Source of the DNA: Bacteroidota bacterium
GTDB lineage: Bacteria; Bacteroidota; Bacteroidia; Bacteroidales; F082
Reading direction: 5' to 3'
Length of the DNA: 64,000 nucleotides
Assembly: GCA_018816765.1 (NCBI GenBank)
Contig: JAHIUX010000011.1
Coordinates: forward strand, 62,001-126,000
Shown: one piece after another, positions 1 through 64,000 of the stretch
How positions within the stretch are numbered: the stretch's first letter is position 1
Layout: every line of letters starts with the position of its first letter
Translations under genes and position numbers: made by a program
Notes under the pieces: generated by a model
Seen by the model: only the letters and a program-made list of their open reading frames with translations
What the model was told of the DNA's origin: nothing
Databases searched by the model: none

Positions 1-365
1 AAAAATTTCCTGAATGGACAAAGGAACAAATCAACAAAAAAGCGGAGAATGTAAACATTCCAGAAAGAGTATATCGCGAGAAAATGTCGGACCAAGAAGG
101 CCTGCTTTTAATCTACTTTTTAGATTCCTATTATGTGTTTCGGCAAGAAAAAGATAAAGAAATAGATTCTGATATGAAAGCATTTGTTGAAATGGAAGGA
201 ATAGATTTAGATATTCCGCTAATTGGTTACGCTATAGGTTTTCCACCAATTGAACCAGATCCTGGAGGCGTTTATGTTCATGGAAATTATGGCCTTGAAG
301 GTGATGAAGAAAACGAATTTAAGGCAGAGGATTCTGAATTACCAGATGATGCAAATGAAATATAA
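1..365 (+). CDS. Z1 domain protein, C-terminal end (partial)
   Basis: The reading frame is open from base 3 to the stop at 363-365, so this is the tail of a gene that starts upstream of the window; the internal ATG at 84 is probably not the true start. The C-terminus is acidic (runs of E and D). The segment NIPERVYREK followed by MSDQEGLLLIYFLDS resembles the end of Z1-domain proteins, which are encoded beside PD-(D/E)XK and AIPR genes in restriction-like defence operons. Here it lies 2 bp before exactly such a pair, and context carries much of the assignment. Base composition is AT-rich compared with the host genes after 4.3 kb. What enzyme activity Z1 has cannot be read from this fragment. 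Confidence 0.7.
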   Translation, partial: KFPEWTKEQINKKAENVNIPERVYREKMSDQEGLLLIYFLDSYYVFRQEKDKEIDSDMKAFVEMEGIDLDIPLIGYAIGFPPIEPDPGGVYVHGNYGLEGDEENEFKAEDSELPDDANEI

Positions 366-367
366 TT

Positions 368-1336
368 ATGACAACTATTGAATTGAAACAAAAGTGGTCA
401 GAACTTTCAGAGAATCCAGCGACAAGTGGTTTCAGGTCGTTAAGAATTTCCTCTGATTGTATATGCGAACTTTATCTTGGAGTTAATAAGGAAGGAAACA
501 GGTGTTTGATACTTGCATTACCACGTTTCAAACAATTAAACTTTAAAGGAGTCCAAAAAGAAAATTTATCCATTGAATACTTCAGAGAAACTAATCTGAT
601 TGTACTCCAATTGACTGACAATGATTTTAATGACCTTTTTGATGACCTCGTTCTCTCCCTTTATCATAGCATAAAAAGCATAAGTCATGTGGATGAATAC
701 TCAAATCATTTTATACAGGCATTCTATAGATGGAGTGAGTTTTTTGAAGATAAAAAATCAGATTTGCTTCCAGAGGAAGCTATAAAAGGCTTAATCGGTG
801 AGCTCTTAGTTTTAAAGTTGTTGATAAACGAACATGGGAGTCATGACATTAATATTCTATTAAATTCATGGAAAGGTCCATATGATAAAGGGAATGATTT
901 TGAATTAGAAAATAAAAATCTTGAAGTAAAAACAAAATCACCATCGGGAATTGAGGTGAAAATTGCTAGTGAATATCAACTGGAAGTTGCTTCAGGGAAA
1001 GGACTAGAATTGGTTGTAGTTGACGTACAAAGCGATTTTTCATCTGGCCTTCACATCAGAGATGTGATATTGCAAATTAAAAAACTGATTCAAGAATCTT
1101 ACGGTGACATTTCAATATTTTGGAAGGCTCTAAATCAAAAGAACATTAGTTCCAAAAATTTTAGATTTTACGATAGATATAGATTCAAGCCAGTCAATTG
1201 GATATCTTACAATTGTTCAGATGTAAATTTTCCTAAGCTAAGCAAGTCAAACATTCCAGAAGAAATCTGTGCCTTGAAATATACTTTGAAAACAAATATG
1301 CTGACTTCTTTCATATTGAGAAAAGGAGATTTTTAA
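368..1336 (+). CDS. PD-(D/E)XK family protein (DUF4420)
   Basis: A 322-residue protein with the layout of the DUF4420 branch of PD-(D/E)XK nucleases. A helix with the conserved glutamate (LIGELLVLKLL, about residue 140) is followed by GNDFE (the D of the active site) and LEVKTKSPSG, the E-x-K element, at about residues 176-195. These would form a metal-dependent DNA cleavage centre. It starts 2 bp after the Z1 gene and ends 1 bp before the AIPR gene, so the three are surely co-transcribed. Neighbours of this kind belong to restriction-modification-like systems that also carry a methylase, Vsr-like nuclease and MORC/HSP90-type ATPase; those parts would be upstream of the window. Activity is inferred from motifs only. 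Confidence 0.8.
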   Translation: MTTIELKQKWSELSENPATSGFRSLRISSDCICELYLGVNKEGNRCLILALPRFKQLNFKGVQKENLSIEYFRETNLIVLQLTDNDFNDLFDDLVLSLYHSIKSISHVDEYSNHFIQAFYRWSEFFEDKKSDLLPEEAIKGLIGELLVLKLLINEHGSHDINILLNSWKGPYDKGNDFELENKNLEVKTKSPSGIEVKIASEYQLEVASGKGLELVVVDVQSDFSSGLHIRDVILQIKKLIQESYGDISIFWKALNQKNISSKNFRFYDRYRFKPVNWISYNCSDVNFPKLSKSNIPEEICALKYTLKTNMLTSFILRKGDF

Positions 1337-1337
1337 A

Positions 1338-3950
1338 ATGAAAATTACAGAGTTCATCAATTATCGAACAGAGTTACTTGAAAGCTCAAAAGATGACGAA
1401 GGTTTTGTTCAGCAGACTAATTTGCTTAGTCAAGTTCTCCCTTTATTAGTTGATGCCAAATTGCTTGATTCAGAAGACTGGAACGATTCATATTATTTGA
1501 ATATTGCTGATGGCTTAAAGCTGAATGGTTATACCGTTAACGAGTCATCTGAAAGATTACAGTTATTCATTGTGGATGAAACCAGTATTGACATTACTCT
1601 GTCAAACAAAGATTTGCAAGTCTCAACCAAGGTCTACTATGATAATCAATTTAAAAGAGTAACCAGGTTTTTAAACAAAGCAATCAAAGGTCACCTAAAT
1701 GATGAAGTACAGGACGCTGACCCTATCAGGCCACTATTATCTCAACTCTCATCTTCAACTGGAGTAGAACAGTTTGATGTTATAGAAATATTTCTTGTCA
1801 GTGCTAACGCAACAATCGAGACCCGCGGCACAATTCCTCAGCCGAAAAGAATTGACTTTGAAGAAGAAAATATCAAGGTCACTTTTATTAAAAACCGGGA
1901 ACGGATCACAAAGGATTTATCAATATTTAAAAAATTAATTGATCTAAATTTCTTATATGATGTTTTGATTTCTCAGGGTAATCGAGAAGCACTTATTATT
2001 GATTTTGAACATTTGTTTAACTTCAAATTAGAGGTTATTAAGGCAGCTGATGAGGAGAATTTTGAATCATTTCTTTGTGTTATGCCTGCAAGTGTCCTTT
2101 CTGAATTATACAGAAAACATAGTTCCAGATTGCTTGAAAAGAATATAAGATCATTTCTTCAGTTCAAAGGAGTTAACAAAGGAATCAGAGAAACAATCAG
2201 AGTTAGTCCTGAAAAATTTATTGCATTTAACAACGGGATAACAATCACCTCAACTGCCAAAGAGTCAGAAACGATTAATGGAAAAATATTCATTAAATCT
2301 TTGACTGATTTTCAAATAGTAAATGGGGGGCAGACAACTGCAAGTATCTACTTTACACAAAAGGATGGTTTCTCAATTGAAAAGGTTAAAGTTATGGCCA
2401 AAATTAATGTGGCCCGTGATGTAACCGAAGAAGGTTTAGATTCTTTAATCTCGGACATTAGTAGATATTCAAATTCTCAAACCAAAGTTTCAAATGTTGA
2501 TTTAAGTTCAAGAAGTCCTCAATTAAATAAAATTAAAGCACTTTCTGATAGCATCGTAACCCCTTCAGGTCGAAAATGGTTCTTTGAAAAATCCAGAGGG
2601 GAATTTAATACCAAACTTAGAATCGCTGGTTCAAATAAAGGAAGAATTGAAAAGGAATTTCCAAAGAATTACCGCTTTACAAAAGAGCAACTCGGAAAGT
2701 ATTATACTGCATGGGGAGATCAGCCTTATGTGGTGAAAAAAGGTGGTGAAAAAGTATTTAGGTATTTTCTCGAGGAAATTACTGGCGAACAAAGAGGTAA
2801 AAAGCCTTCAACCATTAATCGGGATTTTTACGAGGATTTAATTTCAAAAATTATTTTGTTCACCCAACTTGAAAAAATTTATGGACAAGGTAAAAATTCC
2901 TTGGGTCAAATAAGATCAGCAGTGGTTCCTTATGCGATTTCGATAATGTTTATTTATACAGATGGCCAAAAACAAGGGAAACAATTTGACCTTTCAAAGA
3001 TTTGGAAGAAAGAAAAACTTGATGATGACCTTATTTCATTTTTCATGGAACTTATGAAATTGATGAATGGACTTATAAAAAAGTATTCGGAAAGTGATGA
3101 CTATGGTGAGTATTCAAAAAACAAAAAGTTGTGGGATGATATTTCGGGTTCTATTGAAGTCGAAAAGTTTATGAATTCAACTGCTGCTCAGATAATATTG
3201 AAAAAATATTCTATACCAATAAAAGAAAAAAAGAATGGGGAGTCAGTTGAGATAAATTTTGAGAAAATAAAAAGTAATATTGAAATCCAATCAAGAGGAA
3301 TTGATTTTTATAAACTTCTTAAATTGAATTACGATGATTTGCCACAATCTCACAAAACGAAATTGGATATAATAATCTCATCAATATTAAAAATTGAAGA
3401 TTTAAATGAGGATATTTTGCAGTTCGAAAACTCTTTAATGTTAGAGATTCGCAAAAATCGTCCAGAGTTATTTGATTTAATAAATACACCTTATAACTAC
3501 CAGCTCGAAAGCGCATTGAAACTAATTATTCTGAAATATAATCAAGCAATTGAAACTGGTATTAGTATACAAGATATTTTTAAATCAATCGAAAAAAAGG
3601 CCTTAGAAGGTAATGCAAAATTCACATCTGTGTTTAATAAAATTGCAAATAATCTCATAGCTGGGAAACCTCCGTCAGTTAAAGATATTCTTTATGCCTC
3701 AAACTTTTTTAACATTGAAATTACTTCAAACGTCGCAAAAGAAAAAACTTACAGTAACGTGGTTGAAATTAACTTATCTGTTCTAAAGCAAATGGTCGAT
3801 TGGGATTCAAAAATGAAAATTCTAACAAAAGGCGAAATAACCTATCTAGCTGACTTGGCATATGAATTAAAACCATTAACTCAATTTCACAAATCTAATG
3901 CAGAGAAGCATTTAAGAACTTTATTGAAGGCAGGTTTTAAAATTGAGTAA
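1338..3950 (+). CDS. AIPR family protein (abortive infection phage resistance)
   Basis: An 870-residue protein. The AIPR signature is clear near residues 290-340: FIAFNNGITIT, then QIVNGGQTTASIY, the block shared by AIPR proteins. The family is tied to phage defence by its recurrent association with Z1 and DUF4420 genes; a biochemical role is not established from sequence. The start follows the DUF4420 stop by one base. The long C-terminal part (residues 560-870) shows no motif I recognise. The gene is AT-rich and ends the defence operon; the next gene, at 4322, has the composition of the host. It could be the effector or a regulator of the module. Confidence 0.85.
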   Translation: MKITEFINYRTELLESSKDDEGFVQQTNLLSQVLPLLVDAKLLDSEDWNDSYYLNIADGLKLNGYTVNESSERLQLFIVDETSIDITLSNKDLQVSTKVYYDNQFKRVTRFLNKAIKGHLNDEVQDADPIRPLLSQLSSSTGVEQFDVIEIFLVSANATIETRGTIPQPKRIDFEEENIKVTFIKNRERITKDLSIFKKLIDLNFLYDVLISQGNREALIIDFEHLFNFKLEVIKAADEENFESFLCVMPASVLSELYRKHSSRLLEKNIRSFLQFKGVNKGIRETIRVSPEKFIAFNNGITITSTAKESETINGKIFIKSLTDFQIVNGGQTTASIYFTQKDGFSIEKVKVMAKINVARDVTEEGLDSLISDISRYSNSQTKVSNVDLSSRSPQLNKIKALSDSIVTPSGRKWFFEKSRGEFNTKLRIAGSNKGRIEKEFPKNYRFTKEQLGKYYTAWGDQPYVVKKGGEKVFRYFLEEITGEQRGKKPSTINRDFYEDLISKIILFTQLEKIYGQGKNSLGQIRSAVVPYAISIMFIYTDGQKQGKQFDLSKIWKKEKLDDDLISFFMELMKLMNGLIKKYSESDDYGEYSKNKKLWDDISGSIEVEKFMNSTAAQIILKKYSIPIKEKKNGESVEINFEKIKSNIEIQSRGIDFYKLLKLNYDDLPQSHKTKLDIIISSILKIEDLNEDILQFENSLMLEIRKNRPELFDLINTPYNYQLESALKLIILKYNQAIETGISIQDIFKSIEKKALEGNAKFTSVFNKIANNLIAGKPPSVKDILYASNFFNIEITSNVAKEKTYSNVVEINLSVLKQMVDWDSKMKILTKGEITYLADLAYELKPLTQFHKSNAEKHLRTLLKAGFKIE

Positions 3951-4321
3951 TCTAATGATTGATTTAATAGGCTTCGACCTATTCAGAACTTTAATATTTT
4001 ACTAGAGATTCTTGACTTTGATGATATCTAATTGATTTTGTAACAACCTTCCATACTTAGAAAGTTATCTCAGTTAAAGAACTACACTAATCACCCCTCC
4101 ACGAAAACTCCGATTTCGCAGAATTTACGCATGGCTCGCTGTTTGCAACAATCGCATTGCAATTAATCCTGATTTTTCCTTTCCACCCTTGCACACCTGC
4201 ATAAGTATTTGGTCTTAAGCTTTGACTTTACAAACACTATGTCCGTGAAATTTCCACCCAAAAAATCACCCAAACCAAAAGAAAACCCTACATTTGACCT
4301 GCGTCAACACCGTATCATTCA
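3951..4321 (+). other. Intergenic boundary of AT-rich defence region
   Basis: There is no gene in these 371 bases. Composition shifts from the AT-rich island to host-like DNA at about 4080-4200. I saw no integrase, tRNA end, or flanking repeat that would mark an attachment site. The only regulatory element is a Bacteroidota -7 box just before the next gene. Confidence 0.5.
4289..4296 (+). promoter_or_regulatory. Bacteroidota -7 element TACATTTG
   Basis: TACATTTG matches TAnnTTTG exactly and lies 25 bp before the ATG at 4322. No good -33 TTTG is visible at the usual distance, so the call rests on the -7 box and its position. Confidence 0.5.
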
Positions 4322-4948
4322 ATGAATCCCATGCAAACGCAAGCCAACGCGCCCCGGAAAAAAACATCCCATCATCGGTGGCTGGTCCTTCTGATCTGCC
4401 TGTTGTCGTTTGGCCTGTCGCAACAGCGACTCAGGGCCCAGGATGCCTGGCTCATGGTCCTCGACATGCAGGACTTTCAATTGAAAGACCAGTCGCTGAA
4501 TGCTTCCATCGACAGCATCATCCCACACATCAACCGGCTGATCGCCGCTTTTGGTGCCGAACGCGTGATTTACGTCAGGGCCACCGGAAAGTCGCTGAAC
4601 ATCAGCCTGAAGGGCATCAGGACTGATACCTTGCCTGCAAAGCCCTTTTACTCCCGTTTGGAAGTGGTGAACAACAACTGCTTCAACAAGGTCGAAGGCG
4701 ATGCCTTCACGGTGCCTGAACTGAGGCAGTTTCTCGAAAACCGGCAGGTGACCGACATCGTACTGGTAGGTATACTGGCCGACAAATGCATCTACCATAC
4801 GGCCCTGGGCGGCAGTTCCAGGGGCTATCATTTGACGCTTGTGCCGGAAGCCACTGTTGGTTCCACAACCAGAAAACAGACCAAAGCCTTCGAAGCGATG
4901 AAGGCAAAAGGCCTTATGTTTAAACCCTTGCATGAAATCATTCACTGA
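4322..4948 (+). CDS. Exported isochorismatase-like cysteine hydrolase
   Basis: A 208-residue protein of the isochorismatase/nicotinamidase fold. The catalytic Asp lies in VLDMQDFQ (about residue 44), a candidate catalytic Lys in FNKVEGDAF (about 125), and the nucleophilic Cys in GILADKCIYHTAL (about 155), which gives the Asp-Lys-Cys triad of the family. The N-terminus is basic and followed by a hydrophobic stretch ending near LRAQ, which looks like a signal peptide; most family members are cytosolic, so this one probably acts in the periplasm. The substrate cannot be told from sequence. A lipoprotein gene follows after 10 bp and an acyltransferase gene after that. Confidence 0.75.
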   Translation: MNPMQTQANAPRKKTSHHRWLVLLICLLSFGLSQQRLRAQDAWLMVLDMQDFQLKDQSLNASIDSIIPHINRLIAAFGAERVIYVRATGKSLNISLKGIRTDTLPAKPFYSRLEVVNNNCFNKVEGDAFTVPELRQFLENRQVTDIVLVGILADKCIYHTALGGSSRGYHLTLVPEATVGSTTRKQTKAFEAMKAKGLMFKPLHEIIH

Positions 4949-4958
4949 TCAGCCGATA

Positions 4959-5375
4959 ATGAAAAAAATCATACTCCTCATGGTGGGGTTGGCCACATTG
5001 GCGGGTTGCAAAAAAGACCCGACGAAGACACCTCCGCCCATACCCTATTTTCAACACATCATGGGTGATTATGGCGGCATCAGGGTAAACACCCATTGGG
5101 TTGACACTGTTGTTGGCTATGCACACGACAGCAGCGCCATCGTCATTAGCCTGATTGACGAAGGACACGATTCGGTTGTAAGCCTCGCGTTTAACCCGCC
5201 TTATGCCAGCGAGCAATTTAGCTATGCCTTCAGCCAGGGTATGCTGATCTCCCTTTCGCAATACCATCCGGCAGTGCTGAGCATCAGCAACGACAGCCTG
5301 TATTTCAGGCACCAGCCCGGCCTGGGGCCTTACTGGACCGAATGTTTTGCCTTCAAACTGATTTCACCCCAATGA
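4959..5375 (+). CDS. Small lipoprotein of unknown function
   Basis: A 138-residue protein if the ATG at 4959 is used. I prefer it to the in-frame ATG at 4932 because it gives a standard lipoprotein signal: MKKIILLMVGL, then LATLAGC with the lipobox Cys. The rest is about 120 residues of probable beta-rich sequence with no family I recognise. It starts 10 bp after the hydrolase and its stop overlaps the next start as ATGA, so it sits in an operon with both neighbours. Confidence 0.7.
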   Translation: MKKIILLMVGLATLAGCKKDPTKTPPPIPYFQHIMGDYGGIRVNTHWVDTVVGYAHDSSAIVISLIDEGHDSVVSLAFNPPYASEQFSYAFSQGMLISLSQYHPAVLSISNDSLYFRHQPGLGPYWTECFAFKLISPQ

Positions 5376-6160
5376 CAGCCCATAGAACAGAGGCCTTCCC
5401 TCTCACCCGCATGGCCACCATCGATGTGCTTGAGATGGGGAAACGCAGGCACCATATCACCGCCCTCATCGAACTTGATGTGAGCCTTGCCCGCGAAAAA
5501 ATCAGGCAGCACAACAGCAATGGCGCCCCCCGCATCTCGCTCACCGCCTGGCTCATCAGCGTTGTTGGCACCACGCTCAAGGCACACGAAACCGCAGCAG
5601 CTTTTCGGAGCGGCAAAAACAAGCGCATTATCTTCAACGACATCAATGTGTCGTTGCTGGTCGAAAAAGAGGTTGGCGGTGAGCGGGTGCCTTTTCCGCT
5701 GCTCATCGAAAAGGCCCAGTCGGCCAGCCCGGCCCACATCACCAGGCTCATCAGCGAAGCAAAAGAAGCCAGCCACAGCGACAAAGACCTTGTACTCAAG
5801 CGTAAGTCGGGGCGCATGGAACGGCTGTATCCCTTCCTGCCTGCCTGCCTTCGCCGCATGGTGTGGCGATTTCTGCTCAGTCACCCAAAATTCGCCTACG
5901 GCAAGATGGGGAATGTGGCAATCACAGGCATCGGCATGATGGGAAAGGTGAATGGTTGGTTCATCCCCACAGCAATCCACCCGATTGCCTTTGGCATTGG
6001 GTCGGTGGTGAAAAAGCCCGTGGTGAAAGATGAGGCCATCGTGATCAGGGAAATGCTGCAGATGACAGTACTGCTCGACCACGACGTGATCGACGGCGCA
6101 CAGATGGCCCGCTTTGTCAGCAGCCTGGCGAAAAACATCGAAAATGCGTTCAATCTTTGA
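5372..6160 (+). CDS. 2-oxoacid dehydrogenase E2-like acyltransferase domain protein
   Basis: 262 residues from the ATG at 5372, which overlaps the preceding stop (ATGA). The protein consists only of the catalytic (chloramphenicol acetyltransferase-like) domain of E2 proteins: no lipoyl domain, no E1/E3-binding domain. The active-site motif HxxxDG is present near the C-terminus in LLDHDVIDGAQMARF. INVSLLVEK and the segment ending FGIGSVVKKPVV are also E2-like. Because lipoyl and binding domains are missing, it probably does not work in a dehydrogenase complex; it may transfer an acyl group from CoA to an unknown acceptor. Such stand-alone E2 domains are common in Bacteroidota. Confidence 0.8.
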   Translation: MTAHRTEAFPLTRMATIDVLEMGKRRHHITALIELDVSLAREKIRQHNSNGAPRISLTAWLISVVGTTLKAHETAAAFRSGKNKRIIFNDINVSLLVEKEVGGERVPFPLLIEKAQSASPAHITRLISEAKEASHSDKDLVLKRKSGRMERLYPFLPACLRRMVWRFLLSHPKFAYGKMGNVAITGIGMMGKVNGWFIPTAIHPIAFGIGSVVKKPVVKDEAIVIREMLQMTVLLDHDVIDGAQMARFVSSLAKNIENAFNL

Positions 6161-6278
6161 GAAATGGTCGCTCTGACCAGGGGTAAAATAATTATTTCAG
6201 CCTGTGCCTTGCGCAGGAATATTCTTTGTTAATTTTACTTCATCAAACGCCCTGAAGGCGTTTAAACCACCTAAATAT

Positions 6279-6881
6279 ATGGCCAATCTGCTTGGGCGCC
6301 AGTTGCGAAAACCTACCGGTATTTTTGGACGCATCGTTGCGAAAATGATGACAAGCCGGAATAAGGCTTATTATTCGAATATCATCAGGGAGCTTGCCGT
6401 CAGTCCCGGCGACCGCATCTTTGAAATCGGGTACGGACCCGGGTTGGGGGTTTATCAGATTGCTTCGTCGGGCGATTGCACCGTCCATGGCATTGATTTT
6501 TCATCCCTTATGCACAAAGAAGCCAGCCGAAGGAACAGGAAATTCATCAGTAAAGGCCAGGTGGTGTTGCATTATGGCGACTTGCTTACGGCCAAACCAG
6601 CGCATACCCCTTACGACAAGGTTTTTTGTGTGAACGTCGTCTATTTCTGGAGCGACCTCAGCAAAGCCTTCGGATGTGTGCACGCCATGCTGGCCGGAGG
6701 AGGCAGTTTTCTGATTTTTATGGCTGGCAGCGCCTACCTCAACGCCCTGCCATTCACGTCCGATTTTTGCAAATATTCGATTGAAACCGTTGTGGATACC
6801 TTGAAATCCGTTGGCTTCGACCAGGTTTCATTCACCGAAAATGATGGTTATTACGTCAGGGCAACACGCAAACACCCATAA
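6279..6881 (+). CDS. SAM-dependent class I methyltransferase
   Basis: About 200 residues. The SAM-binding motif I is IFEIGYGPGLG, followed by the acidic loop GIDFSSLM (motif Post I) and YDKVFCVNVVYFW (motif II). The ATG at 6279 is preferred to 6204 because the extra 25 residues have no family counterpart and the 6220-6240 stretch looks more like promoter DNA (TAATTTTA near 6228). The acceptor is unknown; the closest group by look is the UbiE/Methyltransf_11 set. It is separated from the upstream operon by about 120 bp, so it probably has its own promoter. Confidence 0.75.
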   Translation: MANLLGRQLRKPTGIFGRIVAKMMTSRNKAYYSNIIRELAVSPGDRIFEIGYGPGLGVYQIASSGDCTVHGIDFSSLMHKEASRRNRKFISKGQVVLHYGDLLTAKPAHTPYDKVFCVNVVYFWSDLSKAFGCVHAMLAGGGSFLIFMAGSAYLNALPFTSDFCKYSIETVVDTLKSVGFDQVSFTENDGYYVRATRKHP

Positions 6882-6953
6882 ATTGGCATTGATATCGCAA
6901 AGATGAACACCGAATACCAATCCGGGAAAGCTATCCTGTTACACCCACAACCC

Positions 6954-7580
6954 ATGAAAAACATTCGCTTCAGCATCATTATCCTTTTCTTATCTGCTTA
7001 TCCGTCAATCCTTTTTGCGCAACAAAGCGCATACCGTTATGCCTTGGACCCCAACGACACCTTGGTCAGGGACGCCAGGCTGTATGCCGGATTGCTCCAC
7101 CAACACCAGGATTTTTTCCAGCAGGCATTCTCTTATCAGGGCATCGAAACAGGACTGATCCTGAATAAACACCTCATGCTGGGATTGTTTGGCGCTGCCT
7201 TTGTTTCGAACCTGAGCACTGAAAGTCAGTCCGCACCCTTGTATGTGAATATCTGGAAAGCCGGACTCAGCCTGGGCAATCTGTATAAAAGCCATGAAGT
7301 ACTGCACGCTGGCTGGCTGATTCACGTCGGTTATTTTTCGCTGATCGGCAACCAAACCAATATGGCATTGTTTAAAAGCAACGAGGCATCGGTCAGGGTA
7401 AAGGGACTGCTTTTTTCGCCCGAACTGTTTGCTGAGCTCAACCTCACCCGATGGATGAAAATCAGGACAGGGGTGGCATATGGCTTCCACTCCTTCGAAA
7501 AAAACGCCTTTGTCGAAAAAAGCGATCTCCAGCAAATCAGCCTGAATTTTGGATTCTTGTTTAGCAAATTCAGTGACTAA
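6954..7580 (+). CDS. Predicted outer-membrane protein, unknown
   Basis: 208 residues from the ATG at 6954; the upstream ATG at 6903 would put 17 polar residues before the signal peptide. The signal peptide is hydrophobic and ends at about LFAQQ. The mature part has alternating polar/aromatic strands (HLMLGLFGAAFVSN, MKIRTGVAYGFHSF) and ends ISLNFGFLFSKF, as in small beta-barrels. There is no domain I can name. It stands alone between the methyltransferase and a small membrane protein. Confidence 0.55.
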   Translation: MKNIRFSIIILFLSAYPSILFAQQSAYRYALDPNDTLVRDARLYAGLLHQHQDFFQQAFSYQGIETGLILNKHLMLGLFGAAFVSNLSTESQSAPLYVNIWKAGLSLGNLYKSHEVLHAGWLIHVGYFSLIGNQTNMALFKSNEASVRVKGLLFSPELFAELNLTRWMKIRTGVAYGFHSFEKNAFVEKSDLQQISLNFGFLFSKFSD

Positions 7581-7703
7581 CTGATATTTACCTCCGTATC
7601 ATGCCATGCTGACACCTGACTCATTGATGCAAAAATGGCAAGGCATACCATGCATTGAAATAAAAAACCCCTAATATTCGGGCAGCAAATAAATTCAGAC
7701 ACT

Positions 7704-7988
7704 ATGATCAGGGTACATGTAAACCGTATGATTCAAAAGTTCAGGGACAAAGGAGCCTTGTCGGCAGAAACAGCCAGGGACCTCGATGAGCTGGAGGTAA
7801 AACGCCGCCAGTTGTTTCACCGCCTTGTGCAACGCAGGATTTTCATTGAAGCGGCGCCTCAAAAATATTACCTCAATCAGCCGAAATTACTTATCTACAA
7901 CAAAAAGAGGCGCATCATGGTCATCACCATCCTGCTCTTTACCATCTATTTGCTGATTACCGGCATTTACCTGTTGCAAAACCATTGA
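7704..7988 (+). CDS. Small single-span membrane protein, unknown
   Basis: 94 residues: a basic, helical N-terminal two thirds (about 1-70, with RDKGALSAETARDLDELE) and one C-terminal membrane span (VITILLFTIYLLITGIYLL). The helical part looks like a small coiled or winged unit, but I cannot name a family. It may be anchored with its N-terminus in the cytosol, as judged from the many Lys/Arg just before the span. Confidence 0.55.
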   Translation: MIRVHVNRMIQKFRDKGALSAETARDLDELEVKRRQLFHRLVQRRIFIEAAPQKYYLNQPKLLIYNKKRRIMVITILLFTIYLLITGIYLLQNH

Positions 7989-8079
7989 TCTGCTTCAACA
8001 TCGGTGATCCCTGTTTGCCCGGCTGAGCAGGGTTTGAAAAAAGTGTCGGATTGTTTTAACCCCACCAAAAAACATCAGC

Positions 8080-8529
8080 ATGATACTGAGCACAATTCTC
8101 GCGTTGGCGGCCATCTTCGGGCTCGCATGGCCGTTTAAGTCAACATTCACCTTGCCCCGGCTGATCAGTTGGGGCATGGCCGTGGCGGTGTTATGGTTTA
8201 TCGTGGCCAGTGACAGCCTGCGCCATTACGGACTTTATACCTATATGGCTTTCGTTGGACTGAGCTTCGCCTATGGCTTGCGCAAGCTGCCGGTCAGTGT
8301 CTTTTCCGGAATCGTGGTAGCCCTGATGTCAGCCTCCATCTTCGCCTATTGGCTGTGGGTACTAAACCACTGGCACGGCAATGCCCTGCTGCTTCCTTCA
8401 CTGACCCTGCTCACGGGTGTGGTGGCCGTGGCCGGCAAGGCACGCCTGCGAAACGAGCTTGGTTTTTTGGTCATCATGGCGGCTGATGCGCTTGCCATTC
8501 TGCTCGAGTATTGGATGAAAATGCCCTGA
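8080..8529 (+). CDS. Small multi-span membrane protein, unknown
   Basis: 149 residues with about five hydrophobic segments and almost no charged residues between them, which means an integral inner-membrane protein. I do not recognise the family. It lies 91 bp after the preceding small membrane protein and converges on tnaA, whose terminator fills the gap. Confidence 0.6.
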   Translation: MILSTILALAAIFGLAWPFKSTFTLPRLISWGMAVAVLWFIVASDSLRHYGLYTYMAFVGLSFAYGLRKLPVSVFSGIVVALMSASIFAYWLWVLNHWHGNALLLPSLTLLTGVVAVAGKARLRNELGFLVIMAADALAILLEYWMKMP

Positions 8530-8541
8530 TTTTGCGGGAAT

Positions 8542-8576
8542 AAAAAAACCCGGCAAGCCATTGCTGACTGCCGGGC
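8542..8576 (-). terminator. Intrinsic terminator of tnaA
   Basis: Arms 8549-8555 (CCCGGCA) and 8570-8576 (TGCCGGG) pair perfectly. On the minus strand the stem is followed by seven T (8548-8542). It lies 18 bp past the tnaA stop. A shorter T run on the plus strand is missing, so it serves mainly the minus strand. Confidence 0.85.
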
Positions 8577-8593
8577 AAAAAGCGCTGTGAGGC

Positions 8594-9970
8594 TTAAATT
8601 TTTTCGAGGGCAACGGTAAAATGCCGCAGGATAGGTGCTTCGGCTACGATGCGATAGCCTGTTTTTATCGTGTTTCTCCGCGCGAACACATTGAGTATGG
8701 TGGCAGCCACATACCGCATATGGTTGTCGGAGTATACCCTTCGCGGGATGGCAAACCTGACCATTTCGAGTCCCGGATAGCGGTCTTCACGGGTTACGGG
8801 ATCGCGGTCGGCCATGATGGTGCCTATTTCGACGCCACGCACCCCACCTTCGATGTAAAATTCGAGGGCCAGCGTTTGTGCGATATACTGCTCGCGGGGA
8901 AGGTGAGGCAGGAACCTTTTGGCATCGACAAAGATGGCATGACCTCCAAAGGGATATTGCACCGGCACCCCACCTTCGTGAAGGAGCTTACCCAGCAGCG
9001 CCACCTGATTAATGCGTGTTTCGAGGTAGTCGAATTCGGTGCCGTCATAAAGTCCCTGGGCAAGGGCGTTCATGTCGCGGCCCGACATGCCGCCGTAGGT
9101 GATATAGCCTTCGAACATGATGTTGAACACGCTGGCCTGACGGAACAATTCGGGATCGCGCAGGCCAATGAATCCGCCCATATTCACGATGGCATCTTTC
9201 TTGCTGCTCATGGTCATGCCATCGCCGTAAGAAAACATCTCCCTCACAATTTCGCGGATGGTGGTATCTTCATAGCCCTTTTCGCGTGTTTTAATGAAAT
9301 AGGCATTTTCGGCAAAACGGGCGGCATCGAAGATCACCTTGATGCCATATTTGTCGGCCATGGCCTTCACTTCACGCATATTCTGCATCGAAACCGGCTG
9401 ACCACCGGAGGTGTTGCAGGTGATGGTGATGATAATCATCGGAATCTGGCTGGCGGGATAGGCCCTGAGTGTTGATTCGAGCTTCGCCAGGTCGATATTT
9501 CCCTTGAACGGATGGTCGAGGGTGGTGTCGTAAGCCTCATCGATGGTACAGTCGATGGCAGTGGCTTTGCGAAACTCAATATGTCCTTTGGTGGTATCGA
9601 AGTGGGCATTGCCCGGAACCTTGTCACCCGCTTTCACCATAGCCGAAAACAGCACATTTTCGGCTGCCCTGCCCTGGTGGGTTGGTAAAAAATACGGAAA
9701 TCCAGTGATCTCGCTGATGGCGTTTTTCATTTTGTAGTAGGACGATGCGCCGGCATAGGACTCATCGCCCAGCATCATCTCCGACCATTGGCGGTCGCTC
9801 ATGGCGCCTGTTCCTGAGTCGGTGAGCAAATCGACAAACACCTGATCACTGCGGAGGTTAAACAAATTGTATTTGGCTTCTTTGATCCAGCTTTCGCGTT
9901 CGGCGCGGCTGCTTTTTCTGATGGTTTCGACCATCTTTATTTTATACGATTCTGCAAATGGTAATTCCAT
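8594..9970 (-). CDS. tnaA: Tryptophanase (L-tryptophan indole-lyase)
   Basis: 458 residues; PLP enzyme that splits tryptophan to indole, pyruvate and ammonia. The PLP lysine is K258 in MSSKKD. It could have been tyrosine phenol-lyase, but the residues that separate the two point to tryptophanase: FDTTKGH has Asp125 where phenol-lyase has Thr124, and GVEIG has Val380 and Ile382 where phenol-lyase has Met379 and Arg381. Starting at MELPFAES (9970) fits the Bacteroides-type N-terminus; an in-frame ATG 18 bp upstream (9988) is also possible. The gene stands alone, with its own -7 box, a leader ORF and a hairpin upstream, and a terminator downstream. Adjacent aromatic transporter genes, common in enterobacteria, are absent. 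Confidence 0.93.
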   Translation of the reverse strand: MELPFAESYKIKMVETIRKSSRAERESWIKEAKYNLFNLRSDQVFVDLLTDSGTGAMSDRQWSEMMLGDESYAGASSYYKMKNAISEITGFPYFLPTHQGRAAENVLFSAMVKAGDKVPGNAHFDTTKGHIEFRKATAIDCTIDEAYDTTLDHPFKGNIDLAKLESTLRAYPASQIPMIIITITCNTSGGQPVSMQNMREVKAMADKYGIKVIFDAARFAENAYFIKTREKGYEDTTIREIVREMFSYGDGMTMSSKKDAIVNMGGFIGLRDPELFRQASVFNIMFEGYITYGGMSGRDMNALAQGLYDGTEFDYLETRINQVALLGKLLHEGGVPVQYPFGGHAIFVDAKRFLPHLPREQYIAQTLALEFYIEGGVRGVEIGTIMADRDPVTREDRYPGLEMVRFAIPRRVYSDNHMRYVAATILNVFARRNTIKTGYRIVAEAPILRHFTVALEKI

Positions 9971-10008
9971 GGTAAACTGATTAATCATAAAAAGATGAAT
10001 TTCACTAA

Positions 10009-10029
10009 CAGCCAGTAGAATGCTGGCTG
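10009..10029 (-). promoter_or_regulatory. Hairpin in tnaA leader
   Basis: CAGCCAG (10009-10015) and CTGGCTG (10023-10029) form a perfect 7-bp stem with a 7-base loop. It starts one base after the stop of the 26-codon leader ORF and ends about 20 bases before the 9988 ATG. The following bases are T-rich but not a clean T run, so it could act on translation start rather than as a terminator. Confidence 0.5.
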
Positions 10030-10030
10030 A

Positions 10031-10111
10031 TCAGGAATCAGTTACATGGTCACGATCCTTGATATTCAAGTAGTTGAACTTTTCTGTTGGTTGATAAATC
10101 ATTTGTTGCAT
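10031..10111 (-). CDS. Possible 26-aa leader peptide of tnaA
   Basis: ATG at 10111 and TGA at 10033-10031 frame 26 codons (begins MQQMIYQPTEKF, ends DRDHVTDS). It starts about 22 bases after the -7 box and stops next to the leader hairpin, an arrangement that suggests leader-peptide control. In E. coli, TnaC does this job and needs a Trp codon; this peptide contains no Trp. So it is not a TnaC homologue, and its being translated is only inferred from position. Confidence 0.35.
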   Translation of the reverse strand: MQQMIYQPTEKFNYLNIKDRDHVTDS

Positions 10112-10132
10112 TAAGATAATACCCCAAGGTGT

Positions 10133-10140
10133 CAAATATA
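10133..10140 (-). promoter_or_regulatory. -7 element TATATTTG of tnaA
   Basis: On the minus strand TATATTTG matches TAnnTTTG exactly. It would give a transcript start near 10126 and a leader of about 155 bases. I see no clear -33 TTTG at 19-21 bp. Confidence 0.5.
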
Positions 10141-10290
10141 GTACAATAATGCATGATATAATAAAAAAAGATCAGATTTTTGCAGCATACAGGCTTGCAG
10201 GAAGAAGCAGGCTTTTGGCTGAAGAATTTTTATGCTTTATGCAACCACTGGCAATTTAGCTTGTCATTGGATAACGAAAGATGATTACAA

Positions 10291-10845
10291 TTGGAAACTG
10301 TACAGCTTGACATTCATCAGGATTTGATCAGGGAAAGCATTGGTGGCAACCGCAAGGCCCAGTATAAGCTGTACCAGCAATATGCCAAAGCCATGTACAA
10401 CATCTGCTTTCGGATGATGCAAAACACTGAGGATGCAGAGGATATGCTTCAGGAGTCGTTTGCCGACGCCTTCAGGCGCATGCAGAGTTTCCGGTTCGAG
10501 TCGACTTTCGGCGCCTGGCTCAAGCGCATTGTCATCAACCACTGCATCAACGAAATCCGCAGGCGCAAAGCCGACCTGAAATATTTCGAAGACATGCACC
10601 TGTTTGAGGGCAAGCCGGAGGAGCCGGTAGAAGTGAGCGGACTGAGTGTGGAAAAGGTGAAACTGGCCATGAACGGGTTGCCCAACGGGAGCCGCATGAT
10701 CTTTTCGCTATACCTGCTCGAAGGATATGATCATCTTGAAATCGCTGAGATTCTTAATATTTCTGTGTCGAACTCAAAGTCACAGTATATGAGGGCCAGA
10801 CAACGTGTAAAAGAATTGCTAATACAAATGGGGTATGAAAACTGA
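10291..10845 (+). CDS. ECF-type RNA polymerase sigma factor
   Basis: 184 residues with sigma region 2 (YNICFRMMQNTEDAEDMLQ, then FGAWLKRIVINHCINEIRRR) and region 4 (YLLEGYDHLEIAEILNISVSNSKSQYMRARQRVKELL), the helix-turn-helix that reads the -35 box. The reading frame begins with TTG at 10291; the nearby ATG at 10281 is out of frame, so a TTG start is the best choice. The stop overlaps the start of the next gene by 11 bp; that protein is a membrane-bound partner, as expected for an anti-sigma factor. The pair probably controls the following surface-protein genes. Confidence 0.88.
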   Translation: METVQLDIHQDLIRESIGGNRKAQYKLYQQYAKAMYNICFRMMQNTEDAEDMLQESFADAFRRMQSFRFESTFGAWLKRIVINHCINEIRRRKADLKYFEDMHLFEGKPEEPVEVSGLSVEKVKLAMNGLPNGSRMIFSLYLLEGYDHLEIAEILNISVSNSKSQYMRARQRVKELLIQMGYEN

Positions 10846-11401
10846 CGATCTGGAAAACTTTATCCGGAACAACCGGGCACAGTTCGATGAACTTGAGCCC
10901 GATCCGGCCCTGTGGGCAATGATTGCCGATGAACCTCCGGTGCGGCAAAGGGTGTTGTGGCGCACCTTTCTCGTTCGGGTTGCCGCAGTGATGGTCATCT
11001 TTGTTTCGGGTTATTATTTCCACCGCTGGATAGCACCGGATCAGGCCCTCACAGCCGAAATCAACCAGCAAAGTCCTGCAGAAGGACCTACCCACGAATA
11101 CCAGGTGTTTCTGGAAGCAAAAGGCTATTACACATCGGTGATCAGCAAAAAGGAAAGCGAAGTGTTTCAGCTCGTTGGCAACAATGCCAGGATGAAGCAG
11201 GACCTTGAAAACGATTTATCGGCCCTCGACAAAAGCTACGCCTCACTGGAGCGCGACCTGGGCGATCAGGTAGCCAGCCAGGAGGTGATCGAAGCCATGA
11301 TACAGCATTACCGCATCAGGCTCGAAATTCTTGAAGATATGCTCATACAATTAAAATCAACCGCCCCGGCGGAAGAAGTGGAGGTGCATCATGTACTTTA
11401 A
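10835..11401 (+). CDS. Probable membrane anti-sigma factor
   Basis: 188 residues. A short cytoplasmic N-terminus (with ELEPDPALW) is followed by one membrane span at about residues 44-62 (FLVRVAAVMVIFVSGYYF). The periplasmic part is mainly helical and likely coiled (MKQDLENDLSALDKSYASLE). This shape, and the 11-bp overlap with the sigma gene, are typical of anti-sigma factors of Bacteroidota ECF pairs. No zinc-finger HxxxCxxC motif is seen in the N-terminus. The stop overlaps the next gene start by 11 bp. Confidence 0.65.
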   Translation: MKTDDLENFIRNNRAQFDELEPDPALWAMIADEPPVRQRVLWRTFLVRVAAVMVIFVSGYYFHRWIAPDQALTAEINQQSPAEGPTHEYQVFLEAKGYYTSVISKKESEVFQLVGNNARMKQDLENDLSALDKSYASLERDLGDQVASQEVIEAMIQHYRIRLEILEDMLIQLKSTAPAEEVEVHHVL

Positions 11402-12485
11402 CAAATTCAAATTATTCAGCCTTGCCTTTTTGCTCATCAGTTGTTCGCTGCAGGCACAGGTGTACGAAAAGTCGAAACATTTCAGCGAACATTTTCCGGT
11501 GAGCAAAAATACCGAGATAAACATAACCAATAAATATGGCAATGTGCACCTTGTGAGCTGGGAAAAGGATTCGGTGAGGTTCGAAGTCGACCTGAAGGTG
11601 AGTTCCTCCAAACAGCAAAAGGTCGACAAGGCCTTCAACGACATTGATGTGAGGTTTACCAGTACGCCCAACTTTGTGAATGCCAGCACGGTGTTTGCCA
11701 ATGCCGGCAATATCTGGTCGGAACTCTCCGATATGACCAAAACCGTTATCAACACAGGAAACCTGGCCGAAATCAACTACACGGTTTATTTGCCATCGGA
11801 CCTCAGGGTGACAGTTGACAACCGCTTCGGCAACGTGTATACCACCGACCACAGCGCAGCGACAAGCTTCACGGTTTCCAACGGCAACCTTCAGGCCAAT
11901 TACCTTGCTGAAAAGTCGACTGTTGTTGTCGAGTTTGGCAATGCCAACATCAACCGCGTCGATCTGGGACGTATTGAGCTGAACTATGCCGAGATTGAGG
12001 TGAAACAAGCCGGACAGCTCACCCTCACCGGGCGTTCATCGACCATTCACCTTGGTAGTGTAGAAGCCCTGCAGCTCGATTCGCGCCGCGACAGAATTCA
12101 GGTAGATGAGGCCATTTCGGTCACCGGCGAAAGCTCCTTCTCGCGACTGACTTTCAACCGGTTAAAAACCAGCTTCCTGCTGAAGGCGACCTATGGCACC
12201 CTCACGCTGGGTGATTTCAGCCCGACATTTAAGACTTTGCAGCTTAACTCCGACTATGCCGTGAACAACATCTATGTCAACAGCAACCATTTCACCGCCA
12301 TTGAGGTCAACTACCGTGCACGCACCAAGGTGAATCTGCCGGTTGAGATCAAGGTGCTCGAGAAACAGGAGCCTGCTCCGGGCAAAGATGACGGCTTCCT
12401 GAAGGCTGCCATCGGCACAGGACTGATGGGCTCATTCCGTTTTAATACCAGCGGGGGCGAAGTCAATATTTTTTACAAACCCTGA
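11391..12485 (+). CDS. DUF4097-like secreted beta-solenoid protein
   Basis: 364 residues with a signal peptide (LFSLAFLLISC then SLQAQ). The mature part is made of short beta-rich stretches such as ITNKYGNVHLVSWEKD, VDNRFGNVYTTDH and LNYAEIEVK, the repeated pattern of DUF4097/DUF4098-like putative adhesins, predicted as a beta-solenoid. It overlaps the anti-sigma gene by 11 bp, so it belongs to the sigma operon. A surface or periplasmic role is likely; no enzyme motif is visible. The FLISC could be a lipobox, but LQAQ looks like the cleavage site. Confidence 0.65.
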   Translation: MYFNKFKLFSLAFLLISCSLQAQVYEKSKHFSEHFPVSKNTEINITNKYGNVHLVSWEKDSVRFEVDLKVSSSKQQKVDKAFNDIDVRFTSTPNFVNASTVFANAGNIWSELSDMTKTVINTGNLAEINYTVYLPSDLRVTVDNRFGNVYTTDHSAATSFTVSNGNLQANYLAEKSTVVVEFGNANINRVDLGRIELNYAEIEVKQAGQLTLTGRSSTIHLGSVEALQLDSRRDRIQVDEAISVTGESSFSRLTFNRLKTSFLLKATYGTLTLGDFSPTFKTLQLNSDYAVNNIYVNSNHFTAIEVNYRARTKVNLPVEIKVLEKQEPAPGKDDGFLKAAIGTGLMGSFRFNTSGGEVNIFYKP

Positions 12486-12548
12486 TCGCTTTATTGCAAC
12501 CCTTTTTCAATCTGCTTGTCTCTGTTTACAGACTAAAAACTCTTTCTT

Positions 12549-13280
12549 ATGAATCGCAAATTATCACGCGTAGCCCTGTTTGTTGTCATTGCCGCAGCCT
12601 TGTTCACCATCGGCGGATGTTATACTGACGGCATCAACTGCCTCAGGGGCAATGGCCAGCTGATCACCGAAAACAGGTCATCTCAGGTGTTTACCCAGAT
12701 CGTCAGCAACGGATCCTTCGACGTTTTTGTGATGCCTTCGGTCATCCATGAAGTGCGCGTTGAGTCAGAATCGAACCTGATCGGTTTCATCAAGACCTAT
12801 GTTTCCGGCGACAGGCTGATCATTGAAACAGCCAGCAACCGCTGCATTAACAACACCCTGCCTATTCGCGTTACGGTGTATACTCCTTACGCAAACAGTT
12901 TCGAACTGAATGGTTCGGGCTATATGCAGGCCTTCAACCTTAATGTGGAGGAAGTGTTTGCCTTTGTCAACGGATCAGGGAAAATCGACCTCGACTTCGT
13001 GTCAGATTATATGAAAGGCAGCATCAGCGGATCAGGAACCATTGAAGCTACCGGCATCACCAACGCCACCGACCTTCAGATCAGTGGTTCGGGCAATATC
13101 TATGCTTACGACCTCGACCAGAATAAATGCTATGCAAGCATCAGCGGTTCGGGCAATATGTACGTGTTTCCCAACCAGTTGCTTGATGCAATCATCAGTG
13201 GAAGCGGCAATATTTATTATCGCGGCAACCCACAGATTGTACAGCAGATCACCGGTTCGGGACGCATCATCAAACAATAG
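12549..13280 (+). CDS. GIN-domain lipoprotein (DUF2807, putative adhesin head)
   Basis: 243 residues. The lipobox is FTIGGC near residue 24. The mature part shows at least seven G-S-G turns at close spacing (NGSGY, NGSGK, SGSGT, SGSGN x3, TGSGR), a hallmark of the GIN/DUF2807 domain, which folds as a beta-solenoid. Proteins with this domain are membrane-anchored or surface lipoproteins of unknown function in Bacteroidota. It follows the DUF4097-like gene by 63 bp and precedes two outer-membrane proteins. Confidence 0.85.
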   Translation: MNRKLSRVALFVVIAAALFTIGGCYTDGINCLRGNGQLITENRSSQVFTQIVSNGSFDVFVMPSVIHEVRVESESNLIGFIKTYVSGDRLIIETASNRCINNTLPIRVTVYTPYANSFELNGSGYMQAFNLNVEEVFAFVNGSGKIDLDFVSDYMKGSISGSGTIEATGITNATDLQISGSGNIYAYDLDQNKCYASISGSGNMYVFPNQLLDAIISGSGNIYYRGNPQIVQQITGSGRIIKQ

Positions 13281-13288
13281 AAGCTGCT

Positions 13289-13795
13289 ATGGTTAAAAAA
13301 TGGATCATCCTGGTGTTGGCTTTTGTACTGGCAAGTCCGGTCATGGCGCAATACATGAAAAATGCAGTAGGTGTCAGGGGCGGCATCAGCCGGGGCATCA
13401 GTTTCCAGCATTTCTTCGAAGAAAACAAGGACCTCAAGCTGCTGATGAGTTTCAGGGATAACGGCATGCAACTGACCGTAATGATGAGTCACTATGAATC
13501 GGTAGCCGGGCGTTTCAGGGATAATTTTTATTTCTATTACGGCATGGGGCTGCATGGAGGCTTTACCCGCAATGTAAAGATGCTGTGGTATTTCAGCAGC
13601 CAGAACCAGGGTGAACCCAGGCCGGTAACACGGGCAGTGGTGGGCGCCGATGGATTGCTTGGCGCCGAATACCGCATTTTCACCGTTCCGCTGAGTTTCG
13701 GCATCGAGTACAAGCCCTTTTTCGACCTCTTTGGTCACCGGATATTCAGGCTTTCGTTTGCCGACCTTGGATTTACCTTCCGCTATCATTTTTAA
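13289..13795 (+). CDS. Small outer-membrane beta-barrel protein
   Basis: 168 residues with a signal peptide (IILVLAFVLASPVMAQ). The mature part has alternating strands and ends with FADLGFTFRYHF, where the last aromatic residue is typical of barrels folded by the BAM machine. It begins 8 bp after the GIN gene and lies within the same transcription unit. Confidence 0.65.
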   Translation: MVKKWIILVLAFVLASPVMAQYMKNAVGVRGGISRGISFQHFFEENKDLKLLMSFRDNGMQLTVMMSHYESVAGRFRDNFYFYYGMGLHGGFTRNVKMLWYFSSQNQGEPRPVTRAVVGADGLLGAEYRIFTVPLSFGIEYKPFFDLFGHRIFRLSFADLGFTFRYHF

Positions 13796-13818
13796 GTAAT
13801 TTCTTAACCACAAATACA

Positions 13819-14445
13819 ATGAAAAAATCACTTTTATTGCTCAGCCTGATCATCGGACTGGGTCTTTTCGCAAGTGCCCAGGAAAACAAGGAATACCGCA
13901 CACTGTTTGGACGCGATGGCGATATCGATCATGGAGCCTATGGTGCCATGACCTTTTCGTTCGGTTCTGTCGACGGCAAAGACGCCTTCATGACCGGCAT
14001 CAAGGGTGGATGGGTGATCGATCACAGGCTTACCCTCGGCCTGGCAGGATCAGGATTCACAAGCGACCTCAGGTTCGACAACAAATTCCCCGGACAACGC
14101 GTAAACCTCGTTGGCGGTTATGGCGGGCTGCTCATTGAGCCTGTTGTGATGCCCTTTTCGCCTGTTCACCTCACTTTCCCTGTCATCATTGGCGCCGGCG
14201 GTGTGGCCTATGTGAACTACGACTGGTGGAACTACGACAGCCAGGTTGACCCATCCGTATGGGATTCTGACGCCTTTTTCGTGCTCGAACCCGGTGTTGA
14301 AATCGAAATTAACATGGTTCGTTTCATGCGGCTGGCCATTGGTGCATCGTATCGTTACACCTCCTCTCTGGTCATGAATAATACCAACGGGAATGTGCTT
14401 CGCGGTTTCAGCGGAGGATTCAGCCTCAAATTCGGGAAGTTCTGA
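13819..14445 (+). CDS. Outer-membrane beta-barrel protein
   Basis: 208 residues, signal peptide ending SAQE (about residue 21). Amphipathic strands continue to a C-terminal GFSLKFGKF, again the aromatic barrel end. It follows the previous barrel gene by 23 bp, and a strong terminator 27 bp after its stop ends the sigma-factor operon. The function is unknown. Confidence 0.65.
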   Translation: MKKSLLLLSLIIGLGLFASAQENKEYRTLFGRDGDIDHGAYGAMTFSFGSVDGKDAFMTGIKGGWVIDHRLTLGLAGSGFTSDLRFDNKFPGQRVNLVGGYGGLLIEPVVMPFSPVHLTFPVIIGAGGVAYVNYDWWNYDSQVDPSVWDSDAFFVLEPGVEIEINMVRFMRLAIGASYRYTSSLVMNNTNGNVLRGFSGGFSLKFGKF

Positions 14446-14472
14446 CAAGGCACAAATTCAACAAAACAAAAT

Positions 14473-14499
14473 AAAACTGCCCAAACAGGCAGTTTTTTT
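14473..14499 (+). terminator. Intrinsic terminator of the sigma operon
   Basis: AAAACTGCC (14473-14481) and GGCAGTTTT (14488-14496) pair perfectly around a 6-base loop, and the run of T goes on to 14499. Confidence 0.9.
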
Positions 14500-14566
14500 G
14501 TTTCTGCTTGTAACCACAGCCGAAAAGCTGCGTCAAAATGGGCGAAACCCCCTAATAAAAAATGAT

Positions 14567-14902
14567 ATGCATGACCTGGATAGTGTGTTAATCACCGGAA
14601 TGGTCTTCGGAACCATTTACGGTATATTTTACTTATTCATCCGCCGCCGCGAAAGACTGACCATGATGGAAAAAGGCGTTGATGCGTCGATGTTCGTCAG
14701 CGACACAAAAAGCTTCAACAAATCGACACTCAAGTTTGGCATGCTGTTTATCGGCATCGGCGTCGGTGTACTCTTTGGCAACATCCTCGCAGTGAACTCC
14801 GCACTGCACGAAGAGGTGGCCTACTTCTCGATGATCTTCCTCTTCGGCGGATTTGCCCTGGTGGCCAATTACCTGATCGAGAAGAGCGAAAGCAAAAAAT
14901 AA
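14567..14902 (+). CDS. DUF6249-like membrane protein
   Basis: 111 residues from the ATG at 14567 (upstream in-frame codons run through the terminator and cannot be coding). Three membrane spans: residues 5-22, about 50-72 and 82-100. The pattern of span, basic loop with MMEKGVDASMF, then GMLFIGIGVGVLFG and YFSMIFLFGGFALVANY matches the small DUF6249 proteins that in Bacteroidota often sit close to ECF sigma factors. The function is unknown. Confidence 0.65.
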   Translation: MHDLDSVLITGMVFGTIYGIFYLFIRRRERLTMMEKGVDASMFVSDTKSFNKSTLKFGMLFIGIGVGVLFGNILAVNSALHEEVAYFSMIFLFGGFALVANYLIEKSESKK

Positions 14903-14941
14903 CCCGCAGTCAGTTTAGGACTGATCGCCTGAAACAACGTC

Positions 14942-14977
14942 AAGGGCGGCCTGAAAGTAACACTTCGGGCCGCCCTT
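14942..14977. terminator. GC-rich hairpin after the DUF6249-like gene
   Basis: AAGGGCGGCC (14942-14951) pairs with GGCCGCCCTT (14968-14977). It lies 40 bp past the stop. There is no T run on the plus strand, so ending of transcription here may depend on Rho. Confidence 0.55.
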
Positions 14978-15076
14978 GCAGCTGTTGCACCTTGAGGTTT
15001 TCTTTATGGAAGTTGGTTTTATCCATGGTTTTAGTGAAGCAGTGGGTTAAACACTGCTGACGAACTGAACATTTTT

Positions 15077-15084
15077 TACATTTG
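15077..15084 (+). promoter_or_regulatory. -7 element TACATTTG before the AraC gene
   Basis: An exact TAnnTTTG box. The transcript would begin near 15091, very close to the ATG at 15094, which leaves almost no leader and argues for a later start in this gene. Confidence 0.45.
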
Positions 15085-15093
15085 TACCAACTA

Positions 15094-15732
15094 ATGGCAA
15101 CTAAATTCGCAGCAATTAGTTGCCAACACCTCCAAAGCTCCAATCGTTTGACCCACAAATCGCACCACCGGTTTCTTCTGCGCAATATGCTGAGCGAATG
15201 CTGTCTGAAACTCATCAGGCTGGTGCTTGAGCAACAAGGCGTTGCCCTGACGAAGGCAAAGCTGGGCGACATCACCGTCAGTTACGACGAGGAGCAGATC
15301 AGCCTTGAAAAGATCAGGGGACTCATTGTTGAGCTGGGCTTCGAGGAAATAAACGACCGGGACGCCATCCTTGTCGAGGAAATCAAACGGGTCGTCGTTG
15401 AATTGGTACACCACACCACCTACAATGCCATGGTGCGCAATTCCGACTTCCTGGTGAGCCGTTTCGACAAGAGCTACCAGCACCTGAGCACCGTTTTCTC
15501 AAAACATGAACACATTACGCTCGAAAAGTATATCATCTTGCAACGGATTGAGAAAGTGAAAGAACTGATTCAGCTGGATGAATTAAGCCTGAGTGAAATT
15601 GCTTTTAGCATGGGATACAGCAGTGTGCAGTATTTGTCGACACAGTTCAGGTCGATTACCAGCTACACCGTTACCGAATACAAAGCACTGCCCGACAAAC
15701 AGCGATTTGGGGCAGGATTAAGCAACACATAA
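15094..15732 (+). CDS. AraC-family regulator with HMA-like N-terminal domain
   Basis: The C-terminal 100 residues hold the AraC DNA-binding domain: ILQRIEKVKELIQLDELSLSEIAFSMGYSS, then VQYLSTQFRSITSYTVTEY. Before it lies a heavy-metal-associated-like fold (NMLSECCLKLIRLVLEQQG, ILVEEIKR), a pattern known for a family of Bacteroidota regulators. The typical paired Cys of true metal-binding domains is incomplete. The start is uncertain: ATG 15094 gives 212 residues, but the family usually begins just before the NML segment, so TTG 15148 or ATG 15187 are also possible. It lies 190 bp upstream of the PqqD operon on the same strand and could control it. Confidence 0.75.
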   Translation: MATKFAAISCQHLQSSNRLTHKSHHRFLLRNMLSECCLKLIRLVLEQQGVALTKAKLGDITVSYDEEQISLEKIRGLIVELGFEEINDRDAILVEEIKRVVVELVHHTTYNAMVRNSDFLVSRFDKSYQHLSTVFSKHEHITLEKYIILQRIEKVKELIQLDELSLSEIAFSMGYSSVQYLSTQFRSITSYTVTEYKALPDKQRFGAGLSNT

Positions 15733-15921
15733 AACTATCTTTAACAAACCATAAACCAACTGAGTACAAAGGCATCTAAACAGATTGTTGTTTCCACCGC
15801 AAGGCCTGGAAAACAAATAATACCCAATGTTCACACTGATAATTTTATACAACAAACAATGAATTCTGTAACCAATGATTTCACGCAAGGCAGTAAACTT
15901 GCATCTTCAAATATTCCTGCT

Positions 15922-16173
15922 ATGAAAATTAAAAACAATATTGCTGTCAGCGAAAACGGATTTGTGTTCAACCCGGCCTCCGGTGAATCCTTTTCGGTGA
16001 ACACAGTAGGCCTCGAGATACTGAATATGCTGAGGAAAGGACATTCGGCTGTGCAAATTATCCAGTCGATCAACGACCATTTTCACGCTGAACCTACGGT
16101 GATTGAGCGCGACCTGAACGATTTTATAGAGACCCTCCGGCAATACCATATGATTGACCATGACGAAGACTAA
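15922..16173 (+). CDS. PqqD-like peptide-binding protein (RRE)
   Basis: 83 residues from the ATG at 15922 (an in-frame ATG at 15859 would add 21 residues that do not look like the family). The sequence shows the PqqD pattern: INNNIAV-like strand, GFVFNPASGESFSVN hairpin, then GLEILNMLRKGHSAVQIIQ and a winged helix to the end. PqqD domains are RiPP recognition elements: they hold the leader part of a precursor peptide and present it to modifying enzymes. Here the gene overlaps the ATP-grasp start by 14 bp, so the two products probably work together. No short precursor gene was seen nearby. Confidence 0.8.
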   Translation: MKIKNNIAVSENGFVFNPASGESFSVNTVGLEILNMLRKGHSAVQIIQSINDHFHAEPTVIERDLNDFIETLRQYHMIDHDED

Positions 16174-17212
16174 GCCCAAATTAACCATCGGCGTCACCGG
16201 GCTTAATGCCATCGACAGTCCCGGTCCGGGTGTTGCCGTCATCAGGGGGTTGAAAGAAGCTGCCTCCTTCGATTGCCGCATCATCGGCCTTTCGTACGAG
16301 TCCCTTGAACCCGGCATTTATATGCACGACCTGGTGGATAAAACCTATGCCATTCCTTACCCCTCGGCAGGAATGGATGTGTTGATGAGCCGCATCGAAT
16401 ACATCCATGAACACGAAAACCTGGATGTAATCATCCCGAATTTTGATTCGGAACTGTATTCCTTCATCAAGCTGTCGCAGCGGCTGAAGTCGATGGGCAT
16501 CCACACCTTTTTGCCCACCCTCGATCAGTTTGAGGAAAGGCACAAGACCAACCTGCCTGAGTTTGGAAAAAAGCACGGACTGTATGTGCCGCGCAGCAAA
16601 GCCATTTACACACCCACTGAAATCAACGCCCTCGAAAAAGAGTATGGCTGGCCACTGGTGGTCAAAGGCAAGTACTATGATGCATCGGTAGCCTACAACC
16701 ATGACCAGGCTAAGGCACAGTTTAACAAAATTTCGGCAAAATGGGGTTTGCCCATCATCATTCAGGAATTTATCCATGGTACCGAATATAATGTTACCGG
16801 CCTCGGCGATGGGCATGGAAACACCATGGCGGCTGTACCGATGCGCAAACAGTATATTACCGACAAAGGCAAGGCCTGGGGAGGTATATCCATTGACGAT
16901 AAAAAGGCCCTTGAACTCAACAGCCAGTTTTTGCGTTCGACCAAATGGCGTGGTGCCTATGAGCTCGAACTGATGAAAGACAAGGCCGGGCATTACTATC
17001 TGCTCGAGATCAATCCGCGTATTCCGGCATGGATATACCTGGCCGTTGGGGTCGGACAAAACATCCCCGAGTCGCTCACCCGTCTTGCTATGAGCTGGCC
17101 CACTGATCCTTACACGGATTATGATGTGGGAAAGATGTTTATCCGCTATTCGTGGGATATGATCGTCGACCTGTCGACTTTTGAACAGATTTCGACCTTT
17201 GGAGAGTTATAA
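16160..17212 (+). CDS. ATP-grasp family ligase
   Basis: 350 residues from ATG 16160; the in-frame TTG at 16154 is less likely. CarB-like ATP-grasp fold: N-terminal Rossmann-like part (LTIGVTGLNA then DVIIPNFDSELY), ATP-binding lysine region PLVVKGKYYDASV, the Mg/ATP acidic segment YELELMKD, and YLLEINPRIPAW with the metal-binding Glu and Asn. Such enzymes activate a carboxylate as acyl phosphate and join it to an amine or thiol. Substrates are unknown. The 14-bp overlap with the PqqD gene suggests that a PqqD-bound peptide is the substrate, as in graspetide-type chemistry, though no standard graspetide precursor is present. A 112-bp gap separates it from the decarboxylase. Confidence 0.8.
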   Translation: MTKTKPKLTIGVTGLNAIDSPGPGVAVIRGLKEAASFDCRIIGLSYESLEPGIYMHDLVDKTYAIPYPSAGMDVLMSRIEYIHEHENLDVIIPNFDSELYSFIKLSQRLKSMGIHTFLPTLDQFEERHKTNLPEFGKKHGLYVPRSKAIYTPTEINALEKEYGWPLVVKGKYYDASVAYNHDQAKAQFNKISAKWGLPIIIQEFIHGTEYNVTGLGDGHGNTMAAVPMRKQYITDKGKAWGGISIDDKKALELNSQFLRSTKWRGAYELELMKDKAGHYYLLEINPRIPAWIYLAVGVGQNIPESLTRLAMSWPTDPYTDYDVGKMFIRYSWDMIVDLSTFEQISTFGEL

Positions 17213-17324
17213 ACAGCTAGGGTAAACGGATGGAAATGTTGCTGGAGATGTCATTTGACGCCGCATGCAGTTAACCGGACCCCTTGCAGAAAAAGTATGA
17301 GAAAGAATATTTAACACAGCCATT

Positions 17325-18686
17325 ATGACAACAAAGAAAAGATACGAGCGTCCGATCATCAAGCGGCTCGAGAGCAATATGCCAAACAAATTTGGCAGCC
17401 GGACCGAATTTCAACCGGTGACACAACTTGAAGATATTGCCGTTAAAGAACTGATAGACGCCTATGGTTCGCCCCTTTTTGTGATTTCGGAGAAGAAAAT
17501 CCGGAAAAACTTCAGGGCAGCCAAACAGGCTTTCGAAACACGCTACCCCAAGGTGCAGTTTGCCTGGTCATACAAGACAAATTACCTGAATGCCGTGTGC
17601 AATGTGTTCCATCAGGAAGGCTCCTGGGCCGAGGTGGTTTCGGGCTTCGAATACGACAAAGCCCTGCGCAATGGTGTCGACGGCAGCAAGATTATTTTCA
17701 ACGGCCCCGACAAATCTGAAGCCGACCTGAAAAAGGCCATCACCAACAACTCACTGATCCATATCGATCACCTCGATGAGCTGTATGCCTTGCAGGAGAT
17801 AGCCAAATCGACAAAACAGCGTCCTAAAGTAGCCATCAGGGTTAATATGGACACAGGGGTATATCCGATGTGGGACCGCTTTGGCTTTAACTTCGAAAAC
17901 GGACAAGCCTGGGATGCGCTAAATAAAATTATGTTTACCGGAACCCTTGAACTTGTTGGCCTGCATACCCATATCGGCACCTTTATGCTCTCGCCCAACG
18001 CCTATGCCGTTGCCGCCTCGAAGCTTGCCGTGCTGGCACAGAAAGTTCAGCAGAAATATGGTCACGAGATCAGGTACATCGACCTTGGCGGGGGGTTCGC
18101 CTCGCGCAACACCCTCAAAGGCTCCTATCTTCCCGGGATCGACACCAATCCGGCCATCGATGATTATGCTGAAGCCATCACCTCGGCACTCATCAACAGT
18201 GAATACAGGCCCAAAACTCCCCCGATGCTTATCCTCGAAACAGGCCGTGCCCTGATTGATGACGCTGCCTGGCTGCTGGGTACTGTGATTGCCAACAAAC
18301 GCCTTTCCGATGGCAAAAGAACCACCATTGTCGACTTTGGCGTCAATATCCTGTTCACTTCCTTCTGGTACGACCACCGTGTTTCGCCGGCTCAGCCTTT
18401 CACGTCCTACACCGAAGACACCGTGATGTATGGCCCTTTGTGCATGAACATCGACGTGATCCGCGAAAACATCAGCCTGCCGCTGCTGCACAAGGGCGAT
18501 CACCTGGTGGTGCACACCGTTGGCGCTTACAATATGACACAGTGGATGCAGTTTATCACCCTGCGTCCAAAGGTGGTGATGATCAGTCCTGAAGGGAAAA
18601 TCAGTGTGATCAGAAACAACGAAAAACTTGAAAATTTGCTCGATCTGGAACAAGTTCCTCCACATCTTGCTAACTTTGAACTATGA
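17325..18686 (+). CDS. Fold-type III PLP decarboxylase with leader-like N-terminal tail
   Basis: 453 residues of the diaminopimelate/ornithine decarboxylase group. The PLP lysine is K84 in WSYKTN; other family marks are HTHIG (H214, H216), GGGF (255-258), ETGR (305-308, usually EPGR), C373-x3-D377 and GAY (400-402). The first 30 residues are not part of this fold: MTTKKRYERPIIKRLESN has Y7-x-x-P10-x-I12, the motif used by RiPP leader peptides to dock on PqqD-like domains. A PqqD-like gene sits two genes upstream. Chain length is some 30 residues above usual DAP decarboxylases, which is accounted for by the tail. The substrate is open; the context does not suggest lysine synthesis. The stop overlaps the next start (ATGA). 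Confidence 0.85.
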   Translation: MTTKKRYERPIIKRLESNMPNKFGSRTEFQPVTQLEDIAVKELIDAYGSPLFVISEKKIRKNFRAAKQAFETRYPKVQFAWSYKTNYLNAVCNVFHQEGSWAEVVSGFEYDKALRNGVDGSKIIFNGPDKSEADLKKAITNNSLIHIDHLDELYALQEIAKSTKQRPKVAIRVNMDTGVYPMWDRFGFNFENGQAWDALNKIMFTGTLELVGLHTHIGTFMLSPNAYAVAASKLAVLAQKVQQKYGHEIRYIDLGGGFASRNTLKGSYLPGIDTNPAIDDYAEAITSALINSEYRPKTPPMLILETGRALIDDAAWLLGTVIANKRLSDGKRTTIVDFGVNILFTSFWYDHRVSPAQPFTSYTEDTVMYGPLCMNIDVIRENISLPLLHKGDHLVVHTVGAYNMTQWMQFITLRPKVVMISPEGKISVIRNNEKLENLLDLEQVPPHLANFEL

Positions 18687-20881
18687 TATCCGGAAAACTC
18701 AGGTCAGCTTTTCCGCTCTTCTTACAAAGCGTAAGCAATAGTTACACCCAGATTTTTTTTGCCAAGCACAAAATCATGGGGCTGTTGCTAATGCTGGTAA
18801 CCCTGTTCGACCTGTATGCCGGCATCAGCGGGCTCATTGCCCTGGTAACGGCCAACACCGCAGCCTACCTGGCGGGTTTGAGCAGGCAGCAGATTATCAA
18901 CGGATTGTATGGCTTCAATCCCTTGCTTGTTGGCCTGGGACTCGGGGTTTACTATCAGCCCGGCCTGAGTTTTTATGTCATCCTGGTGTTCATCTCACTG
19001 CTCACCCTCTTCATGACGGTATCACTCGAAGGCGTGATGTACAAATACGGCCTGCCCTTTTTAAGCATCCCTTTCCTGATCGGCATCTGGATCGTTAGCA
19101 TCAGCACCCGGCAAATCACGAACCTTGAGATCAGCGAGCGGGGTATTTACACGCTGAATGAAATGTATTCGCTGGGCGGCCTACCCCTGCTCAGGGTATA
19201 CGAGTGGTTCAATGAAATTAGCTGGCCTATGCCCGTCAAGATATATTTCAGGTCGTTGGGGGCGATCTTCTTTCAGTATCACCTCTTTGCCGGCCTCATC
19301 ATTGCCTTTGGGCTTGTTTTCTGGTCGCGCATAGCCTTTGTGTTTTCGCTCATCGGTTTTGCTTCGGCCTATATGTTCTATCTGCTGATTGGCTTACAAA
19401 TCAGCGAAGTAAGCTACAGTGCCATTGGCTTTAATTTCATTCTCACTTCGATTGCCATCGGTGCATTTTTCGTGGTTCCTTCGAAATATTCGCTGGTCTG
19501 GGTGATGGTATCCATCCCCCTGCTGGCTTTCCTTACCACAGCAGGATCGGCCGTGATGTGGATCTTTCAGCTGCCGGTATTTTCGCTGCCGTTCAATGTG
19601 GTGGTTATACTGCTGCTTTATGTGTTCAGGCTGCGCGAGCGTTACCACGGAAAGCCGGCCTTGGTGCTGGTGCAGCAATTCAGTCCTGAAAAAAACCTGT
19701 ACAGCAGCCAGATTAACCTCAACAGGATGGCGCACCTCGGGCGTATCTCCATCAAGCTGCCTTTTTGGGGAAAATGGCTGGTTACCCAGGCTATTGATGG
19801 CGAACACACCCATAAGTCGGCCTGGAAGTATGCCTGGGACTTTGAGATGACCGATGATGAAGGCAAGACTTACCGCGGCGACGGACTTCAGGCAACGGAT
19901 TATTACTGCTTCAGCAAGCCCGTTGTTTCGCCTGCCGATGGCACCATCGCAGAACTGGAAGACGGACTTGAAGACAATGCCATTGGCGATTCGAACCTAC
20001 GGAATAACTGGGGAAACTCAGTGGTGATCAATCATGGCGGAGGCCTGTTTTCGCAGCTCAGCCACCTGAAAAACAACAGCATACAGGTTCAGAAAGGACA
20101 ATATGTAAAGGCAGGTGAACAGCTGGCGCTTTGTGGCAACTCGGGCAGGTCGCCCTATCCTCACCTGCATATGCAGATGCAAACGTCGCCCGAAATTGGT
20201 GCCACCACCCTCGATTATCCCTTTGCCTCCTATGTGGCTTTTGAAGACGGACAAACCTCATTCCATGTCTCTTCCCAACCCCGCAAGCAGCAGACCGTGT
20301 TCCAAAACCACCCGAATGAACTGATCGATCATGCCTTTCATTTTATCCCCGGACAGGAAATGAAGTGGAAATATGAAGGTGAACAGCCTGCTCAGGGCTT
20401 CAGCTGGACTGTTGAAACAAACATCTACAACGAGTCGTGCCTGGTTTGCAGCCGCACAGCTGCCAAAGCATGGTTCATGAAATCGCCTGATATATTTATG
20501 TTTACCCATTTCGAAGGCAACCGGAACAGCGAACTGTATTGTTTTTACCTGGCCGCATACCAGGTGATTACCGGTGTTCATCCCGGGCTTGAAGTGGACG
20601 AAAAGATCACTGTTGCGGTGTATCATCACCGTGGATTGAAGTTATTACAAGACATTGTGGCGCCTTTTTATTCCTTTTTAGCGGTCCATTTCAGGCAATG
20701 GCAATCGGGCATGAAACAGGATCTTGATGGCTCGCGCATGCTGTTGAGGTCAGTGATCAGCTACAGTGCTTTCGGCAAAATTGTGAAGACCAATAAGTTT
20801 GAGATACTGCTGTCAGATAACCAACTCAGTGAAATCCACTTTTTTCGCAACAATTTGGAGGTAAAACTATTCCGTGACTAA
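18683..20881 (+). CDS. Urea-transporter-like domain fused to M23 peptidase
   Basis: 732 residues. Residues 1-310 hold about ten membrane spans of the urea transporter family; the signature NGLYGFNPLLVGLGLG lies near residue 73. After it comes an M23 (LytM) zinc peptidase domain: EHTHKSAWKYAWDFEM (H375/H377 and D near 388) and HLHMQM (H494, H496), the HxH zinc ligand pair. The last 200 residues (about 530-732) have no family I can name. Such UT-M23 fusions are found in Bacteroidota; the job is unknown. The peptidase would face the periplasm, where it could cut peptidoglycan or a modified peptide. It overlaps its neighbours by 4 and 8 bp. Confidence 0.85.
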   Translation: MISGKLRSAFPLFLQSVSNSYTQIFFAKHKIMGLLLMLVTLFDLYAGISGLIALVTANTAAYLAGLSRQQIINGLYGFNPLLVGLGLGVYYQPGLSFYVILVFISLLTLFMTVSLEGVMYKYGLPFLSIPFLIGIWIVSISTRQITNLEISERGIYTLNEMYSLGGLPLLRVYEWFNEISWPMPVKIYFRSLGAIFFQYHLFAGLIIAFGLVFWSRIAFVFSLIGFASAYMFYLLIGLQISEVSYSAIGFNFILTSIAIGAFFVVPSKYSLVWVMVSIPLLAFLTTAGSAVMWIFQLPVFSLPFNVVVILLLYVFRLRERYHGKPALVLVQQFSPEKNLYSSQINLNRMAHLGRISIKLPFWGKWLVTQAIDGEHTHKSAWKYAWDFEMTDDEGKTYRGDGLQATDYYCFSKPVVSPADGTIAELEDGLEDNAIGDSNLRNNWGNSVVINHGGGLFSQLSHLKNNSIQVQKGQYVKAGEQLALCGNSGRSPYPHLHMQMQTSPEIGATTLDYPFASYVAFEDGQTSFHVSSQPRKQQTVFQNHPNELIDHAFHFIPGQEMKWKYEGEQPAQGFSWTVETNIYNESCLVCSRTAAKAWFMKSPDIFMFTHFEGNRNSELYCFYLAAYQVITGVHPGLEVDEKITVAVYHHRGLKLLQDIVAPFYSFLAVHFRQWQSGMKQDLDGSRMLLRSVISYSAFGKIVKTNKFEILLSDNQLSEIHFFRNNLEVKLFRD

Positions 20882-22370
20882 ATTCCACTGGCCGATTTTC
20901 ATCCCTTTCATGGTTTTCCTGGCATTCCTGTCAGGAGAAATGGCACTTGCCCAAAGCCGCCTTGATTTCAGGAGTGCCGACAGCCTCACCTATCAGCTAT
21001 ACCAGCAAGCGCATTGGCGTCCGCTAAGAAAAGCCGGTAAGGAAGTGCTGTCGTCAGGCATCGATTATCAGTATCTTCGGGCACGGCTTGGTTATGCCAA
21101 TTTTGCCACCGGCAACTACATCGGGGCCGAAAAACATTTCAGCAGGGCCCTGGGTTTCAATGCCTATGATGAGTTTTCACAGGCAATGTTGTATTATTCA
21201 CTGAAGGCGACCTTAAAACACACCGAAGCCGGGAGTGTTTACCGGTCGCTATCTCCTTCGTTGCAGCAAAAGGTCGCGCCGGGAAAAAGCTTTAAGCTGT
21301 TTGAAGCCCATGCCGATTACGGAACAGTTTTGCGCAGCAAGGCCGATGGGCTCAATGCTGCCATACTTGCGGGGTCCGACAGCCTTTACGGCGAAGAACA
21401 GATTTATGGCAACGGCAACATCCTCGATGCCGGCCTTAAGCTTCAGCTGATGCCCGGGCTGTTGTTCTATGCCGGCGGTCAGTCAATCAGCATCCCCTTG
21501 AGGAATCATTTTGTGGTCACCGACTATGCCTTCGCAACGGATTCCATTGTCAGGGATACGATCTACCACTATAACAGTTATTATTATTCGCTGCAGAGCC
21601 GGCAACACGATACGGTATTCCATCACCGGCTGAGCCAGCAATCGGTGTACGTTCAGGCGATTTTTTCGCCCTCGGCAAAGATCAGGTTCACCCTTGGCAT
21701 GCATATGCTTCAGGTGAAACAAACCAACACCTATTCGCAACAGGAAACAGTTACCTGGTCCGACACAGCCTGGGTGAATACCGAAACAGCGGAGTTGTCG
21801 CTGGTGGAGGCACCGCTCACCCAAATGCGCTTTGCCGACTCGGTGCGCACCTTAAACGATTATTCGCTAATGGCCAATGTGCGGATCAATGCCGGGGTTT
21901 TTTCACCTGAATTTGGTTATGCCTATTCAAAACTCAATTATTCAAAAAAAATACAGCAGCTGCAGGCCGGACTTTTTATTATGCCAATGGGAAATCTCAA
22001 TCTATACAGCCACAGCGTGTTTGCGTTTATGATTACTCAGTCGAAACAATCGACCGTATTCAAGCAAACCATTGGCTTCAACATAGCCCGTCCGTTGTGG
22101 TTTGAGGCCTCGGTGCTCACCGGTAAGCTGAACCTCTTTGCCGACCAGAATGGCTACATCATCTACAATATGCCCGATGAAGTTTCGTTAAAACTTGAAT
22201 CGGTACTGACATGTCTGATTGGTAAAAATCTGCAGCTTTCGCTGCGGGTTCAGCATACGCAAGCCAAAAGGCCTTATTTTTGGTACAACAACACAGAATC
22301 GGCACTCAATAAATCACAATACAGTATTCAATCACAAACGATCATTGGAGGCGTCAAATGGATATTCTAA
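20874..22370 (+). CDS. Outer-membrane protein with TPR-like N-terminus
   Basis: 498 residues, GTG start at 20874 overlapping the preceding stop by 8 bp; a signal peptide ends at about MALAQ. Residues 30-150 hold one or two tetratricopeptide-like helices (RARLGYANFATGNYIGAEKHFSRAL); the rest is a run of amphipathic strands, ending QTIIGGVKWIF, which suggests a barrel of about 16 strands. No family name can be given. Being in one operon with RRE, ligase and decarboxylase genes suggests a role in moving or placing the product at the outer membrane. Confidence 0.65.
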   Translation: MTKFHWPIFIPFMVFLAFLSGEMALAQSRLDFRSADSLTYQLYQQAHWRPLRKAGKEVLSSGIDYQYLRARLGYANFATGNYIGAEKHFSRALGFNAYDEFSQAMLYYSLKATLKHTEAGSVYRSLSPSLQQKVAPGKSFKLFEAHADYGTVLRSKADGLNAAILAGSDSLYGEEQIYGNGNILDAGLKLQLMPGLLFYAGGQSISIPLRNHFVVTDYAFATDSIVRDTIYHYNSYYYSLQSRQHDTVFHHRLSQQSVYVQAIFSPSAKIRFTLGMHMLQVKQTNTYSQQETVTWSDTAWVNTETAELSLVEAPLTQMRFADSVRTLNDYSLMANVRINAGVFSPEFGYAYSKLNYSKKIQQLQAGLFIMPMGNLNLYSHSVFAFMITQSKQSTVFKQTIGFNIARPLWFEASVLTGKLNLFADQNGYIIYNMPDEVSLKLESVLTCLIGKNLQLSLRVQHTQAKRPYFWYNNTESALNKSQYSIQSQTIIGGVKWIF

Positions 22371-22978
22371 AACGAACAGCAGCAGTCATTGTCATCCTAA
22401 GCTGGTCAGGACTGGCCCTGGCCCAGGATTTTGACAAACAATACAAGGCCTTCGAAAAATCGTATCAGCTCGAAACCTCAGGCGACTATGCAACAGCCAT
22501 TAAGGAGCTGCAGGCCGTTTATCACGCCGAGGATTATGAAACCAACCTCAGGCTTGGCTGGTTGATGTATGCGTCAGGCAGGTTCACCGAAGCGCTACCT
22601 TACTATCAGAAATGCATCGAAATACGCCCGCTTAGCATTGAGGCCCGCTTTGGTTTTGTGAACCCTGCAGCGGCCCTCGGAAACTGGTCGCAGGTAGAAG
22701 CGCGTTATGACGAAATTCTGAAGGCTGACCCGATGAACACCCTGGCCAATTACCGCATGGGGATGATCCTCTATGGCCGGGAAGATTATTCAGGCGCACT
22801 GAAATACTTCACCAGGGTGCTGAATCTCTACCCTTTTGATTACGATACCACTATCATCGCCGCATGGACGCAGTTTAAGCTGGGTAAACTCAGGGAAGCA
22901 AAAATTATGTTCCAGAAAACCCTGCTCATTAAACCAAACGACAGCAGCGCTTTGCAGGGTCTTGCCCTGATCAAATAG
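22358..22978 (+). CDS. Tetratricopeptide repeat protein, exported
   Basis: 206 residues with a signal peptide (IVILSWSGLALAQ) and at least four TPR units, for example EALPYYQKCIEIRPLS, ARYDEILKADPMN and GALKYFTRVLNLYP. TPR proteins bind partner proteins; here it probably acts in the periplasm with the preceding barrel. The ATG lies 13 bp before the stop of that gene, the last overlap of the operon. Confidence 0.75.
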   Translation: MDILKRTAAVIVILSWSGLALAQDFDKQYKAFEKSYQLETSGDYATAIKELQAVYHAEDYETNLRLGWLMYASGRFTEALPYYQKCIEIRPLSIEARFGFVNPAAALGNWSQVEARYDEILKADPMNTLANYRMGMILYGREDYSGALKYFTRVLNLYPFDYDTTIIAAWTQFKLGKLREAKIMFQKTLLIKPNDSSALQGLALIK

Positions 22979-23005
22979 TCAAAACAACTAAAACGAAGTT
23001 TCGGA

Positions 23006-23719
23006 TTAGAGGGTGGCGTTGGTTTTTACGGAAGCTTCTTCCATAATCACCTCATAGGAATAACCGGCTCCAAAGTCTTTTTTCAGGAAAATTTTTCCTT
23101 CAAACTCCACTGTTTCGCCCACATTGACAAGGTCGTTTGTAGTGATGGTCAGGTCGAAATTATCGCCATCGCTGGTGCCATCCTGCAGGTGAATCCAGTT
23201 GCGGCCCATAATGCCACTGTTTACTTTTGTCACCTGGCCCACAACCCTGACGACCTGGTTTTCATACTGTGCCCTGTTGGCATAAATATCGGCAATCGGG
23301 GTTGTCCCCTCACGGCGCTCTACACTAACTTCCTTTTTCGAAGCCACATGTTTGATGCTTTCGTGCGGCATGGTGGCCACCTGTCCCTGATCGGCAGGAA
23401 TTGGATCTTTGCTCAGGTCACCCACAAACAACACCTTTTCGAAGGTGCGGTCGAGGTCCTTACTGTGGAAGTCTTTCATCTCCATCGACCTGCTGAAATG
23501 ATACACATCGCCTTTTTTGGCTTCCATGCGTGAAACAGCGATCCAGTATTCCTGGTCTTTTTCGCTCACATACAAATAGGTATATGCACTGACCTGCAGC
23601 AGGTCCTTTACGGTAACTTCGCGGTCGTTAGGGTTCACATTGGTTTCCACCCTGGTGGTTTCGTTGTCGCATGAAACAAAAAGCACCAGGGCCATTATCA
23701 CAAAAAGTACTGTTCTCAT
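23006..23719 (-). CDS. OB-fold lipoprotein
   Basis: 237 residues from the ATG at 23719, which gives a lipoprotein signal (MRTVLFVIMALVLFVSC). Residues 145-235 look like an OB-fold domain: VVRVVGQVTKVNSG, NWIHLQDG, VGETVEFEGKI. OB-fold lipoproteins of this kind are often found next to multiheme cytochrome genes, as here. A hairpin lies between this gene and the cytochromes, so it may be a unit of its own. The function is unknown. Confidence 0.65.
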   Translation of the reverse strand: MRTVLFVIMALVLFVSCDNETTRVETNVNPNDREVTVKDLLQVSAYTYLYVSEKDQEYWIAVSRMEAKKGDVYHFSRSMEMKDFHSKDLDRTFEKVLFVGDLSKDPIPADQGQVATMPHESIKHVASKKEVSVERREGTTPIADIYANRAQYENQVVRVVGQVTKVNSGIMGRNWIHLQDGTSDGDNFDLTITTNDLVNVGETVEFEGKIFLKKDFGAGYSYEVIMEEASVKTNATL

Positions 23720-23840
23720 TATTGGTAATTTTAGATTGAATAAGTAATTGGACAAAAATAAGTCATATTTTCAATATTTCGGCAGTGAAACGAGGCCATT
23801 GAGCTGCGATCATTCATTTTGGCCGATGTGCCTAAACCAA

Positions 23841-23871
23841 TTGCACCAACCGCGTTGCGCAACTGGTGCAA
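23841..23871 (-). terminator. Inverted repeat at the end of the cytochrome cluster
   Basis: TTGCACCA (23841-23848) pairs with TGGTGCAA (23864-23871), and the loop holds a palindrome GTTGCGCAAC (23854-23863). It lies 55 bp past the heptaheme NapC-type gene in its direction. The T run after it on the minus strand is poor, so it is only a possible terminator. Confidence 0.4.
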
Positions 23872-23925
23872 TCTGTATGTGGAAACGCAACTTGCAAATT
23901 ACAGTATAAGGTTAAAGAAATAGAG

Positions 23926-25425
23926 CTAATAGAGTTCAAAATGACACTCAGCACAATGCTTTGTTTTCCATTTCTCTTTGATATCGACCGGATGCTTAAA
24001 CTCAAGGAATCCCTGTCCGGTTGCAAATTCCATTTCGCCCGGTCTCCCCTGTTCCTTAATCAGGTGGCACAGTGTGCAATCGCGCGATATAACCTTGTTT
24101 TTCTGATTCTTAAAAGCATCATTATGGCAGCGGTAGCAGCCATCGTTTTCGAGGTGGCCAAGGTAATTCGGATAGGCGTTCCATTTCACTTTCATCATCG
24201 GGAAGGTGTTCTTGGCGTATCCTTCTTTGATGGCCGCAATGGCAGCATCGATGGTTTCCCTGTCCGACTCAAGTAAGTCGGGGTACATCAGTTCGTAATA
24301 GCCCAGGATTTCAGTTTCGATATAGCTATAAGCACTGTCAAGGGTGGGGAAGTCGTTGCGCAGAATATCCATGGCTGCGGTTTTGATATCGGGTAGGTCT
24401 TTCGATATTTTACCTGCGGTCATGGCCGCGTCGAAATAGCGTGCAGGGGATTTATAATCGTGCGAAGGCCTGTTGTGGCAATCGAGGCAATCCATTGTCC
24501 TGAATTCGAGCCCGGCAATTTGTGCTTCGCTGAGCGGATTTTTTTCGTTGTTATACACCATCACCTCTCCGGTTTTAAGGTTGGTGTATTTCACCAGCAC
24601 GATGGTATCCCTTTTCAGGCTGGTGGCGGCATACTCAATCTTCACATTGGCATTGATGTGCCAGTGAATCCCTTCGATCTGGCCGAGGGCGCGGTAGGCC
24701 GGACCTGTCTTCATCACCATGCCGATATCCCATTCGGTATTTTCCTCTTCAGCAAGGTAATGTTTGTGCGAAATGTATTTCCTATCGTAGAATTTCTCTG
24801 GCCAGTGGCATTTTTCGCAGGTTTCCTGGGCCGGGCGCAAATTATGCAAGGGTGTTGGGATGGGGGTTGGATAGGCGTTGGCCATCACCGAATACACCTG
24901 ATATAGCCCTGAAAGTTTCGAGCGCACATACCATCCAGCGCCTGAACCCACGTGACATTCGACGCAGTTGACCCGTGCATGGGCCGAACCCTGATAAGCC
25001 GTATATTCGGGCTCCATCACCGAATGGCAAAGGGTTCCGCAGAACTTATTCGATTCGGTATAATGAAAGGCCTGATATCCGCCCAGGGCCGACAGCACTA
25101 CAAACACCGACAAACCAATGCCAAACATAAACACTACAAAGCGCTGCTTGGGATCGTTGAAATCGACAATCGGAAACTTTACTTCGGTGATGTCCTGTTG
25201 ACGGCGTTTTTTCCTGACACGCGAAATCATCCCGACAAACATTATCCCCAGTCCAATGAACATTATCATTGGCAGGATGATGAAGGTGAATAATCCGGAG
25301 TAATTGTCGCTTTCGTTAAACACCAGCGAGATCAGGAAAAGGATGATGATCATAAAAAGCGAAATCATTGCGATTGCGCCTCCAATGACAGTGGTCCAGC
25401 TGTAGTAATGTTTTGGTAGTTTCAT
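23926..25425 (-). CDS. NapC/NirT-type membrane heptaheme cytochrome c
   Basis: 499 residues with three membrane spans near the N-terminus (about 10-35, 43-66 and 96-118) and seven c-type heme sites: CGTLCH (CX3CH), CVECH, CEKCH, CLDCH, CYRCH, CTLCH, CAECH. The first site is followed by SVM and the second by VGSGAGWYVRSKLSG, both features of NapC/NirT quinol dehydrogenases. It probably takes electrons from menaquinol and passes them to the periplasmic cytochromes of this cluster. It lies 32 bp after the cytochrome b gene and closes the cluster. The C-terminal hemes go beyond the usual four of NapC or NrfH. Confidence 0.87.
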   Translation of the reverse strand: MKLPKHYYSWTTVIGGAIAMISLFMIIILFLISLVFNESDNYSGLFTFIILPMIMFIGLGIMFVGMISRVRKKRRQQDITEVKFPIVDFNDPKQRFVVFMFGIGLSVFVVLSALGGYQAFHYTESNKFCGTLCHSVMEPEYTAYQGSAHARVNCVECHVGSGAGWYVRSKLSGLYQVYSVMANAYPTPIPTPLHNLRPAQETCEKCHWPEKFYDRKYISHKHYLAEEENTEWDIGMVMKTGPAYRALGQIEGIHWHINANVKIEYAATSLKRDTIVLVKYTNLKTGEVMVYNNEKNPLSEAQIAGLEFRTMDCLDCHNRPSHDYKSPARYFDAAMTAGKISKDLPDIKTAAMDILRNDFPTLDSAYSYIETEILGYYELMYPDLLESDRETIDAAIAAIKEGYAKNTFPMMKVKWNAYPNYLGHLENDGCYRCHNDAFKNQKNKVISRDCTLCHLIKEQGRPGEMEFATGQGFLEFKHPVDIKEKWKTKHCAECHFELY

Positions 25426-25457
25426 CGGTTGTTGTTTTTGGTTGATTTACAAACTAC

Positions 25458-26069
25458 TTATTCATGCCACCCGGTAACTATGCTCTTGAAGTTTTTTGAA
25501 ATTGGTTTACCAGTAGTACAAATATACACATGCACCATCAGAAAGATGGAGATCAGAAATCCGGCCGTAGCATGCAGCATGGCTGTGAGTTGTATGCCGC
25601 TGAATCCAACAACCCTGGGGAGGATGGTCTCAGGGAAAATAAGGGCTAGACCAGTAATAATCACCAGTGGTACAAACACATACATTGCAACGATGTAAGA
25701 TACCTTTTGCAGGGGATTGAATTTGCGGTCCTTATTCACCGGAAAAGGTGTTTGCTCGCCATTGAACATGCCCTTCATATAGTAGTTTGACTGTTGAATC
25801 AGGCGCCCCATTAATCCCTTCCATTCGAGGATATAAAAGCGGATGTTGCCGGTGATCACATTGCCGAGTATAAAAAACAGGTAATTGACCGACAGCAGCA
25901 CTCCCGAGACATTGTGAATGCTGATTGAAAGGTCGAACCTCAGCAGCATGGAGTCAACATTGGCATTCTGGATAATGAGTCCTGAGGCAATCAGGGAAAG
26001 AATCAACAGTGCATTGAAGGCATGCCAGAGCCTGAGCCAGACAGGATATAGGTATAATTTTTCAGACAT
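25458..26069 (-). CDS. Membrane cytochrome b (di-heme, thiosulfate-reductase/hydrogenase type)
   Basis: 203 residues and four or five membrane spans. The four probable heme ligands are His in LRLWHAFNALL, SISIHNVSG, MLHATAG and FLMVHVYI, as in the Ni,Fe-hydrogenase/thiosulfate-reductase b-type family. It would carry electrons between the quinone pool and a periplasmic cytochrome. It starts 4 bp after the heptaheme gene at 26074 and is followed by the NapC-type gene, so the three likely form one electron-transfer unit. Confidence 0.83.
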   Translation of the reverse strand: MSEKLYLYPVWLRLWHAFNALLILSLIASGLIIQNANVDSMLLRFDLSISIHNVSGVLLSVNYLFFILGNVITGNIRFYILEWKGLMGRLIQQSNYYMKGMFNGEQTPFPVNKDRKFNPLQKVSYIVAMYVFVPLVIITGLALIFPETILPRVVGFSGIQLTAMLHATAGFLISIFLMVHVYICTTGKPISKNFKSIVTGWHE

Positions 26070-26073
26070 AGGT

Positions 26074-27027
26074 TTATTTCTTTAAACGGAAGATGGTATG
26101 GATAATAATGCCCAGGAGGGTCAGTCCAAATATGATGTAACTCCCGAGGTTCATGAATTTATTGGTGTTGGCTCCGATCACATAGGCTTCATTCAGGATC
26201 ACTGAATTAAGGAATCCACGTTCTTTACGTGAGGCCAGGTTTTGGTATTTATACAACGACCCCATGAGCAGGGTGTTGGTGGAGTGGCATTCAACACAAT
26301 TGCGAACGGCTTCTTCTTTAGGCAGGATGTTGTGTTTTACCCAGAGGGTATCGAGTTTAGAGGTATGGCATTCGATGCACCTTACCGAAGAAAAGTGGAG
26401 TTCGAAATTGGGCAAAAAGCTGTGAATGTTCTGTAGCGAAGGCTTTACGTCGTCGGAAATCCGCTGAAAGTTATAGCTGTCTGCGTGGCAACCCATGCAG
26501 GTTTGGTTGTGGTATTTCACGATTTCGGAGATTGAATGGTCGCCGGCGGTCATGCGCTTATAGGAGTGCGGGTTGTGGCACATCCAGCAGTTAAAATCTT
26601 CGCTATGCCTTGTTGAGTGCACGCTTTTGTGAAACTCTTCCTCAACCACCTCGAAATTATATTTGGCATAGGTTGGGTCGCCGCCATGGCAATCGAGGCA
26701 CTGATACATTTCCTCGAAACGCAGCTCAGCCTGATGAGGGAAAGTTTCGTAATCGGGTGAATGGCAGTCGGTGCAGGCAAAATTGCGGTGAACACCTTCG
26801 TAGAAAGCCTCTGGGCTGTATACAAAGTTTGGGTTCATGGCCTTGCGGTCGGTTTTGCCGGTGACCTCATTTTCGTAGGTATAGAATTTTTGTGAGTGGC
26901 ACTGAAAACAGTGTTTGTTTTCCTCAAACCGCAGCGGTGCTTCTCTGGTTTCATCGCTGGCGATCAGTGCAAATGGGGTGCATATTGCAAACAGCATCCC
27001 CCATAACATCCATTTATGTTTAGTCAT
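26074..27027 (-). CDS. Periplasmic heptaheme cytochrome c, membrane-anchored
   Basis: 317 residues from the ATG at 27027 (the in-frame ATG at 27072 lies inside a hairpin). A signal peptide ends near ALIAS. Seven CXXCH sites: CFQCH, CTDCH, CLDCH, CWMCH, CMGCH, CIECH, CVECH. The C-terminus has one membrane span (IIFGLTLLGIIIHTIF) with a basic end, so the hemes face the periplasm and the protein is tied to the inner membrane. No reductase catalytic motif (for example CXXCK) is seen; an electron carrier role is most likely. Confidence 0.85.
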   Translation of the reverse strand: MTKHKWMLWGMLFAICTPFALIASDETREAPLRFEENKHCFQCHSQKFYTYENEVTGKTDRKAMNPNFVYSPEAFYEGVHRNFACTDCHSPDYETFPHQAELRFEEMYQCLDCHGGDPTYAKYNFEVVEEEFHKSVHSTRHSEDFNCWMCHNPHSYKRMTAGDHSISEIVKYHNQTCMGCHADSYNFQRISDDVKPSLQNIHSFLPNFELHFSSVRCIECHTSKLDTLWVKHNILPKEEAVRNCVECHSTNTLLMGSLYKYQNLASRKERGFLNSVILNEAYVIGANTNKFMNLGSYIIFGLTLLGIIIHTIFRLKK

Positions 27028-27041
27028 CAAGCTTGGTTTAA

Positions 27042-27089
27042 TAAAAAAGTTTACAACCCATTGAATGCACATTCAACCGGGTTGTAAAC
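27042..27089 (-). terminator. Intrinsic terminator or attenuator inside the cytochrome cluster
   Basis: GTTTACAACCC (27049-27059) pairs with GGGTTGTAAAC (27079-27089); a second stem TTGAATG/CATTCAA lies within the loop. On the minus strand the stem is followed by six T (27048-27043). It lies between the monoheme gene ending at 27134 and the heptaheme gene starting at 27027, so it splits the cluster into two transcription units, or allows only part of the message to go through. Confidence 0.85.
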
Positions 27090-27133
27090 TTTTGCTAATT
27101 CATGATACAATTGAAATTACCGGAAATACCGAA

Positions 27134-27553
27134 TTACTTTTTCAAAGTACGGATATAACTGATGATGGCCCAGCGGCTTTCATCGTCAGGAATGTTCTTT
27201 TCAAAGTTAGGCATTTCATCGCGGCCGATAAACGACATGAAGTACAAGTCGCCATCTTTGGTAGCCTGAAATTTAGCGTCTGTAAAATCGCCAGGGAATG
27301 TTTCGAGGTTTTTAGCCTTTGGACCATCGCCTAAGCCGGTGTTGCCATGACAAGAACGACAATGCTTTGCATACAAGGTTTTACCAAGTTTTTCAGCATC
27401 AGCATCGCCTGCTTTGTTTGGGTTTACCATGCTTTTGTATTTGGCAGGCACATCCCATGCACCACCTTTTTTCTGATCCTGTGGGCTTACGAAAGCCATA
27501 ATGGCCATGGATCCCAGCAACAAGAGTGACAAATAAATAATTCGACTTTTCAT
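27134..27553 (-). CDS. Monoheme class I cytochrome c, copy B
   Basis: 139 residues with an N-terminal signal (LLLLGSMAIMAF). One heme site, CRSCHGNTGLGDGPKAKNL, and the probable distal Met in GRDEMPNF. It is about three quarters identical, by eye, to the gene directly upstream (27608-28024), so the two stem from a tandem duplication. Both should act as periplasmic electron shuttles. The ATG at 27553 is preferred, because the codons before it do not match the paralogue. Confidence 0.85.
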   Translation of the reverse strand: MKSRIIYLSLLLLGSMAIMAFVSPQDQKKGGAWDVPAKYKSMVNPNKAGDADAEKLGKTLYAKHCRSCHGNTGLGDGPKAKNLETFPGDFTDAKFQATKDGDLYFMSFIGRDEMPNFEKNIPDDESRWAIISYIRTLKK

Positions 27554-27607
27554 AATGATTTGATTATGTTTAACAAATAACGATTTCCATTTCAGGCAAA
27601 CCACGTG

Positions 27608-28024
27608 TTATTTTTTAAACGACCTGATGTAATTAATAACAGCCCACCTTGACTCTTCGTCAGGAAGGTTTTTTTCGAAATTCGGCATTTCATCGCGTCC
27701 CACGACTGACATATAATACAGTTCGCCGTCGGAATGCGCCTGAATAGCCGCATCAGAAAAATCGCCCGGGTATGTTTCGAGGTTTTTGGCTTTTGGGCCA
27801 TCGCCTAATCCGGCATTGCCGTGACACGACCTGCAATGCTTGGCATAAAGGGCTTTTCCGAGCTTGATGGATTCCGCATCACCTTTGGCAGGGTTTTTCA
27901 TTTCCTTGTACTTGGCAGGGACGTCCCATTTTGCTCCTTTTTTTTGTTCCTGGGGAATGCTGAACGCGAGCAGTGTAACAACACCCAGAAACAGTACGCT
28001 TAAAAATAACAAATTGGTTTTCAT
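27608..28024 (-). CDS. Monoheme class I cytochrome c, copy A
   Basis: 138 residues; signal peptide (LFLSVLFLGVVTLLAF), heme site CRSCHGNAGLGDGPKAKNL and distal Met in GRDEMPNF. A near relative of the gene at 27134-27553; the two keep the same length, the heme region and the end (SRWAVINYIRSFKK against SRWAIISYIRTLKK). It lies 41 bp after the beta-barrel gene in the same direction. Confidence 0.85.
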   Translation of the reverse strand: MKTNLLFLSVLFLGVVTLLAFSIPQEQKKGAKWDVPAKYKEMKNPAKGDAESIKLGKALYAKHCRSCHGNAGLGDGPKAKNLETYPGDFSDAAIQAHSDGELYYMSVVGRDEMPNFEKNLPDEESRWAVINYIRSFKK

Positions 28025-28065
28025 GATAGTTTTATTGGTTGATGAGTAATAAGAGAAATTTCAAC

Positions 28066-28944
28066 TTAGAAGCTCCACAAGCGGGTAATGGTGAAACCGA
28101 ACATCAGGTCACCCTTTGTCCAGTCGTTTTGGTTATACATGGCATTTTGTTGAGGCACAAGACCATCTGCACTGGCCACATAAATCTGGAAAGAGTGCGT
28201 GCTGGTCGATATTTCCCAACCCACACCGAAGTTTGGTTTCGATGGATTCTTGAATTCGCGGTATTCCCTGATTCCTTTAACCTTCAATGGCACATCATAC
28301 TGAAAAATGATTGAAGATTGAGGTGAAAACTGGGCACGGCCGTTAAACCCAACAGAAATTTTATCGCGGTCGATGAGCGAATCGGTTTGGTTATAATGCG
28401 CGAAGCTGGTGTTCAGCTGCAGCGAAAGCCAGTCGTTGATTTTACGTCCAACGATCAGTTGCGAAAAATAAGATACCCGGTGGGCAAATTCATATTCTGT
28501 GCCAAATGCCTTGTCGGCCCTGCCATCGATGGCCAGGTTACCGTATAAGGCCACAGCTACCGGAACAGTGTTGTTTCTGGTCTGTTCAACGATGGTCCAT
28601 TTGGCGTTAAAATCGTTATGCATATTGATGCGTGTAATACCGTAACCTAACTGCAGGTTCTTTGCTACTACATAATTCATGCCTAAACGAATATTGGCTC
28701 CAGGGGCATATAAACCAAACAAATCGGAAAATCCGTTTTCCATTTTTCCAAACTTGTGCTGGATTGCCAGTTCGAGTGTGCCTTCCGACGGGATGTATGT
28801 TGTTTGGTTGTCGATGAGGTAACCACTTTGAAATGGTGAACGAACGGGTTTATCTTTTGGCTTGGCCTCCTGGGCTGCTTCCTGTGCAATTCCGGCCCAG
28901 CCGAACGCCAAGGCGATGATCAGTGTTAAAATAGTCTTTTTCAT
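28066..28944 (-). CDS. DUF5777 family beta-barrel protein
   Basis: 292 residues from ATG 28944, signal peptide ending near GIAQE. The mature part is strand-rich (LELAIQHKFGKMENG, GANIRLGMNYVVAKNLQLGYGI) and ends LMFGFTITRLWSF, the aromatic C-terminus of an outer-membrane barrel. The pattern fits DUF5777, a Bacteroidota barrel family found close to cytochrome genes. It lies between a heme lipoprotein and two soluble cytochromes; a role as a porin for a cytochrome conduit is possible but not shown. Confidence 0.75.
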   Translation of the reverse strand: MKKTILTLIIALAFGWAGIAQEAAQEAKPKDKPVRSPFQSGYLIDNQTTYIPSEGTLELAIQHKFGKMENGFSDLFGLYAPGANIRLGMNYVVAKNLQLGYGITRINMHNDFNAKWTIVEQTRNNTVPVAVALYGNLAIDGRADKAFGTEYEFAHRVSYFSQLIVGRKINDWLSLQLNTSFAHYNQTDSLIDRDKISVGFNGRAQFSPQSSIIFQYDVPLKVKGIREYREFKNPSKPNFGVGWEISTSTHSFQIYVASADGLVPQQNAMYNQNDWTKGDLMFGFTITRLWSF

Positions 28945-28955
28945 GTGGTCGGGTA

Positions 28956-29342
28956 TTAATTGTTTTTCGCTCCTTGTTTTATCCAAACCAAAATCAGTTC
29001 AGCATCAGCTGCCGAGTATTTCTTCCAGGCATGGGTAGCAGAGGATGGGTGGGCAAACTGGTAAATGATGCTTGATTCGGCATCGGTTGTATTCACAAGT
29101 GCCGGAACGATTGAATTATACGCATTGGCAGCCGTAAGGTCAGGGGCAGTTCCCCCTGTCTTGTGGCAGGCAATGCAGTTGTTGGTACCAGTAAATATGG
29201 GTACGATCTCAGCAGCGAACTTAACCGGTACTTCCGGATCGATTGGAGGTGCCTTTGGGACAACAACATAGTCATATTTACACGACGTCAGAAAGAACGC
29301 CATCATGATGGAGACCAGTGCAATAAAATGCCTTGTTTTCAT
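28956..29342 (-). CDS. Monoheme cytochrome c lipoprotein
   Basis: 128 residues. The lipobox is FFLTSC near residue 21. One heme site, CIACHKTGGTAPDL, and a C-terminal segment AADAELILVWIKQGAKNN that resembles the last helix of small c-type cytochromes found in Bacteroidota. It starts 96 bp after the hexaheme gene and ends 11 bp before the barrel gene. Confidence 0.8.
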   Translation of the reverse strand: MKTRHFIALVSIMMAFFLTSCKYDYVVVPKAPPIDPEVPVKFAAEIVPIFTGTNNCIACHKTGGTAPDLTAANAYNSIVPALVNTTDAESSIIYQFAHPSSATHAWKKYSAADAELILVWIKQGAKNN

Positions 29343-29383
29343 GCTGTTTTTTCGTTTTTTATGAATGATTAATCATTAAAGAA

Positions 29384-29407
29384 GCAGGTTTTATTGATAA
29401 AACCTGC
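29384..29407 (-). terminator. Hairpin after the hexaheme gene
   Basis: GCAGGTTTTA (29384-29393) pairs perfectly with TAAAACCTGC (29398-29407) over a 4-base loop. The minus-strand continuation is TTCTTTAA, a weak T run; on the plus strand seven T follow within 4 bases. It may reduce read-through from the hexaheme gene into the rest of the cluster. Confidence 0.6.
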
Positions 29408-29438
29408 CTCATTTTTTTATTCACTAATTAAAAGGAGC

Positions 29439-30482
29439 TTATGGAAGTGCTGCAATTGTGTTCTGCAACAGTTTCACAACGAAAGTAGGATTGTGAACAC
29501 CAAGGCTCTTATCATATACAATTGCTCTGTAATTCAGGCAAGCTCCGGCGACGGTTACAGGATAGGTTCCTGCGATAGAGTAATCACTTCCGGCAGCGGT
29601 GATTCCGGCAGCGTCAAGTTTCAGCTTCAATTCAGCCAATAACGCGGTTACTTCAGCCTGAAGAGCGGTAACATCAGCAGCCAATGCAGCAGCGTCAGTA
29701 TGGCATGCAACACAACCAGCGGTATTCAGTGAACCGCTTTCGTTGCGCATCCACATTGCGTGTCCGCCTGATTGGTCACCGTAACCAGGAGCCATGTGAC
29801 AGGTAACACAAGCATCAGTGATCATCGTGGTGTGGAGGCTGTTTGACAGACCATCACCTACCATGAATAAACCTTTACCAATAAACATGTTTGATTGTGA
29901 ACCATAGTGAACACCATAACGCGTGTTGCTAACAGTGATATCAGCTCCACCAACTACCGGGAAAGGATCTACTGTACGGCCCTGATGGCAACTTGCACAT
30001 AAACTACCTTTTCCAAAATCATAGGTTTCTGTCAGGTTGCGAAGTGTAATAGCACCAGAAACAGTTAAAGCAATGTCAGCGGGTGTGTAGGTTTCGTGAA
30101 TGGCATGACAGGTGTAGCAGTTCGGTGGGTTTGGATTGGTGATTTTGGCACCTTCGGCTGTCCAGTCGTAAGAACCATCAAGGTTTCCACGGAATCCCTG
30201 GCTTGTGTGGCAAACAGCACATTCAGCAGTGTTACGGGCAAAAGCATCACCTGTGGCATGAAGTGATTTTTCCCATTGCAGTGATTTTGCTGCCAATCCC
30301 TGGGTGTTGTCGTGGCATTGAATACAGGTGGCTGTGCCATCGGTTCCATTGATACCATCTTCACCGTCTTTACCGTCTTTACCGGCAACACCGGCAGGAC
30401 CTTCCTTTGTACAAGAAACAAACATAAATGACGCAAGCAATGTTGTTGCCAGCATCATCATAAAAAAGTTAACTTTTTTCAT
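29439..30482 (-). CDS. Hexaheme c-type cytochrome lipoprotein with collagen-like tract
   Basis: 347 residues. Lipobox FMFVSC near residue 24. Next to it lies a short collagen-like G-x-y run (GPAGVAGKDGKDGEDGINGT, about residues 28-47) that may hold the heme part away from the membrane. Six CXXCH sites follow: CIQCH, CAVCH, CYTCH, CASCH, CVTCH, CVACH. After the last heme comes an Ala/Leu-rich coiled-coil (ADVTALQAEVTALLAELKLKL). It is the first gene of the cluster, with a regulatory region of some 450 bp before it. A place on the outer face of the outer membrane is plausible, but not shown by the sequence. Confidence 0.85.
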   Translation of the reverse strand: MKKVNFFMMMLATTLLASFMFVSCTKEGPAGVAGKDGKDGEDGINGTDGTATCIQCHDNTQGLAAKSLQWEKSLHATGDAFARNTAECAVCHTSQGFRGNLDGSYDWTAEGAKITNPNPPNCYTCHAIHETYTPADIALTVSGAITLRNLTETYDFGKGSLCASCHQGRTVDPFPVVGGADITVSNTRYGVHYGSQSNMFIGKGLFMVGDGLSNSLHTTMITDACVTCHMAPGYGDQSGGHAMWMRNESGSLNTAGCVACHTDAAALAADVTALQAEVTALLAELKLKLDAAGITAAGSDYSIAGTYPVTVAGACLNYRAIVYDKSLGVHNPTFVVKLLQNTIAALP

Positions 30483-30930
30483 ACATTTTGGTTTTTAGTT
30501 ATCTGATAGTTTTCAGTCTTTTTTTTATTTAACCCTTGTTTAAAAGTGGCGTCAAATATTCAATGCAATGTTAACACGCTTTTATATTTCCTACAACATC
30601 CCTTCGATGACATTTTGCGAAAAGAAAGCAGATATATTTCTATGTTTTAATTGATATATATCACTTTTTGACTACCACTCATTCACCTGAAAATCATAAA
30701 CACCATAATTACAGCTTTTTAAAACGTTTTCTGAAAAGAAAGCATAAAGATAGGTCATTCGCTTCCAAAAGTCAATATTGTTAAAATTTCCTAAAAAATA
30801 TTTTTATTTGTTAAAACCGTTGCCGCGCTTTCCAGCGTCACTTTTTTACTAACGGACAAGCAAAAAAACAAAGCCGGTTAGCAAGTAAAAAAAATTGAAA
30901 CCTGTGCTGTCTTCACATATAAAAAACCGA
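30483..30930 (-). promoter_or_regulatory. Regulatory region of the cytochrome cluster
   Basis: 448 AT-rich bases without a gene. TTGATATATATCAC at 30651-30664 is close to the FNR/CRP-type palindrome TTGATnnnnATCAA (one base off). GAAAAGAAAGCA occurs twice as an exact direct repeat at 30619-30630 and 30733-30744. No exact TAnnTTTG box was seen on the minus strand, so the promoter itself is not placed. Confidence 0.4.
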
Positions 30931-32676
30931 TTAGTCATCCATTGCCTGAAGTTTATCCCCCCGATTTGATGACAGGCTCATGAACACTTCCGAGGCAAGC
31001 ATCTGCGGGCTATAGGTATCCATATCAATTACCAGGGCATTGTCGACTTTCCAGGCAGCTTTGAGGGTTTCGATCATCGATTTGCGAACCACCCATATCT
31101 GCAGTATGTCGTCATGCTGCATCAGCTGTTCCAAGCCGGTATACCAGCCTTTCCGGTCCATTTCCATCGGCCCGACTTCGTCAACAACCACCAGTTTGGC
31201 CTGCTGCTCAATGGCTGCCCCGATCAGCCTGATTCCAAACTCAAAGGCCTTTGGGTTGAAAAAGAAACGCCTGAAAGGAGTCCAGCCATTTTGCTGGCTC
31301 GCAGAAGCCAGTGAAAGCGATGCGCCTGACTGCAGATCGAGCAAATCATATTGCTCACGGCGACCATTAGAAAAAGTTCCGGTCGACAAAAAACCATGCA
31401 CCTGCAGATTTTCAGCTTCGAGCAATGCCAATGCCTTCATCACAAAGCTGGTTTTCCCCTGATGAACTTCCCCTGTTACAATAATCGGATTGAACCGGGC
31501 ATCAATCCGGTCGAACTGCCTCAGCAATATCACTGACTGATTCAGCAGGCTATCCACAATAAGTTTCCACTCCTGCTTAAGGCTGGCGGGTTTTGGCAGG
31601 TTTTCGATAATGGCCGGAAGCGCTGAAAATGAAAGGCCAAGGGCCTGATACAGGCGCGAAAAACCATGCCTGAACAACAGGCTTTTAATGACCGGATTGC
31701 GCAGTTCAATGCTTATGGCAGAAAAACCAAAGATCATCACCATGGCCCTGAAGTTCATTTCAAGGCCGATCCTCAGGCCGGTAACCGAGAAATATGTGCC
31801 GGTCGAAACCCAATCCCACAGCATTGCCGCTACCAGGGTGATGAGCAAAAACTGAATCCACAATGAAGCCTTTTTGAGGTGCCTTACTGACTGCTTGTAA
31901 TGCAGCAGACTGTATCCGATAAAGGCTATGCCAATGAGCAAACCCGCGATTTTATATCCGAAATTAATCAAGGCAAGGCTGCTGACCACCGTAACCAATA
32001 CCATAAGCAGATTTGCAACGGAATAAACCGACCGGCCTGCTTTGCCAATGCTCTCATCCACTTCTGACGTATGAAGTTTCAGGTAATCTCCCTGTTGTCC
32101 TGGTTTTCCGATGAATTTTTTTCCGGCACGGTAGCCGCCCAATGCAGCAATCATTCCTAAAAGCAGGTAAATACCCAGGATAATGCCTAAGAGCATGGCA
32201 GGCGCTATCGCCTTGAGGCCTGAAAGTTTCACCAGATAGGCATAAAAGGCAGCTGCAATGGCCACCAGATCATTTCCGTATAAAAGGAGCAAACTGAATA
32301 CCTTGTGAAACAAGGCCCAGCTGACAGCGAGGGCACCGCCAATAAGGTAAGCAACAAGGTGCCGGCCAAGGAGTAACAGGCTGAGCTCGATCAGCAGGGC
32401 TTCCATAAAAATCCCCACCATCGGGCCAAGGATGATGGCACTGGGCGAAATGGACTTCATCAACGCACAGATGATACCCGCCCTGATGATGAGGCCTTTT
32501 TCGCGCCAGAGCTGAAGGTAAGCGACAAGTAAAAACACACTGGCCGATGCCAGCAACATACCCGCAAACGGAATCCGCAGGTTGTGCAGAAAACTGCCCA
32601 CAATCACTTCGAAAGCGGCCCATACGCTACCGATTACGGCGGCTTTTGTCCATGTGTTATTCAGGCTACCGGTCAT
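30931..32676 (-). CDS. Membrane domain fused to THEP1-type NTPase
   Basis: 581 residues. The C-terminal 190 residues are a P-loop NTPase of the THEP1 (NTPase_1) group: Walker A GEVHQGKTS, Walker B VVVDEVGPMEM. The first 380 residues hold ten or more membrane spans in two blocks: residues 10-175, reminiscent of an ECF transporter S component, and about 215-360, whose end (IELRNPVIKSLLFRHGFSRLYQAL) recalls the coupling region of an ECF T component. If right, this would be a one-chain transporter with an unusual ATPase. It is followed upstream by mobA 10 bp away, which hints at molybdenum or cofactor metabolism; this is inference. Confidence 0.6.
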   Translation of the reverse strand: MTGSLNNTWTKAAVIGSVWAAFEVIVGSFLHNLRIPFAGMLLASASVFLLVAYLQLWREKGLIIRAGIICALMKSISPSAIILGPMVGIFMEALLIELSLLLLGRHLVAYLIGGALAVSWALFHKVFSLLLLYGNDLVAIAAAFYAYLVKLSGLKAIAPAMLLGIILGIYLLLGMIAALGGYRAGKKFIGKPGQQGDYLKLHTSEVDESIGKAGRSVYSVANLLMVLVTVVSSLALINFGYKIAGLLIGIAFIGYSLLHYKQSVRHLKKASLWIQFLLITLVAAMLWDWVSTGTYFSVTGLRIGLEMNFRAMVMIFGFSAISIELRNPVIKSLLFRHGFSRLYQALGLSFSALPAIIENLPKPASLKQEWKLIVDSLLNQSVILLRQFDRIDARFNPIIVTGEVHQGKTSFVMKALALLEAENLQVHGFLSTGTFSNGRREQYDLLDLQSGASLSLASASQQNGWTPFRRFFFNPKAFEFGIRLIGAAIEQQAKLVVVDEVGPMEMDRKGWYTGLEQLMQHDDILQIWVVRKSMIETLKAAWKVDNALVIDMDTYSPQMLASEVFMSLSSNRGDKLQAMDD

Positions 32677-32686
32677 GCAGTAATGT

Positions 32687-33265
32687 TTACAGGCTGTTGT
32701 TTTGATTTAGGGCATCGAAATCTGCAGGGGTGTTGATGTTTCTGAACTGTGCAATCAGTTCAGGTTGCTGCATTTCAACAATGTGTGTGTTCAGCTGCGA
32801 AAGAAACCGCTTCATCTTGAGGTGCGAAAGCCTTATTTCATTGGATAGATAGGGCAAAATACCTTTATGATAAAACCCACAGACCGGGATGATCTCACCC
32901 GCAACTGATGGTACAACGGCTTCATATTGCCTTGCATACGGAAGCATCAGCCGGATGATTGCAGGGCTGATCAGTGGCATATCGCAAGAAAGAAACAAGT
33001 GTAGGTCGTTGGCTGAACTCAGCATGCAGGAATACAGTCCGCCCATCGGGCCAAGGCCGCTCACTTTATCCGCCACAACCGGATAACCAAAGGAGGCATA
33101 GGCCTGGTCGTGGGCGCTGATCAGGATTTCGTTGCAAAACGGCCTCATCAGTTGCAGGGGATAGGCAACGAGTGGCTTCCCCCTGAATGGCATGAGGCCT
33201 TTGTCTTCGCCCATGCGTTCCGACTTTCCGCCTGCCAATACAACGCCTGTGATTAGGGTATTCAT
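32687..33265 (-). CDS. mobA: Molybdenum cofactor guanylyltransferase
   Basis: 192 residues. The nucleotidyltransferase signature is complete: VVLAGGKSERMGEDKGLMPF (residues 8-27) and FLSCDMPLI with the metal-binding Asp. MobA joins GMP from GTP to molybdopterin to give the guanine dinucleotide cofactor of DMSO-reductase-type enzymes. No molybdoenzyme gene lies in the window. It precedes the membrane/THEP1 gene by 10 bp, so they are co-transcribed. Confidence 0.88.
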   Translation of the reverse strand: MNTLITGVVLAGGKSERMGEDKGLMPFRGKPLVAYPLQLMRPFCNEILISAHDQAYASFGYPVVADKVSGLGPMGGLYSCMLSSANDLHLFLSCDMPLISPAIIRLMLPYARQYEAVVPSVAGEIIPVCGFYHKGILPYLSNEIRLSHLKMKRFLSQLNTHIVEMQQPELIAQFRNINTPADFDALNQNNSL

Positions 33266-33342
33266 GGCACAAAGATGCTAAAAAAACAGGGAGATTTTGC
33301 TGCCTGGATCAAGCCATGTTGCTAAGGGAATGAAATTGTTAT

Positions 33343-34023
33343 TCAATACTTCTTTTTAAACCATTCCATCAGCTGAATGGTCATCATCAGCATGAGCAGG
33401 TTGTAAATACTATCCTCGATGGGTATCGTCAATACCCTGATATTCAGGTTGTGCTGCGGATCATAGGACACCACCGGGTTTTCAATGAAACTCCCGGTCA
33501 AAATGCCGTTCATGATCAGGAAGGGAATCCAGCTAATGAGATAGGCCAGCAAAAACATGCTCAACCAGGGTTGCCGCTGCCGGAGGTTATAGACAAGCAG
33601 CAATGCGGTGATCAGAAACACAACAGAGGTGTAGAGCCTGCCTGTATTGAAAGCAGCTACCACCAGCAAAACGAAGCTCAGCGTTAACAGCGCAGGACGG
33701 TGGATTTTTTTCAGCGGGTCACCGGGCAAATAGGCTTTCAGACAGGCATAGATGAAAACCGTGGCATAAGGGACCACAAAAAAGAACAGCCATTCCTCAA
33801 AAGGCAGGCCAAGCCATCTGATGCCAATGACATAGTCATCGTTGAACGACCAGATGTTGCGTGCGGCAAAAACGGCATCCTTGGCGATGAAAAACACCGC
33901 CATGATTGCGATGGCCGGAAAAAGGTATTTCCATTGTTTGTAAAACGCCACTTTACGGTCGAAGCTCAATAGAAACGGTCCGGAAAAAGCGATGATGTTC
34001 AGGTAAAGATACAGGTTGTGCAT
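33343..34023 (-). CDS. Lycopene cyclase domain protein (heterodimeric type)
   Basis: 226 residues from the ATG at 34023; an earlier in-frame ATG (34062) would overlap the upstream gene and add residues that do not fit. Six or more membrane spans and the family blocks NDDYVIGIRWLGLPFEEWLFFFVVPY, which matches the CrtYc/CrtYd type lycopene beta-cyclase, with the Glu pair in PFEEWLF. It would make the beta ring on one or both ends of lycopene-type carotenoids. It closes a three-gene carotenoid operon. Confidence 0.82.
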   Translation of the reverse strand: MHNLYLYLNIIAFSGPFLLSFDRKVAFYKQWKYLFPAIAIMAVFFIAKDAVFAARNIWSFNDDYVIGIRWLGLPFEEWLFFFVVPYATVFIYACLKAYLPGDPLKKIHRPALLTLSFVLLVVAAFNTGRLYTSVVFLITALLLVYNLRQRQPWLSMFLLAYLISWIPFLIMNGILTGSFIENPVVSYDPQHNLNIRVLTIPIEDSIYNLLMLMMTIQLMEWFKKKY

Positions 34024-34039
34024 GGCTGATAATAAACCG

Positions 34040-34690
34040 TTAGTGATGAAGTCCTTCAACAAGAATCAACAGGATAAAAAAAGCAAGCTGTATGCTCAGT
34101 ATGAAGATAGCCAGGCTGTTGCGCAGCGGTTTTACAAAACGAAAAACGCCCGTTAGCATGACAAAGGCGATGATCCACCAGGCCACATAGTTCTGCAGGG
34201 GAACAGCAACCGTTTCCCAGGACCAGAAATCAAAACGAATGGCCACGGGCTCGAGAAACAGGTCATATATAACCATGACGGAGGCGGCAATGGCTGCTTT
34301 CATCAGGTTCTTTATTTTTAAACCACTTACTATGGCAGCCGTGGCAAAAACAAGCATGGCCCAGTTGACCCCAATCATCAAAGGCACTTCAAACAGCTTA
34401 ACGCCCAGGTTGCTGCCATAGGCATATGAACCAAAAACAACGCCTGTGCTCACACCTGCCAGTTCGATCAGGTAGCCGGAAACCGCCACCAGCAAAAACC
34501 AGGCCGCGTAAGTCCTGTCGATCTTTTCGGCATTGTACAGCAGCAGGGCAGCAACAAATAACAAATTGACTGCGCTCAGTTGCATGAGCTGATCAGCGTG
34601 GCCAAGGGCAACGCTCACAAAGCCAACCAGGTAAATGACCGACAGCAACAGCAGGCTGAGCCTTGTTTTGTTAAGTTGTGCCTTCATCAT
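34040..34690 (-). CDS. Carotenoid biosynthesis membrane protein (CruF-like)
   Basis: 216 residues from ATG 34690, which overlaps the preceding stop as ATGA. Seven or so spans; conserved blocks of the PF04240 family such as STGVVFGSYAYGSNLG and DLFLEPVAIRFDFWSW. Members hydrate the 1',2' double bond of acyclic carotenoid ends (CruF). Beside a CrtI/CrtD-type desaturase and a cyclase this points to monocyclic, hydroxylated carotenoids of the saproxanthin/flexixanthin sort; no product can be proven. Confidence 0.8.
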   Translation of the reverse strand: MMKAQLNKTRLSLLLLSVIYLVGFVSVALGHADQLMQLSAVNLLFVAALLLYNAEKIDRTYAAWFLLVAVSGYLIELAGVSTGVVFGSYAYGSNLGVKLFEVPLMIGVNWAMLVFATAAIVSGLKIKNLMKAAIAASVMVIYDLFLEPVAIRFDFWSWETVAVPLQNYVAWWIIAFVMLTGVFRFVKPLRNSLAIFILSIQLAFFILLILVEGLHH

Positions 34691-36159
34691 GGGGTATTGA
34701 TAAGGGAAGCAGTGATGCGGGCCGAAAGCAAACAAAGCGGAATGCCACCACCAGGATGCACGCTGCCTCCGCAGAAATACATTCCTTTCAAAGTGGCGCT
34801 TTCGTTTTTGTGTCGCAAAAAAGCAGCAAACCGGCTGTTCGAGCTGCTGCCATAGAGTGATCCTCCCATAGACGAGGTGTTTCGTTCAATATCGACAGGG
34901 CTCAGCACCAATTCACACATGATTGATTCTTCCAGCTTCACATGCAGCTGTCTATTCAGTTTATTCAATATCACTGCTTTATAGGCAGGAATGAGCGCAT
35001 CCCAATCCTGACCGGTGTTGGCTGGCACATTGACCATCACAAACCAGTTTTCGCAGCCTGCAGGCGCATCGGCCGGGACATCTTTTGAGGTGATGTTTAC
35101 ATAGATGGTAGGGTCATCCGAAGGCACCACACTTGAAAATAAATCGCGGAATTCCTTTTCATAATCCTCACTGAAAAAGATGTTGTGCAAACCAAGTTCG
35201 GCAAAGCTTGCCTTCATTCCCCAGTAAAAGACAAGTCCTGAGCTCGACCTTTCCTGGCTGAGTGTGCGCTGCGGTGCCCGTTGCGAGGGCAACAGTTTTT
35301 TGTAGGTGGGCACAACATCCATATTCGATACTACCACTTCCGCAAACACACTTTCTTTGTCAGTGGTAACACCGCTTACTTTCCCCTGCTCTACATGTAT
35401 CGTGTGCACCTTTTCCCCGAAGCTGAACTGCACACCCAATTCTTCGGCCAGCCTGTGGATGCTGAGGGTGATGTCGTGCATGCCGTTTACTGGAATAAAG
35501 GTGCCAATGCCATACTCGAGGTGTGGGATAATGTTCAGCACACCCGGGGCCCTGTAAGGATCAGATCCGTTATAGGTTGCATAACGGTCGAAAAGCTGTA
35601 CCAGTTTTTTGTGTTTTAGTATGTGCTGATTGTCGTTGTGCATGGTCGAAAATATCGCCAGCTGACGAAGGCGAATCATGGCCCTGAACACATCGGCTGT
35701 AAACCAGGTAGACAGTTTATGCAAGGGTTTCTCAAGAAATGTTTTCCCTGCAAGGGCATACATTAGCCGGCTTTTTGCCAGTTTTCGCCTGACGACAGCT
35801 TCAGGCACGCCCAGGGCCTGTTCCACATTAAGTGCGAACTGTCCGGCATCAGCACTGGCAGTCAGTCTTGTTTTGTCGTCCCAGAAATAGCGGCAGACCT
35901 CCTCTTTACGCACATAGTTGAAGTAATCGCGGGGCTGTTTGCCCGCCAACTCAAACAATTCATCCACATATTGCGGCATGGTAAACAGCGAAGGGCCTGC
36001 ATCGAAACGGAAACCATCCTGTGAAAAGGCTGTCAGTTTTCCTCCAGGATAGGCATTGGCCTCAAACACCCTGACGGCATAGCCCTTGAGCTGCAACCTC
36101 ACGGCCACCGCCAGTCCGGCAATCCCGGCGCCTATTACGATCGCTTGTGGTTTTTGCAT
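34687..36159 (-). CDS. CrtI/CrtD-family carotenoid desaturase
   Basis: 490 residues. FAD-binding motif at the N-terminus, IVIGAGIAGLAVAVRLQLKG, followed by the Glu of the beta-alpha-beta unit (VFEANAYPGG). The C-terminal family signature is FCGGSVHPGGGIPLCLLSA. Length and motifs fit phytoene desaturase CrtI and hydroxycarotenoid 3,4-desaturase CrtD alike. Its place next to a CruF-like hydratase favours CrtD. No phytoene synthase (crtB) is in the window. A DUF2237 gene lies 2 bp upstream. Confidence 0.85.
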   Translation of the reverse strand: MQKPQAIVIGAGIAGLAVAVRLQLKGYAVRVFEANAYPGGKLTAFSQDGFRFDAGPSLFTMPQYVDELFELAGKQPRDYFNYVRKEEVCRYFWDDKTRLTASADAGQFALNVEQALGVPEAVVRRKLAKSRLMYALAGKTFLEKPLHKLSTWFTADVFRAMIRLRQLAIFSTMHNDNQHILKHKKLVQLFDRYATYNGSDPYRAPGVLNIIPHLEYGIGTFIPVNGMHDITLSIHRLAEELGVQFSFGEKVHTIHVEQGKVSGVTTDKESVFAEVVVSNMDVVPTYKKLLPSQRAPQRTLSQERSSSGLVFYWGMKASFAELGLHNIFFSEDYEKEFRDLFSSVVPSDDPTIYVNITSKDVPADAPAGCENWFVMVNVPANTGQDWDALIPAYKAVILNKLNRQLHVKLEESIMCELVLSPVDIERNTSSMGGSLYGSSSNSRFAAFLRHKNESATLKGMYFCGGSVHPGGGIPLCLLSARITASLINTP

Positions 36160-36161
36160 GT

Positions 36162-36539
36162 TTAGTCTTTAATCTTATTTTCGATCCAGGCATATTTAAC
36201 CAACTCGTTCAGGCTGACTAAAGCGAGTGTTTTCTCATGCGTGGCTTCCAGCACCACCTGGGGTGCCATGCCATCCTGCCAGGCCTGAAACCAACGCAGG
36301 GCACACACACACCAGCGGTCGCCCGGTTTGAGTCCGGCAAACCCAAATTCAGGTCTTGGGGTGGATAAATCGTTTCCTGCCTTGCGCGAATAGTCGAGGA
36401 AATCGGCGGTCATTACCACACAGACTGTGTGTTTTCCTGTGTCATCTTCACCGGAATGACAGCATCCATCGCGGTAAAATCCGGTAAGCGGATGGGTACT
36501 GCAACTGATCAAGGGTTCACCAAATACGTTTTTGTCCAT
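36162..36539 (-). CDS. DUF2237 family protein
   Basis: 125 residues from ATG 36539 (an upstream ATG at 36563 adds 8). Nearly the whole chain matches the strict DUF2237 pattern: FGEPLISCSTHPLTGFYRDGCC, DLSTPRPEFGFAGLKPGDRW, APQVVLEATHEKTL. The function of the family is not known; the cysteines and conserved loops suggest ligand or metal binding. It lies 2 bp before the carotenoid desaturase, which suggests co-transcription rather than a common pathway. Confidence 0.85.
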   Translation of the reverse strand: MDKNVFGEPLISCSTHPLTGFYRDGCCHSGEDDTGKHTVCVVMTADFLDYSRKAGNDLSTPRPEFGFAGLKPGDRWCVCALRWFQAWQDGMAPQVVLEATHEKTLALVSLNELVKYAWIENKIKD

Positions 36540-36660
36540 GCCAGGGCTTTTATTCCTAAACAAATATACGGCTGATTGGTTTTATCTGACATGCAAATCA
36601 TTACCTGGCTATAAAATCAGCCGGCACGAAGTAATTAACGCTGATTTAGTTTGTGCTTGC

Positions 36661-37941
36661 TCAGGTGAGCCCCAGCGATTTCCTGATGAAACTTGTTTTG
36701 CGCGAGTATAGCACGGCTGATCCCAGGCAGAGGATGGCCGAAAAGAAGAGCGTCATCGGCACCTTGATCGTTTCTGCTATGGCACCAAGCAGCAGACTTC
36801 CGAGCGGCGTAAAGCCCATAAACGACATGCTGTAGAACGAAAGCACCCTGCCCCTTTTGTCTTCTTCAACCACCGTTTGCAGCATGGTATTGGTTGCAGC
36901 AAACTGCACTATCATGCCAAAACCAGTAAAATACAACAGGATGAGCGAAAGCCATGGAATGCGCGAAAAACTGAATGCCATGAGTCCGACGGCAAACAAA
37001 AACGCTGTAAACCTGATCAGCTGAGGAATTCCGCGGATGCTGCCCCGTGAAGCCAGGTAAAACGCACCGGTGAGTGCACCTGCACCAACGGCACCGGTGA
37101 GCAGGCCTAGCATTTGCGAATCTCCGGCGAGGATGTCGCGGGCAAAGACTGGCAGAAAGGCCTGAAATGGCAGACCAAACACACTGGTGGTAATGACCAG
37201 CAGGATCATATAACGCACAGGCTTAAAATGATAGGTGTATGCCAATCCTTCTTTGAGCTGGGCTATGATGGTTCCGGAGGGCTTGCTGCGGATCACCGGT
37301 GTGACACGCATGGCCATCAGGGCAAAGATCACGCCAATGAAACTGATGCCATTAATGAGGAAACAATAGCCTTCGCCTAAAAGCGCAATCATAAAACCAC
37401 CAATGGTTGGCCCCAGAAACCTGGCTGTGTTCACCAGGGTAGAATTTAAGGCCACTGCATTGGTAAGCAGCTTTTTGTCGCCGATCATCTCGAGTAAAAA
37501 GGCGTGCCTGAACGGGGTATCGAAAGAAAGTGCGATCCCGTTAAATACTACAATGATCATGATGTAACTTACCTTGATGGTATTGGTAAACACCAGTGTG
37601 GCCAGTAAAAAAGCCAGTATCATCGGGATTGTTTGTGTGAGGATGAGCATGCGGCGCCTGTTGAGTCTGTCGGCATAGACGCCCGCGATGGGCGATAGCA
37701 ACAAGGCCGGAATCTGCCCGGCAAAACCCACCAAGCCAAGGTAAAAGGCTGAATCGGTCAGCTTGTAGACCAGCCAGCCCAGGGCCAGGTTCTGAATCCA
37801 GGTGCCCATCAAAGATACCATTCCGCCATAGAAAAACAGGCGGAAATTGCGGCTTTGCAAGGCCCTGAAAGCAAAACCAACTTTTTGGAAATATGACCGT
37901 ATGTCGAGGAAGCGGTTCAAATGAGCAAAATCAGGCTGCAA
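36661..37941 (-). CDS. MFS transporter (DUF894/EntS-like)
   Basis: 426 residues with twelve hydrophobic spans. After the first spans comes GVYADRLNRRRMLILTQ, the loop 2-3 signature (G-x-x-x-D-R-x-x-R-R) of the major facilitator superfamily. The sequence around NFRLFFYGGMVSLMGTWIQNLALGWLVYKLT is typical of the DUF894/enterobactin exporter-like branch. Substrate unknown; export is likely from the family. Confidence 0.82.
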   Translation of the reverse strand: MQPDFAHLNRFLDIRSYFQKVGFAFRALQSRNFRLFFYGGMVSLMGTWIQNLALGWLVYKLTDSAFYLGLVGFAGQIPALLLSPIAGVYADRLNRRRMLILTQTIPMILAFLLATLVFTNTIKVSYIMIIVVFNGIALSFDTPFRHAFLLEMIGDKKLLTNAVALNSTLVNTARFLGPTIGGFMIALLGEGYCFLINGISFIGVIFALMAMRVTPVIRSKPSGTIIAQLKEGLAYTYHFKPVRYMILLVITTSVFGLPFQAFLPVFARDILAGDSQMLGLLTGAVGAGALTGAFYLASRGSIRGIPQLIRFTAFLFAVGLMAFSFSRIPWLSLILLYFTGFGMIVQFAATNTMLQTVVEEDKRGRVLSFYSMSFMGFTPLGSLLLGAIAETIKVPMTLFFSAILCLGSAVLYSRKTSFIRKSLGLT

Positions 37942-37996
37942 AGTTGCACAAATAATGTGAGCCTGCTGCCTGTTCTCGGGCAGGTGATTGGCCCGA

Positions 37997-40135
37997 TTAT
38001 TCTGTTTTCCTGAAAAAACTACTTACGCCCTTGCCCAGTCGCTGAATGGTTTCGATGCCCCGCACCAGCGGTTCCGCGTCGATGTCCTTGTAGCGGTCGT
38101 TGATATAATCGACTTTGTATTGCAACGGAAACAGGATGATGCGGCTAAACTGTTCAAACTGGCGCTCAAGCCTGTCGGGGAGGTTATCGAGCTGATTGAG
38201 GTAGGAAACCGATCCTTTGCGCGAAGAAATCAGCACGAGTATATCCGCCTTGTCAACATCGATGTGAATGTTGCTGAGGTGATCCCAGTCATCGTAAACC
38301 TGAAAATGCCAGTCAGCTGGTTTGCTCAACTGGCTCACCATCTGCATGATGGCCTGGGCCGTCGGGCTGCTGCCATACTGGTGTATCGACACCCCGAGTT
38401 CAACAGCCAGCTTATTCATTTTCAGCACCCATTGCGTAAATCCCTGCTCGATCTCGGCCAATGGAGGTGCCAGAAGCACAATGCGGTGGTGCTGTGCCAG
38501 GGGCTTTTCGAAATGGCAGAACAAGGTGGTTTTATTGCTGCTGTTGACAATGCTGTCGAGTCCATCGCCGATCAGTTTGCCAATGATTCCGCTGCGCTGC
38601 GGCCAGCCCATCACAATGATGCTTGCACCGATTTCCCTGGCTGTGCGGGCAATGCCACCCGGAGCATTGTGATCGATGGTGGCCATCACATTGATCATTG
38701 TTTCAGCGGCCAGGGCTTGTTGCTCAATGCTTTTGAGCATCGAACGCGCCTTCAGGATGTTTTCTTCAGCTTCCTCGTTATTCGGAACAACCGACAAAAT
38801 CGTAATCGGATGCAAAGATCGGTTACTCTTAATAAACGAACAGAATTCGAGCAATTTGCCAATGTTGTTCATGTTAGCGATCGGCATCAGCAATTGCTCG
38901 TCAAGGTGCATTGATTTTTCGCCGGGCTGGGGAATTTCTTCCGTGGTAAGGGCGATGGTTTTTGCGCTAAGCTCAGTAATGAATGAAGCAATCACACAGG
39001 TCAGCAGGATCAGGATGATGGTGCCATTCAAGATATTTTCGTCGAGTATATGCGCCCGATAGCCAACCAAAATTACTGCCAGTGTCGCTGCGGCATGGGA
39101 GCTGCTCAGGCCGAAAATCAGGTTGCCTTCGGCGCGGTTGAAGCGATAAATCAGCCTGGTGATCGTGGCCGCAATCCATTTACCGATGAGGGCAACCAGG
39201 GTCAGCACACCGGCAACGATGAGGGCCATCGGGCCTTTCAGGATAATGCTCAAGTCGACGAGCATCCCTACGCTGATCAGAAAGAAGGGGATGAATAAGG
39301 CATTGCCGATGAACTGTATGCGGTTCATGAGCACTGAGCTGTGCGGTATCATGCGGTTAAGCACCAGTCCCGAAACGAAAGCCCCTATGATGGGTTCGAT
39401 TCCGGCCAGTTCGGCCATGAAAGCAGCAAAGAACACCACCATCAACACATAAATATAATGGGAGTGCTTCTCACTTTCGAGCTTGCTGAAAAACCAGGCC
39501 GACAGACGTGGCACCACAAAAAACATGATGAAACCAAAAATACTGAGCGCCACCACCATTTTCAACCAGAAAGCAGCATCAATGGCTCCCTGATGTGAGC
39601 CCATAATGATGGCCAGCATCAGCAGCACGGCTGTATCGGTAAGAATAGTGCCCCCAACAGTGATGGCAACGGCCCTGTTTTTTGTCACCCCAAGCCGGCT
39701 CACGATGGGATAGGCCACCAGGGTGTGTGTGCTGAACATACTGGCCGTGAGCAGACTTGCCCAAAAATCGTAGCCAAGGACATAATGACATACCGGATAA
39801 CCAATCACGAGAGGTGCAGCAAATGTTAGCCCTCCGAAGACAAGGCTTTTGTTGCGGTTTTTCCGGAACTCATTCAGGTCGAGTTCGAGCCCGGCAATAA
39901 ACATGATGTAAAGTAAACCGATGGTTGAAAACAGCTCGACTGCTGAATTTTTTTCGATCAGGTTCAGGGCGTGCGGCCCTACAAGCACACCAGAGATGAT
40001 GAGCCCGATAATGCCGGGAATGCGTAATTTCTTCAGCAATATGGGCGAAAGCAGGATGATCAGCAGGATTACAGAAAACACCAGTACAGGATTACCAAAT
40101 GGCCGGTGAAAATCATGCAGAAGGTTCTCGATCAT
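37997..40135 (-). CDS. CPA2-type cation:proton antiporter with USP-like domain
   Basis: 712 residues. The first 390 hold about twelve membrane spans of the Na+/H+ (KefB-like) exchanger family: RIPGIIGLIISGVLVGP, GLELDLNEFRKNR and ASMFSTHTLVAYPIVSRLG. The C-terminal 300 residues fold as two universal-stress-like domains (ITILSVVPNNEEAEEN; ASIIVMGWPQRSGIIGKLIGD), a layout known from many Bacteroidota antiporters and probably a nucleotide-sensing part. It stands alone with its own -7 box. Confidence 0.85.
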   Translation of the reverse strand: MIENLLHDFHRPFGNPVLVFSVILLIILLSPILLKKLRIPGIIGLIISGVLVGPHALNLIEKNSAVELFSTIGLLYIMFIAGLELDLNEFRKNRNKSLVFGGLTFAAPLVIGYPVCHYVLGYDFWASLLTASMFSTHTLVAYPIVSRLGVTKNRAVAITVGGTILTDTAVLLMLAIIMGSHQGAIDAAFWLKMVVALSIFGFIMFFVVPRLSAWFFSKLESEKHSHYIYVLMVVFFAAFMAELAGIEPIIGAFVSGLVLNRMIPHSSVLMNRIQFIGNALFIPFFLISVGMLVDLSIILKGPMALIVAGVLTLVALIGKWIAATITRLIYRFNRAEGNLIFGLSSSHAAATLAVILVGYRAHILDENILNGTIILILLTCVIASFITELSAKTIALTTEEIPQPGEKSMHLDEQLLMPIANMNNIGKLLEFCSFIKSNRSLHPITILSVVPNNEEAEENILKARSMLKSIEQQALAAETMINVMATIDHNAPGGIARTAREIGASIIVMGWPQRSGIIGKLIGDGLDSIVNSSNKTTLFCHFEKPLAQHHRIVLLAPPLAEIEQGFTQWVLKMNKLAVELGVSIHQYGSSPTAQAIMQMVSQLSKPADWHFQVYDDWDHLSNIHIDVDKADILVLISSRKGSVSYLNQLDNLPDRLERQFEQFSRIILFPLQYKVDYINDRYKDIDAEPLVRGIETIQRLGKGVSSFFRKTE

Positions 40136-40506
40136 GGCGCTGGTTGGAAAAAAACAAGGTCAAAAGTAGCACAAATTAGCATCGCATAATTAGCTGTATA
40201 ATACTAATTATTCCGGACCAGCCTTAATTTAAACATTGTGCTTTGTCGCACGGGTACAGCTTTCTGGCATCCAGCATGGTTATTTTTGAAAGCCCAGGGT
40301 GATTCTATCTATGCTGTTGATTGTCATCCTGTTATTTCAGGTGTTCGCAATTTCCTGGTAAAAGTCAATTTTCCAGGGTTGGTTCGTCAGGTGAAGTTCC
40401 ATACATACCGCATATGCGCTCCAAAACATGCATATGCAAAAATTTTCCTAACATTGAGGGCTCATTTATTTTTCACTTAACCTTGTTCCTACTGAAAATC
40501 CAGCCT
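40136..40506. other. Divergent intergenic region, antiporter/GH125
   Basis: 371 bases without a gene. On the minus strand it has TACTTTTG (40168-40161), an exact TAnnTTTG -7 box 26 bp before the antiporter start. On the plus strand TATTTTTG at 40281-40288 also fits, but it lies 220 bp from the GH125 start. An in-frame ATG at 40321 would extend GH125 by 62 residues that have no signal-peptide or family character. Confidence 0.45.
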
Positions 40507-41958
40507 ATGAACCGGAAAGAATTTATGTTGAAAAATGGTTTGGCTCTTGGCGGTCTTGCCCTATTTTCGGCAAAAGCCCATGCGCTGAAAATGTTTTTAA
40601 CAGAAGATTTTGTCACAAAAAGGCCAAAACCTGAAAACCGCACGTTTAACAGCGAAGTGATCGAGTCGCTTATCCGTGAAGTGAAAGCCGCTATGAAGGA
40701 CAAAGAACTGGCCTGGATGTTCGAAAACTGCTATCCAAACACCCTTGACACCACTGTTGATTATGAACTGATTGATGGCAAACCCGACACCTTCATCATC
40801 ACCGGCGATATCGATGCCATGTGGTTGCGCGATTCAACAGCCCAGGTGTGGCCCTATATGCCCCTGATCAACAAAAGCGAAGCCCTCAAAAACCTCATCA
40901 AAGGACTGGTAAACAGGCAGGTAAAATGTGTATTGAAAGATCCCTATGCCAATGCATTTTACAAAGACCTCGAGAAAGAGTCGGATTGGAAAAGCGACCA
41001 GCCCTCACCCATTCCCGGGGTGCATGAGCGCAAATGGGAAGTCGATTCACTGTGTTATGTGGTGAGGCTTTCGGCCAATTATTACCGGATCACCGGTGAC
41101 GCTTCGGTCTTTGATACGGACTGGGACAATGCCATGCGCTTAATTGTCAGCACCTTCAGAACCGAACAGCGAAAAAAAGGCGCTTCGCCTTATACCTTCG
41201 TCCGCCGCACCACAAGCATGATCGATGCACCCGTATTTCAGGGAACAGGCAGGCCAATGAAGCCCGTCGGACTGATCGCTTCGATGTTTCGTCCCTCTGA
41301 CGATGCCACCTTATTCCCTTTCCTGATTCCTTCGAATATTTTCGCGAAGATTTCGCTGCAGCAACTTGCCGGAATCTATGAAAAAGTGATCCGCGACAAT
41401 GCTTTCGCAGGTGAATGCGCCGCGTTTTCGGAGGAGTTGGACAATGCCATTAAGCGGTATGCTGTTTCATCCCACCTTGATTTTGGTGAAATCTATGCCT
41501 ACGAAGTGGATGGCTTTGGCAACAAGCTCTTTATGGACGACGCCAATGTCCCCTCACTGATGTCGCTCAGCTACCTCGGCGCACACACAACCGATGATGC
41601 GCTGTACAGCAATACGCGCAAATTCTTGTTGAGCAACGCGAATCCCTATTTCCTGACCGGAAAATCTGCCGAAGGGCAGGCTAGTCCGCATACCGGCAAG
41701 GAAAAGATCTGGCCGATGGGGATCATACTGCGCGCCATGACCAGCCATGACAAGGCCGAAATCACCCATTGCCTGCGCATGCTCAAACACACGCATGCCG
41801 GCACAGGATTTATGCACGAGGCCTTCCACAAGGACAAGCCGGATGACTTTAACCGCGCATGGTTCGCCTGGGCCAACACCCTGTTTGGAGAACTCATCAT
41901 CAAAATTTTCCATGAACACCCTGATATTTTAACTTTGCCACTAAATGATGAAGGCTGA
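40507..41958 (+). CDS. Glycoside hydrolase family 125 (exo-alpha-1,6-mannosidase-like)
   Basis: 483 residues from ATG 40507. The N-terminus MNRKEFMLKNGLALGGLALF looks like a signal peptide of Tat or Sec type. The GH125 pattern is clear: ITGDIDAMWLRDSTAQVWPY (catalytic acid region), HERKWEVDSLCYVVRL, SMFRPSDDATLFPF, LFMDDANVPSLMSLSYLG. Members remove alpha-1,6-linked mannose from N-glycans or mannan. Here no polysaccharide utilisation locus genes (SusC/D) surround it. It overlaps the start of the SigZ gene by 14 bp. Confidence 0.9.
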   Translation: MNRKEFMLKNGLALGGLALFSAKAHALKMFLTEDFVTKRPKPENRTFNSEVIESLIREVKAAMKDKELAWMFENCYPNTLDTTVDYELIDGKPDTFIITGDIDAMWLRDSTAQVWPYMPLINKSEALKNLIKGLVNRQVKCVLKDPYANAFYKDLEKESDWKSDQPSPIPGVHERKWEVDSLCYVVRLSANYYRITGDASVFDTDWDNAMRLIVSTFRTEQRKKGASPYTFVRRTTSMIDAPVFQGTGRPMKPVGLIASMFRPSDDATLFPFLIPSNIFAKISLQQLAGIYEKVIRDNAFAGECAAFSEELDNAIKRYAVSSHLDFGEIYAYEVDGFGNKLFMDDANVPSLMSLSYLGAHTTDDALYSNTRKFLLSNANPYFLTGKSAEGQASPHTGKEKIWPMGIILRAMTSHDKAEITHCLRMLKHTHAGTGFMHEAFHKDKPDDFNRAWFAWANTLFGELIIKIFHEHPDILTLPLNDEG

Positions 41959-42568
41959 AAAGAAAACACAAGCCGGAAAGGACGGTAGTGAGCACGCAAA
42001 TCCACAACAGGTGAATTCGCAGGTAGAAGCTCTTTGGTTTGGCCTGAGCCAAAAGCTGAAGCAATTTATTCTCAGCCGCGTTGGCGATGAAATGGTGGCC
42101 GACGACCTGCTTCAGGAAGTGTTTATCAAGGTGCACACCCATATTGACAGCCTGAACGATCGCACAAAGATCCAGTCGTGGATGTATCAGATCACGCGCA
42201 ACCTGATAAGCGACTACTTCCGGAGCCAGCACAAAGGCCTCAACACAGAAAATACACTTCCTGATGAAGATGAGGTGGACGCCAGTGAGTTTATGTCGGA
42301 AGCCTTGCAGGACATGGCCAAAATGATGTCGGCGCTCCCTGAGGCCTACTGCGAAGCCCTTTGTTTGACCGAGTTGCAGGGCATGAGTCAGAAAATGTAT
42401 GCCGAAAAAACCGGAATATCCTATTCGGGAGCCAAATCGAGGGTGCAGCGTGCACGTGTCATGCTCCGCGACATGCTGATGAACTGCTGTCATTATCAGT
42501 TCGACCACTATGGTTCCATCATCGACATCAGGCCTGTTCGCTGCTGTTGCTGCAACAGCCATACCTGA
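41945..42568 (+). CDS. sigZ: RNA polymerase sigma factor SigZ
   Basis: 207 residues (a second ATG is at 41948). Region 2: LSRVGDEMVADDLLQEVFIKVHTHID, WMYQITRNLISDYFR; region 4: LTELQGMSQKMYAEKTGISYSGAKSRVQRAR. The C-terminus carries many cysteines (MNCCHYQFDHYG and VRCCCCNSHT), as known for SigZ proteins, which lie next to SO_0444-type permeases. The Cys tail probably senses metal or thiols. The permease follows after 107 bp. The overlap with the mannosidase gene is odd, since no functional link is known. Confidence 0.87.
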   Translation: MMKAEKKTQAGKDGSEHANPQQVNSQVEALWFGLSQKLKQFILSRVGDEMVADDLLQEVFIKVHTHIDSLNDRTKIQSWMYQITRNLISDYFRSQHKGLNTENTLPDEDEVDASEFMSEALQDMAKMMSALPEAYCEALCLTELQGMSQKMYAEKTGISYSGAKSRVQRARVMLRDMLMNCCHYQFDHYGSIIDIRPVRCCCCNSHT

Positions 42569-42675
42569 TGTTGAGGCAGCTGCAACACTGATCCCTCCTG
42601 TTTGCGTCTTTTTCCAAGCGGTTCCGTCTATGCGTCACAACAATTCAATCATGTTTAACGCATATCCCTAATCCC

Positions 42676-43788
42676 ATGGAACAAATCCCGAAAATCGCCA
42701 CATTTATCTTTGATTCCTTCATTCACATCTGGCCTTATCTGTTGATCACCATCCCTTTGTCGGTAGCTGTCAACCTGAGTGGTGCCTCTGCCTATTTGCG
42801 CAAGGCACTCTCATACAATCCCTTGTTTTCCATTCTATTGGCCACCTTCATTGGCGCCCTCAGCCCGTTTTGCTCCTGTGGTGTAATTCCGCTGATTGCG
42901 TCTTTGCTGATCGGCGGAGTGCCCCTGGCCCCGGTGATGTCGTTTTGGATTGCCTCCCCATCCATGGATCCGGAAATATTTTTTCTGAGTACGGCAACCA
43001 TCGGCTGGAAATTATCGGTTTGGCGGCTTGTGGCTACGTTTGTCATCAGCCTTTCAGCAGGTTTAATCACCCATGTGCTCATGCAAAAGGGACTCATCGA
43101 CCGGGATGTGCTCAGAAAAACATCGGAGCCCTTAATCAAGACCCCGTCACTTTCGGGTTTCATAGCTTTCTTCAGGCAATATGCCGGTTGCGTTGAACCC
43201 ATTCAAAAACCCAGAATCAGGGCCAGCGAAACGCAGGCCACTGTGTGCTGCACCGTTGATAGGCATTCCTGCTGCACACCCTCACTGATCATAAACCAAC
43301 AGCCACTAAGACCAAAAAAACCTGTCACAGCAGAATGCTGCACCAGTCCGGAGCCGACAATGGCATCCGTTTGGCCGGGAAAGTTGCTGAAAGAAACCCT
43401 TACAACCCTGAAGCTTATTTCCAAATTTATGGCCTGGGCGTTCTTCTTTCAGGCCCTGATCACCTTCTACCTTCCAACCGAAGTTTTTGCAGGGTACCTT
43501 GGCGGCAATGGTCCATCGGCTGTTCTGATCGCCACCCTGCTGGGCATTCCGGTTTACACCAGCAACATCACTGCTTTGCCGCTCACCGGCAGCTTATTGT
43601 CGCTTGGCATGAACCAGGGAGCTGCCCTTGCTTTTCTCATCGCCGGACCAACGACAACCCTTCCGGCAATGGTAGCTGTCTGGGGAATAGCAAAACCTAA
43701 AATCTTCTTGTTGTACCTGTCGTTTACCATATTTGGCGCCCTGGCCTTTGGTATGCTGGTAAACCTGGTGGCATGGTTTTGTAATTAG
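42676..43788 (+). CDS. SO_0444-type permease (predicted metal efflux)
   Basis: 370 residues with eight or more spans. PF03773 permease blocks: GALSPFCSCGVIPLIASLLIGG and PSMDPEIFFLS, then YTSNITALPLTGSLLSLGMNQGAALAFL. The loop between the halves is rich in Cys (VCCTVDRHSCC, AECCTSPEP), a feature of the SO_0444 group, described as copper/zinc efflux. The Cys motifs in this loop and in SigZ suggest that both answer to the same metal. The substrate here is not proven. Confidence 0.8.
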   Translation: MEQIPKIATFIFDSFIHIWPYLLITIPLSVAVNLSGASAYLRKALSYNPLFSILLATFIGALSPFCSCGVIPLIASLLIGGVPLAPVMSFWIASPSMDPEIFFLSTATIGWKLSVWRLVATFVISLSAGLITHVLMQKGLIDRDVLRKTSEPLIKTPSLSGFIAFFRQYAGCVEPIQKPRIRASETQATVCCTVDRHSCCTPSLIINQQPLRPKKPVTAECCTSPEPTMASVWPGKLLKETLTTLKLISKFMAWAFFFQALITFYLPTEVFAGYLGGNGPSAVLIATLLGIPVYTSNITALPLTGSLLSLGMNQGAALAFLIAGPTTTLPAMVAVWGIAKPKIFLLYLSFTIFGALAFGMLVNLVAWFCN

Positions 43789-43922
43789 TGGCATCAAAAT
43801 ATGGATGAAAATTCCCATATTTATCACATTCACTGACGTTTACAATCGCGTGTTCATAACTAATTCTTGACAAGCCCTGCAATTTATTATACTTTTCAGC
43901 ATCAATCAATAAAAATCAACCT

Positions 43923-44348
43923 ATGATCAATTCAAAACTAATTATTGCCACTGTGGTAGGAGCTGTTGTTTATTTCCTGCTGGGATGGCTTGTTTACGGC
44001 ATCCTGCTCATGGATTTCTTCACAAACAACACAACTTTTTTTGAAGGATTGAACAAAGAAATGCCTGATTTGCTGATCCTGTTTATCAGCAACCTGTTTA
44101 CCGCATTTCTGGTTGCTTTCATCTGTCAGCATTGGGCTAAAAAAACCACGCTGATGGATGGGTTGCAAACAGGTTTATTCCTATTCTTCCTGATGGGTGT
44201 TGCACTCGATCTGATGTTTTATTCAACCATGAATTTGCATACACCGCTGGCGCTGGTTGTCGACATTGCCGTGTATACCGTTATGGGAGGTATTATCGGT
44301 GCTGTGATAGGATGGGTGCTTGGAACGGGCAAAAAAGCTGAAGCCTGA
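43923..44348 (+). CDS. Small four-span membrane protein
   Basis: 141 residues with four spans (about 7-29, 46-70, 80-100, 110-135). GWLVYGILLMDFF and the small-residue-rich last span (MGGIIGAVIGWVLG) recall DUF1761-like proteins, but I cannot be certain. It stands alone and ends at a strong terminator. Confidence 0.55.
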   Translation: MINSKLIIATVVGAVVYFLLGWLVYGILLMDFFTNNTTFFEGLNKEMPDLLILFISNLFTAFLVAFICQHWAKKTTLMDGLQTGLFLFFLMGVALDLMFYSTMNLHTPLALVVDIAVYTVMGGIIGAVIGWVLGTGKKAEA

Positions 44349-44390
44349 TCCGGCCGCCTGTGTACATTATTGTATAACGATAGTAACGAT

Positions 44391-44422
44391 AGCACCCGCT
44401 TTGGAAACGGGTGCTTTTTTTT
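44391..44422 (+). terminator. Intrinsic terminator
   Basis: AGCACCCG (44391-44398) pairs with CGGGTGCT over a 9-base loop, followed by eight T to 44422. It lies 43 bp past the small membrane protein gene. Confidence 0.9.
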
Positions 44423-44481
44423 GCCAGTCAGGCCAGTTTCATTGCGTTGACAACCGTATCTTCGCATCTAAAAGAAACAAA

Positions 44482-45234
44482 ATGAAAACATATTCAAAAC
44501 TACTGTTAGCAATCATCTTTTTCTGGACAACCCAAATGTATTCCCAGAAAAGCGGTATTGCTGAATTGGGGTTAAAAGGGAAGCCAGCGCTCCTCAAAGA
44601 GTCTACTTTTGAAATTGAGCCAACAGACAGTTTGTTTCAACACAAGCAGCTTCTGTTTTATTATATAAACGTGTTTGACCTGGAGGGAAATAAAACTGAA
44701 GACCGAAAATATGATGCCCAGGGCAAGCTGTTGCATACTTATTTGTATGCATTCAATCCACAAGGCCTTCGAAGCAAAATGAACATGATAGGACCGGATG
44801 GCACCTTGATCCGCTGGATTGATTATATGTATAATCAAGAAGGGTTACTGGTTGAGGACCAAAGCTTTGCCGCTGACAGTACTCCTGAAAAGAGATTTAC
44901 TTATCAGTACGATCAAATGGGTTTGCTTATTGAAGACATCAGCTTTTTGGGCGGTCAAATGAGCATGCGTTTTACCTATCGCTATGACCTTAATGGAAAC
45001 AAAATCGAAAATCTGCGGTTTGATCCGGAAGGAATTTTACGCAAACGCATCACATACTCTTACGATGATGAAGGGCGCCTTATCGAGGAACTCACCTTTA
45101 AAGGGGCTGATCAACTGATTGATAAACGCAGTTATTCATATATCAATGACAACCAGAACAACTGGATCAGGAAGTATGTCAGGCATAATCAGCTAACTGA
45201 TTTGTTGGTAGAACGCGAAATTCAATACCATTAG
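44482..45234 (+). CDS. Exported protein with YD-like repeats
   Basis: 250 residues from ATG 44482; the longer in-frame start would run through the terminator. A signal peptide ends near QMYSQ. The mature part repeats a Y-x-Y-(D/N)-x-x-G-x-(L/K) pattern about eight times: YDAQGKLLHTYLY, YMYNQEGLLVEDQ, YQYDQMGLLIEDIS, YRYDLNGNKIEN, YSYDDEGRLIEE. It resembles RHS/YD repeats in small stand-alone form, so a beta-rich periplasmic or surface protein is expected. No toxin or RHS core is present. Confidence 0.65.
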   Translation: MKTYSKLLLAIIFFWTTQMYSQKSGIAELGLKGKPALLKESTFEIEPTDSLFQHKQLLFYYINVFDLEGNKTEDRKYDAQGKLLHTYLYAFNPQGLRSKMNMIGPDGTLIRWIDYMYNQEGLLVEDQSFAADSTPEKRFTYQYDQMGLLIEDISFLGGQMSMRFTYRYDLNGNKIENLRFDPEGILRKRITYSYDDEGRLIEELTFKGADQLIDKRSYSYINDNQNNWIRKYVRHNQLTDLLVEREIQYH

Positions 45235-45243
45235 TGGGACGTC

Positions 45244-46008
45244 CTAAATGTCAAGATCAAGCAGAACCGGGCAATGATCGGAATGTTTGGCCTCGGGCAA
45301 AATGCGGACATTTGTGATCTTGCCGGCCAGGTTTTCGGTGACCATATTGTAATCGATGCGCCATCCCTTGTTGTTGTTCCGGGCATTGGCACGGTAGCTC
45401 CACCAGCTGTAGTTGTGCGGCGTCTTGTTCAGGTGCCTGAAGGTGTCGATATAGCCCAAACTTAAAAAACTGCTCATCCATTCCCTTTCTTCCGGCAGAA
45501 AACCAGAAATGGTGGCATTGCGCACCGGATCGTGAATATCGATGGCCTGGTGACAAATGTTGTAATCGCCTGATAGTACAAGCTTTGGCCGTGTTTGCCG
45601 AAGTGTTTGAACATAGGTACTGAAATCATTGAGCCATTGCATCTTAAACGCCTGCCGTTCGTTGCCACTGCTGCCCGATGGGTGGTAAACACTCACCACG
45701 GACAGTTCACCAAAATCGGCCCTGATGAAGCGACCCTCGTCGTCATAGATTTTCATTCCCATGCCTGCCTCAATGTCATCGGGGCGGGTTTTACAAAGCA
45801 ACGCAACACCGCTATAGCCCTTTTTCTGAGCCGGAAACCAGAAATGGTGATAGCCCAATTGTTCAAATTCAGCAACCGGTATCTGGTCGGCATTTGCCTT
45901 GATTTCCTGGAGACACAGTACATCAGGCCGGGCCGCCCTGATCCAGTCGGTAAGGCCCTTGTTTAGGGCTGCCCTTACTCCGTTGACATTGTAGGTGATG
46001 ATGCGCAT
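45244..46008 (-). CDS. xth: Exodeoxyribonuclease III
   Basis: 254 residues of the exonuclease III/AP endonuclease family. ITYNVNGVRAAL, LCLQEIKA (metal-binding Glu), LSGDYNICH (Asp/Asn), IDYNMVTENL and KHSDHCPVLLDL (catalytic His at the end) are all present. It cuts at abasic sites in DNA repair. Single gene, convergent with the YD-repeat gene at a 9-bp distance. Confidence 0.92.
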   Translation of the reverse strand: MRIITYNVNGVRAALNKGLTDWIRAARPDVLCLQEIKANADQIPVAEFEQLGYHHFWFPAQKKGYSGVALLCKTRPDDIEAGMGMKIYDDEGRFIRADFGELSVVSVYHPSGSSGNERQAFKMQWLNDFSTYVQTLRQTRPKLVLSGDYNICHQAIDIHDPVRNATISGFLPEEREWMSSFLSLGYIDTFRHLNKTPHNYSWWSYRANARNNNKGWRIDYNMVTENLAGKITNVRILPEAKHSDHCPVLLDLDI

Positions 46009-46130
46009 ATGCTAAATGTTATCAGTAGGCTAAAGTAAAAAAAGTATCATCATCACAGGCTTGCGGCTAAAAAGAGTAATTTCGTGGCGACAACGACAAC
46101 CATTGTTAATGGTAAATCTGCACCTGACTG

Positions 46131-47900
46131 ATGATGCAAAAACGATTGAAGCGGTTTATCCGGTGGCGTACCATGCACCTGAACGATAAGCAGTACATGC
46201 TGATACTGAGTGTGGTTGTGGGTGTGCTTGCTGCTCTTTCGGCCATTGTCATTAAAAACACAGCCCATTATATCAAGGAATTGCTGACCAGCAGTTTTTC
46301 GAGCCAATATGCCAACTTATTGTATATCGTTTATCCGGCCATCGGCATATTGCTGGCGGTCTTGTTTATTAAATACATTGTTAAACAGGAGCCTGGGCAT
46401 GGCATTCCGGGAGTACTTTACGCCATCTCGCGCAAAAACGGCATCATCAAGGCCCACAATATGTTTTCGGCCATCATATCCAGTGCATTTACAGTAGGTT
46501 TCGGGGGATCGGTCGGACTCGAAGGCCCCACAGTGTCGACAGGTGCTGCCATCGGTTCAAACCTGGGACAAACCCTCCGGCTCAACTTTAAACAAATTAC
46601 CCTGATGATCAGCCTGGCCAGCGCTGCTGCCATGGCTGCCATTTTTCAGTCGCCCATTGCAGGTATTGTCTTTGCAATCGAAGTCATCATGATCGACCTT
46701 ACCATGGCTTCCATTGTGCCCTTGCTGATTGCGTCTTCCACTGCAGTATTGACTTCCTATTTTGTGCTAGGCAAAGCCGTAATGTATCCGGTGTTTCTCC
46801 ACGATCCGTTTGTGCTGGCAAACATCCCCTATTATGCCGTTCTGGGTGTGCTTGCAGGTTTATTGTCGGTGTATTTCACCAGGGTTTACCTCCTGACCGA
46901 GAGGTTCTTTTCGTGGCTGACTTCGTGGTGGCAGCGTTTTCTGGTGGGCAGTGTCATTCTGGGTTTGCTCATTTTTCTGTTCCCATCACTCTATGGCGAA
47001 GGTTACGAAGCCATTAACAACAGCCTGCAGGGAAATTACAGCGACCTGTTTAACAACAGCATCTTTTTTCCGTACAAAGATATCGGCTGGGTGGTATTCT
47101 TACTTTTCCTAGCCGTAATCATGGTGAAAGCCATTGCCACCTCTGTAACCTTCGGAGCCGGGGGAGTGGGTGGAATTTTTGCTCCTGCCCTGTTTATGGG
47201 CGCCTTTACCGGCCTCTTTTTTGCCGTTGTGACAAACCACCTCGAACTGGGAAGCCTGAACCCTAGCAAATTCGCCATGGTAGGTATGGCAGGGATGATC
47301 GCCGGAATACTCCATGCCCCGCTGACTGGCATCTTCCTGATCGCCGAAATCACCCAGGGGTATGAATTGTTTGTCCCACTGATGGTAGTTTCTACCATCT
47401 CGTTTGCCACGGTAAAAATATTCATGCAAAATTCGGTTTACACTTATCAGCTGGCCAAACGGGGCGAACTGCTTACCCACAACAAGGACAGGGCTGTGCT
47501 GAACCTGATGAAGGTGAACAAACTGATTGAAACCGACTTCAGCATTGTGGCCCCTGAGGCAACCATGGGCGATCTGGTCAAAATCATTGCACGCTCGAAA
47601 CGGAATATTTTCCCGGTTGTCGACCAGCAAAATGTATTTTTAGGTCATATTCTGCTCGATGATATCCGTACCATCATGTTCGACATTGACCTGTACCCAA
47701 CTTCGGTCGAAAACCTGATGGTGAGCCCCACCTATGTGATCAAGCCCGATGATTCGATGGAAGAGGTCGCGTCAAAGTTCCAGGTATCAGGCAAATACAA
47801 CATTCCTGTGCTTGAAAAAGGCCAGTATATGGGCTATATTTCACGGGCCAATGTGTTTTCGTCGTACCGCAAAAAACTCAGCGAAATTTCCGACGATTAG
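46131..47900 (+). CDS. ClC-type chloride channel/transporter with CBS pair
   Basis: 589 residues. ClC filter motifs: GHGIPG (GSGIP variant), GSVGLEGPTV with the gating Glu of GxEGP, and GGIFAPALFMG (GxFxP). From residue 450 two CBS domains follow (SIVAPEATMGDLVKI; MVSPTYVIKPDDSMEEVAS), which bind adenine nucleotides in related proteins. The gating Glu suggests a Cl-/H+ exchanger rather than a pure channel. The gene converges on yyaL with only 1 bp between stops. Confidence 0.9.
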   Translation: MMQKRLKRFIRWRTMHLNDKQYMLILSVVVGVLAALSAIVIKNTAHYIKELLTSSFSSQYANLLYIVYPAIGILLAVLFIKYIVKQEPGHGIPGVLYAISRKNGIIKAHNMFSAIISSAFTVGFGGSVGLEGPTVSTGAAIGSNLGQTLRLNFKQITLMISLASAAAMAAIFQSPIAGIVFAIEVIMIDLTMASIVPLLIASSTAVLTSYFVLGKAVMYPVFLHDPFVLANIPYYAVLGVLAGLLSVYFTRVYLLTERFFSWLTSWWQRFLVGSVILGLLIFLFPSLYGEGYEAINNSLQGNYSDLFNNSIFFPYKDIGWVVFLLFLAVIMVKAIATSVTFGAGGVGGIFAPALFMGAFTGLFFAVVTNHLELGSLNPSKFAMVGMAGMIAGILHAPLTGIFLIAEITQGYELFVPLMVVSTISFATVKIFMQNSVYTYQLAKRGELLTHNKDRAVLNLMKVNKLIETDFSIVAPEATMGDLVKIIARSKRNIFPVVDQQNVFLGHILLDDIRTIMFDIDLYPTSVENLMVSPTYVIKPDDSMEEVASKFQVSGKYNIPVLEKGQYMGYISRANVFSSYRKKLSEISDD

Positions 47901-47901
47901 C

Positions 47902-49923
47902 TCAATTATCCACCTGATGCAAAATTTCACTGGCTGTTGAAACCGGCAAGCGGCAGCCGGTGCTGTCGCAATACCAATACATTCCTGATGGAATAAAAGG
48001 CTTGGAATTCAATGCCGGTATCTGTGAGTCAGCAGCAGCAGTAGCCGCTACCAGCATGTCTGACGGCAGCTTATTCCGGATTTCAGATATTGCCGCAGAG
48101 GCAGCAGCACCGCGTCCAATGAGCATCCGCCGGTTTTTGATCACATACAAAGCCTGCCCCCAATGGGTGAAATTTCCCGGATATTCGGCCATCATTGCCG
48201 CAACCTGGTCGATCATTTTACGGGCTGTTTGCACATAATCCTCCTGTTCGAAAAACGATCCGAGTTTCACCAATGCCATACACATCACTGCATTGGATGA
48301 AGGCATTACCTGATCATAAGTTTCTACCGGATTGACGATGAGTTCCTGCTGATCGTGGGCCGACATCGAAAAAAGTGCCTTCTCAGGCAGGTAGAAGTTT
48401 TCGATGACATGATCTGTAAGTTGTTTTGCCCTGATCAGCAGGGTTTCATTGAATCCCGCCTGGTAAACATCAATCAAGGCCTGAATCAGCAAGGCATAAT
48501 CCTCAAGAAAAGCAGGAATTTCGGCGATCCCGTTTTTCCATGTACGGTATAATCTTCCATCAGTGCCGGTCATCCGGAGCAGCAGGAAATCGAGTGTTTT
48601 GTGCGCCTGCAGAAGCCATTCGTTTTCGCCAAAAACAACCGCTGCATGGGTGAGGCCCGAAACCATCAGCGCATTCCATCCGCACAGGCGTTTGTCGTCG
48701 ATGCCCGGTAAGGTTCTTGTGTTGCGGTATTGCAGCAGCTTTATGGTGGCCTGCCTGAGTGTTTGCTCAAATAAACCACGATCGAGCTTATTTTCCTTGC
48801 AGAATACAGGAACAGAAGCGGACAACTGCAACACATTGCGTCCATTTTCCCAAAAAGATTGTTTCCCGATCCCGAAATAGGCGCCGATCAATTCAGCATC
48901 CGTACCAAGTACCTGCTGAAACTCTTCCTGTGCCCACACATAGTACTTCCCTTCAACACCTTCGCTGTCAGCATCGAGGGCGGCATAAAATCCCGCTTCG
49001 TCGCCCCGCATCTGTTCCAGCTGAAAGCTGATCGTTTTGCGACATATGGAGGCATAAAACGGATCACCGTATTGCCTGAAAGCCTCGGCATAAACAGCGA
49101 TCAGCTGGGCATTGTCGTAGAGCATTTTCTCGAAATGGGGAATATGCCAGTGATCATCGACCGAATAACGGGCAAAACCGCCACCCAACTGATCGAATAT
49201 TCCTCCACGACCCATATTTTCGAGGCTCAGCCTGAGGTGATTCTCAACGGATACGTTGTGTGTTCCATGCCCGGTCATCAACAGGAATCGCAATCCATCG
49301 GGCAAAGGAAACTTAGGGGCGCCCAGGGTGCCGCCATGCTGTTTGTCAGCACGCGCAAGCAGTTTCACTACCATCGCATCGGGCAGCGCCGCCTGGCTCA
49401 GCGTGCTCTCCTTATCCTGTATATTGTCCTGCCTGTTTTGCAGTGATTGGCTGAGCTGGTCTGCCTGATCGAACAACTCGGGTGAATTTGCCTGAAACAA
49501 TTCCGCCAGTTGCATCAGGATGCCTAACCACTGGTCGCGCCTGAAATAGGTTCCTCCCCACACCGGCCGGCCATCGGGCATCAGGAAACAGTTCAAGGGC
49601 CATCCGCCCCGCTGGCCAAGCATCTGCACGGCTTCCATGAGCACATGGTCCACATCGGGACGCTCCTCACGATCTACCTTTATGCAGATGAAATGCCGGT
49701 TCATGAACGCAGCTACTTCCTGGTCTTCAAACGATTCGTGGGCCATGACGTGACACCAGTGGCAGGAAGCGTATCCAATGCTCACCAGCATCATCCGGTT
49801 GTGCTCCCTGGCAAGGGCCAGGGTGTCGGCACTCCAGGGAAACCAGTCGACCGGGTTTCCGGCATGCTGCAATAAATAAGGGCTGCTTTGTGTGCTTAAG
49901 TGGTTGCGGACATCATCTGACAT
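47902..49923 (-). CDS. yyaL: YyaL-type thioredoxin-domain protein (DUF255)
   Basis: 673 residues. N-terminus is a thioredoxin-like DUF255 domain: [38 protein letters not shown] (the C-x-x-C pair), [11 protein letters not shown]. The rest is an (alpha/alpha)6-like barrel as in glycan epimerases ([28 protein letters not shown]). Function unproven in bacteria. The first 15 codons and the upstream DNA are repeated at 52799-52921, beyond the rlo island, so the gene was probably next to dps before the insertion. Confidence 0.88.
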
Positions 49924-50001
49924 GGGCTGGTCTTTTTCAAAGAACGAACAAAGGCCGGTTTTGTTTGACCGGCCTTAGTTTTGGGTTGTGAAAATTAACG
50001 G
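49880..50001. repeat. Left 122-bp direct repeat (with 52800-52921)
   Basis: Aligned without gaps to 52800-52921: 11 mismatches in 122 bp by hand count. It covers the yyaL start, 15 codons of the gene and the hairpin that ends the dps unit in the other copy. The left copy is joined to the complete yyaL gene. Confidence 0.9.
49951..49976 (-). terminator. Degraded copy of dps-type terminator hairpin
   Basis: AAGGCCGGT (49951-49959) and ACCGGCCTT (49968-49976) pair perfectly, but the minus-strand T run is broken (TTTGTT), unlike the six T of the copy at 52871-52896. Confidence 0.6.
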
Positions 50002-50278
50002 GAAATTTTACAGCAGGTAGATCTGCGCCAGCGGAGGGCAGGAATTATTTGTAATTAACTGATTATGTATTTGTTATAAGGCACGGATTAGCTGCGCTGA
50101 GCTCCCTTCGGTCGGTTGCAACTTAGCAAAGCGATTTCACCGAAGGTAAATCCGCGCTAGCGGGGGAAGTTTATCAAGATTAAAATGTGGTACATTTTGT
50201 CCCATATTCTTTTTATTTGTGCCAAAAAAATAAATTATGGTACAATTATCAACGATTGCAGTGTTTTTTTTGCATGAA
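50002..50278. repeat. Non-coding remnant with 22-bp direct repeats
   Basis: No gene. Two copies of a 22-bp GC-rich element, 50016-50037 and 50145-50166 (18 of 22 identical), each with an inner palindrome of the type CCGC-GCTA-GCGG. Between them CCTTCGGT (50105-50112) and ACCGAAGG (50139-50146) form an inverted repeat. They look like REP-type repeats or scars of an older insertion. Confidence 0.5.
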
Positions 50279-50409
50279 ACCTAACGGTAAACTGTATGTG
50301 GCGTAGCCGATTGCGTGCTGCTTTCCTGTCAAGCCGAGATGAAGTAAATGCGGGTGATGAACCTGCAATTACCCACAAAACCGGCTATGACATATACAGA
50401 TTGTTATGC
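50279..50409 (-). other. attC-like integron recombination site
   Basis: Read on the minus strand the site runs from GCATAAC (50409-50403, R'' type) to GTTAGGT (50285-50279), which fits the R' consensus GTTRRRY. Inside, 50382-50399 and 50292-50309 are inverted copies, 15 of 18 bases matching. Size (131 bp) and layout fit attC sites. It follows rloB, as expected at the end of a gene cassette. The cassette would start at TTATGC (52554-52549); closing it to a circle would restore GTTATGC, the exact complement of GCATAAC. Confidence 0.65.
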
Positions 50410-50418
50410 GTTCGGGCT

Positions 50419-51078
50419 TTATTTTATTAGTTTCTCCACTAATTTATAAACATCACTGCCCAATGATTTAGGATAGTCTTCTCCTTCCAGATTTAAAGCT
50501 TTTGCTCTGCTAACTGCATCTTCTAAATGCATAAGAAACCTTTCAGGTCTCAAATTTGATTCGTTATAACCTTCCGGTAAAATGTCACTTAATAGTTTCT
50601 TTAAGTATGTCCTTTTTCTGCTTCCTTTAATCTTTTTGTTTTCTTCTATTTTTTCTATTTCTTCCTGCGAAAAATCGGTTAAATTTCGAATATGTAATAA
50701 GAGCCAAAACTCAAAACAAGGATTACTTAATGCAAAGAAGAAGTTTGCTTCACTTTTACATTTAGCATTATATTTTTCTATGTTATTTCTGTTTCTATCC
50801 CTGTCAATAATCATCCACAGTTCATCATTTGATGCTAAATCATATTCATCTTTAATTCGTTGTAAGTTTTCAAATACATATTTTGGTGCACTTCTAGTAT
50901 CATTTTGTTCTCTGCGAAGAGATACAACCTCAATAATTTCATTGTTAAATCGATAATTGTTCTTTAATGCTTCAAAATATGTCGGTTCAGTTTCATTCCC
51001 TTCATAAGCGAGAAGAAACATTTTTTCTCTTTCAAGAACATTACTTATTCTTATAAATTCAACACGTTCTCTAGGCAT
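50419..51078 (-). CDS. rloB: RloB family protein (TOPRIM-like nuclease)
   Basis: 219 residues. Family marks: YEGNETEPTYF (EGxxTE, metal-binding Glu, residue ~30), WMIIDRDRN (DxD) and SNPCFEFWLLLH. This is the RloB pattern, related to TOPRIM nucleases. It lies 2 bp after the ATPase gene; ATPase plus TOPRIM-like protein pairs such as PARIS or OLD/GajA-type systems are phage defences, where the nuclease part acts after an ATPase sensor. AT-rich compared with flanking host genes, which suggests transfer. The exact target (DNA, tRNA) is unknown. Confidence 0.85.
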   Translation of the reverse strand: MPRERVEFIRISNVLEREKMFLLAYEGNETEPTYFEALKNNYRFNNEIIEVVSLRREQNDTRSAPKYVFENLQRIKDEYDLASNDELWMIIDRDRNRNNIEKYNAKCKSEANFFFALSNPCFEFWLLLHIRNLTDFSQEEIEKIEENKKIKGSRKRTYLKKLLSDILPEGYNESNLRPERFLMHLEDAVSRAKALNLEGEDYPKSLGSDVYKLVEKLIK

Positions 51079-51080
51079 AG

Positions 51081-52457
51081 TTAAGAATTTTGAGTTGGAA
51101 GAACGGTTAATTTATTCCTATTGCCAATTTTGGGAACAGCTTTATAGCGTCCTAATAGATAATCTTTTCTGATTTCCTTATCAAAACGAATATTGTATTC
51201 TTCTAATGAATGTAATTGACTTGCACCAAATTCATCTTTAACCACAAACCAAATTTCATCCTTTCTTAATAGTTTCTGTGTTAAAAGGGATGACTCATGG
51301 CTAGCAACAATTAACTGGCTATTTACATTTTCGCAATTATCCAAAAATATCTCAAAAATGTCCATTATTAGATTTGGGTGCAAGCTTCGCTCCATTTCAT
51401 CTACAACGAATACATTGTTCCCTTGTAATAAATCCATAATTAAAGGAATGAAATCAATAATTCTATTTGTGCCATCAGATTCATCACTTGTGTCAAAGGA
51501 TATTAAATTCTCTTGTCCAAATACTTTGTGCTTTGTCATGAATTTGTGGACGACTAATTCATTATTACTTTTAGAAATAAAGTATGTGTTGTTTTTGTAT
51601 GGTAAAATAACACGAATACTTTCAGATTTTTGCTCAAGTAAATCCTCCCTTATCCGTTCTAATATTTTGATTGGAATCTCAATCGATTCAAATTCAATCT
51701 TTTCAAGACAAATACCATCAATTCCAGTGTCAAAATATTTCAAAAGCTCTTCAAATGTAATTTGTAGCTTAGAGTCATCCTTTAATTCAGATTTAATTCC
51801 TTCTTTGTATTTTTCGTCTGGGAAAACAATCTTTAATGAATTTTGAAACCAGTCGATTACATTTAGCAAATCGCTAATATCTTTTACATTATCTTTAACC
51901 TTTCTTGTTCTAATTTCTGTAAGAAACAATTGGTTATTAGGAGTTCCTTTCGCTGTAAAATTTAAAAATTGTTTATGCTCTTCTTTTCTGTTTTTCTTGT
52001 ACAAACCGTCTAAATCAAAAATTGGTCTAGCATTCTTGTTCCGCTCAAATATTTTAATGTCTTTATTTTTTGCTAATTCATAAAGCCATTCTTCTACAAT
52101 TTCAGTTGCGTTAAAAGAAAATCCATAGGCATAATTCTTTCCTTTATGTTGAATTTCATATTCAATTCGGGAGTTTGAGTCATTCAGTTTAGAATCTAAT
52201 TTAAATTTTTGATAATTTATTGGATAATCACTTTTTGTCCCTCGCAAGAGTAAAATCTTACCAAAATCAATTGCTTTTATAAGATTTGATTTTCCTGATG
52301 CATTTGCGCCGAAAACAACACCTGCCTTTAATGTTGAAATTCCTTTAATTGGATTTGACTTGTGATGTTGCTTTAAAGTACCTTTTCCAGGTATCATTGA
52401 GAATGAGACTCTCTCTCTAAATGACAGAAAATTCTCTACTGTGAATCTAATTAGCAT
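51081..52457 (-). CDS. rloA: RloA-type AAA ATPase (AAA_15/21)
   Basis: 458 residues. Walker A GANASGKSN (residues 50-58), ABC-type head region in the C-terminal half with Walker B VFVVDEMERSLHP and the switch ASHESSL. N-terminal FTVENFLSFRERVSFSM is the usual beginning of this ATPase family. As in similar pairs it may hold RloB in check until a phage signal is sensed. It has its own -7 box inside the cassette, so expression does not rely on an integron promoter. AT-rich. Confidence 0.87.
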   Translation of the reverse strand: MLIRFTVENFLSFRERVSFSMIPGKGTLKQHHKSNPIKGISTLKAGVVFGANASGKSNLIKAIDFGKILLLRGTKSDYPINYQKFKLDSKLNDSNSRIEYEIQHKGKNYAYGFSFNATEIVEEWLYELAKNKDIKIFERNKNARPIFDLDGLYKKNRKEEHKQFLNFTAKGTPNNQLFLTEIRTRKVKDNVKDISDLLNVIDWFQNSLKIVFPDEKYKEGIKSELKDDSKLQITFEELLKYFDTGIDGICLEKIEFESIEIPIKILERIREDLLEQKSESIRVILPYKNNTYFISKSNNELVVHKFMTKHKVFGQENLISFDTSDESDGTNRIIDFIPLIMDLLQGNNVFVVDEMERSLHPNLIMDIFEIFLDNCENVNSQLIVASHESSLLTQKLLRKDEIWFVVKDEFGASQLHSLEEYNIRFDKEIRKDYLLGRYKAVPKIGNRNKLTVLPTQNS

Positions 52458-52477
52458 ATCTATAAGTGTTATTTATG

Positions 52478-52485
52478 CAAATGTA
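52478..52485 (-). promoter_or_regulatory. -7 element TACATTTG of rloA
   Basis: An exact TAnnTTTG box on the minus strand, 21 bp before the rloA start. No -33 box at normal spacing. Confidence 0.5.
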
Positions 52486-52548
52486 GTGATATTTTCACAA
52501 ATAATCCCATAAAATCTAAAATATTGCATGTGTCGTTTTCAGCCTGAC

Positions 52549-52555
52549 GCATAAC
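52549..52555 (-). other. Cassette start core site GTTATGC
   Basis: GTTATGC on the minus strand is the exact complement of the R'' core GCATAAC of the attC-like site at the other end of the rlo unit. Integron integrases cut between the G and the first T of such sites, which gives a cassette of 2270 bp (50285-52554). GTTATGC departs from GTTRRRY at one base, a deviation I allow because of the complementarity. Confidence 0.55.
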
Positions 52556-52561
52556 TCGTTT

Positions 52562-52652
52562 ATATGTGCACCCTTTTACCCTAAAAGGTGCACATATCCA
52601 CCCAAAATGAATATGTATTGTGCACTTTTTGGTCAGCGAAAGGTACACAATA
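52562..52652. repeat. Two adjacent inverted repeats
   Basis: First: 52562-52578 and 52582-52597 form a near-perfect palindrome of about 16 bp (TAAAAGGTGCACATAT arm) with loop CCC. Second: 52616-52628 and 52639-52652 are an imperfect inverted repeat with related sequence (TATTGTG, GTGCAC core). Function unknown; no flanking AAC/GTT cores, so not called attC. Confidence 0.55.
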
Positions 52653-52798
52653 TTTTTTTTCAAAAAAAAGCTTAGGCCTTGTTTATTTTCTCCTGGCTGC
52701 CGGGGCAAGGTTGTCGCGCGATCGATTTGGTTTTAATTATGTAATAAACTGAAAGACCGGCTATTTGCAGCGCCATGCAACAGGTCGCACGGCAGTGG

Positions 52799-52843
52799 GG
52801 GGCTGCTTTGTGTGCTTAAGTGGTTGCGGACAACATCCGACAT
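52799..52843 (-). pseudogene. 5' fragment of yyaL (15 codons)
   Basis: ATG at 52843 and the following 14 codons ([15 protein letters not shown]) match the yyaL start ([15 protein letters not shown]). After that the sequence has no further likeness to yyaL. It is what remains of the original gene start beside dps after the island came in. Confidence 0.85.
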
Positions 52844-52921
52844 GGGCTGGTCATTTGCAAAGAACGAAAAAAGGCCGGTTTTGTTTGACCGGCCTTTGTA
52901 TTGCAATGTGAAAATAAACGG
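52800..52921. repeat. Right 122-bp direct repeat (with 49880-50001)
   Basis: The copy beside dps. About 91% identical to the left copy over its full length with no gaps; similarity stops sharply at both ends. Together the two copies frame 2.8 kb of AT-rich DNA with rloA and rloB. Confidence 0.9.
52871..52896 (-). terminator. Intrinsic terminator of dps
   Basis: AAGGCCGGT and ACCGGCCTT pair over an 8-base loop; on the minus strand the stem runs into six T. It lies 36 bp past the dps stop. Confidence 0.88.
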
Positions 52922-52932
52922 AAAACCTTTCC

Positions 52933-53412
52933 TCAGGCTCCCATCCAGGCATTCAACATCCACACGGTTTTTTCCTGCTCGCGGATATAATCACTCATCA
53001 TAGCATTGGTGCCTTCATCGCCAATTTCAGCTGCCATGCCAAGAATGGCGCGTTCCCTTGTGATGAGCACACTGAGGCCTTCGAGGATGTGCGCGATGGC
53101 CTGCCTGCCATCCCTGACGTCTTTCACTTCCTTAATCTGCGACAATACATCATAGGTGCTGTAGGCGTGCGCCGGCGTGTGTCCGAGGGTTAGAATCCGC
53201 TCGGCAATTTCGTCGATCTTGAGCTGAAGATCGTTGTAGATTTCTTCGAACTTCAGGTGAAGTTCGAAAAACTTCTCTCCCTTGATGTTCCAGTGAAATC
53301 CCCTCACATTCATATAATAGATGGAGAAATTGGCCAGCAGTTCATTCAGTTTTGTGGCAAGTTCATGCGATTTTCCGGCATTTAGTCCGATTGCGTTCAT
53401 TGGTGTTTTCAT
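52933..53412 (-). CDS. dps: Dps family ferritin-like DNA-protecting protein
   Basis: 159 residues from ATG 53412. Ferroxidase residues of the Dps fold: FHWNIKGEKFFELHLKFEEIYND (His and Glu/Asp) and the matching helix AERILTLGHTP. It binds DNA and oxidises Fe2+ with H2O2. It is divergent from oxyR across 168 bp with an OxyR-type half-palindrome, so control by OxyR is likely. The upstream in-frame codons lie in the promoter and cannot be the start. Confidence 0.9.
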   Translation of the reverse strand: MKTPMNAIGLNAGKSHELATKLNELLANFSIYYMNVRGFHWNIKGEKFFELHLKFEEIYNDLQLKIDEIAERILTLGHTPAHAYSTYDVLSQIKEVKDVRDGRQAIAHILEGLSVLITRERAILGMAAEIGDEGTNAMMSDYIREQEKTVWMLNAWMGA

Positions 53413-53498
53413 GCGATGTATCTTTTTTTGATGTTTAATTTGATTCATGTTTTGGCAAAAGACCAGGGCTTTCAGGTTCAATGGCCATATTTTCATTA

Positions 53499-53530
53499 CA
53501 AAGGTACACCATAACGAAACATTTGTCAAA
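53499..53530 (-). promoter_or_regulatory. dps promoter (-33 TTTG, -7 TACCTTTG)
   Basis: On the minus strand TTTG (53530-53527), 20 bases, then TACCTTTG (53506-53499): the best complete Bacteroidota sigma-ABfr promoter in the window. The transcript would start at about 53492, giving a leader of 80 bases. Confidence 0.75.
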
Positions 53531-53550
53531 TCGATATAATTTACATTACG

Positions 53551-53570
53551 ATAGATTATTTCTATATTTG
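53551..53570 (+). promoter_or_regulatory. OxyR-type operator overlapping oxyR -7 box
   Basis: ATAG-N7-CTAT at 53551-53565 fits the half of the OxyR consensus. The oxyR -7 box TATATTTG (53563-53570) overlaps it by 3 bases, so bound OxyR would block its own promoter while sitting about 20 bases upstream of the -33 of dps. Confidence 0.55.
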
Positions 53571-53580
53571 CAAAAAAAAC

Positions 53581-54522
53581 ATGATTACCCTAACCCAACT
53601 CGAATATGTGGTTGCTGTGGACAATTTCAGGCATTTTGCACAGGCGGCAGACCATTGTTTCATTACCCAACCAACCCTTAGCATGCAGATAAAAAAGCTG
53701 GAAGATGAGTTGGATATCAAGATTTTCGACCGCAGCAAGCAGCCGGTTATTCCGACAGATATCGGACAGCAATTCATTGAACAGGCCAGGCTGGTGCTGG
53801 CCGAAGCCGGCAGGCTGAACGAGCTTGTGAAGCACTTCCAGTCCGACATCAGTGGCAACTTGCGCATTGGGATCATTCCCACCCTGGCGCCTTATCTGTT
53901 GCCGTTGTTTGCCGGAAAATTCAAGCGCAAATACCCGCAGGTGAAGCTGCGTTTCGAGGAAATGATCACCGAATCCATTGTCAGCAAATTGCATACCGAT
54001 CAGCTCGATGCCGGTATCTTCGTCACCCCTTTCAGGGATCAGGCCATTATCGAAGTGCCTGTCTTCTATGAAGAAATGCTCATTTACGCCCATCCCGGAC
54101 ACCCCTTGCTGAGTCAATCCGGTGTTTCGGTTAAGGATGCAGCAAAACCTGATCTCTGGCTTTTGAGCGACGGGCATTGTTTTCGCAACCAGGTGGTTAA
54201 CCTCTGTTCAGCCCCTGACATCTCCACACACGACCTGCCCTTCGACCTGCAGGGGAGCTCACTGGAAACACTGATCAGGATGATTGACCGCGAAGGTGGA
54301 TTTACGCTGGTTCCGGAACTGGCGGTGTTGGAAATGCCTCTTGCGCAACAGCAAAACACCACGCACTTTGCTGATATAAAACCCGTGCGCGAGGTAAGTG
54401 TCTGCTATGCCAGAAATTATGTTAAACGGCGATTGAATCAATTGCTTGTGGATGAAATTCGCGATGGGGTACCTGCCGCCTTGCACGATCCGCAAAGGGG
54501 GGAGCTGGTCACCTGGAAATAA
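53581..54522 (+). CDS. oxyR: Hydrogen peroxide sensor, LysR-type regulator OxyR
   Basis: 313 residues. N-terminal LysR helix-turn-helix (LTQLEYVVAVDNFRHFAQAADHCFITQPTLSMQIKKLE) and the redox pair in GHCFRNQVVNLC, with Cys 8 residues apart as C199 and C208 of E. coli OxyR. It activates peroxide-defence genes, the divergent dps probably among them. The ATG lies 10 bases after the -7 box, so the leader is very short. Confidence 0.92.
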   Translation: MITLTQLEYVVAVDNFRHFAQAADHCFITQPTLSMQIKKLEDELDIKIFDRSKQPVIPTDIGQQFIEQARLVLAEAGRLNELVKHFQSDISGNLRIGIIPTLAPYLLPLFAGKFKRKYPQVKLRFEEMITESIVSKLHTDQLDAGIFVTPFRDQAIIEVPVFYEEMLIYAHPGHPLLSQSGVSVKDAAKPDLWLLSDGHCFRNQVVNLCSAPDISTHDLPFDLQGSSLETLIRMIDREGGFTLVPELAVLEMPLAQQQNTTHFADIKPVREVSVCYARNYVKRRLNQLLVDEIRDGVPAALHDPQRGELVTWK

Positions 54523-54609
54523 ACATACCCGTTCGCTTCCGCCTTTCTCAAGAATCGGGAATACACCATGTAAATATGCAGGATTACCCATTTGTTTGCA
54601 CATGATGCG

Positions 54610-54617
54610 TACTTTTG
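54610..54617 (+). promoter_or_regulatory. -7 element TACTTTTG
   Basis: Exact TAnnTTTG box 33 bp before the M28 start. A TTTG at 54591-54594 is 15 bases upstream, shorter than the normal spacing. Confidence 0.45.
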
Positions 54618-54650
54618 CAATCGAATGACATTTTTGTATCCGGATAATTT

Positions 54651-55667
54651 ATGAAATCATACCCCTCACATTGGATCATCACCATGCTCCTGTTGACGCT
54701 GATCAGTTTTACGGGCTGCGATGGACAATCGCGGAAACTCACCGACAAGGTTCCTGAAACCAAGGCCGTCGATCAGATTGTTCCCGTTTTCATTGCTGAT
54801 TCTGCTTATGCCTATGTAGCCAAACAAATTGCGTTTGGACCCAGGGTTCCGGAATCGAAAGCCCATGCTGCCTGCGCTGGCTGGCTTACTGATGTGCTTG
54901 GCCGGTGGGCCGATACGGTGATTGTGCAGGAGTTCAAAACACGGATTTACAACAAGACGGCCCTGAGTGGCAAAAACATCATTGCTGTGTTTAATCCATC
55001 GGCTACAAAACGCATCCTGCTTTCATCGCATTGGGATTCACGTCCTTATGGCGATCATGATGCTGACCCTGCCAGGCGTAGGCTTCCCATCGACGGGGCC
55101 AACGACGGGGCCAGCGGTGTGGGCATCCTGCTCGAAATTGCCCGTCAGCTTCACTCCCATCCTATTCAGGGCAATACCGGCATCGACATTGTACTGTTCG
55201 ACCTCGAGGATTACGGTCCGCCAACGGAAGAACGGAACTATTTTGATGAAGAAATGTGGGCATTGGGTTCGCAATACTGGTCACGTAATTTGCACAAGGC
55301 AGGTTATAGCGCCCAATTTGGCATTTTGCTCGATATGGTCGGAGCCAAAAACCCCATTTTCCCAAGGGAATATTATTCACAACAATATGCTTCATGGGTA
55401 TTGGACAAGGTATGGCGAAACGCCTATAAACAGGGTTTCGGCGATTTTTTTGTCAACAAACCCGGAAGCCCCATCGATGATGACCACCTTCCGATCAACA
55501 AGGTGGCCGGCATTCCCACCATCGACATCATTCACCTCGACCCCAACAGTGTCAACGGAACCTTTTATGAATACTGGCATACTTCAGGCGACAGCCTCGA
55601 TAAGATCGATCCGAAAACACTCGGAATGGTTGGTCAGGTGGTGATGGCAACCATTTATGGAAACTAG
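54651..55667 (+). CDS. M28 family glutaminyl-peptide cyclotransferase-like lipoprotein
   Basis: 338 residues. Lipobox LISFTGC near residue 24. Zinc-binding residues of the M28 fold: SHWDSRPY, GANDGASG (Asp), LFDLEDYG (Glu), DIIHLDPN and EYWHTSGDSLDKI (His). The sequence is close to glutaminyl cyclases, which turn N-terminal Gln into pyroglutamate, rather than to aminopeptidases with two zinc ions. Such lipoproteins are common in Bacteroidota, where exported proteins often begin with Gln after signal cleavage. Confidence 0.85.
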   Translation: MKSYPSHWIITMLLLTLISFTGCDGQSRKLTDKVPETKAVDQIVPVFIADSAYAYVAKQIAFGPRVPESKAHAACAGWLTDVLGRWADTVIVQEFKTRIYNKTALSGKNIIAVFNPSATKRILLSSHWDSRPYGDHDADPARRRLPIDGANDGASGVGILLEIARQLHSHPIQGNTGIDIVLFDLEDYGPPTEERNYFDEEMWALGSQYWSRNLHKAGYSAQFGILLDMVGAKNPIFPREYYSQQYASWVLDKVWRNAYKQGFGDFFVNKPGSPIDDDHLPINKVAGIPTIDIIHLDPNSVNGTFYEYWHTSGDSLDKIDPKTLGMVGQVVMATIYGN

Positions 55668-55711
55668 GACTTTCGTTGTTTTTTACACTTTTCCTTCCCG
55701 TTTTATGCCCT

Positions 55712-57049
55712 TTACAGCAGATCATTGGCAAGGTTTGCCAGTTCTGAACGTTCACCTTTTTCGAGGCGGATATGGGCATAAATGCTGTGGTGCTTGATCT
55801 TATCGATCAGGAAAGACAGTCCATTCGATTGCGCATCAAGGTATGGTGTATCAATTTGGAAAATGTCGCCGGTGAACACAATTTTGGTGTTTTCGCCTGC
55901 CCGTGTGATGATGGTTTTCACTTCGTGCGGGGTCAGGTTCTGGGCTTCATCAACAATGAAGATGATGTTTGAGATGCTGCGCCCCCTGATGTAGGCCAGG
56001 GGAGTGATCACCAGCTTTTCGCTTTCAACGGCATCGCTGATGCGCTTGTATTCCTTGTCTTCTTCGCCGTATTGGTTCTGTATGTATTTCAGGTTATCCC
56101 ACAGTGGCTCCATATAGGGATTGAGTTTCGACTTGATGTCGCCTGGCAGGTAGCCAATGTCTTTGTTGCTCAGCGGTACGATCGGACGTGCCAGGTAAAC
56201 CTGCTTGAAATTACGGCGCTGTTCCCAGGCAGCTGCAAGGGCCAGCAAGGTTTTACCCGTTCCGGCAACACCCTGAAGGGTAACCAGCTTCACCTCAGGG
56301 TTCAGCAAGGCATGCAAGGCAAACACCTGTTCGGCATTGCGCGGCATGATCCGCGACACAGCCTGTTTTTCGATGCGCTCGATGCGGCTCGTTACAGGAT
56401 TGTAGAAGGTGAGTGCCGATGTCTTGCTGCTCTTCAGGATGAAATAATGGTTGGGCAGGGCGCTGCTGACGCCAATATCGGCCAACTGGCAGAATCCCTC
56501 ATTGTATATTTTATCGATGACCTCGGGATTCACATCTTCGATTGTCGACTTTCCGGTATACAGCGAATCGAGGTCCTTAATTTTTCCGGTTTCATAATCC
56601 TCCGCCTGAAGGCTCAGCGATTTGGCTTTCAGCCTGAGATTCACGTCCTTGGTCACCAGAATGACCTTTTTATCCGGGTAGTCCTCAGCCAGCTTCAGCG
56701 CGGCATTCAAAATGCGGTGGTCGGGTTTGTCGCCACCAAATACCGAGCGCGCATCGGTCTTGCTTTTCTCATTCATGAGCACCTTAAACCTTCCTTTGGT
56801 AGGGCCATTGAGGCGTCGCCATGTTTTCATGGTGGTCTTGCCTGAGATTTTATCCATGAACCGGATGAATTCCCGCGCTTCAAAGTTCTTGGTGTCGTTG
56901 CCTTTTTTGAAATTATCCAGCTCTTCGAAAACCGTAATCGGTATTGCTACATCATTGTCTTCGAAGGTGTTAATTGCATTGTGGTTGTAAAGGATTACCG
57001 ATGTGTCGAGGACAAATATCTTATCGGGTTTTGTTTTCACTGTGGCCAT
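55712..57049 (-). CDS. PhoH family protein with PIN domain
   Basis: 445 residues. N-terminal PIN domain (FVLDTSVILYNHNAI, VTKDVNLRLKA), then a PhoH ATPase domain: Walker A GVAGTGKTLLA, Walker B FIVDEAQNLTPHEVKTIITRAG. PIN-PhoH proteins act on RNA (RNase with helicase-like part). Monocistronic and divergent from polA. Confidence 0.9.
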   Translation of the reverse strand: MATVKTKPDKIFVLDTSVILYNHNAINTFEDNDVAIPITVFEELDNFKKGNDTKNFEAREFIRFMDKISGKTTMKTWRRLNGPTKGRFKVLMNEKSKTDARSVFGGDKPDHRILNAALKLAEDYPDKKVILVTKDVNLRLKAKSLSLQAEDYETGKIKDLDSLYTGKSTIEDVNPEVIDKIYNEGFCQLADIGVSSALPNHYFILKSSKTSALTFYNPVTSRIERIEKQAVSRIMPRNAEQVFALHALLNPEVKLVTLQGVAGTGKTLLALAAAWEQRRNFKQVYLARPIVPLSNKDIGYLPGDIKSKLNPYMEPLWDNLKYIQNQYGEEDKEYKRISDAVESEKLVITPLAYIRGRSISNIIFIVDEAQNLTPHEVKTIITRAGENTKIVFTGDIFQIDTPYLDAQSNGLSFLIDKIKHHSIYAHIRLEKGERSELANLANDLL

Positions 57050-57295
57050 AGTAGTGAAGGTTATCGGCGTTAAGAAGTGATTATGTCGTTATAAAGGTAA
57101 AACGCTGAAAGGGCCATTTGGCCCATGGTGTCAGGGTGAGTTATCAACACCGGGCTGTTGAATGGACGCTAAACGCAGCTGTTTCAAGCTGTAAGGCCCC
57201 CGGATTTTTACAATCACCACAACAGCCATGCCCTTGACGCTTCAGCAATGGCAGCTGCACAAAAAAGATTACTTTTATGGCGCAACACAACCACC

Positions 57296-60085
57296 ATGAA
57301 CGATCCCAAACCGAAACTCTTTCTGCTCGATGCAATGGCGCTGATTTACAGGGCGTTTTTTGCATTGAATAAAAATCCAAGGATAAATTCAAAAGGACTG
57401 AACACCTCAGCCATCCTCGGATTTGCCAATACCCTTGTTGAGGTGTTAAACAACGAAAAACCAAGCCATATCGGCATTGCCTTCGACACCATGGCGCCTA
57501 CACAAAGGCACATTGATTTTGAAGCCTACAAAGCAAACCGGGAAAAAATGCCTGAAGACCTGTCGAAATCCATACCTTATATAATAGAACTAGTGAAGGG
57601 ATTCAACATTCCATTACTGATGGTCGATGGCTTTGAAGCCGACGATGTGATCGGCACACTGGCCAAAAAAGCCGAGCAACAGGGATTCATGACCTATATG
57701 ATGACCCCCGACAAGGATTTTGGACAATTGGTTTCGCCCAATATTCTGATCTACAAACCATCGCGCGGAGGCGAAAAACCAGAGATCTGGGGCGAGGCAG
57801 AGGTGTGTCAACGCTATGGCATTCAGCGTCCTGAACAGCTGATCGATATTCTCGGACTTTGGGGCGATGCTTCTGACAATATTCCCGGGGTGCCCGGTGT
57901 GGGCGAAAAAACAGCCATGAAACTCATCGGTGATTATCAATCGGTAGAAAAGGTGCTGGAGAAAACACACGAACTGAAGGGCAAGCTGAAAGAAAACCTC
58001 GAGCAGTTTGCCGATCAGGCAAGGCAGTCGAAACAGCTGGCAACCATCATTGTGGATGTGCCCATTGACTTTAACGAAAAAGAATTGCGCATGGAAGCGC
58101 CGGATAAAGAAAAGCTCACCCGGCTATTTGAGGAACTGGAATTTAAAACCTTTGCCAAACGCATCTTCGGCGAGAAACAGGTAGCCCCTGCTGAATCCCT
58201 TTCAGCTCCGGCGGCGGATTTGTTTAGTCCGGCCAACGAAACAGAAATGGAATTATTTCCAACATCAGAAAGGGCTACCATCGACACCACCCCGCACGCA
58301 TATGTGCTTATCGAAGGCCATGAAGCCGCGAAGCAACTTGCCGTTGAGCTGGAAACATACAAAAATGTGTGTTTTGATACCGAAACCACCGGCCTCGATG
58401 CCAACAATGTGGAAATTGTCGGGGTTTCGTTTAGTGTTGAACCAAATAAGGCCTGGTATGTGCCCCTTTCCGAAAACTACCATGAAGCCTGCAATATGCT
58501 GGCACACTTTAAGCCGTTGCTCGAAAATCCTGCCATTGAAAAAACCGGGCAGAACCTGAAATACGACATTTCGGTGCTCAAGTGGTACGACATACAGGTC
58601 AAGGGCCCCTTGTTCGATACCATGATAGCACATTACCTGATCGAGCCCGATCAGAAGCACAACATGGATTTTCTGGCCGAAACCTACCTGAACTATACCC
58701 CTGTTTCCATCGAAAGCCTGATCGGAAAAAAAGGCAAGGCACAGGGCAATATGCGCGATGTGGCATTCGACCTGATCAAAGAGTATGCGGCTGAAGACGC
58801 TGATATCACCCTGCAGTTGCGAAACAAACTCGCTCCTCTGCTGACGGAACAAAACGCCTCAGCGCTGTTCTTCGATATTGAAATGCCGCTTGTTCCTGTG
58901 CTTGCCAGCATGGAAGCTGAAGGAGTCAACATCGACGTGGAAACGCTATATGTTTTTCGCAGTGAACTTGCCGATGAAATTGCTGCCACTGAAAAGGCCA
59001 TTTATCAGGCCGCCGAAACCACCTTCAACATTGGCTCACCAAAGCAACTGGGTGAGGTCTTGTATGAAAAGCTGGGACTGAAAACCAATGCCAAACTGAC
59101 AAAATCAGGACAATATCCGACAGGGGAAGATGTGCTTGCCAAAATGATGCACCTCCATCCAATTATTCCGCTCATCCTCGATTACCGGGGGCTGACCAAG
59201 CTGAAATCGACCTATGTTGATGCCTTGCCCGCTTTGGTGAATCCGCGCGATAAACGCATTCACACATCCTACAATCAGGCTGTTGCTGCCACCGGAAGGC
59301 TGAGTTCGAACAACCCGAACCTGCAGAATATCCCAATCAGGACCGAACGCGGACGCGAGATCAGAAAAGCCTTTGTGCCCCGCAACAGCGATTATATCCT
59401 GCTTGCCGCCGACTATTCACAGATCGAGTTGCGCATCATTGCGCACCTGAGCAAAGACGAAGCCATGATTGAAGCCTTCAACCAGGGACTCGACATTCAC
59501 ACAGCCACAGCAGCCAGGGTTTATGGCCTGAATCTCGATGAGGTGAGCCGCGATATGCGCCGCAACGCGAAAATGGTCAACTTCGGCATCATCTATGGTA
59601 TCAGCGCTTTTGGCCTTTCGGAGCGCCTGGGCATCCCACGCAAAGAGGCCGGCGAGATCATTCAGAACTACTTTAAAGAATACACCGGCATTAAGGCCTA
59701 TATGAATGACCAGATCGCTTTCGCCCGCAAACATGGCTATGTTGAAACCATGCTCGGCCGCCGCCGGCACTTGCGCGACATCAACTCATCGAATGCCGTG
59801 GTAAGGGGATTTGCTGAGCGCAATGCCATCAACGCGCCCATCCAGGGCTCATCGGCCGATATGATTAAAATAGCAATGATCCGGATCTTCAATGAAATGA
59901 ACAGGCTTGGCCTAAAATCGAAAATGATCCTTCAGGTGCATGACGAACTGGTGTTTGATGTGTGGAAGCCCGAACGCGAACAGGTCGAAACACTTGTCGA
60001 ACGCTGCATGCGCGAAGCACTGACGCTGAGTGTGCCTGTCGTTGTCGAAAAAAGCACCGGCAACAACTGGCTCGAAGCCCACTAA
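57296..60085 (+). CDS. polA: DNA polymerase I
   Basis: 929 residues from ATG 57296; the upstream ATG at 57248 would cover the probable promoter. Domains: 5'-3' exonuclease (LFLLDAMALIYRAFFAL, DDVIGTLAKKA, then helix-hairpin-helix GVPGVGEKTA); 3'-5' exonuclease with intact motif DTETTGLD at about 360; polymerase with motif A DYSQIELR (about 705), RRNAKMVNFGIIYG and motif C QVHDELVF (about 880). All three activities seem intact. It fills gaps in replication and repair. Confidence 0.95.
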   Translation: MNDPKPKLFLLDAMALIYRAFFALNKNPRINSKGLNTSAILGFANTLVEVLNNEKPSHIGIAFDTMAPTQRHIDFEAYKANREKMPEDLSKSIPYIIELVKGFNIPLLMVDGFEADDVIGTLAKKAEQQGFMTYMMTPDKDFGQLVSPNILIYKPSRGGEKPEIWGEAEVCQRYGIQRPEQLIDILGLWGDASDNIPGVPGVGEKTAMKLIGDYQSVEKVLEKTHELKGKLKENLEQFADQARQSKQLATIIVDVPIDFNEKELRMEAPDKEKLTRLFEELEFKTFAKRIFGEKQVAPAESLSAPAADLFSPANETEMELFPTSERATIDTTPHAYVLIEGHEAAKQLAVELETYKNVCFDTETTGLDANNVEIVGVSFSVEPNKAWYVPLSENYHEACNMLAHFKPLLENPAIEKTGQNLKYDISVLKWYDIQVKGPLFDTMIAHYLIEPDQKHNMDFLAETYLNYTPVSIESLIGKKGKAQGNMRDVAFDLIKEYAAEDADITLQLRNKLAPLLTEQNASALFFDIEMPLVPVLASMEAEGVNIDVETLYVFRSELADEIAATEKAIYQAAETTFNIGSPKQLGEVLYEKLGLKTNAKLTKSGQYPTGEDVLAKMMHLHPIIPLILDYRGLTKLKSTYVDALPALVNPRDKRIHTSYNQAVAATGRLSSNNPNLQNIPIRTERGREIRKAFVPRNSDYILLAADYSQIELRIIAHLSKDEAMIEAFNQGLDIHTATAARVYGLNLDEVSRDMRRNAKMVNFGIIYGISAFGLSERLGIPRKEAGEIIQNYFKEYTGIKAYMNDQIAFARKHGYVETMLGRRRHLRDINSSNAVVRGFAERNAINAPIQGSSADMIKIAMIRIFNEMNRLGLKSKMILQVHDELVFDVWKPEREQVETLVERCMREALTLSVPVVVEKSTGNNWLEAH

Positions 60086-60503
60086 ACCACCCGCAGCCAA
60101 GCTGGTCATTCAGGTCGCTTTTCTGTCATTTTAGTCGCTAAAATGACAGAAAACTACATGAAACTTAGCTTTCGGATGCAATTGATCAATTTAAGTACCA
60201 ATTATCCACTTTCAAGGCAGATGAGCAACAATTCGGTGCCGAAATTGTTCAAACACCCCATTTTTTTTCAAAATTCTGCCTGGTAATTTTTGCCGTTCTT
60301 ATAAACTTTCAATTTTAGTTCACTGTTTATTAGTGATTTATCAGTTTACAAAAATACCTATATGAATATGAACAATTGTAAGTATAAATATTTAATTTTA
60401 CCTGTTTTTTAAAAAACCGCCGTGGGTTCAGGCTGTTTTTTAGGGAACGGGTAAGGAAAAAGGAAGCTTAAGAGCCCATTTACAGTAAAAACCAACGCAA
60501 ATT
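60086..60503. other. Leader region of the nuo operon with two inverted repeats
   Basis: 418 bases without a gene. 60119-60134 and 60138-60153 form a perfect 16-bp inverted repeat around TCG, 33 bp after polA; there is no T run, so it is not a standard terminator. 60411-60421 and 60431-60441 form an 11-bp stem with one mismatch (AAAAAACCGCC with GGCTGTTTTTT), 62 bp before nuoA. The rest is AT-rich, no exact TAnnTTTG box seen. Confidence 0.55.
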
Positions 60504-60917
60504 ATGGTAACAGAATTTGGCATCATTTTACTTTATTTCATTCTCGGTTTCTTGTTTGTAGGCATCGCGCTCGTCATGGCAGCGCTGATCAGGCCGAGTC
60601 ACCCAAATCCAATCAAAAATTCGACATATGAGTGCGGTGAAATCCCCATCGGTGAGCCATGGATCAGGTTCAACGTAAGGTTTTATGTGATCGCACTTGT
60701 ATTTTTACTTTTCGATGTCGAAGTCGTCTTTTTGCTTCCATGGGCCATCGTGTTCAAGCAACTGGGATGGTTTGCCTTCATCGAGATGATCATTTTTGTG
60801 GTCATCCTGCTGGTGGGGCTTGCCTATGTTTGGGGCAAAGGTGATCTGGACTGGGAAAAACCAAAGCCGTACATCGCTAAGCTTGAGGACCTGGTTTTAG
60901 GAAAGAAAAAACAATAA
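60504..60917 (+). CDS. nuoA: NADH:quinone oxidoreductase subunit A
   Basis: 137 residues with three spans. The conserved loop [20 protein letters not shown] (residues ~43-62) and [14 protein letters not shown] match NuoA. It is a membrane part of complex I near the quinone site. First gene of the operon; nuoB follows at 13 bp. Confidence 0.92.
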
Positions 60918-60930
60918 TCAGATATTTATC

Positions 60931-61449
60931 ATGGGTTTACTAAATAAATTGGACGATCCCTACGAAGGTGGAGGAATAGTACTTGGAAAAGTTGAAGATT
61001 TACTGAACTGGGGCCGTAGCAAATCGGACTGGTACCTGCATTTCGGGCTTGCCTGCTGTGCCATCGAGTTTATGGCCATGAATGCTTCCCATTTCGATTT
61101 TATGCGCTTTGGCACCATTCCGCGCACAAGCCCAAGGCAGGCCGATTTTATCATGGTTACAGGCACTGTTACCTTTAAAATGGCCGACAGAATCAAGGTG
61201 TTATATGAACAGATGGCTGAACCAAAATACGTGATTTCGGTTGGCTCCTGCTCAAACTGTGGAGGCCCTTACTGGGAACATGGCTATCATGTGCTGAAAG
61301 GTGTCGACCGGATCATACCGGTTGATGTATATATCCCTGGTTGCCCGCCACGTCCGGAAGCCTTTGAAGAAGGCATGATGCTGTTGCAGTCGAAAATCAG
61401 CAAACAGGCCATTTTCAACAAACGCAAAAAGCTGGAAGCCGAATTATAA
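60931..61449 (+). CDS. nuoB: NADH:quinone oxidoreductase subunit B
   Basis: 172 residues. The four Cys of iron-sulfur cluster N2 are present: [13 protein letters not shown] (two), [11 protein letters not shown] (one of these) and [10 protein letters not shown]2 hands electrons to quinone. Lies between nuoA and nuoC. Confidence 0.94.
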
Positions 61450-61481
61450 CCAATCAACGTTCAACAAAGAAAAAAAGGACC

Positions 61482-61958
61482 ATGTTAGCAAACGAAATAT
61501 TTGACCGGTTGAAAACCGAATTCGGCGATGCAATTCTGGCATTCGACGATACCCAGCCAACCGACCCCTTCATCATGGTGCAGACCGACAAGGTGTTTGA
61601 TGTATGCTACAGCCTGCGCGACAACGACGAATTTCAGTTCGACTACCTGATGTGCCTCACCGGCATGGATCTGGGCGAGAACGTGGGTGTTGTATACCAC
61701 TTGTACTCAATGAAATTCAAACACAAGGTGGTGCTGAAGGTCGTGGCTCCGAAAGCGGATCCAAAAGTGCCTTCGGTTGAAATGCTTTGGAAAACGGCCG
61801 ACTGGCACGAACGCGAGGCATATGACCTGATGGGTGTTCAGTTCGAAGGACATCGCAACCTGATCCGCATCCTCTGCCCTTACGACTGGGAAGGTCATCC
61901 CCTGCGTAAAGACTATGAAACCCCTGAGTTCTACCACGGTATGAAAGTATCTTATTAA
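61482..61958 (+). CDS. nuoC: NADH:quinone oxidoreductase subunit C
   Basis: 158 residues; the 30-kDa subunit family signature is ERE AYDLMGVQFEGH (residues ~113-127), followed by LIRILCPYDWEGHPLRKDY. In some Bacteroidota nuoC and nuoD are fused; here they are separate genes 9 bp apart. Confidence 0.92.
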   Translation: MLANEIFDRLKTEFGDAILAFDDTQPTDPFIMVQTDKVFDVCYSLRDNDEFQFDYLMCLTGMDLGENVGVVYHLYSMKFKHKVVLKVVAPKADPKVPSVEMLWKTADWHEREAYDLMGVQFEGHRNLIRILCPYDWEGHPLRKDYETPEFYHGMKVSY

Positions 61959-61967
61959 TGCAGCGTT

Positions 61968-63119
61968 ATGAGTGATAAAAAAAGACTGGACCTCGAATAT
62001 AGTCAGATAGAGTCGGACAAAATGCGGATCAACGTTGGCCCGCAACACCCCTCAACACACGGGGTTTTACGGCTTGAAGTTGAGGTCGATGGCGAAATCG
62101 TGACCGAAGTTATTCCCCACCTGGGATACCTGCACCGTAGCTTCGAAAAACATTGCGAAAAGATGACCTATCCCCAGGTCATGCCATATATCGACAGGCT
62201 CGACTACATCTCGGCCATGAACAACGAATGGCCTTATGTGATGGCCCTCGAAAAACTGATGGACATCAAGGTGCCCGAAAAAGTTGACTACATCAGGGTG
62301 ATCCTTGCCGAGCTTAACCGCATTGCAAACCACCAGATTGCGGTGGCCACCTTTGGACTTGATGCCGGCGCCTTTACCCCATTCCTGTTCTTTTTCCGCG
62401 ACAGGGAATATATCCTCTGGATACTCGAAAAAATGTCGGGTGCACGACTGCTCTACAACTATTTCCGCGTTGGCGGGCTGGCAGCCGATGTGTATCCCGG
62501 CTTCAAAGAGGACTGCCTGAACATCGTGAAACAGGTCAGGAAAACCAATGCCGAAGTCATGGACCTGTTGATTTACAACAGCATCTTCATCAAGCGATCG
62601 GCCAATGTGGGTATACTGCGTCCGGATGTAGCCATCAATTTTGCCTGCAGCGGTCCGGTTTTGCGCGGATCGGGCGTAAAATACGACCTTAGAAAAGACG
62701 AGCCCTATTCCATCTACGACCGCTTCGATTTCGACATTCCTGTCGGCAAAGGCGAAGTGGGCGTTGTTGGCGATTGCTGGGACAGAAATATGGTCAGGGT
62801 GCAGGAAATGGAACAATCGTGCCGCATCATCGAACAGGCCATCGCGCAGATGCCCATGGAAGGTGATGTGAGTGCCCTCGTTCCCAAACGCATCAAACCA
62901 CCCAAGGGGGAAGTGTATATGCGTGCCGAAAATCCGAAAGGCGACCTGGGATTTTATATCGTGAGCAACGGCACCGACAAACCCGAAAGGTTAAAGGCCA
63001 GGGGAGCAAGTTTTGTGAACCTGTCGGTAATCCCTGAAATATCAAAGGGATATATGTTTGCCGACCTGATTCTCATCCTGGGCAGCATCGACATCGTTCT
63101 TGGTGAGGTAGACAGATAA
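61968..63119 (+). CDS. nuoD: NADH:quinone oxidoreductase subunit D
   Basis: 383 residues of the 49-kDa subunit. GPQHPSTHGVLRL and HLGYLHRSFEKHCEKMTYPQ (quinone-site His) at the N-terminus; IGEVDR-like end IVLGEVDR. It forms the quinone chamber with NuoB. The next gene is nuoH, 28 bp on; nuoE, nuoF and nuoG do not intervene. Confidence 0.94.
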   Translation: MSDKKRLDLEYSQIESDKMRINVGPQHPSTHGVLRLEVEVDGEIVTEVIPHLGYLHRSFEKHCEKMTYPQVMPYIDRLDYISAMNNEWPYVMALEKLMDIKVPEKVDYIRVILAELNRIANHQIAVATFGLDAGAFTPFLFFFRDREYILWILEKMSGARLLYNYFRVGGLAADVYPGFKEDCLNIVKQVRKTNAEVMDLLIYNSIFIKRSANVGILRPDVAINFACSGPVLRGSGVKYDLRKDEPYSIYDRFDFDIPVGKGEVGVVGDCWDRNMVRVQEMEQSCRIIEQAIAQMPMEGDVSALVPKRIKPPKGEVYMRAENPKGDLGFYIVSNGTDKPERLKARGASFVNLSVIPEISKGYMFADLILILGSIDIVLGEVDR

Positions 63120-63147
63120 TAATATTGATTAAAGATAAGGTGATACA

Positions 63148-64000
63148 ATGGAGAATGTTAACTTTTTATACGAGCTGTTCGGTAAGAATATCATTTCAGT
63201 TACGCTGATCGTATCTCTGCCCCTTGTATTTGTGTTAATTTATGCGCTGATTGCCATTCTGGCCGAGCTGAAGGTTTCGGCCTGGATACAGGAGCGCCTC
63301 GGGCCTATGAGAACCGGTCCATGGGGAATTTTACAACCCATTGCCGAGGTGGTGAAACTGATTCAGAAAGAAGACATTACCCCTGACAAATCGAGCAAAC
63401 TGCTTTACAACCTGGCTCCCTTTGTCATCTTCACAGGAGCCTATGCAGCTTTTGCCGTGATTCCGTTCAGTGAGTATTTTGTGCCCTCAGGGATCAACCT
63501 CGGACTTTTCTATGTGTTTGCCATCGGATCCATCAGTGCCCTGGGCATTGTGATGGGCGGCTGGGCATCGAACAACAAGTATTCACTCATGGGCGCCATG
63601 CGTTCGGTATCCCAGCTCATCAGTTACGAGATTCCGGCTGCCATGGCCATCTTATCCGTTGTTGTGCTGGCTTCATCCATGAATATGCAGGAAATTAACC
63701 ATCAGCAAACCGGCTGGTTCTGGAACTGGAATTTGTTTGGCGGCCCCGGCAGCTGGACAAAAATCTGGATCATTCCCTTTACGGTATTGCTCACCTTTAT
63801 ATATTTCATCTCTTCGCTCGCCGAAACCAACCGCGTACCTTTCGACATCCCTGAAGGGGAATCGGAACTGGTAGCCGGTTTTCACACCGAGTACAGTGGG
63901 ATGAAGTTCGCCATGTTTTTCTTTGCCGAATATGCCAATATGTTTGTGGTAGCTGCCATTTTAACCACCATTTTCCTTGGCGGATGGAATTCACCTTTCG
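63148..64000 (+). CDS. nuoH: NADH:quinone oxidoreductase subunit H (partial)
   Basis: Open from ATG 63148 to the window end, 284 codons seen. Translation gives hydrophobic spans and the typical NuoH blocks: ERLGPMRTGPWGILQPIAE (quinone-site entry), then AMRSVSQLISYEIP and ETNRVPFDIPEGESELVAGFH. The gene is cut at the right window edge. NuoH links the quinone site to the proton pumps. Confidence 0.93.
   Translation, partial: MENVNFLYELFGKNIISVTLIVSLPLVFVLIYALIAILAELKVSAWIQERLGPMRTGPWGILQPIAEVVKLIQKEDITPDKSSKLLYNLAPFVIFTGAYAAFAVIPFSEYFVPSGINLGLFYVFAIGSISALGIVMGGWASNNKYSLMGAMRSVSQLISYEIPAAMAILSVVVLASSMNMQEINHQQTGWFWNWNLFGGPGSWTKIWIIPFTVLLTFIYFISSLAETNRVPFDIPEGESELVAGFHTEYSGMKFAMFFFAEYANMFVVAAILTTIFLGGWNSPF

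Follow-up and report, generated by a model that had tools for sequence, protein, structure and literature searches.

Three genes on the + strand of the window (the whole 64,000-nucleotide stretch of DNA analyzed) make up a conserved Bacteroidota operon encoding a PqqD-like RRE, an ATP-grasp ligase, and a decarboxylase. The initial annotation had placed the RRE two genes upstream of the decarboxylase and overlapping the ligase; the Pfam matches and reading frames agree with both its coordinates and its reading. The PqqD-like gene runs from an ATG at 15922 to the last base of its stop codon at 16173, and the ligase gene begins at an ATG at 16160, giving an overlap of 14 bases. The features of the locus are:

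15922 to 16173, + strand: discrete PqqD-like RRE, 83 residues (PF05402, 4.5e-11; LppB pocket positions map onto it gap-free)
16000 to 16002, 16111 to 16113, and 16123 to 16125, + strand: PqqD pocket residues N27, D64, and F68, respectively (mapped from LppB)
16160 to 17212, + strand: ATP-grasp ligase, CPS-large-subunit/PRK12767-like (PF15632, PF02655; invariant residues; AF2 fold)
17325 to 18686, + strand: PLP decarboxylase, alanine-racemase fold (PF02784, PF00278; invariant residues)
17325 to 17414, + strand: leader-like N-terminal tail of the decarboxylase, residues 1 through 30 (conservation; residues 8 through 27 with pLDDT < 50)
17343 to 17360, + strand: putative docking block Y7-E8-R9-P10-I11-I12 (conservation in 129 tails)
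17388 to 17396, + strand: second block K22-F23-G24, a candidate ligase contact or acceptor site (conservation in 129 tails)
18683 to 20881, + strand: urea-transporter domain fused to an M23 peptidase domain, conserved downstream neighbor (Pfam, neighborhood)
20874 to 22370, + strand: protein with no Pfam or NCBIfam match in the scan that adjoins the genes in many loci (neighborhood)
22358 to 22978, + strand: TPR protein, conserved neighbor (Pfam, neighborhood)

The urea-transporter/M23 protein is possibly an export or envelope part of the system. No PqqD-ligase fusion was seen among the ligase frames, the longest of which has 399 residues.

The ligase matches the Pfam families ATPgrasp_Ter and ATP-grasp_3 as well as PRK12767-like families, and its AlphaFold2 model (pLDDT 92.4) has 2pn1 as its best fold match. 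Residues K169, E270, E283, N285, and R287, which we take to be the ATP lysine and the Mg ligands (E..E-x-N) of active ATP-grasp enzymes, are invariant in 37 rows; judged by these residues, the ligase is of the active type. In the decarboxylase, K84, H214, E305, C373, and Y402 (presumably the PLP lysine and catalytic residues) are invariant in 46 rows, and by residue content this is an active alanine-racemase-fold decarboxylase. Its closest solved structure, by both sequence and fold, is the N-citrylornithine decarboxylase FslC/FigC (7KH2), with which it shares Met, rather than the Glu of LysA, after the Cys of the C-terminal GPxC motif; the likeness is to the enzyme alone, as the alignment (31 to 32% identity) leaves out the tail and the score against the FslC family NF041039 (NCBIfam) is 241.5 bits vs. 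a cut-off of 500. The score against diaminopimelate decarboxylase LysA (TIGR01048) is likewise below cut-off (226.6 vs. 297.9 bits), and 22 of the 26 tailed genomes searched (of 34 tailed) encode a LysA above it. On these two grounds we rejected the decarboxylase as the organism's own LysA, the exceptions being the window's own (incomplete) genome and G031, G124, and G365, which show no LysA above cut-off. Among the eight neighboring genes scanned, neither a lasso B2 peptidase nor an asparagine-synthetase-like cyclase was found, and the Pfam search of the same genes for a leader peptidase or exporter shows UT and M23 only.

The closest named families and solved relatives of the decarboxylase align only from residue 31 or later, so that about 30 N-terminal residues are extra. 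Across the 395 genomes searched, members of the tailed family are 46 to 100% identical and align from residue 1 through 4; the next relatives are at most 31% identical, and their alignments mostly begin at residue 26 through 41. In the window the tail reads M1...Y7 E8 R9 P10 I11 I12...N21 K22 F23 G24, and in its relatives (the best 80 of 584 sampled, with loci within Bacteroidota) it is fixed in two blocks, [YF]ExPx[ILV] and K-F-G. P10 and K22 are invariant in the 129 readable tails (113 from the sampled loci, the window, and 15 more loci), a set that contains near-copies (L113 and L114 are identical). Position 7 is Y or F and position 12 is I, L, or V in all 129; G24 is kept in 128, and position 23 is Phe in 118 and otherwise Tyr, Ile, Met, or His. 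Counting Y7 as 0, the pattern Y/F, P, I/L/V, and K(+15) is present in all 113 readable tails from the 114 loci, the remaining tail (L053) being cut by its contig end. The tails were found via the motif itself, yet no readable tail lacks it. The codons for the tail P, E, K, and G residues show synonymous changes. Within residues 1 through 30, a loose [YFW]xxPx[LIVFA] motif occurs in 149 of 1,030 ORFs of at least 200 residues, 114 of these having the tail-type pattern and 35 not; a single loose match is thus not rare, and the conservation of the tail, as read from the alignments, is far beyond chance level. The initial annotation had described some 30 extra residues carrying Y7-x-x-P10-x-I12 and proposed a check of their conservation; sequence and alignments confirm the tail, and the three positions are kept throughout as Y/F, P, and I/L/V. 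The second block around K22 was absent from that description.

Searches with the tailed decarboxylase, the tail profile, and the ligase all pick out one set of 34 genomes among 395 from Bacteroidota (the window's genome included), which is the outcome of the co-occurrence search that had also been proposed. PqqD lies upstream of the decarboxylase in 105 of 114 loci; eight of the other nine are at contig ends, and one has its PqqD-ligase pair on another contig of its genome. All three genes are still kept in the three genomes where they are not adjacent, two of which, G514 and G571, have them on three different contigs.

RREs are known for recognizing precursor peptides and serve as markers in the search for RiPP clusters. 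The PqqD-like protein scores 43.4 bits against PF05402 (cut-off 23.4; scan from 15859), and its best PDB matches are the lasso RREs TbiB1 and TfuB1. Most of the pocket in which crystallized RREs bind YxxP leaders is retained: LppB N33, D70, and F74 correspond to N27, D64, and F68 in the window, with the same spacing and no gaps. N27 is present in 116 of 119 PqqD rows (Ser in three close relatives, L190 through L192), position 68 is Phe in 102 of 107, and the pocket columns are less variable. The agreement with the LppB pocket is incomplete: position 57 is Asp or Glu in most rows vs. Val63 in LppB, and positions 26, 29, and 61 vary. In the LppB study (PMC13381572), N33A nearly abolishes complex formation and D70A lowers it; both residues are widespread among PQQ and lasso RREs, so that finding them here says little by itself.

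The strongest evidence for docking is a coupled change of Tyr7 and Asp64. Asp64 is found in 107 of 107 PqqD proteins paired with a Tyr tail and in 0 of 12 paired with a Phe tail, and its equivalent is the residue known to hydrogen-bond the leader tyrosine. No other column among the 83 of PqqD separates the two groups; Tyr7 is likewise alone in doing so among 29 tail columns (129 rows), and none of the 423 columns of the decarboxylase body does (68 rows). Fisher's test gives 5.5e-10 for the Tyr/Asp association with relatives treated as independent. A tree of the decarboxylase (68 rows) places the Phe tails in one group with a support of 10, and a tree of ligase plus decarboxylase (62 of the 68 rows; L114, L115, L116, L184, L187, and L194 dropped) places the Phe-tail loci in one clade with an SH-aLRT of 98. 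The coupled change is therefore counted as one evolutionary event, and a tree-independent reading of the covariation was rejected.

The initial annotation had suggested that the decarboxylase is held by the RRE. Strict co-occurrence, conservation of tail and pocket, and the coupled Tyr7/Asp64 change support this, and from them we infer physical binding: the tail very probably docks in the PqqD groove, whether for docking only or with loading of Lys22 as well. The first 30 residues would then amount to an RRE-docking peptide attached to the front of a metabolic enzyme, binding the PqqD-like protein the way YxxP leaders bind lasso-type RREs. Tyr7 would enter pocket 1, hydrogen-bonded by Asp64; Pro10 would be fixed by Asn27 and Phe68; and Ile12 would enter pocket 2. 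The small PqqD neighbor appears to have coevolved to grip the tail, which suggests that a peptide-recognition tool was reused to dock enzymes. The overlap of their genes and the analogy with RiPP systems suggest that the PqqD-like protein may also hold the ligase, which would bring ligase and decarboxylase together. As to the purpose we infer for such a complex, the favored reading, at roughly even odds, is that it hands a single small substrate, derived from an amino acid, between the ligation and decarboxylation steps.

The pairing of an RRE with a ligase usually means a precursor peptide, and short genes are easy to miss, so an ordinary RiPP pathway could be at work, its precursor unlinked or unrecognized and the tail a copy of it, tuning the RRE or competing for it. 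We consider this improbable. Sense-strand ORFs of 20 to 110 residues (counted from the first Met) that carry [YF]xxPx[ILV] within residues 1 through 30 gave 21 scattered matches within 5 kb of the decarboxylase at the 114 loci: the match in L030 is the decarboxylase tail itself, ahead of an in-frame stop; those in L010 and L025 are alike and both lie where the ligase gene runs; and the others look unrelated by eye. Among 1,081 short intergenic ORFs with any motif in the same 5-kb regions, the largest set of similar sequences comes from 5 of the 114 loci (antisense, near -1460). Apart from two marginal matches (E values of 0.006 and 0.008), every match of the tail profile is a decarboxylase tail, in 34 of the 395 genomes, and the three genes stay together even when not adjacent. 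Apart from those two marginal matches, no separate precursor gene of the kind that belongs to a RiPP cluster was found by these searches, which covered any motif within 5 kb at the 114 loci and tail-like motifs throughout the 395 genomes, and the earlier observation of no free precursor in the operon extends to both. Neither of the two outcomes that the initial annotation had named as refuting its reading, a tail not conserved in homologs and a separate precursor gene in related loci, was seen. We also give little credence to the tail being a structural element of the decarboxylase, such as a dimer contact or active-site lid, with an accidental likeness to YxxP and no relation to PqqD. The loose motif does turn up in some N termini by chance, a few per cent of them, and the AlphaFold2 model is of a monomer, leaving order in the dimer possible; in that model, however, residues 8 through 27 are unordered (pLDDT < 50) despite their extreme conservation while the enzyme body is ordered and confident, and the one column of PqqD that goes with Tyr7 corresponds to the established contact of the leader tyrosine.

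Within the docking proposal, the decarboxylase could simply be docked by PqqD. The main alternative for its purpose, on balance doubtful, makes the tail a substrate as well: the ligase would couple an amino acid to Lys22 and the decarboxylase would act on the tethered residue. The tail would then serve in cis as a carrier arm, taking the place that a separate carrier protein has in the butirosin BtrJ/BtrK/BtrI logic. BtrJ is the ATP-grasp loader of BtrI, and BtrK is among the sequence and fold matches of the decarboxylase. The ligase active-site residues are intact, and K22 is present in all tails in a segment with no predicted order, 15 residues past Tyr7; a possible modification by the ligase, which the initial annotation had also raised, is suggested by where this invariant lysine lies, beyond the known binding stretch of RREs. 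Against it, no release enzyme was recognized, K22-F-G may be a binding epitope only, and this ATP-grasp subfamily is not known to modify proteins. In LppB-LppA, the leader beyond about +9 has no obvious RRE contact and is proposed to meet modifying enzymes (PMC13381572), and relatives of the decarboxylase use tethered substrates, BtrK acting on Glu-BtrI and MccE on modified microcin C (PMC7857480). Somewhat less probable again is the complete cycle, in which the decarboxylase would act as its own carrier: PqqD would present the tail, the ligase would charge Lys22, the arm would swing into the decarboxylase active site, and the product would exit via the urea-transporter/M23 and envelope proteins.

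The docking arrangement has partial counterparts. It shares key pocket residues with the same spacing, and a [Y/W]xxPx[L/V/I/F/A] peptide, with the discrete lasso and LPP RRE-leader complexes (TbiB1, 5V1V; TfuB1/FusB1, 6JX3; LppB, 9X8Z); unlike in those systems, the peptide is the N terminus of a 453-residue enzyme with no precursor, and no lasso cyclase or leader peptidase is among the eight neighboring genes scanned. Butirosin biosynthesis also has an ATP-grasp loader, and both it and microcin C (MccE) have an alanine-racemase-fold decarboxylase with a tethered substrate, which here is a candidate; unlike in either, there is no carrier protein in the eight neighboring genes scanned, and it is the enzyme's own tail that would do the docking or carrying. 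Borosins (OphMA type) also have a precursor-like peptide fused to an enzyme, but in that case it is the fused enzyme that modifies the peptide at its C terminus, whereas in the present system recognition lies with proteins of their own. Graspetides pair an ATP-grasp ligase with a leader-bearing polypeptide, as would this system if the tail is a substrate; here, a discrete RRE is present, no precursor was found, and the ligase is placed by its ATPgrasp_Ter/ATP-grasp_3 and PRK12767-like matches only. The searched open-licence PMC literature, in its available parts, describes no RRE bound to an enzyme tail.

If the docking proposal is correct, PqqD genes that lack a precursor need not count as failed RiPP searches, and RRE/leader pairs can act as natural enzyme-docking modules. 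An uncharacterized pathway (ligase, decarboxylase, and urea-type transporter) in 34 of 395 sampled Bacteroidota genomes would be open to test, and were the tail also a carrier, RiPP recognition would have been turned into an in-cis assembly line. The coupled Tyr/Asp switch provides a ready-made pair for swap experiments.

The genes (window handle G000:C53:62001-126000) are arranged as follows:

15922-16173, + strand: PqqD-like protein, PF05402-type RRE
16160-17212, + strand: ATP-grasp ligase, with a 14-base overlap with the pqqD-like gene
17325-18686, + strand: PLP decarboxylase, downstream of the ligase
18683-20881, + strand: fusion of a urea-transporter and an M23 peptidase domain, next after the decarboxylase

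In the window, the fusion gene is followed by those for a protein without assignment and a TPR protein. Most loci with sufficient sequence retain the fusion gene 3′ of the decarboxylase gene; that it exports the product is a guess. An AraC-type regulator (15190-15732) lies 5′ of pqqD and is syntenic in many close relatives; its N terminus has a weak CopZ-like match (E 0.005).

The decarboxylase does carry the ∼30 extra N-terminal residues claimed for it in the initial annotation: the alignments of known relatives start at residue 31 or later. In the window this tail holds Y7-E-R-P10-I-I12 and K22-F-G24. We compared 114 loci (the best 80 of 584 relatives and 34 from phylum-wide genomes), with 113 readable tails; L053 is truncated by a contig end. 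Loss of the motif in homologs, named earlier as the observation that would count against a docking role, was not found: Tyr/Phe, Pro, and Ile/Leu/Val are present in 113/113, as is Lys at +15 (Y7 = 0), with Glu and Gly (+17) in 112 each. Adding 15 later loci and the window gives Pro 129/129, Lys 129/129, Glu 127/129, and Gly 128/129; P10 and K22 are also invariant in a whole-protein alignment of 46 rows. The loose docking motif occurs without the tail-type pattern in 35 of 1030 examined ORFs. The motif itself is not rare; its retention is the unusual part.

Of 395 Bacteroidota genomes, the window's own counted, 34 have a tailed decarboxylase (46-100% identity); the next matches are at most 31% identical and start mostly at residues 26-41 (odd rows, G389 at 17 and G346 at 47). 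The tail profile matches the same 34 genomes, always at the start of frames of 449-496 aa, plus two marginal matches (E 0.006 and 0.008), and the ligase matches the same 34/395 and no others (E 1e-25). The proposed check of co-occurrence in Bacteroidota thus returns one set of genomes for decarboxylase, tail, and ligase. PqqD lies 5′ of the genes in 105/114 loci; eight of the other nine are contig ends, and L064 has PqqD and ligase on another contig of its genome. PqqD is present in 12 of the 15 further loci; L195 stops at a contig end, and in L184 and L187, from fragmented assemblies, decarboxylase, ligase, and PqqD are on three separate contigs. Retention of the genes even where they are not adjacent points to a joint function of PqqD, ligase, and decarboxylase.

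Among solved structures, the PqqD-like protein is nearest by sequence to the lasso RREs TbiB1 and TfuB1. The contact residues of LppB, from the solved RRE-leader pair LppB-LppA (passages of PMC13381572), map onto it without gaps: N33 = N27, D70 = D64, F74 = F68, T30 = F24, Y60 = F54, M78 = L72, and L83 = M77. N27 is Asn in 107/107 rows and F68 is Phe in 102/107; the most divergent loci (L112, L113, L115, L116, and L145) retain N27, D64, and F68. Variability is lower in the 13 pocket columns than in the others (mean entropy 1.04 vs. 2.05, p 5.6e-4, the columns not being independent). Two features speak against a full match: Asp/Glu predominates at position 57 (Val63 in LppB), and positions 26, 29, and 61 are variable.

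Tail and pocket change together. In the first set, the six Phe tails are exactly the six loci lacking Asp64 (five Tyr, one His), and Asp64 accompanies 101/101 Tyr tails. A further search around Phe-tail genomes found the enzyme in 12/194, 8/128, and 1/98 genomes; among new loci with PqqD, six Phe tails all have Tyr64 and six Tyr tails all have Asp64, giving Asp64 in 107/107 Tyr tails vs. 0/12 Phe tails combined. L204 and L205, read by eye, also pair a Tyr tail with Asp. Among 83 PqqD columns (119 rows) only Asp64, and among 29 tail columns (129 rows) only Tyr7, separates the groups by having no residue common to both; in the decarboxylase body 0/423 columns do so (68 rows). As the Phe tails form one clade (SH-aLRT 98), the coordinated switch counts as a single event. 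Phenylalanine has no hydroxyl; in LppB, according to passages of PMC13381572, the equivalent Asp holds the tyrosine hydroxyl of the leader. Three later loci from a single genus, g19 (L190-L192), have Ser in place of Asn27 together with an altered tail (YERPT / YAPPT); this may be a second coupled variant.

In an AF2 model of the decarboxylase (46 aligned orthologs), 310 of 453 residues have pLDDT of at least 90, and residues 8-27 fall below 50. A tail predicted to be unordered yet conserved is typical of a docking motif, and the monomer model leaves order in a dimer or complex possible. Among solved folds, the body is nearest to N-citrylornithine decarboxylase (7kh2); diaminopimelate and D-ornithine/D-lysine decarboxylases come next, and BtrK ranks further down. 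The ligase model (pLDDT 92.4) is nearest to the CPS-large-subunit-like protein 2pn1, then biotin carboxylases, CPS, and L-amino-acid ligases. Residues that we take to be catalytic are invariant in both alignments. At the GPxC motif, Met follows Cys, as in citrylornithine decarboxylase (Glu in aligned LysA), which would fit a substrate that is N-substituted and not free diaminopimelate. In the window's genome, 96.8% complete, nothing matches LysA at a score exceeding the NCBIfam cut-off, reflecting either an assembly gap or a different lysine route.

The absence of a free precursor peptide, also claimed initially, holds beside the genes (114 loci, ≤5 kb) and by tail profile (395 genomes, the two marginal matches aside). 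Close to the genes, short ORFs with YxxP turn up only here and there, and the 1081 short intergenic ORFs within 5 kb, taken regardless of motif, form no similarity group wider than 5/114 loci; a precursor with a different motif could conceivably lie elsewhere in the genome.

Recognition of leaders by RREs is already known. In the parts consulted of four RiPP papers (PMC7470986, PMC12710340, PMC8939145, and PMC10352776), the partner of the RRE or peptide-modifying ligase is a precursor peptide, and an RRE docking an enzyme tail was not found in titles, abstract starts, and passages of the open-licence PMC literature. The best-supported reading of the sequences, which we consider likely, is that the tail docks in PqqD. 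The initial proposal that the decarboxylase is held by the RRE gains support from co-occurrence, pocket residues, and the coupled Tyr7/Asp64 change. RREs deliver the peptide they bind to a second enzyme; in this operon that would most likely be the ligase, the gene for which overlaps pqqD. The K22-F-G block lies beyond the docking stretch, like the part of LppA described in passages of PMC13381572 as having no obvious RRE contact and proposed to meet modifying enzymes. Two readings of the docked tail remain. It may act as a scaffold through which one small molecule is both ligated and decarboxylated, or as a carrier arm loaded on K22. For the carrier arm there are precedents among enzymes of this fold: passages of PMC7857480 describe tethered substrates for BtrK (Glu-BtrI) and MccE (modified microcin C). 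If K22 is indeed charged, this would be categorically new.

Individual loci depart from the common layout. L057 has two PqqD genes (812-1087 and 6343-6612), the first ∼5.5 kb from the ligase. In L116, the gene for an FG-GAP-like protein of 661 aa (assigned by eye; 5926-7911, − strand) lies between pqqD and ligase, the sole insert of >300 bases in this gap among 105 loci. The decarboxylase of L030 (from ∼2485), from one metagenome-assembled genome, has an in-frame stop ∼65 residues in, either an assembly error or a pseudogene. Contig C1 of genome G124 (3.74 Mb) has the locus at both ends (L113 and L114) with identical decarboxylase rows, probably an unclosed circular overlap.
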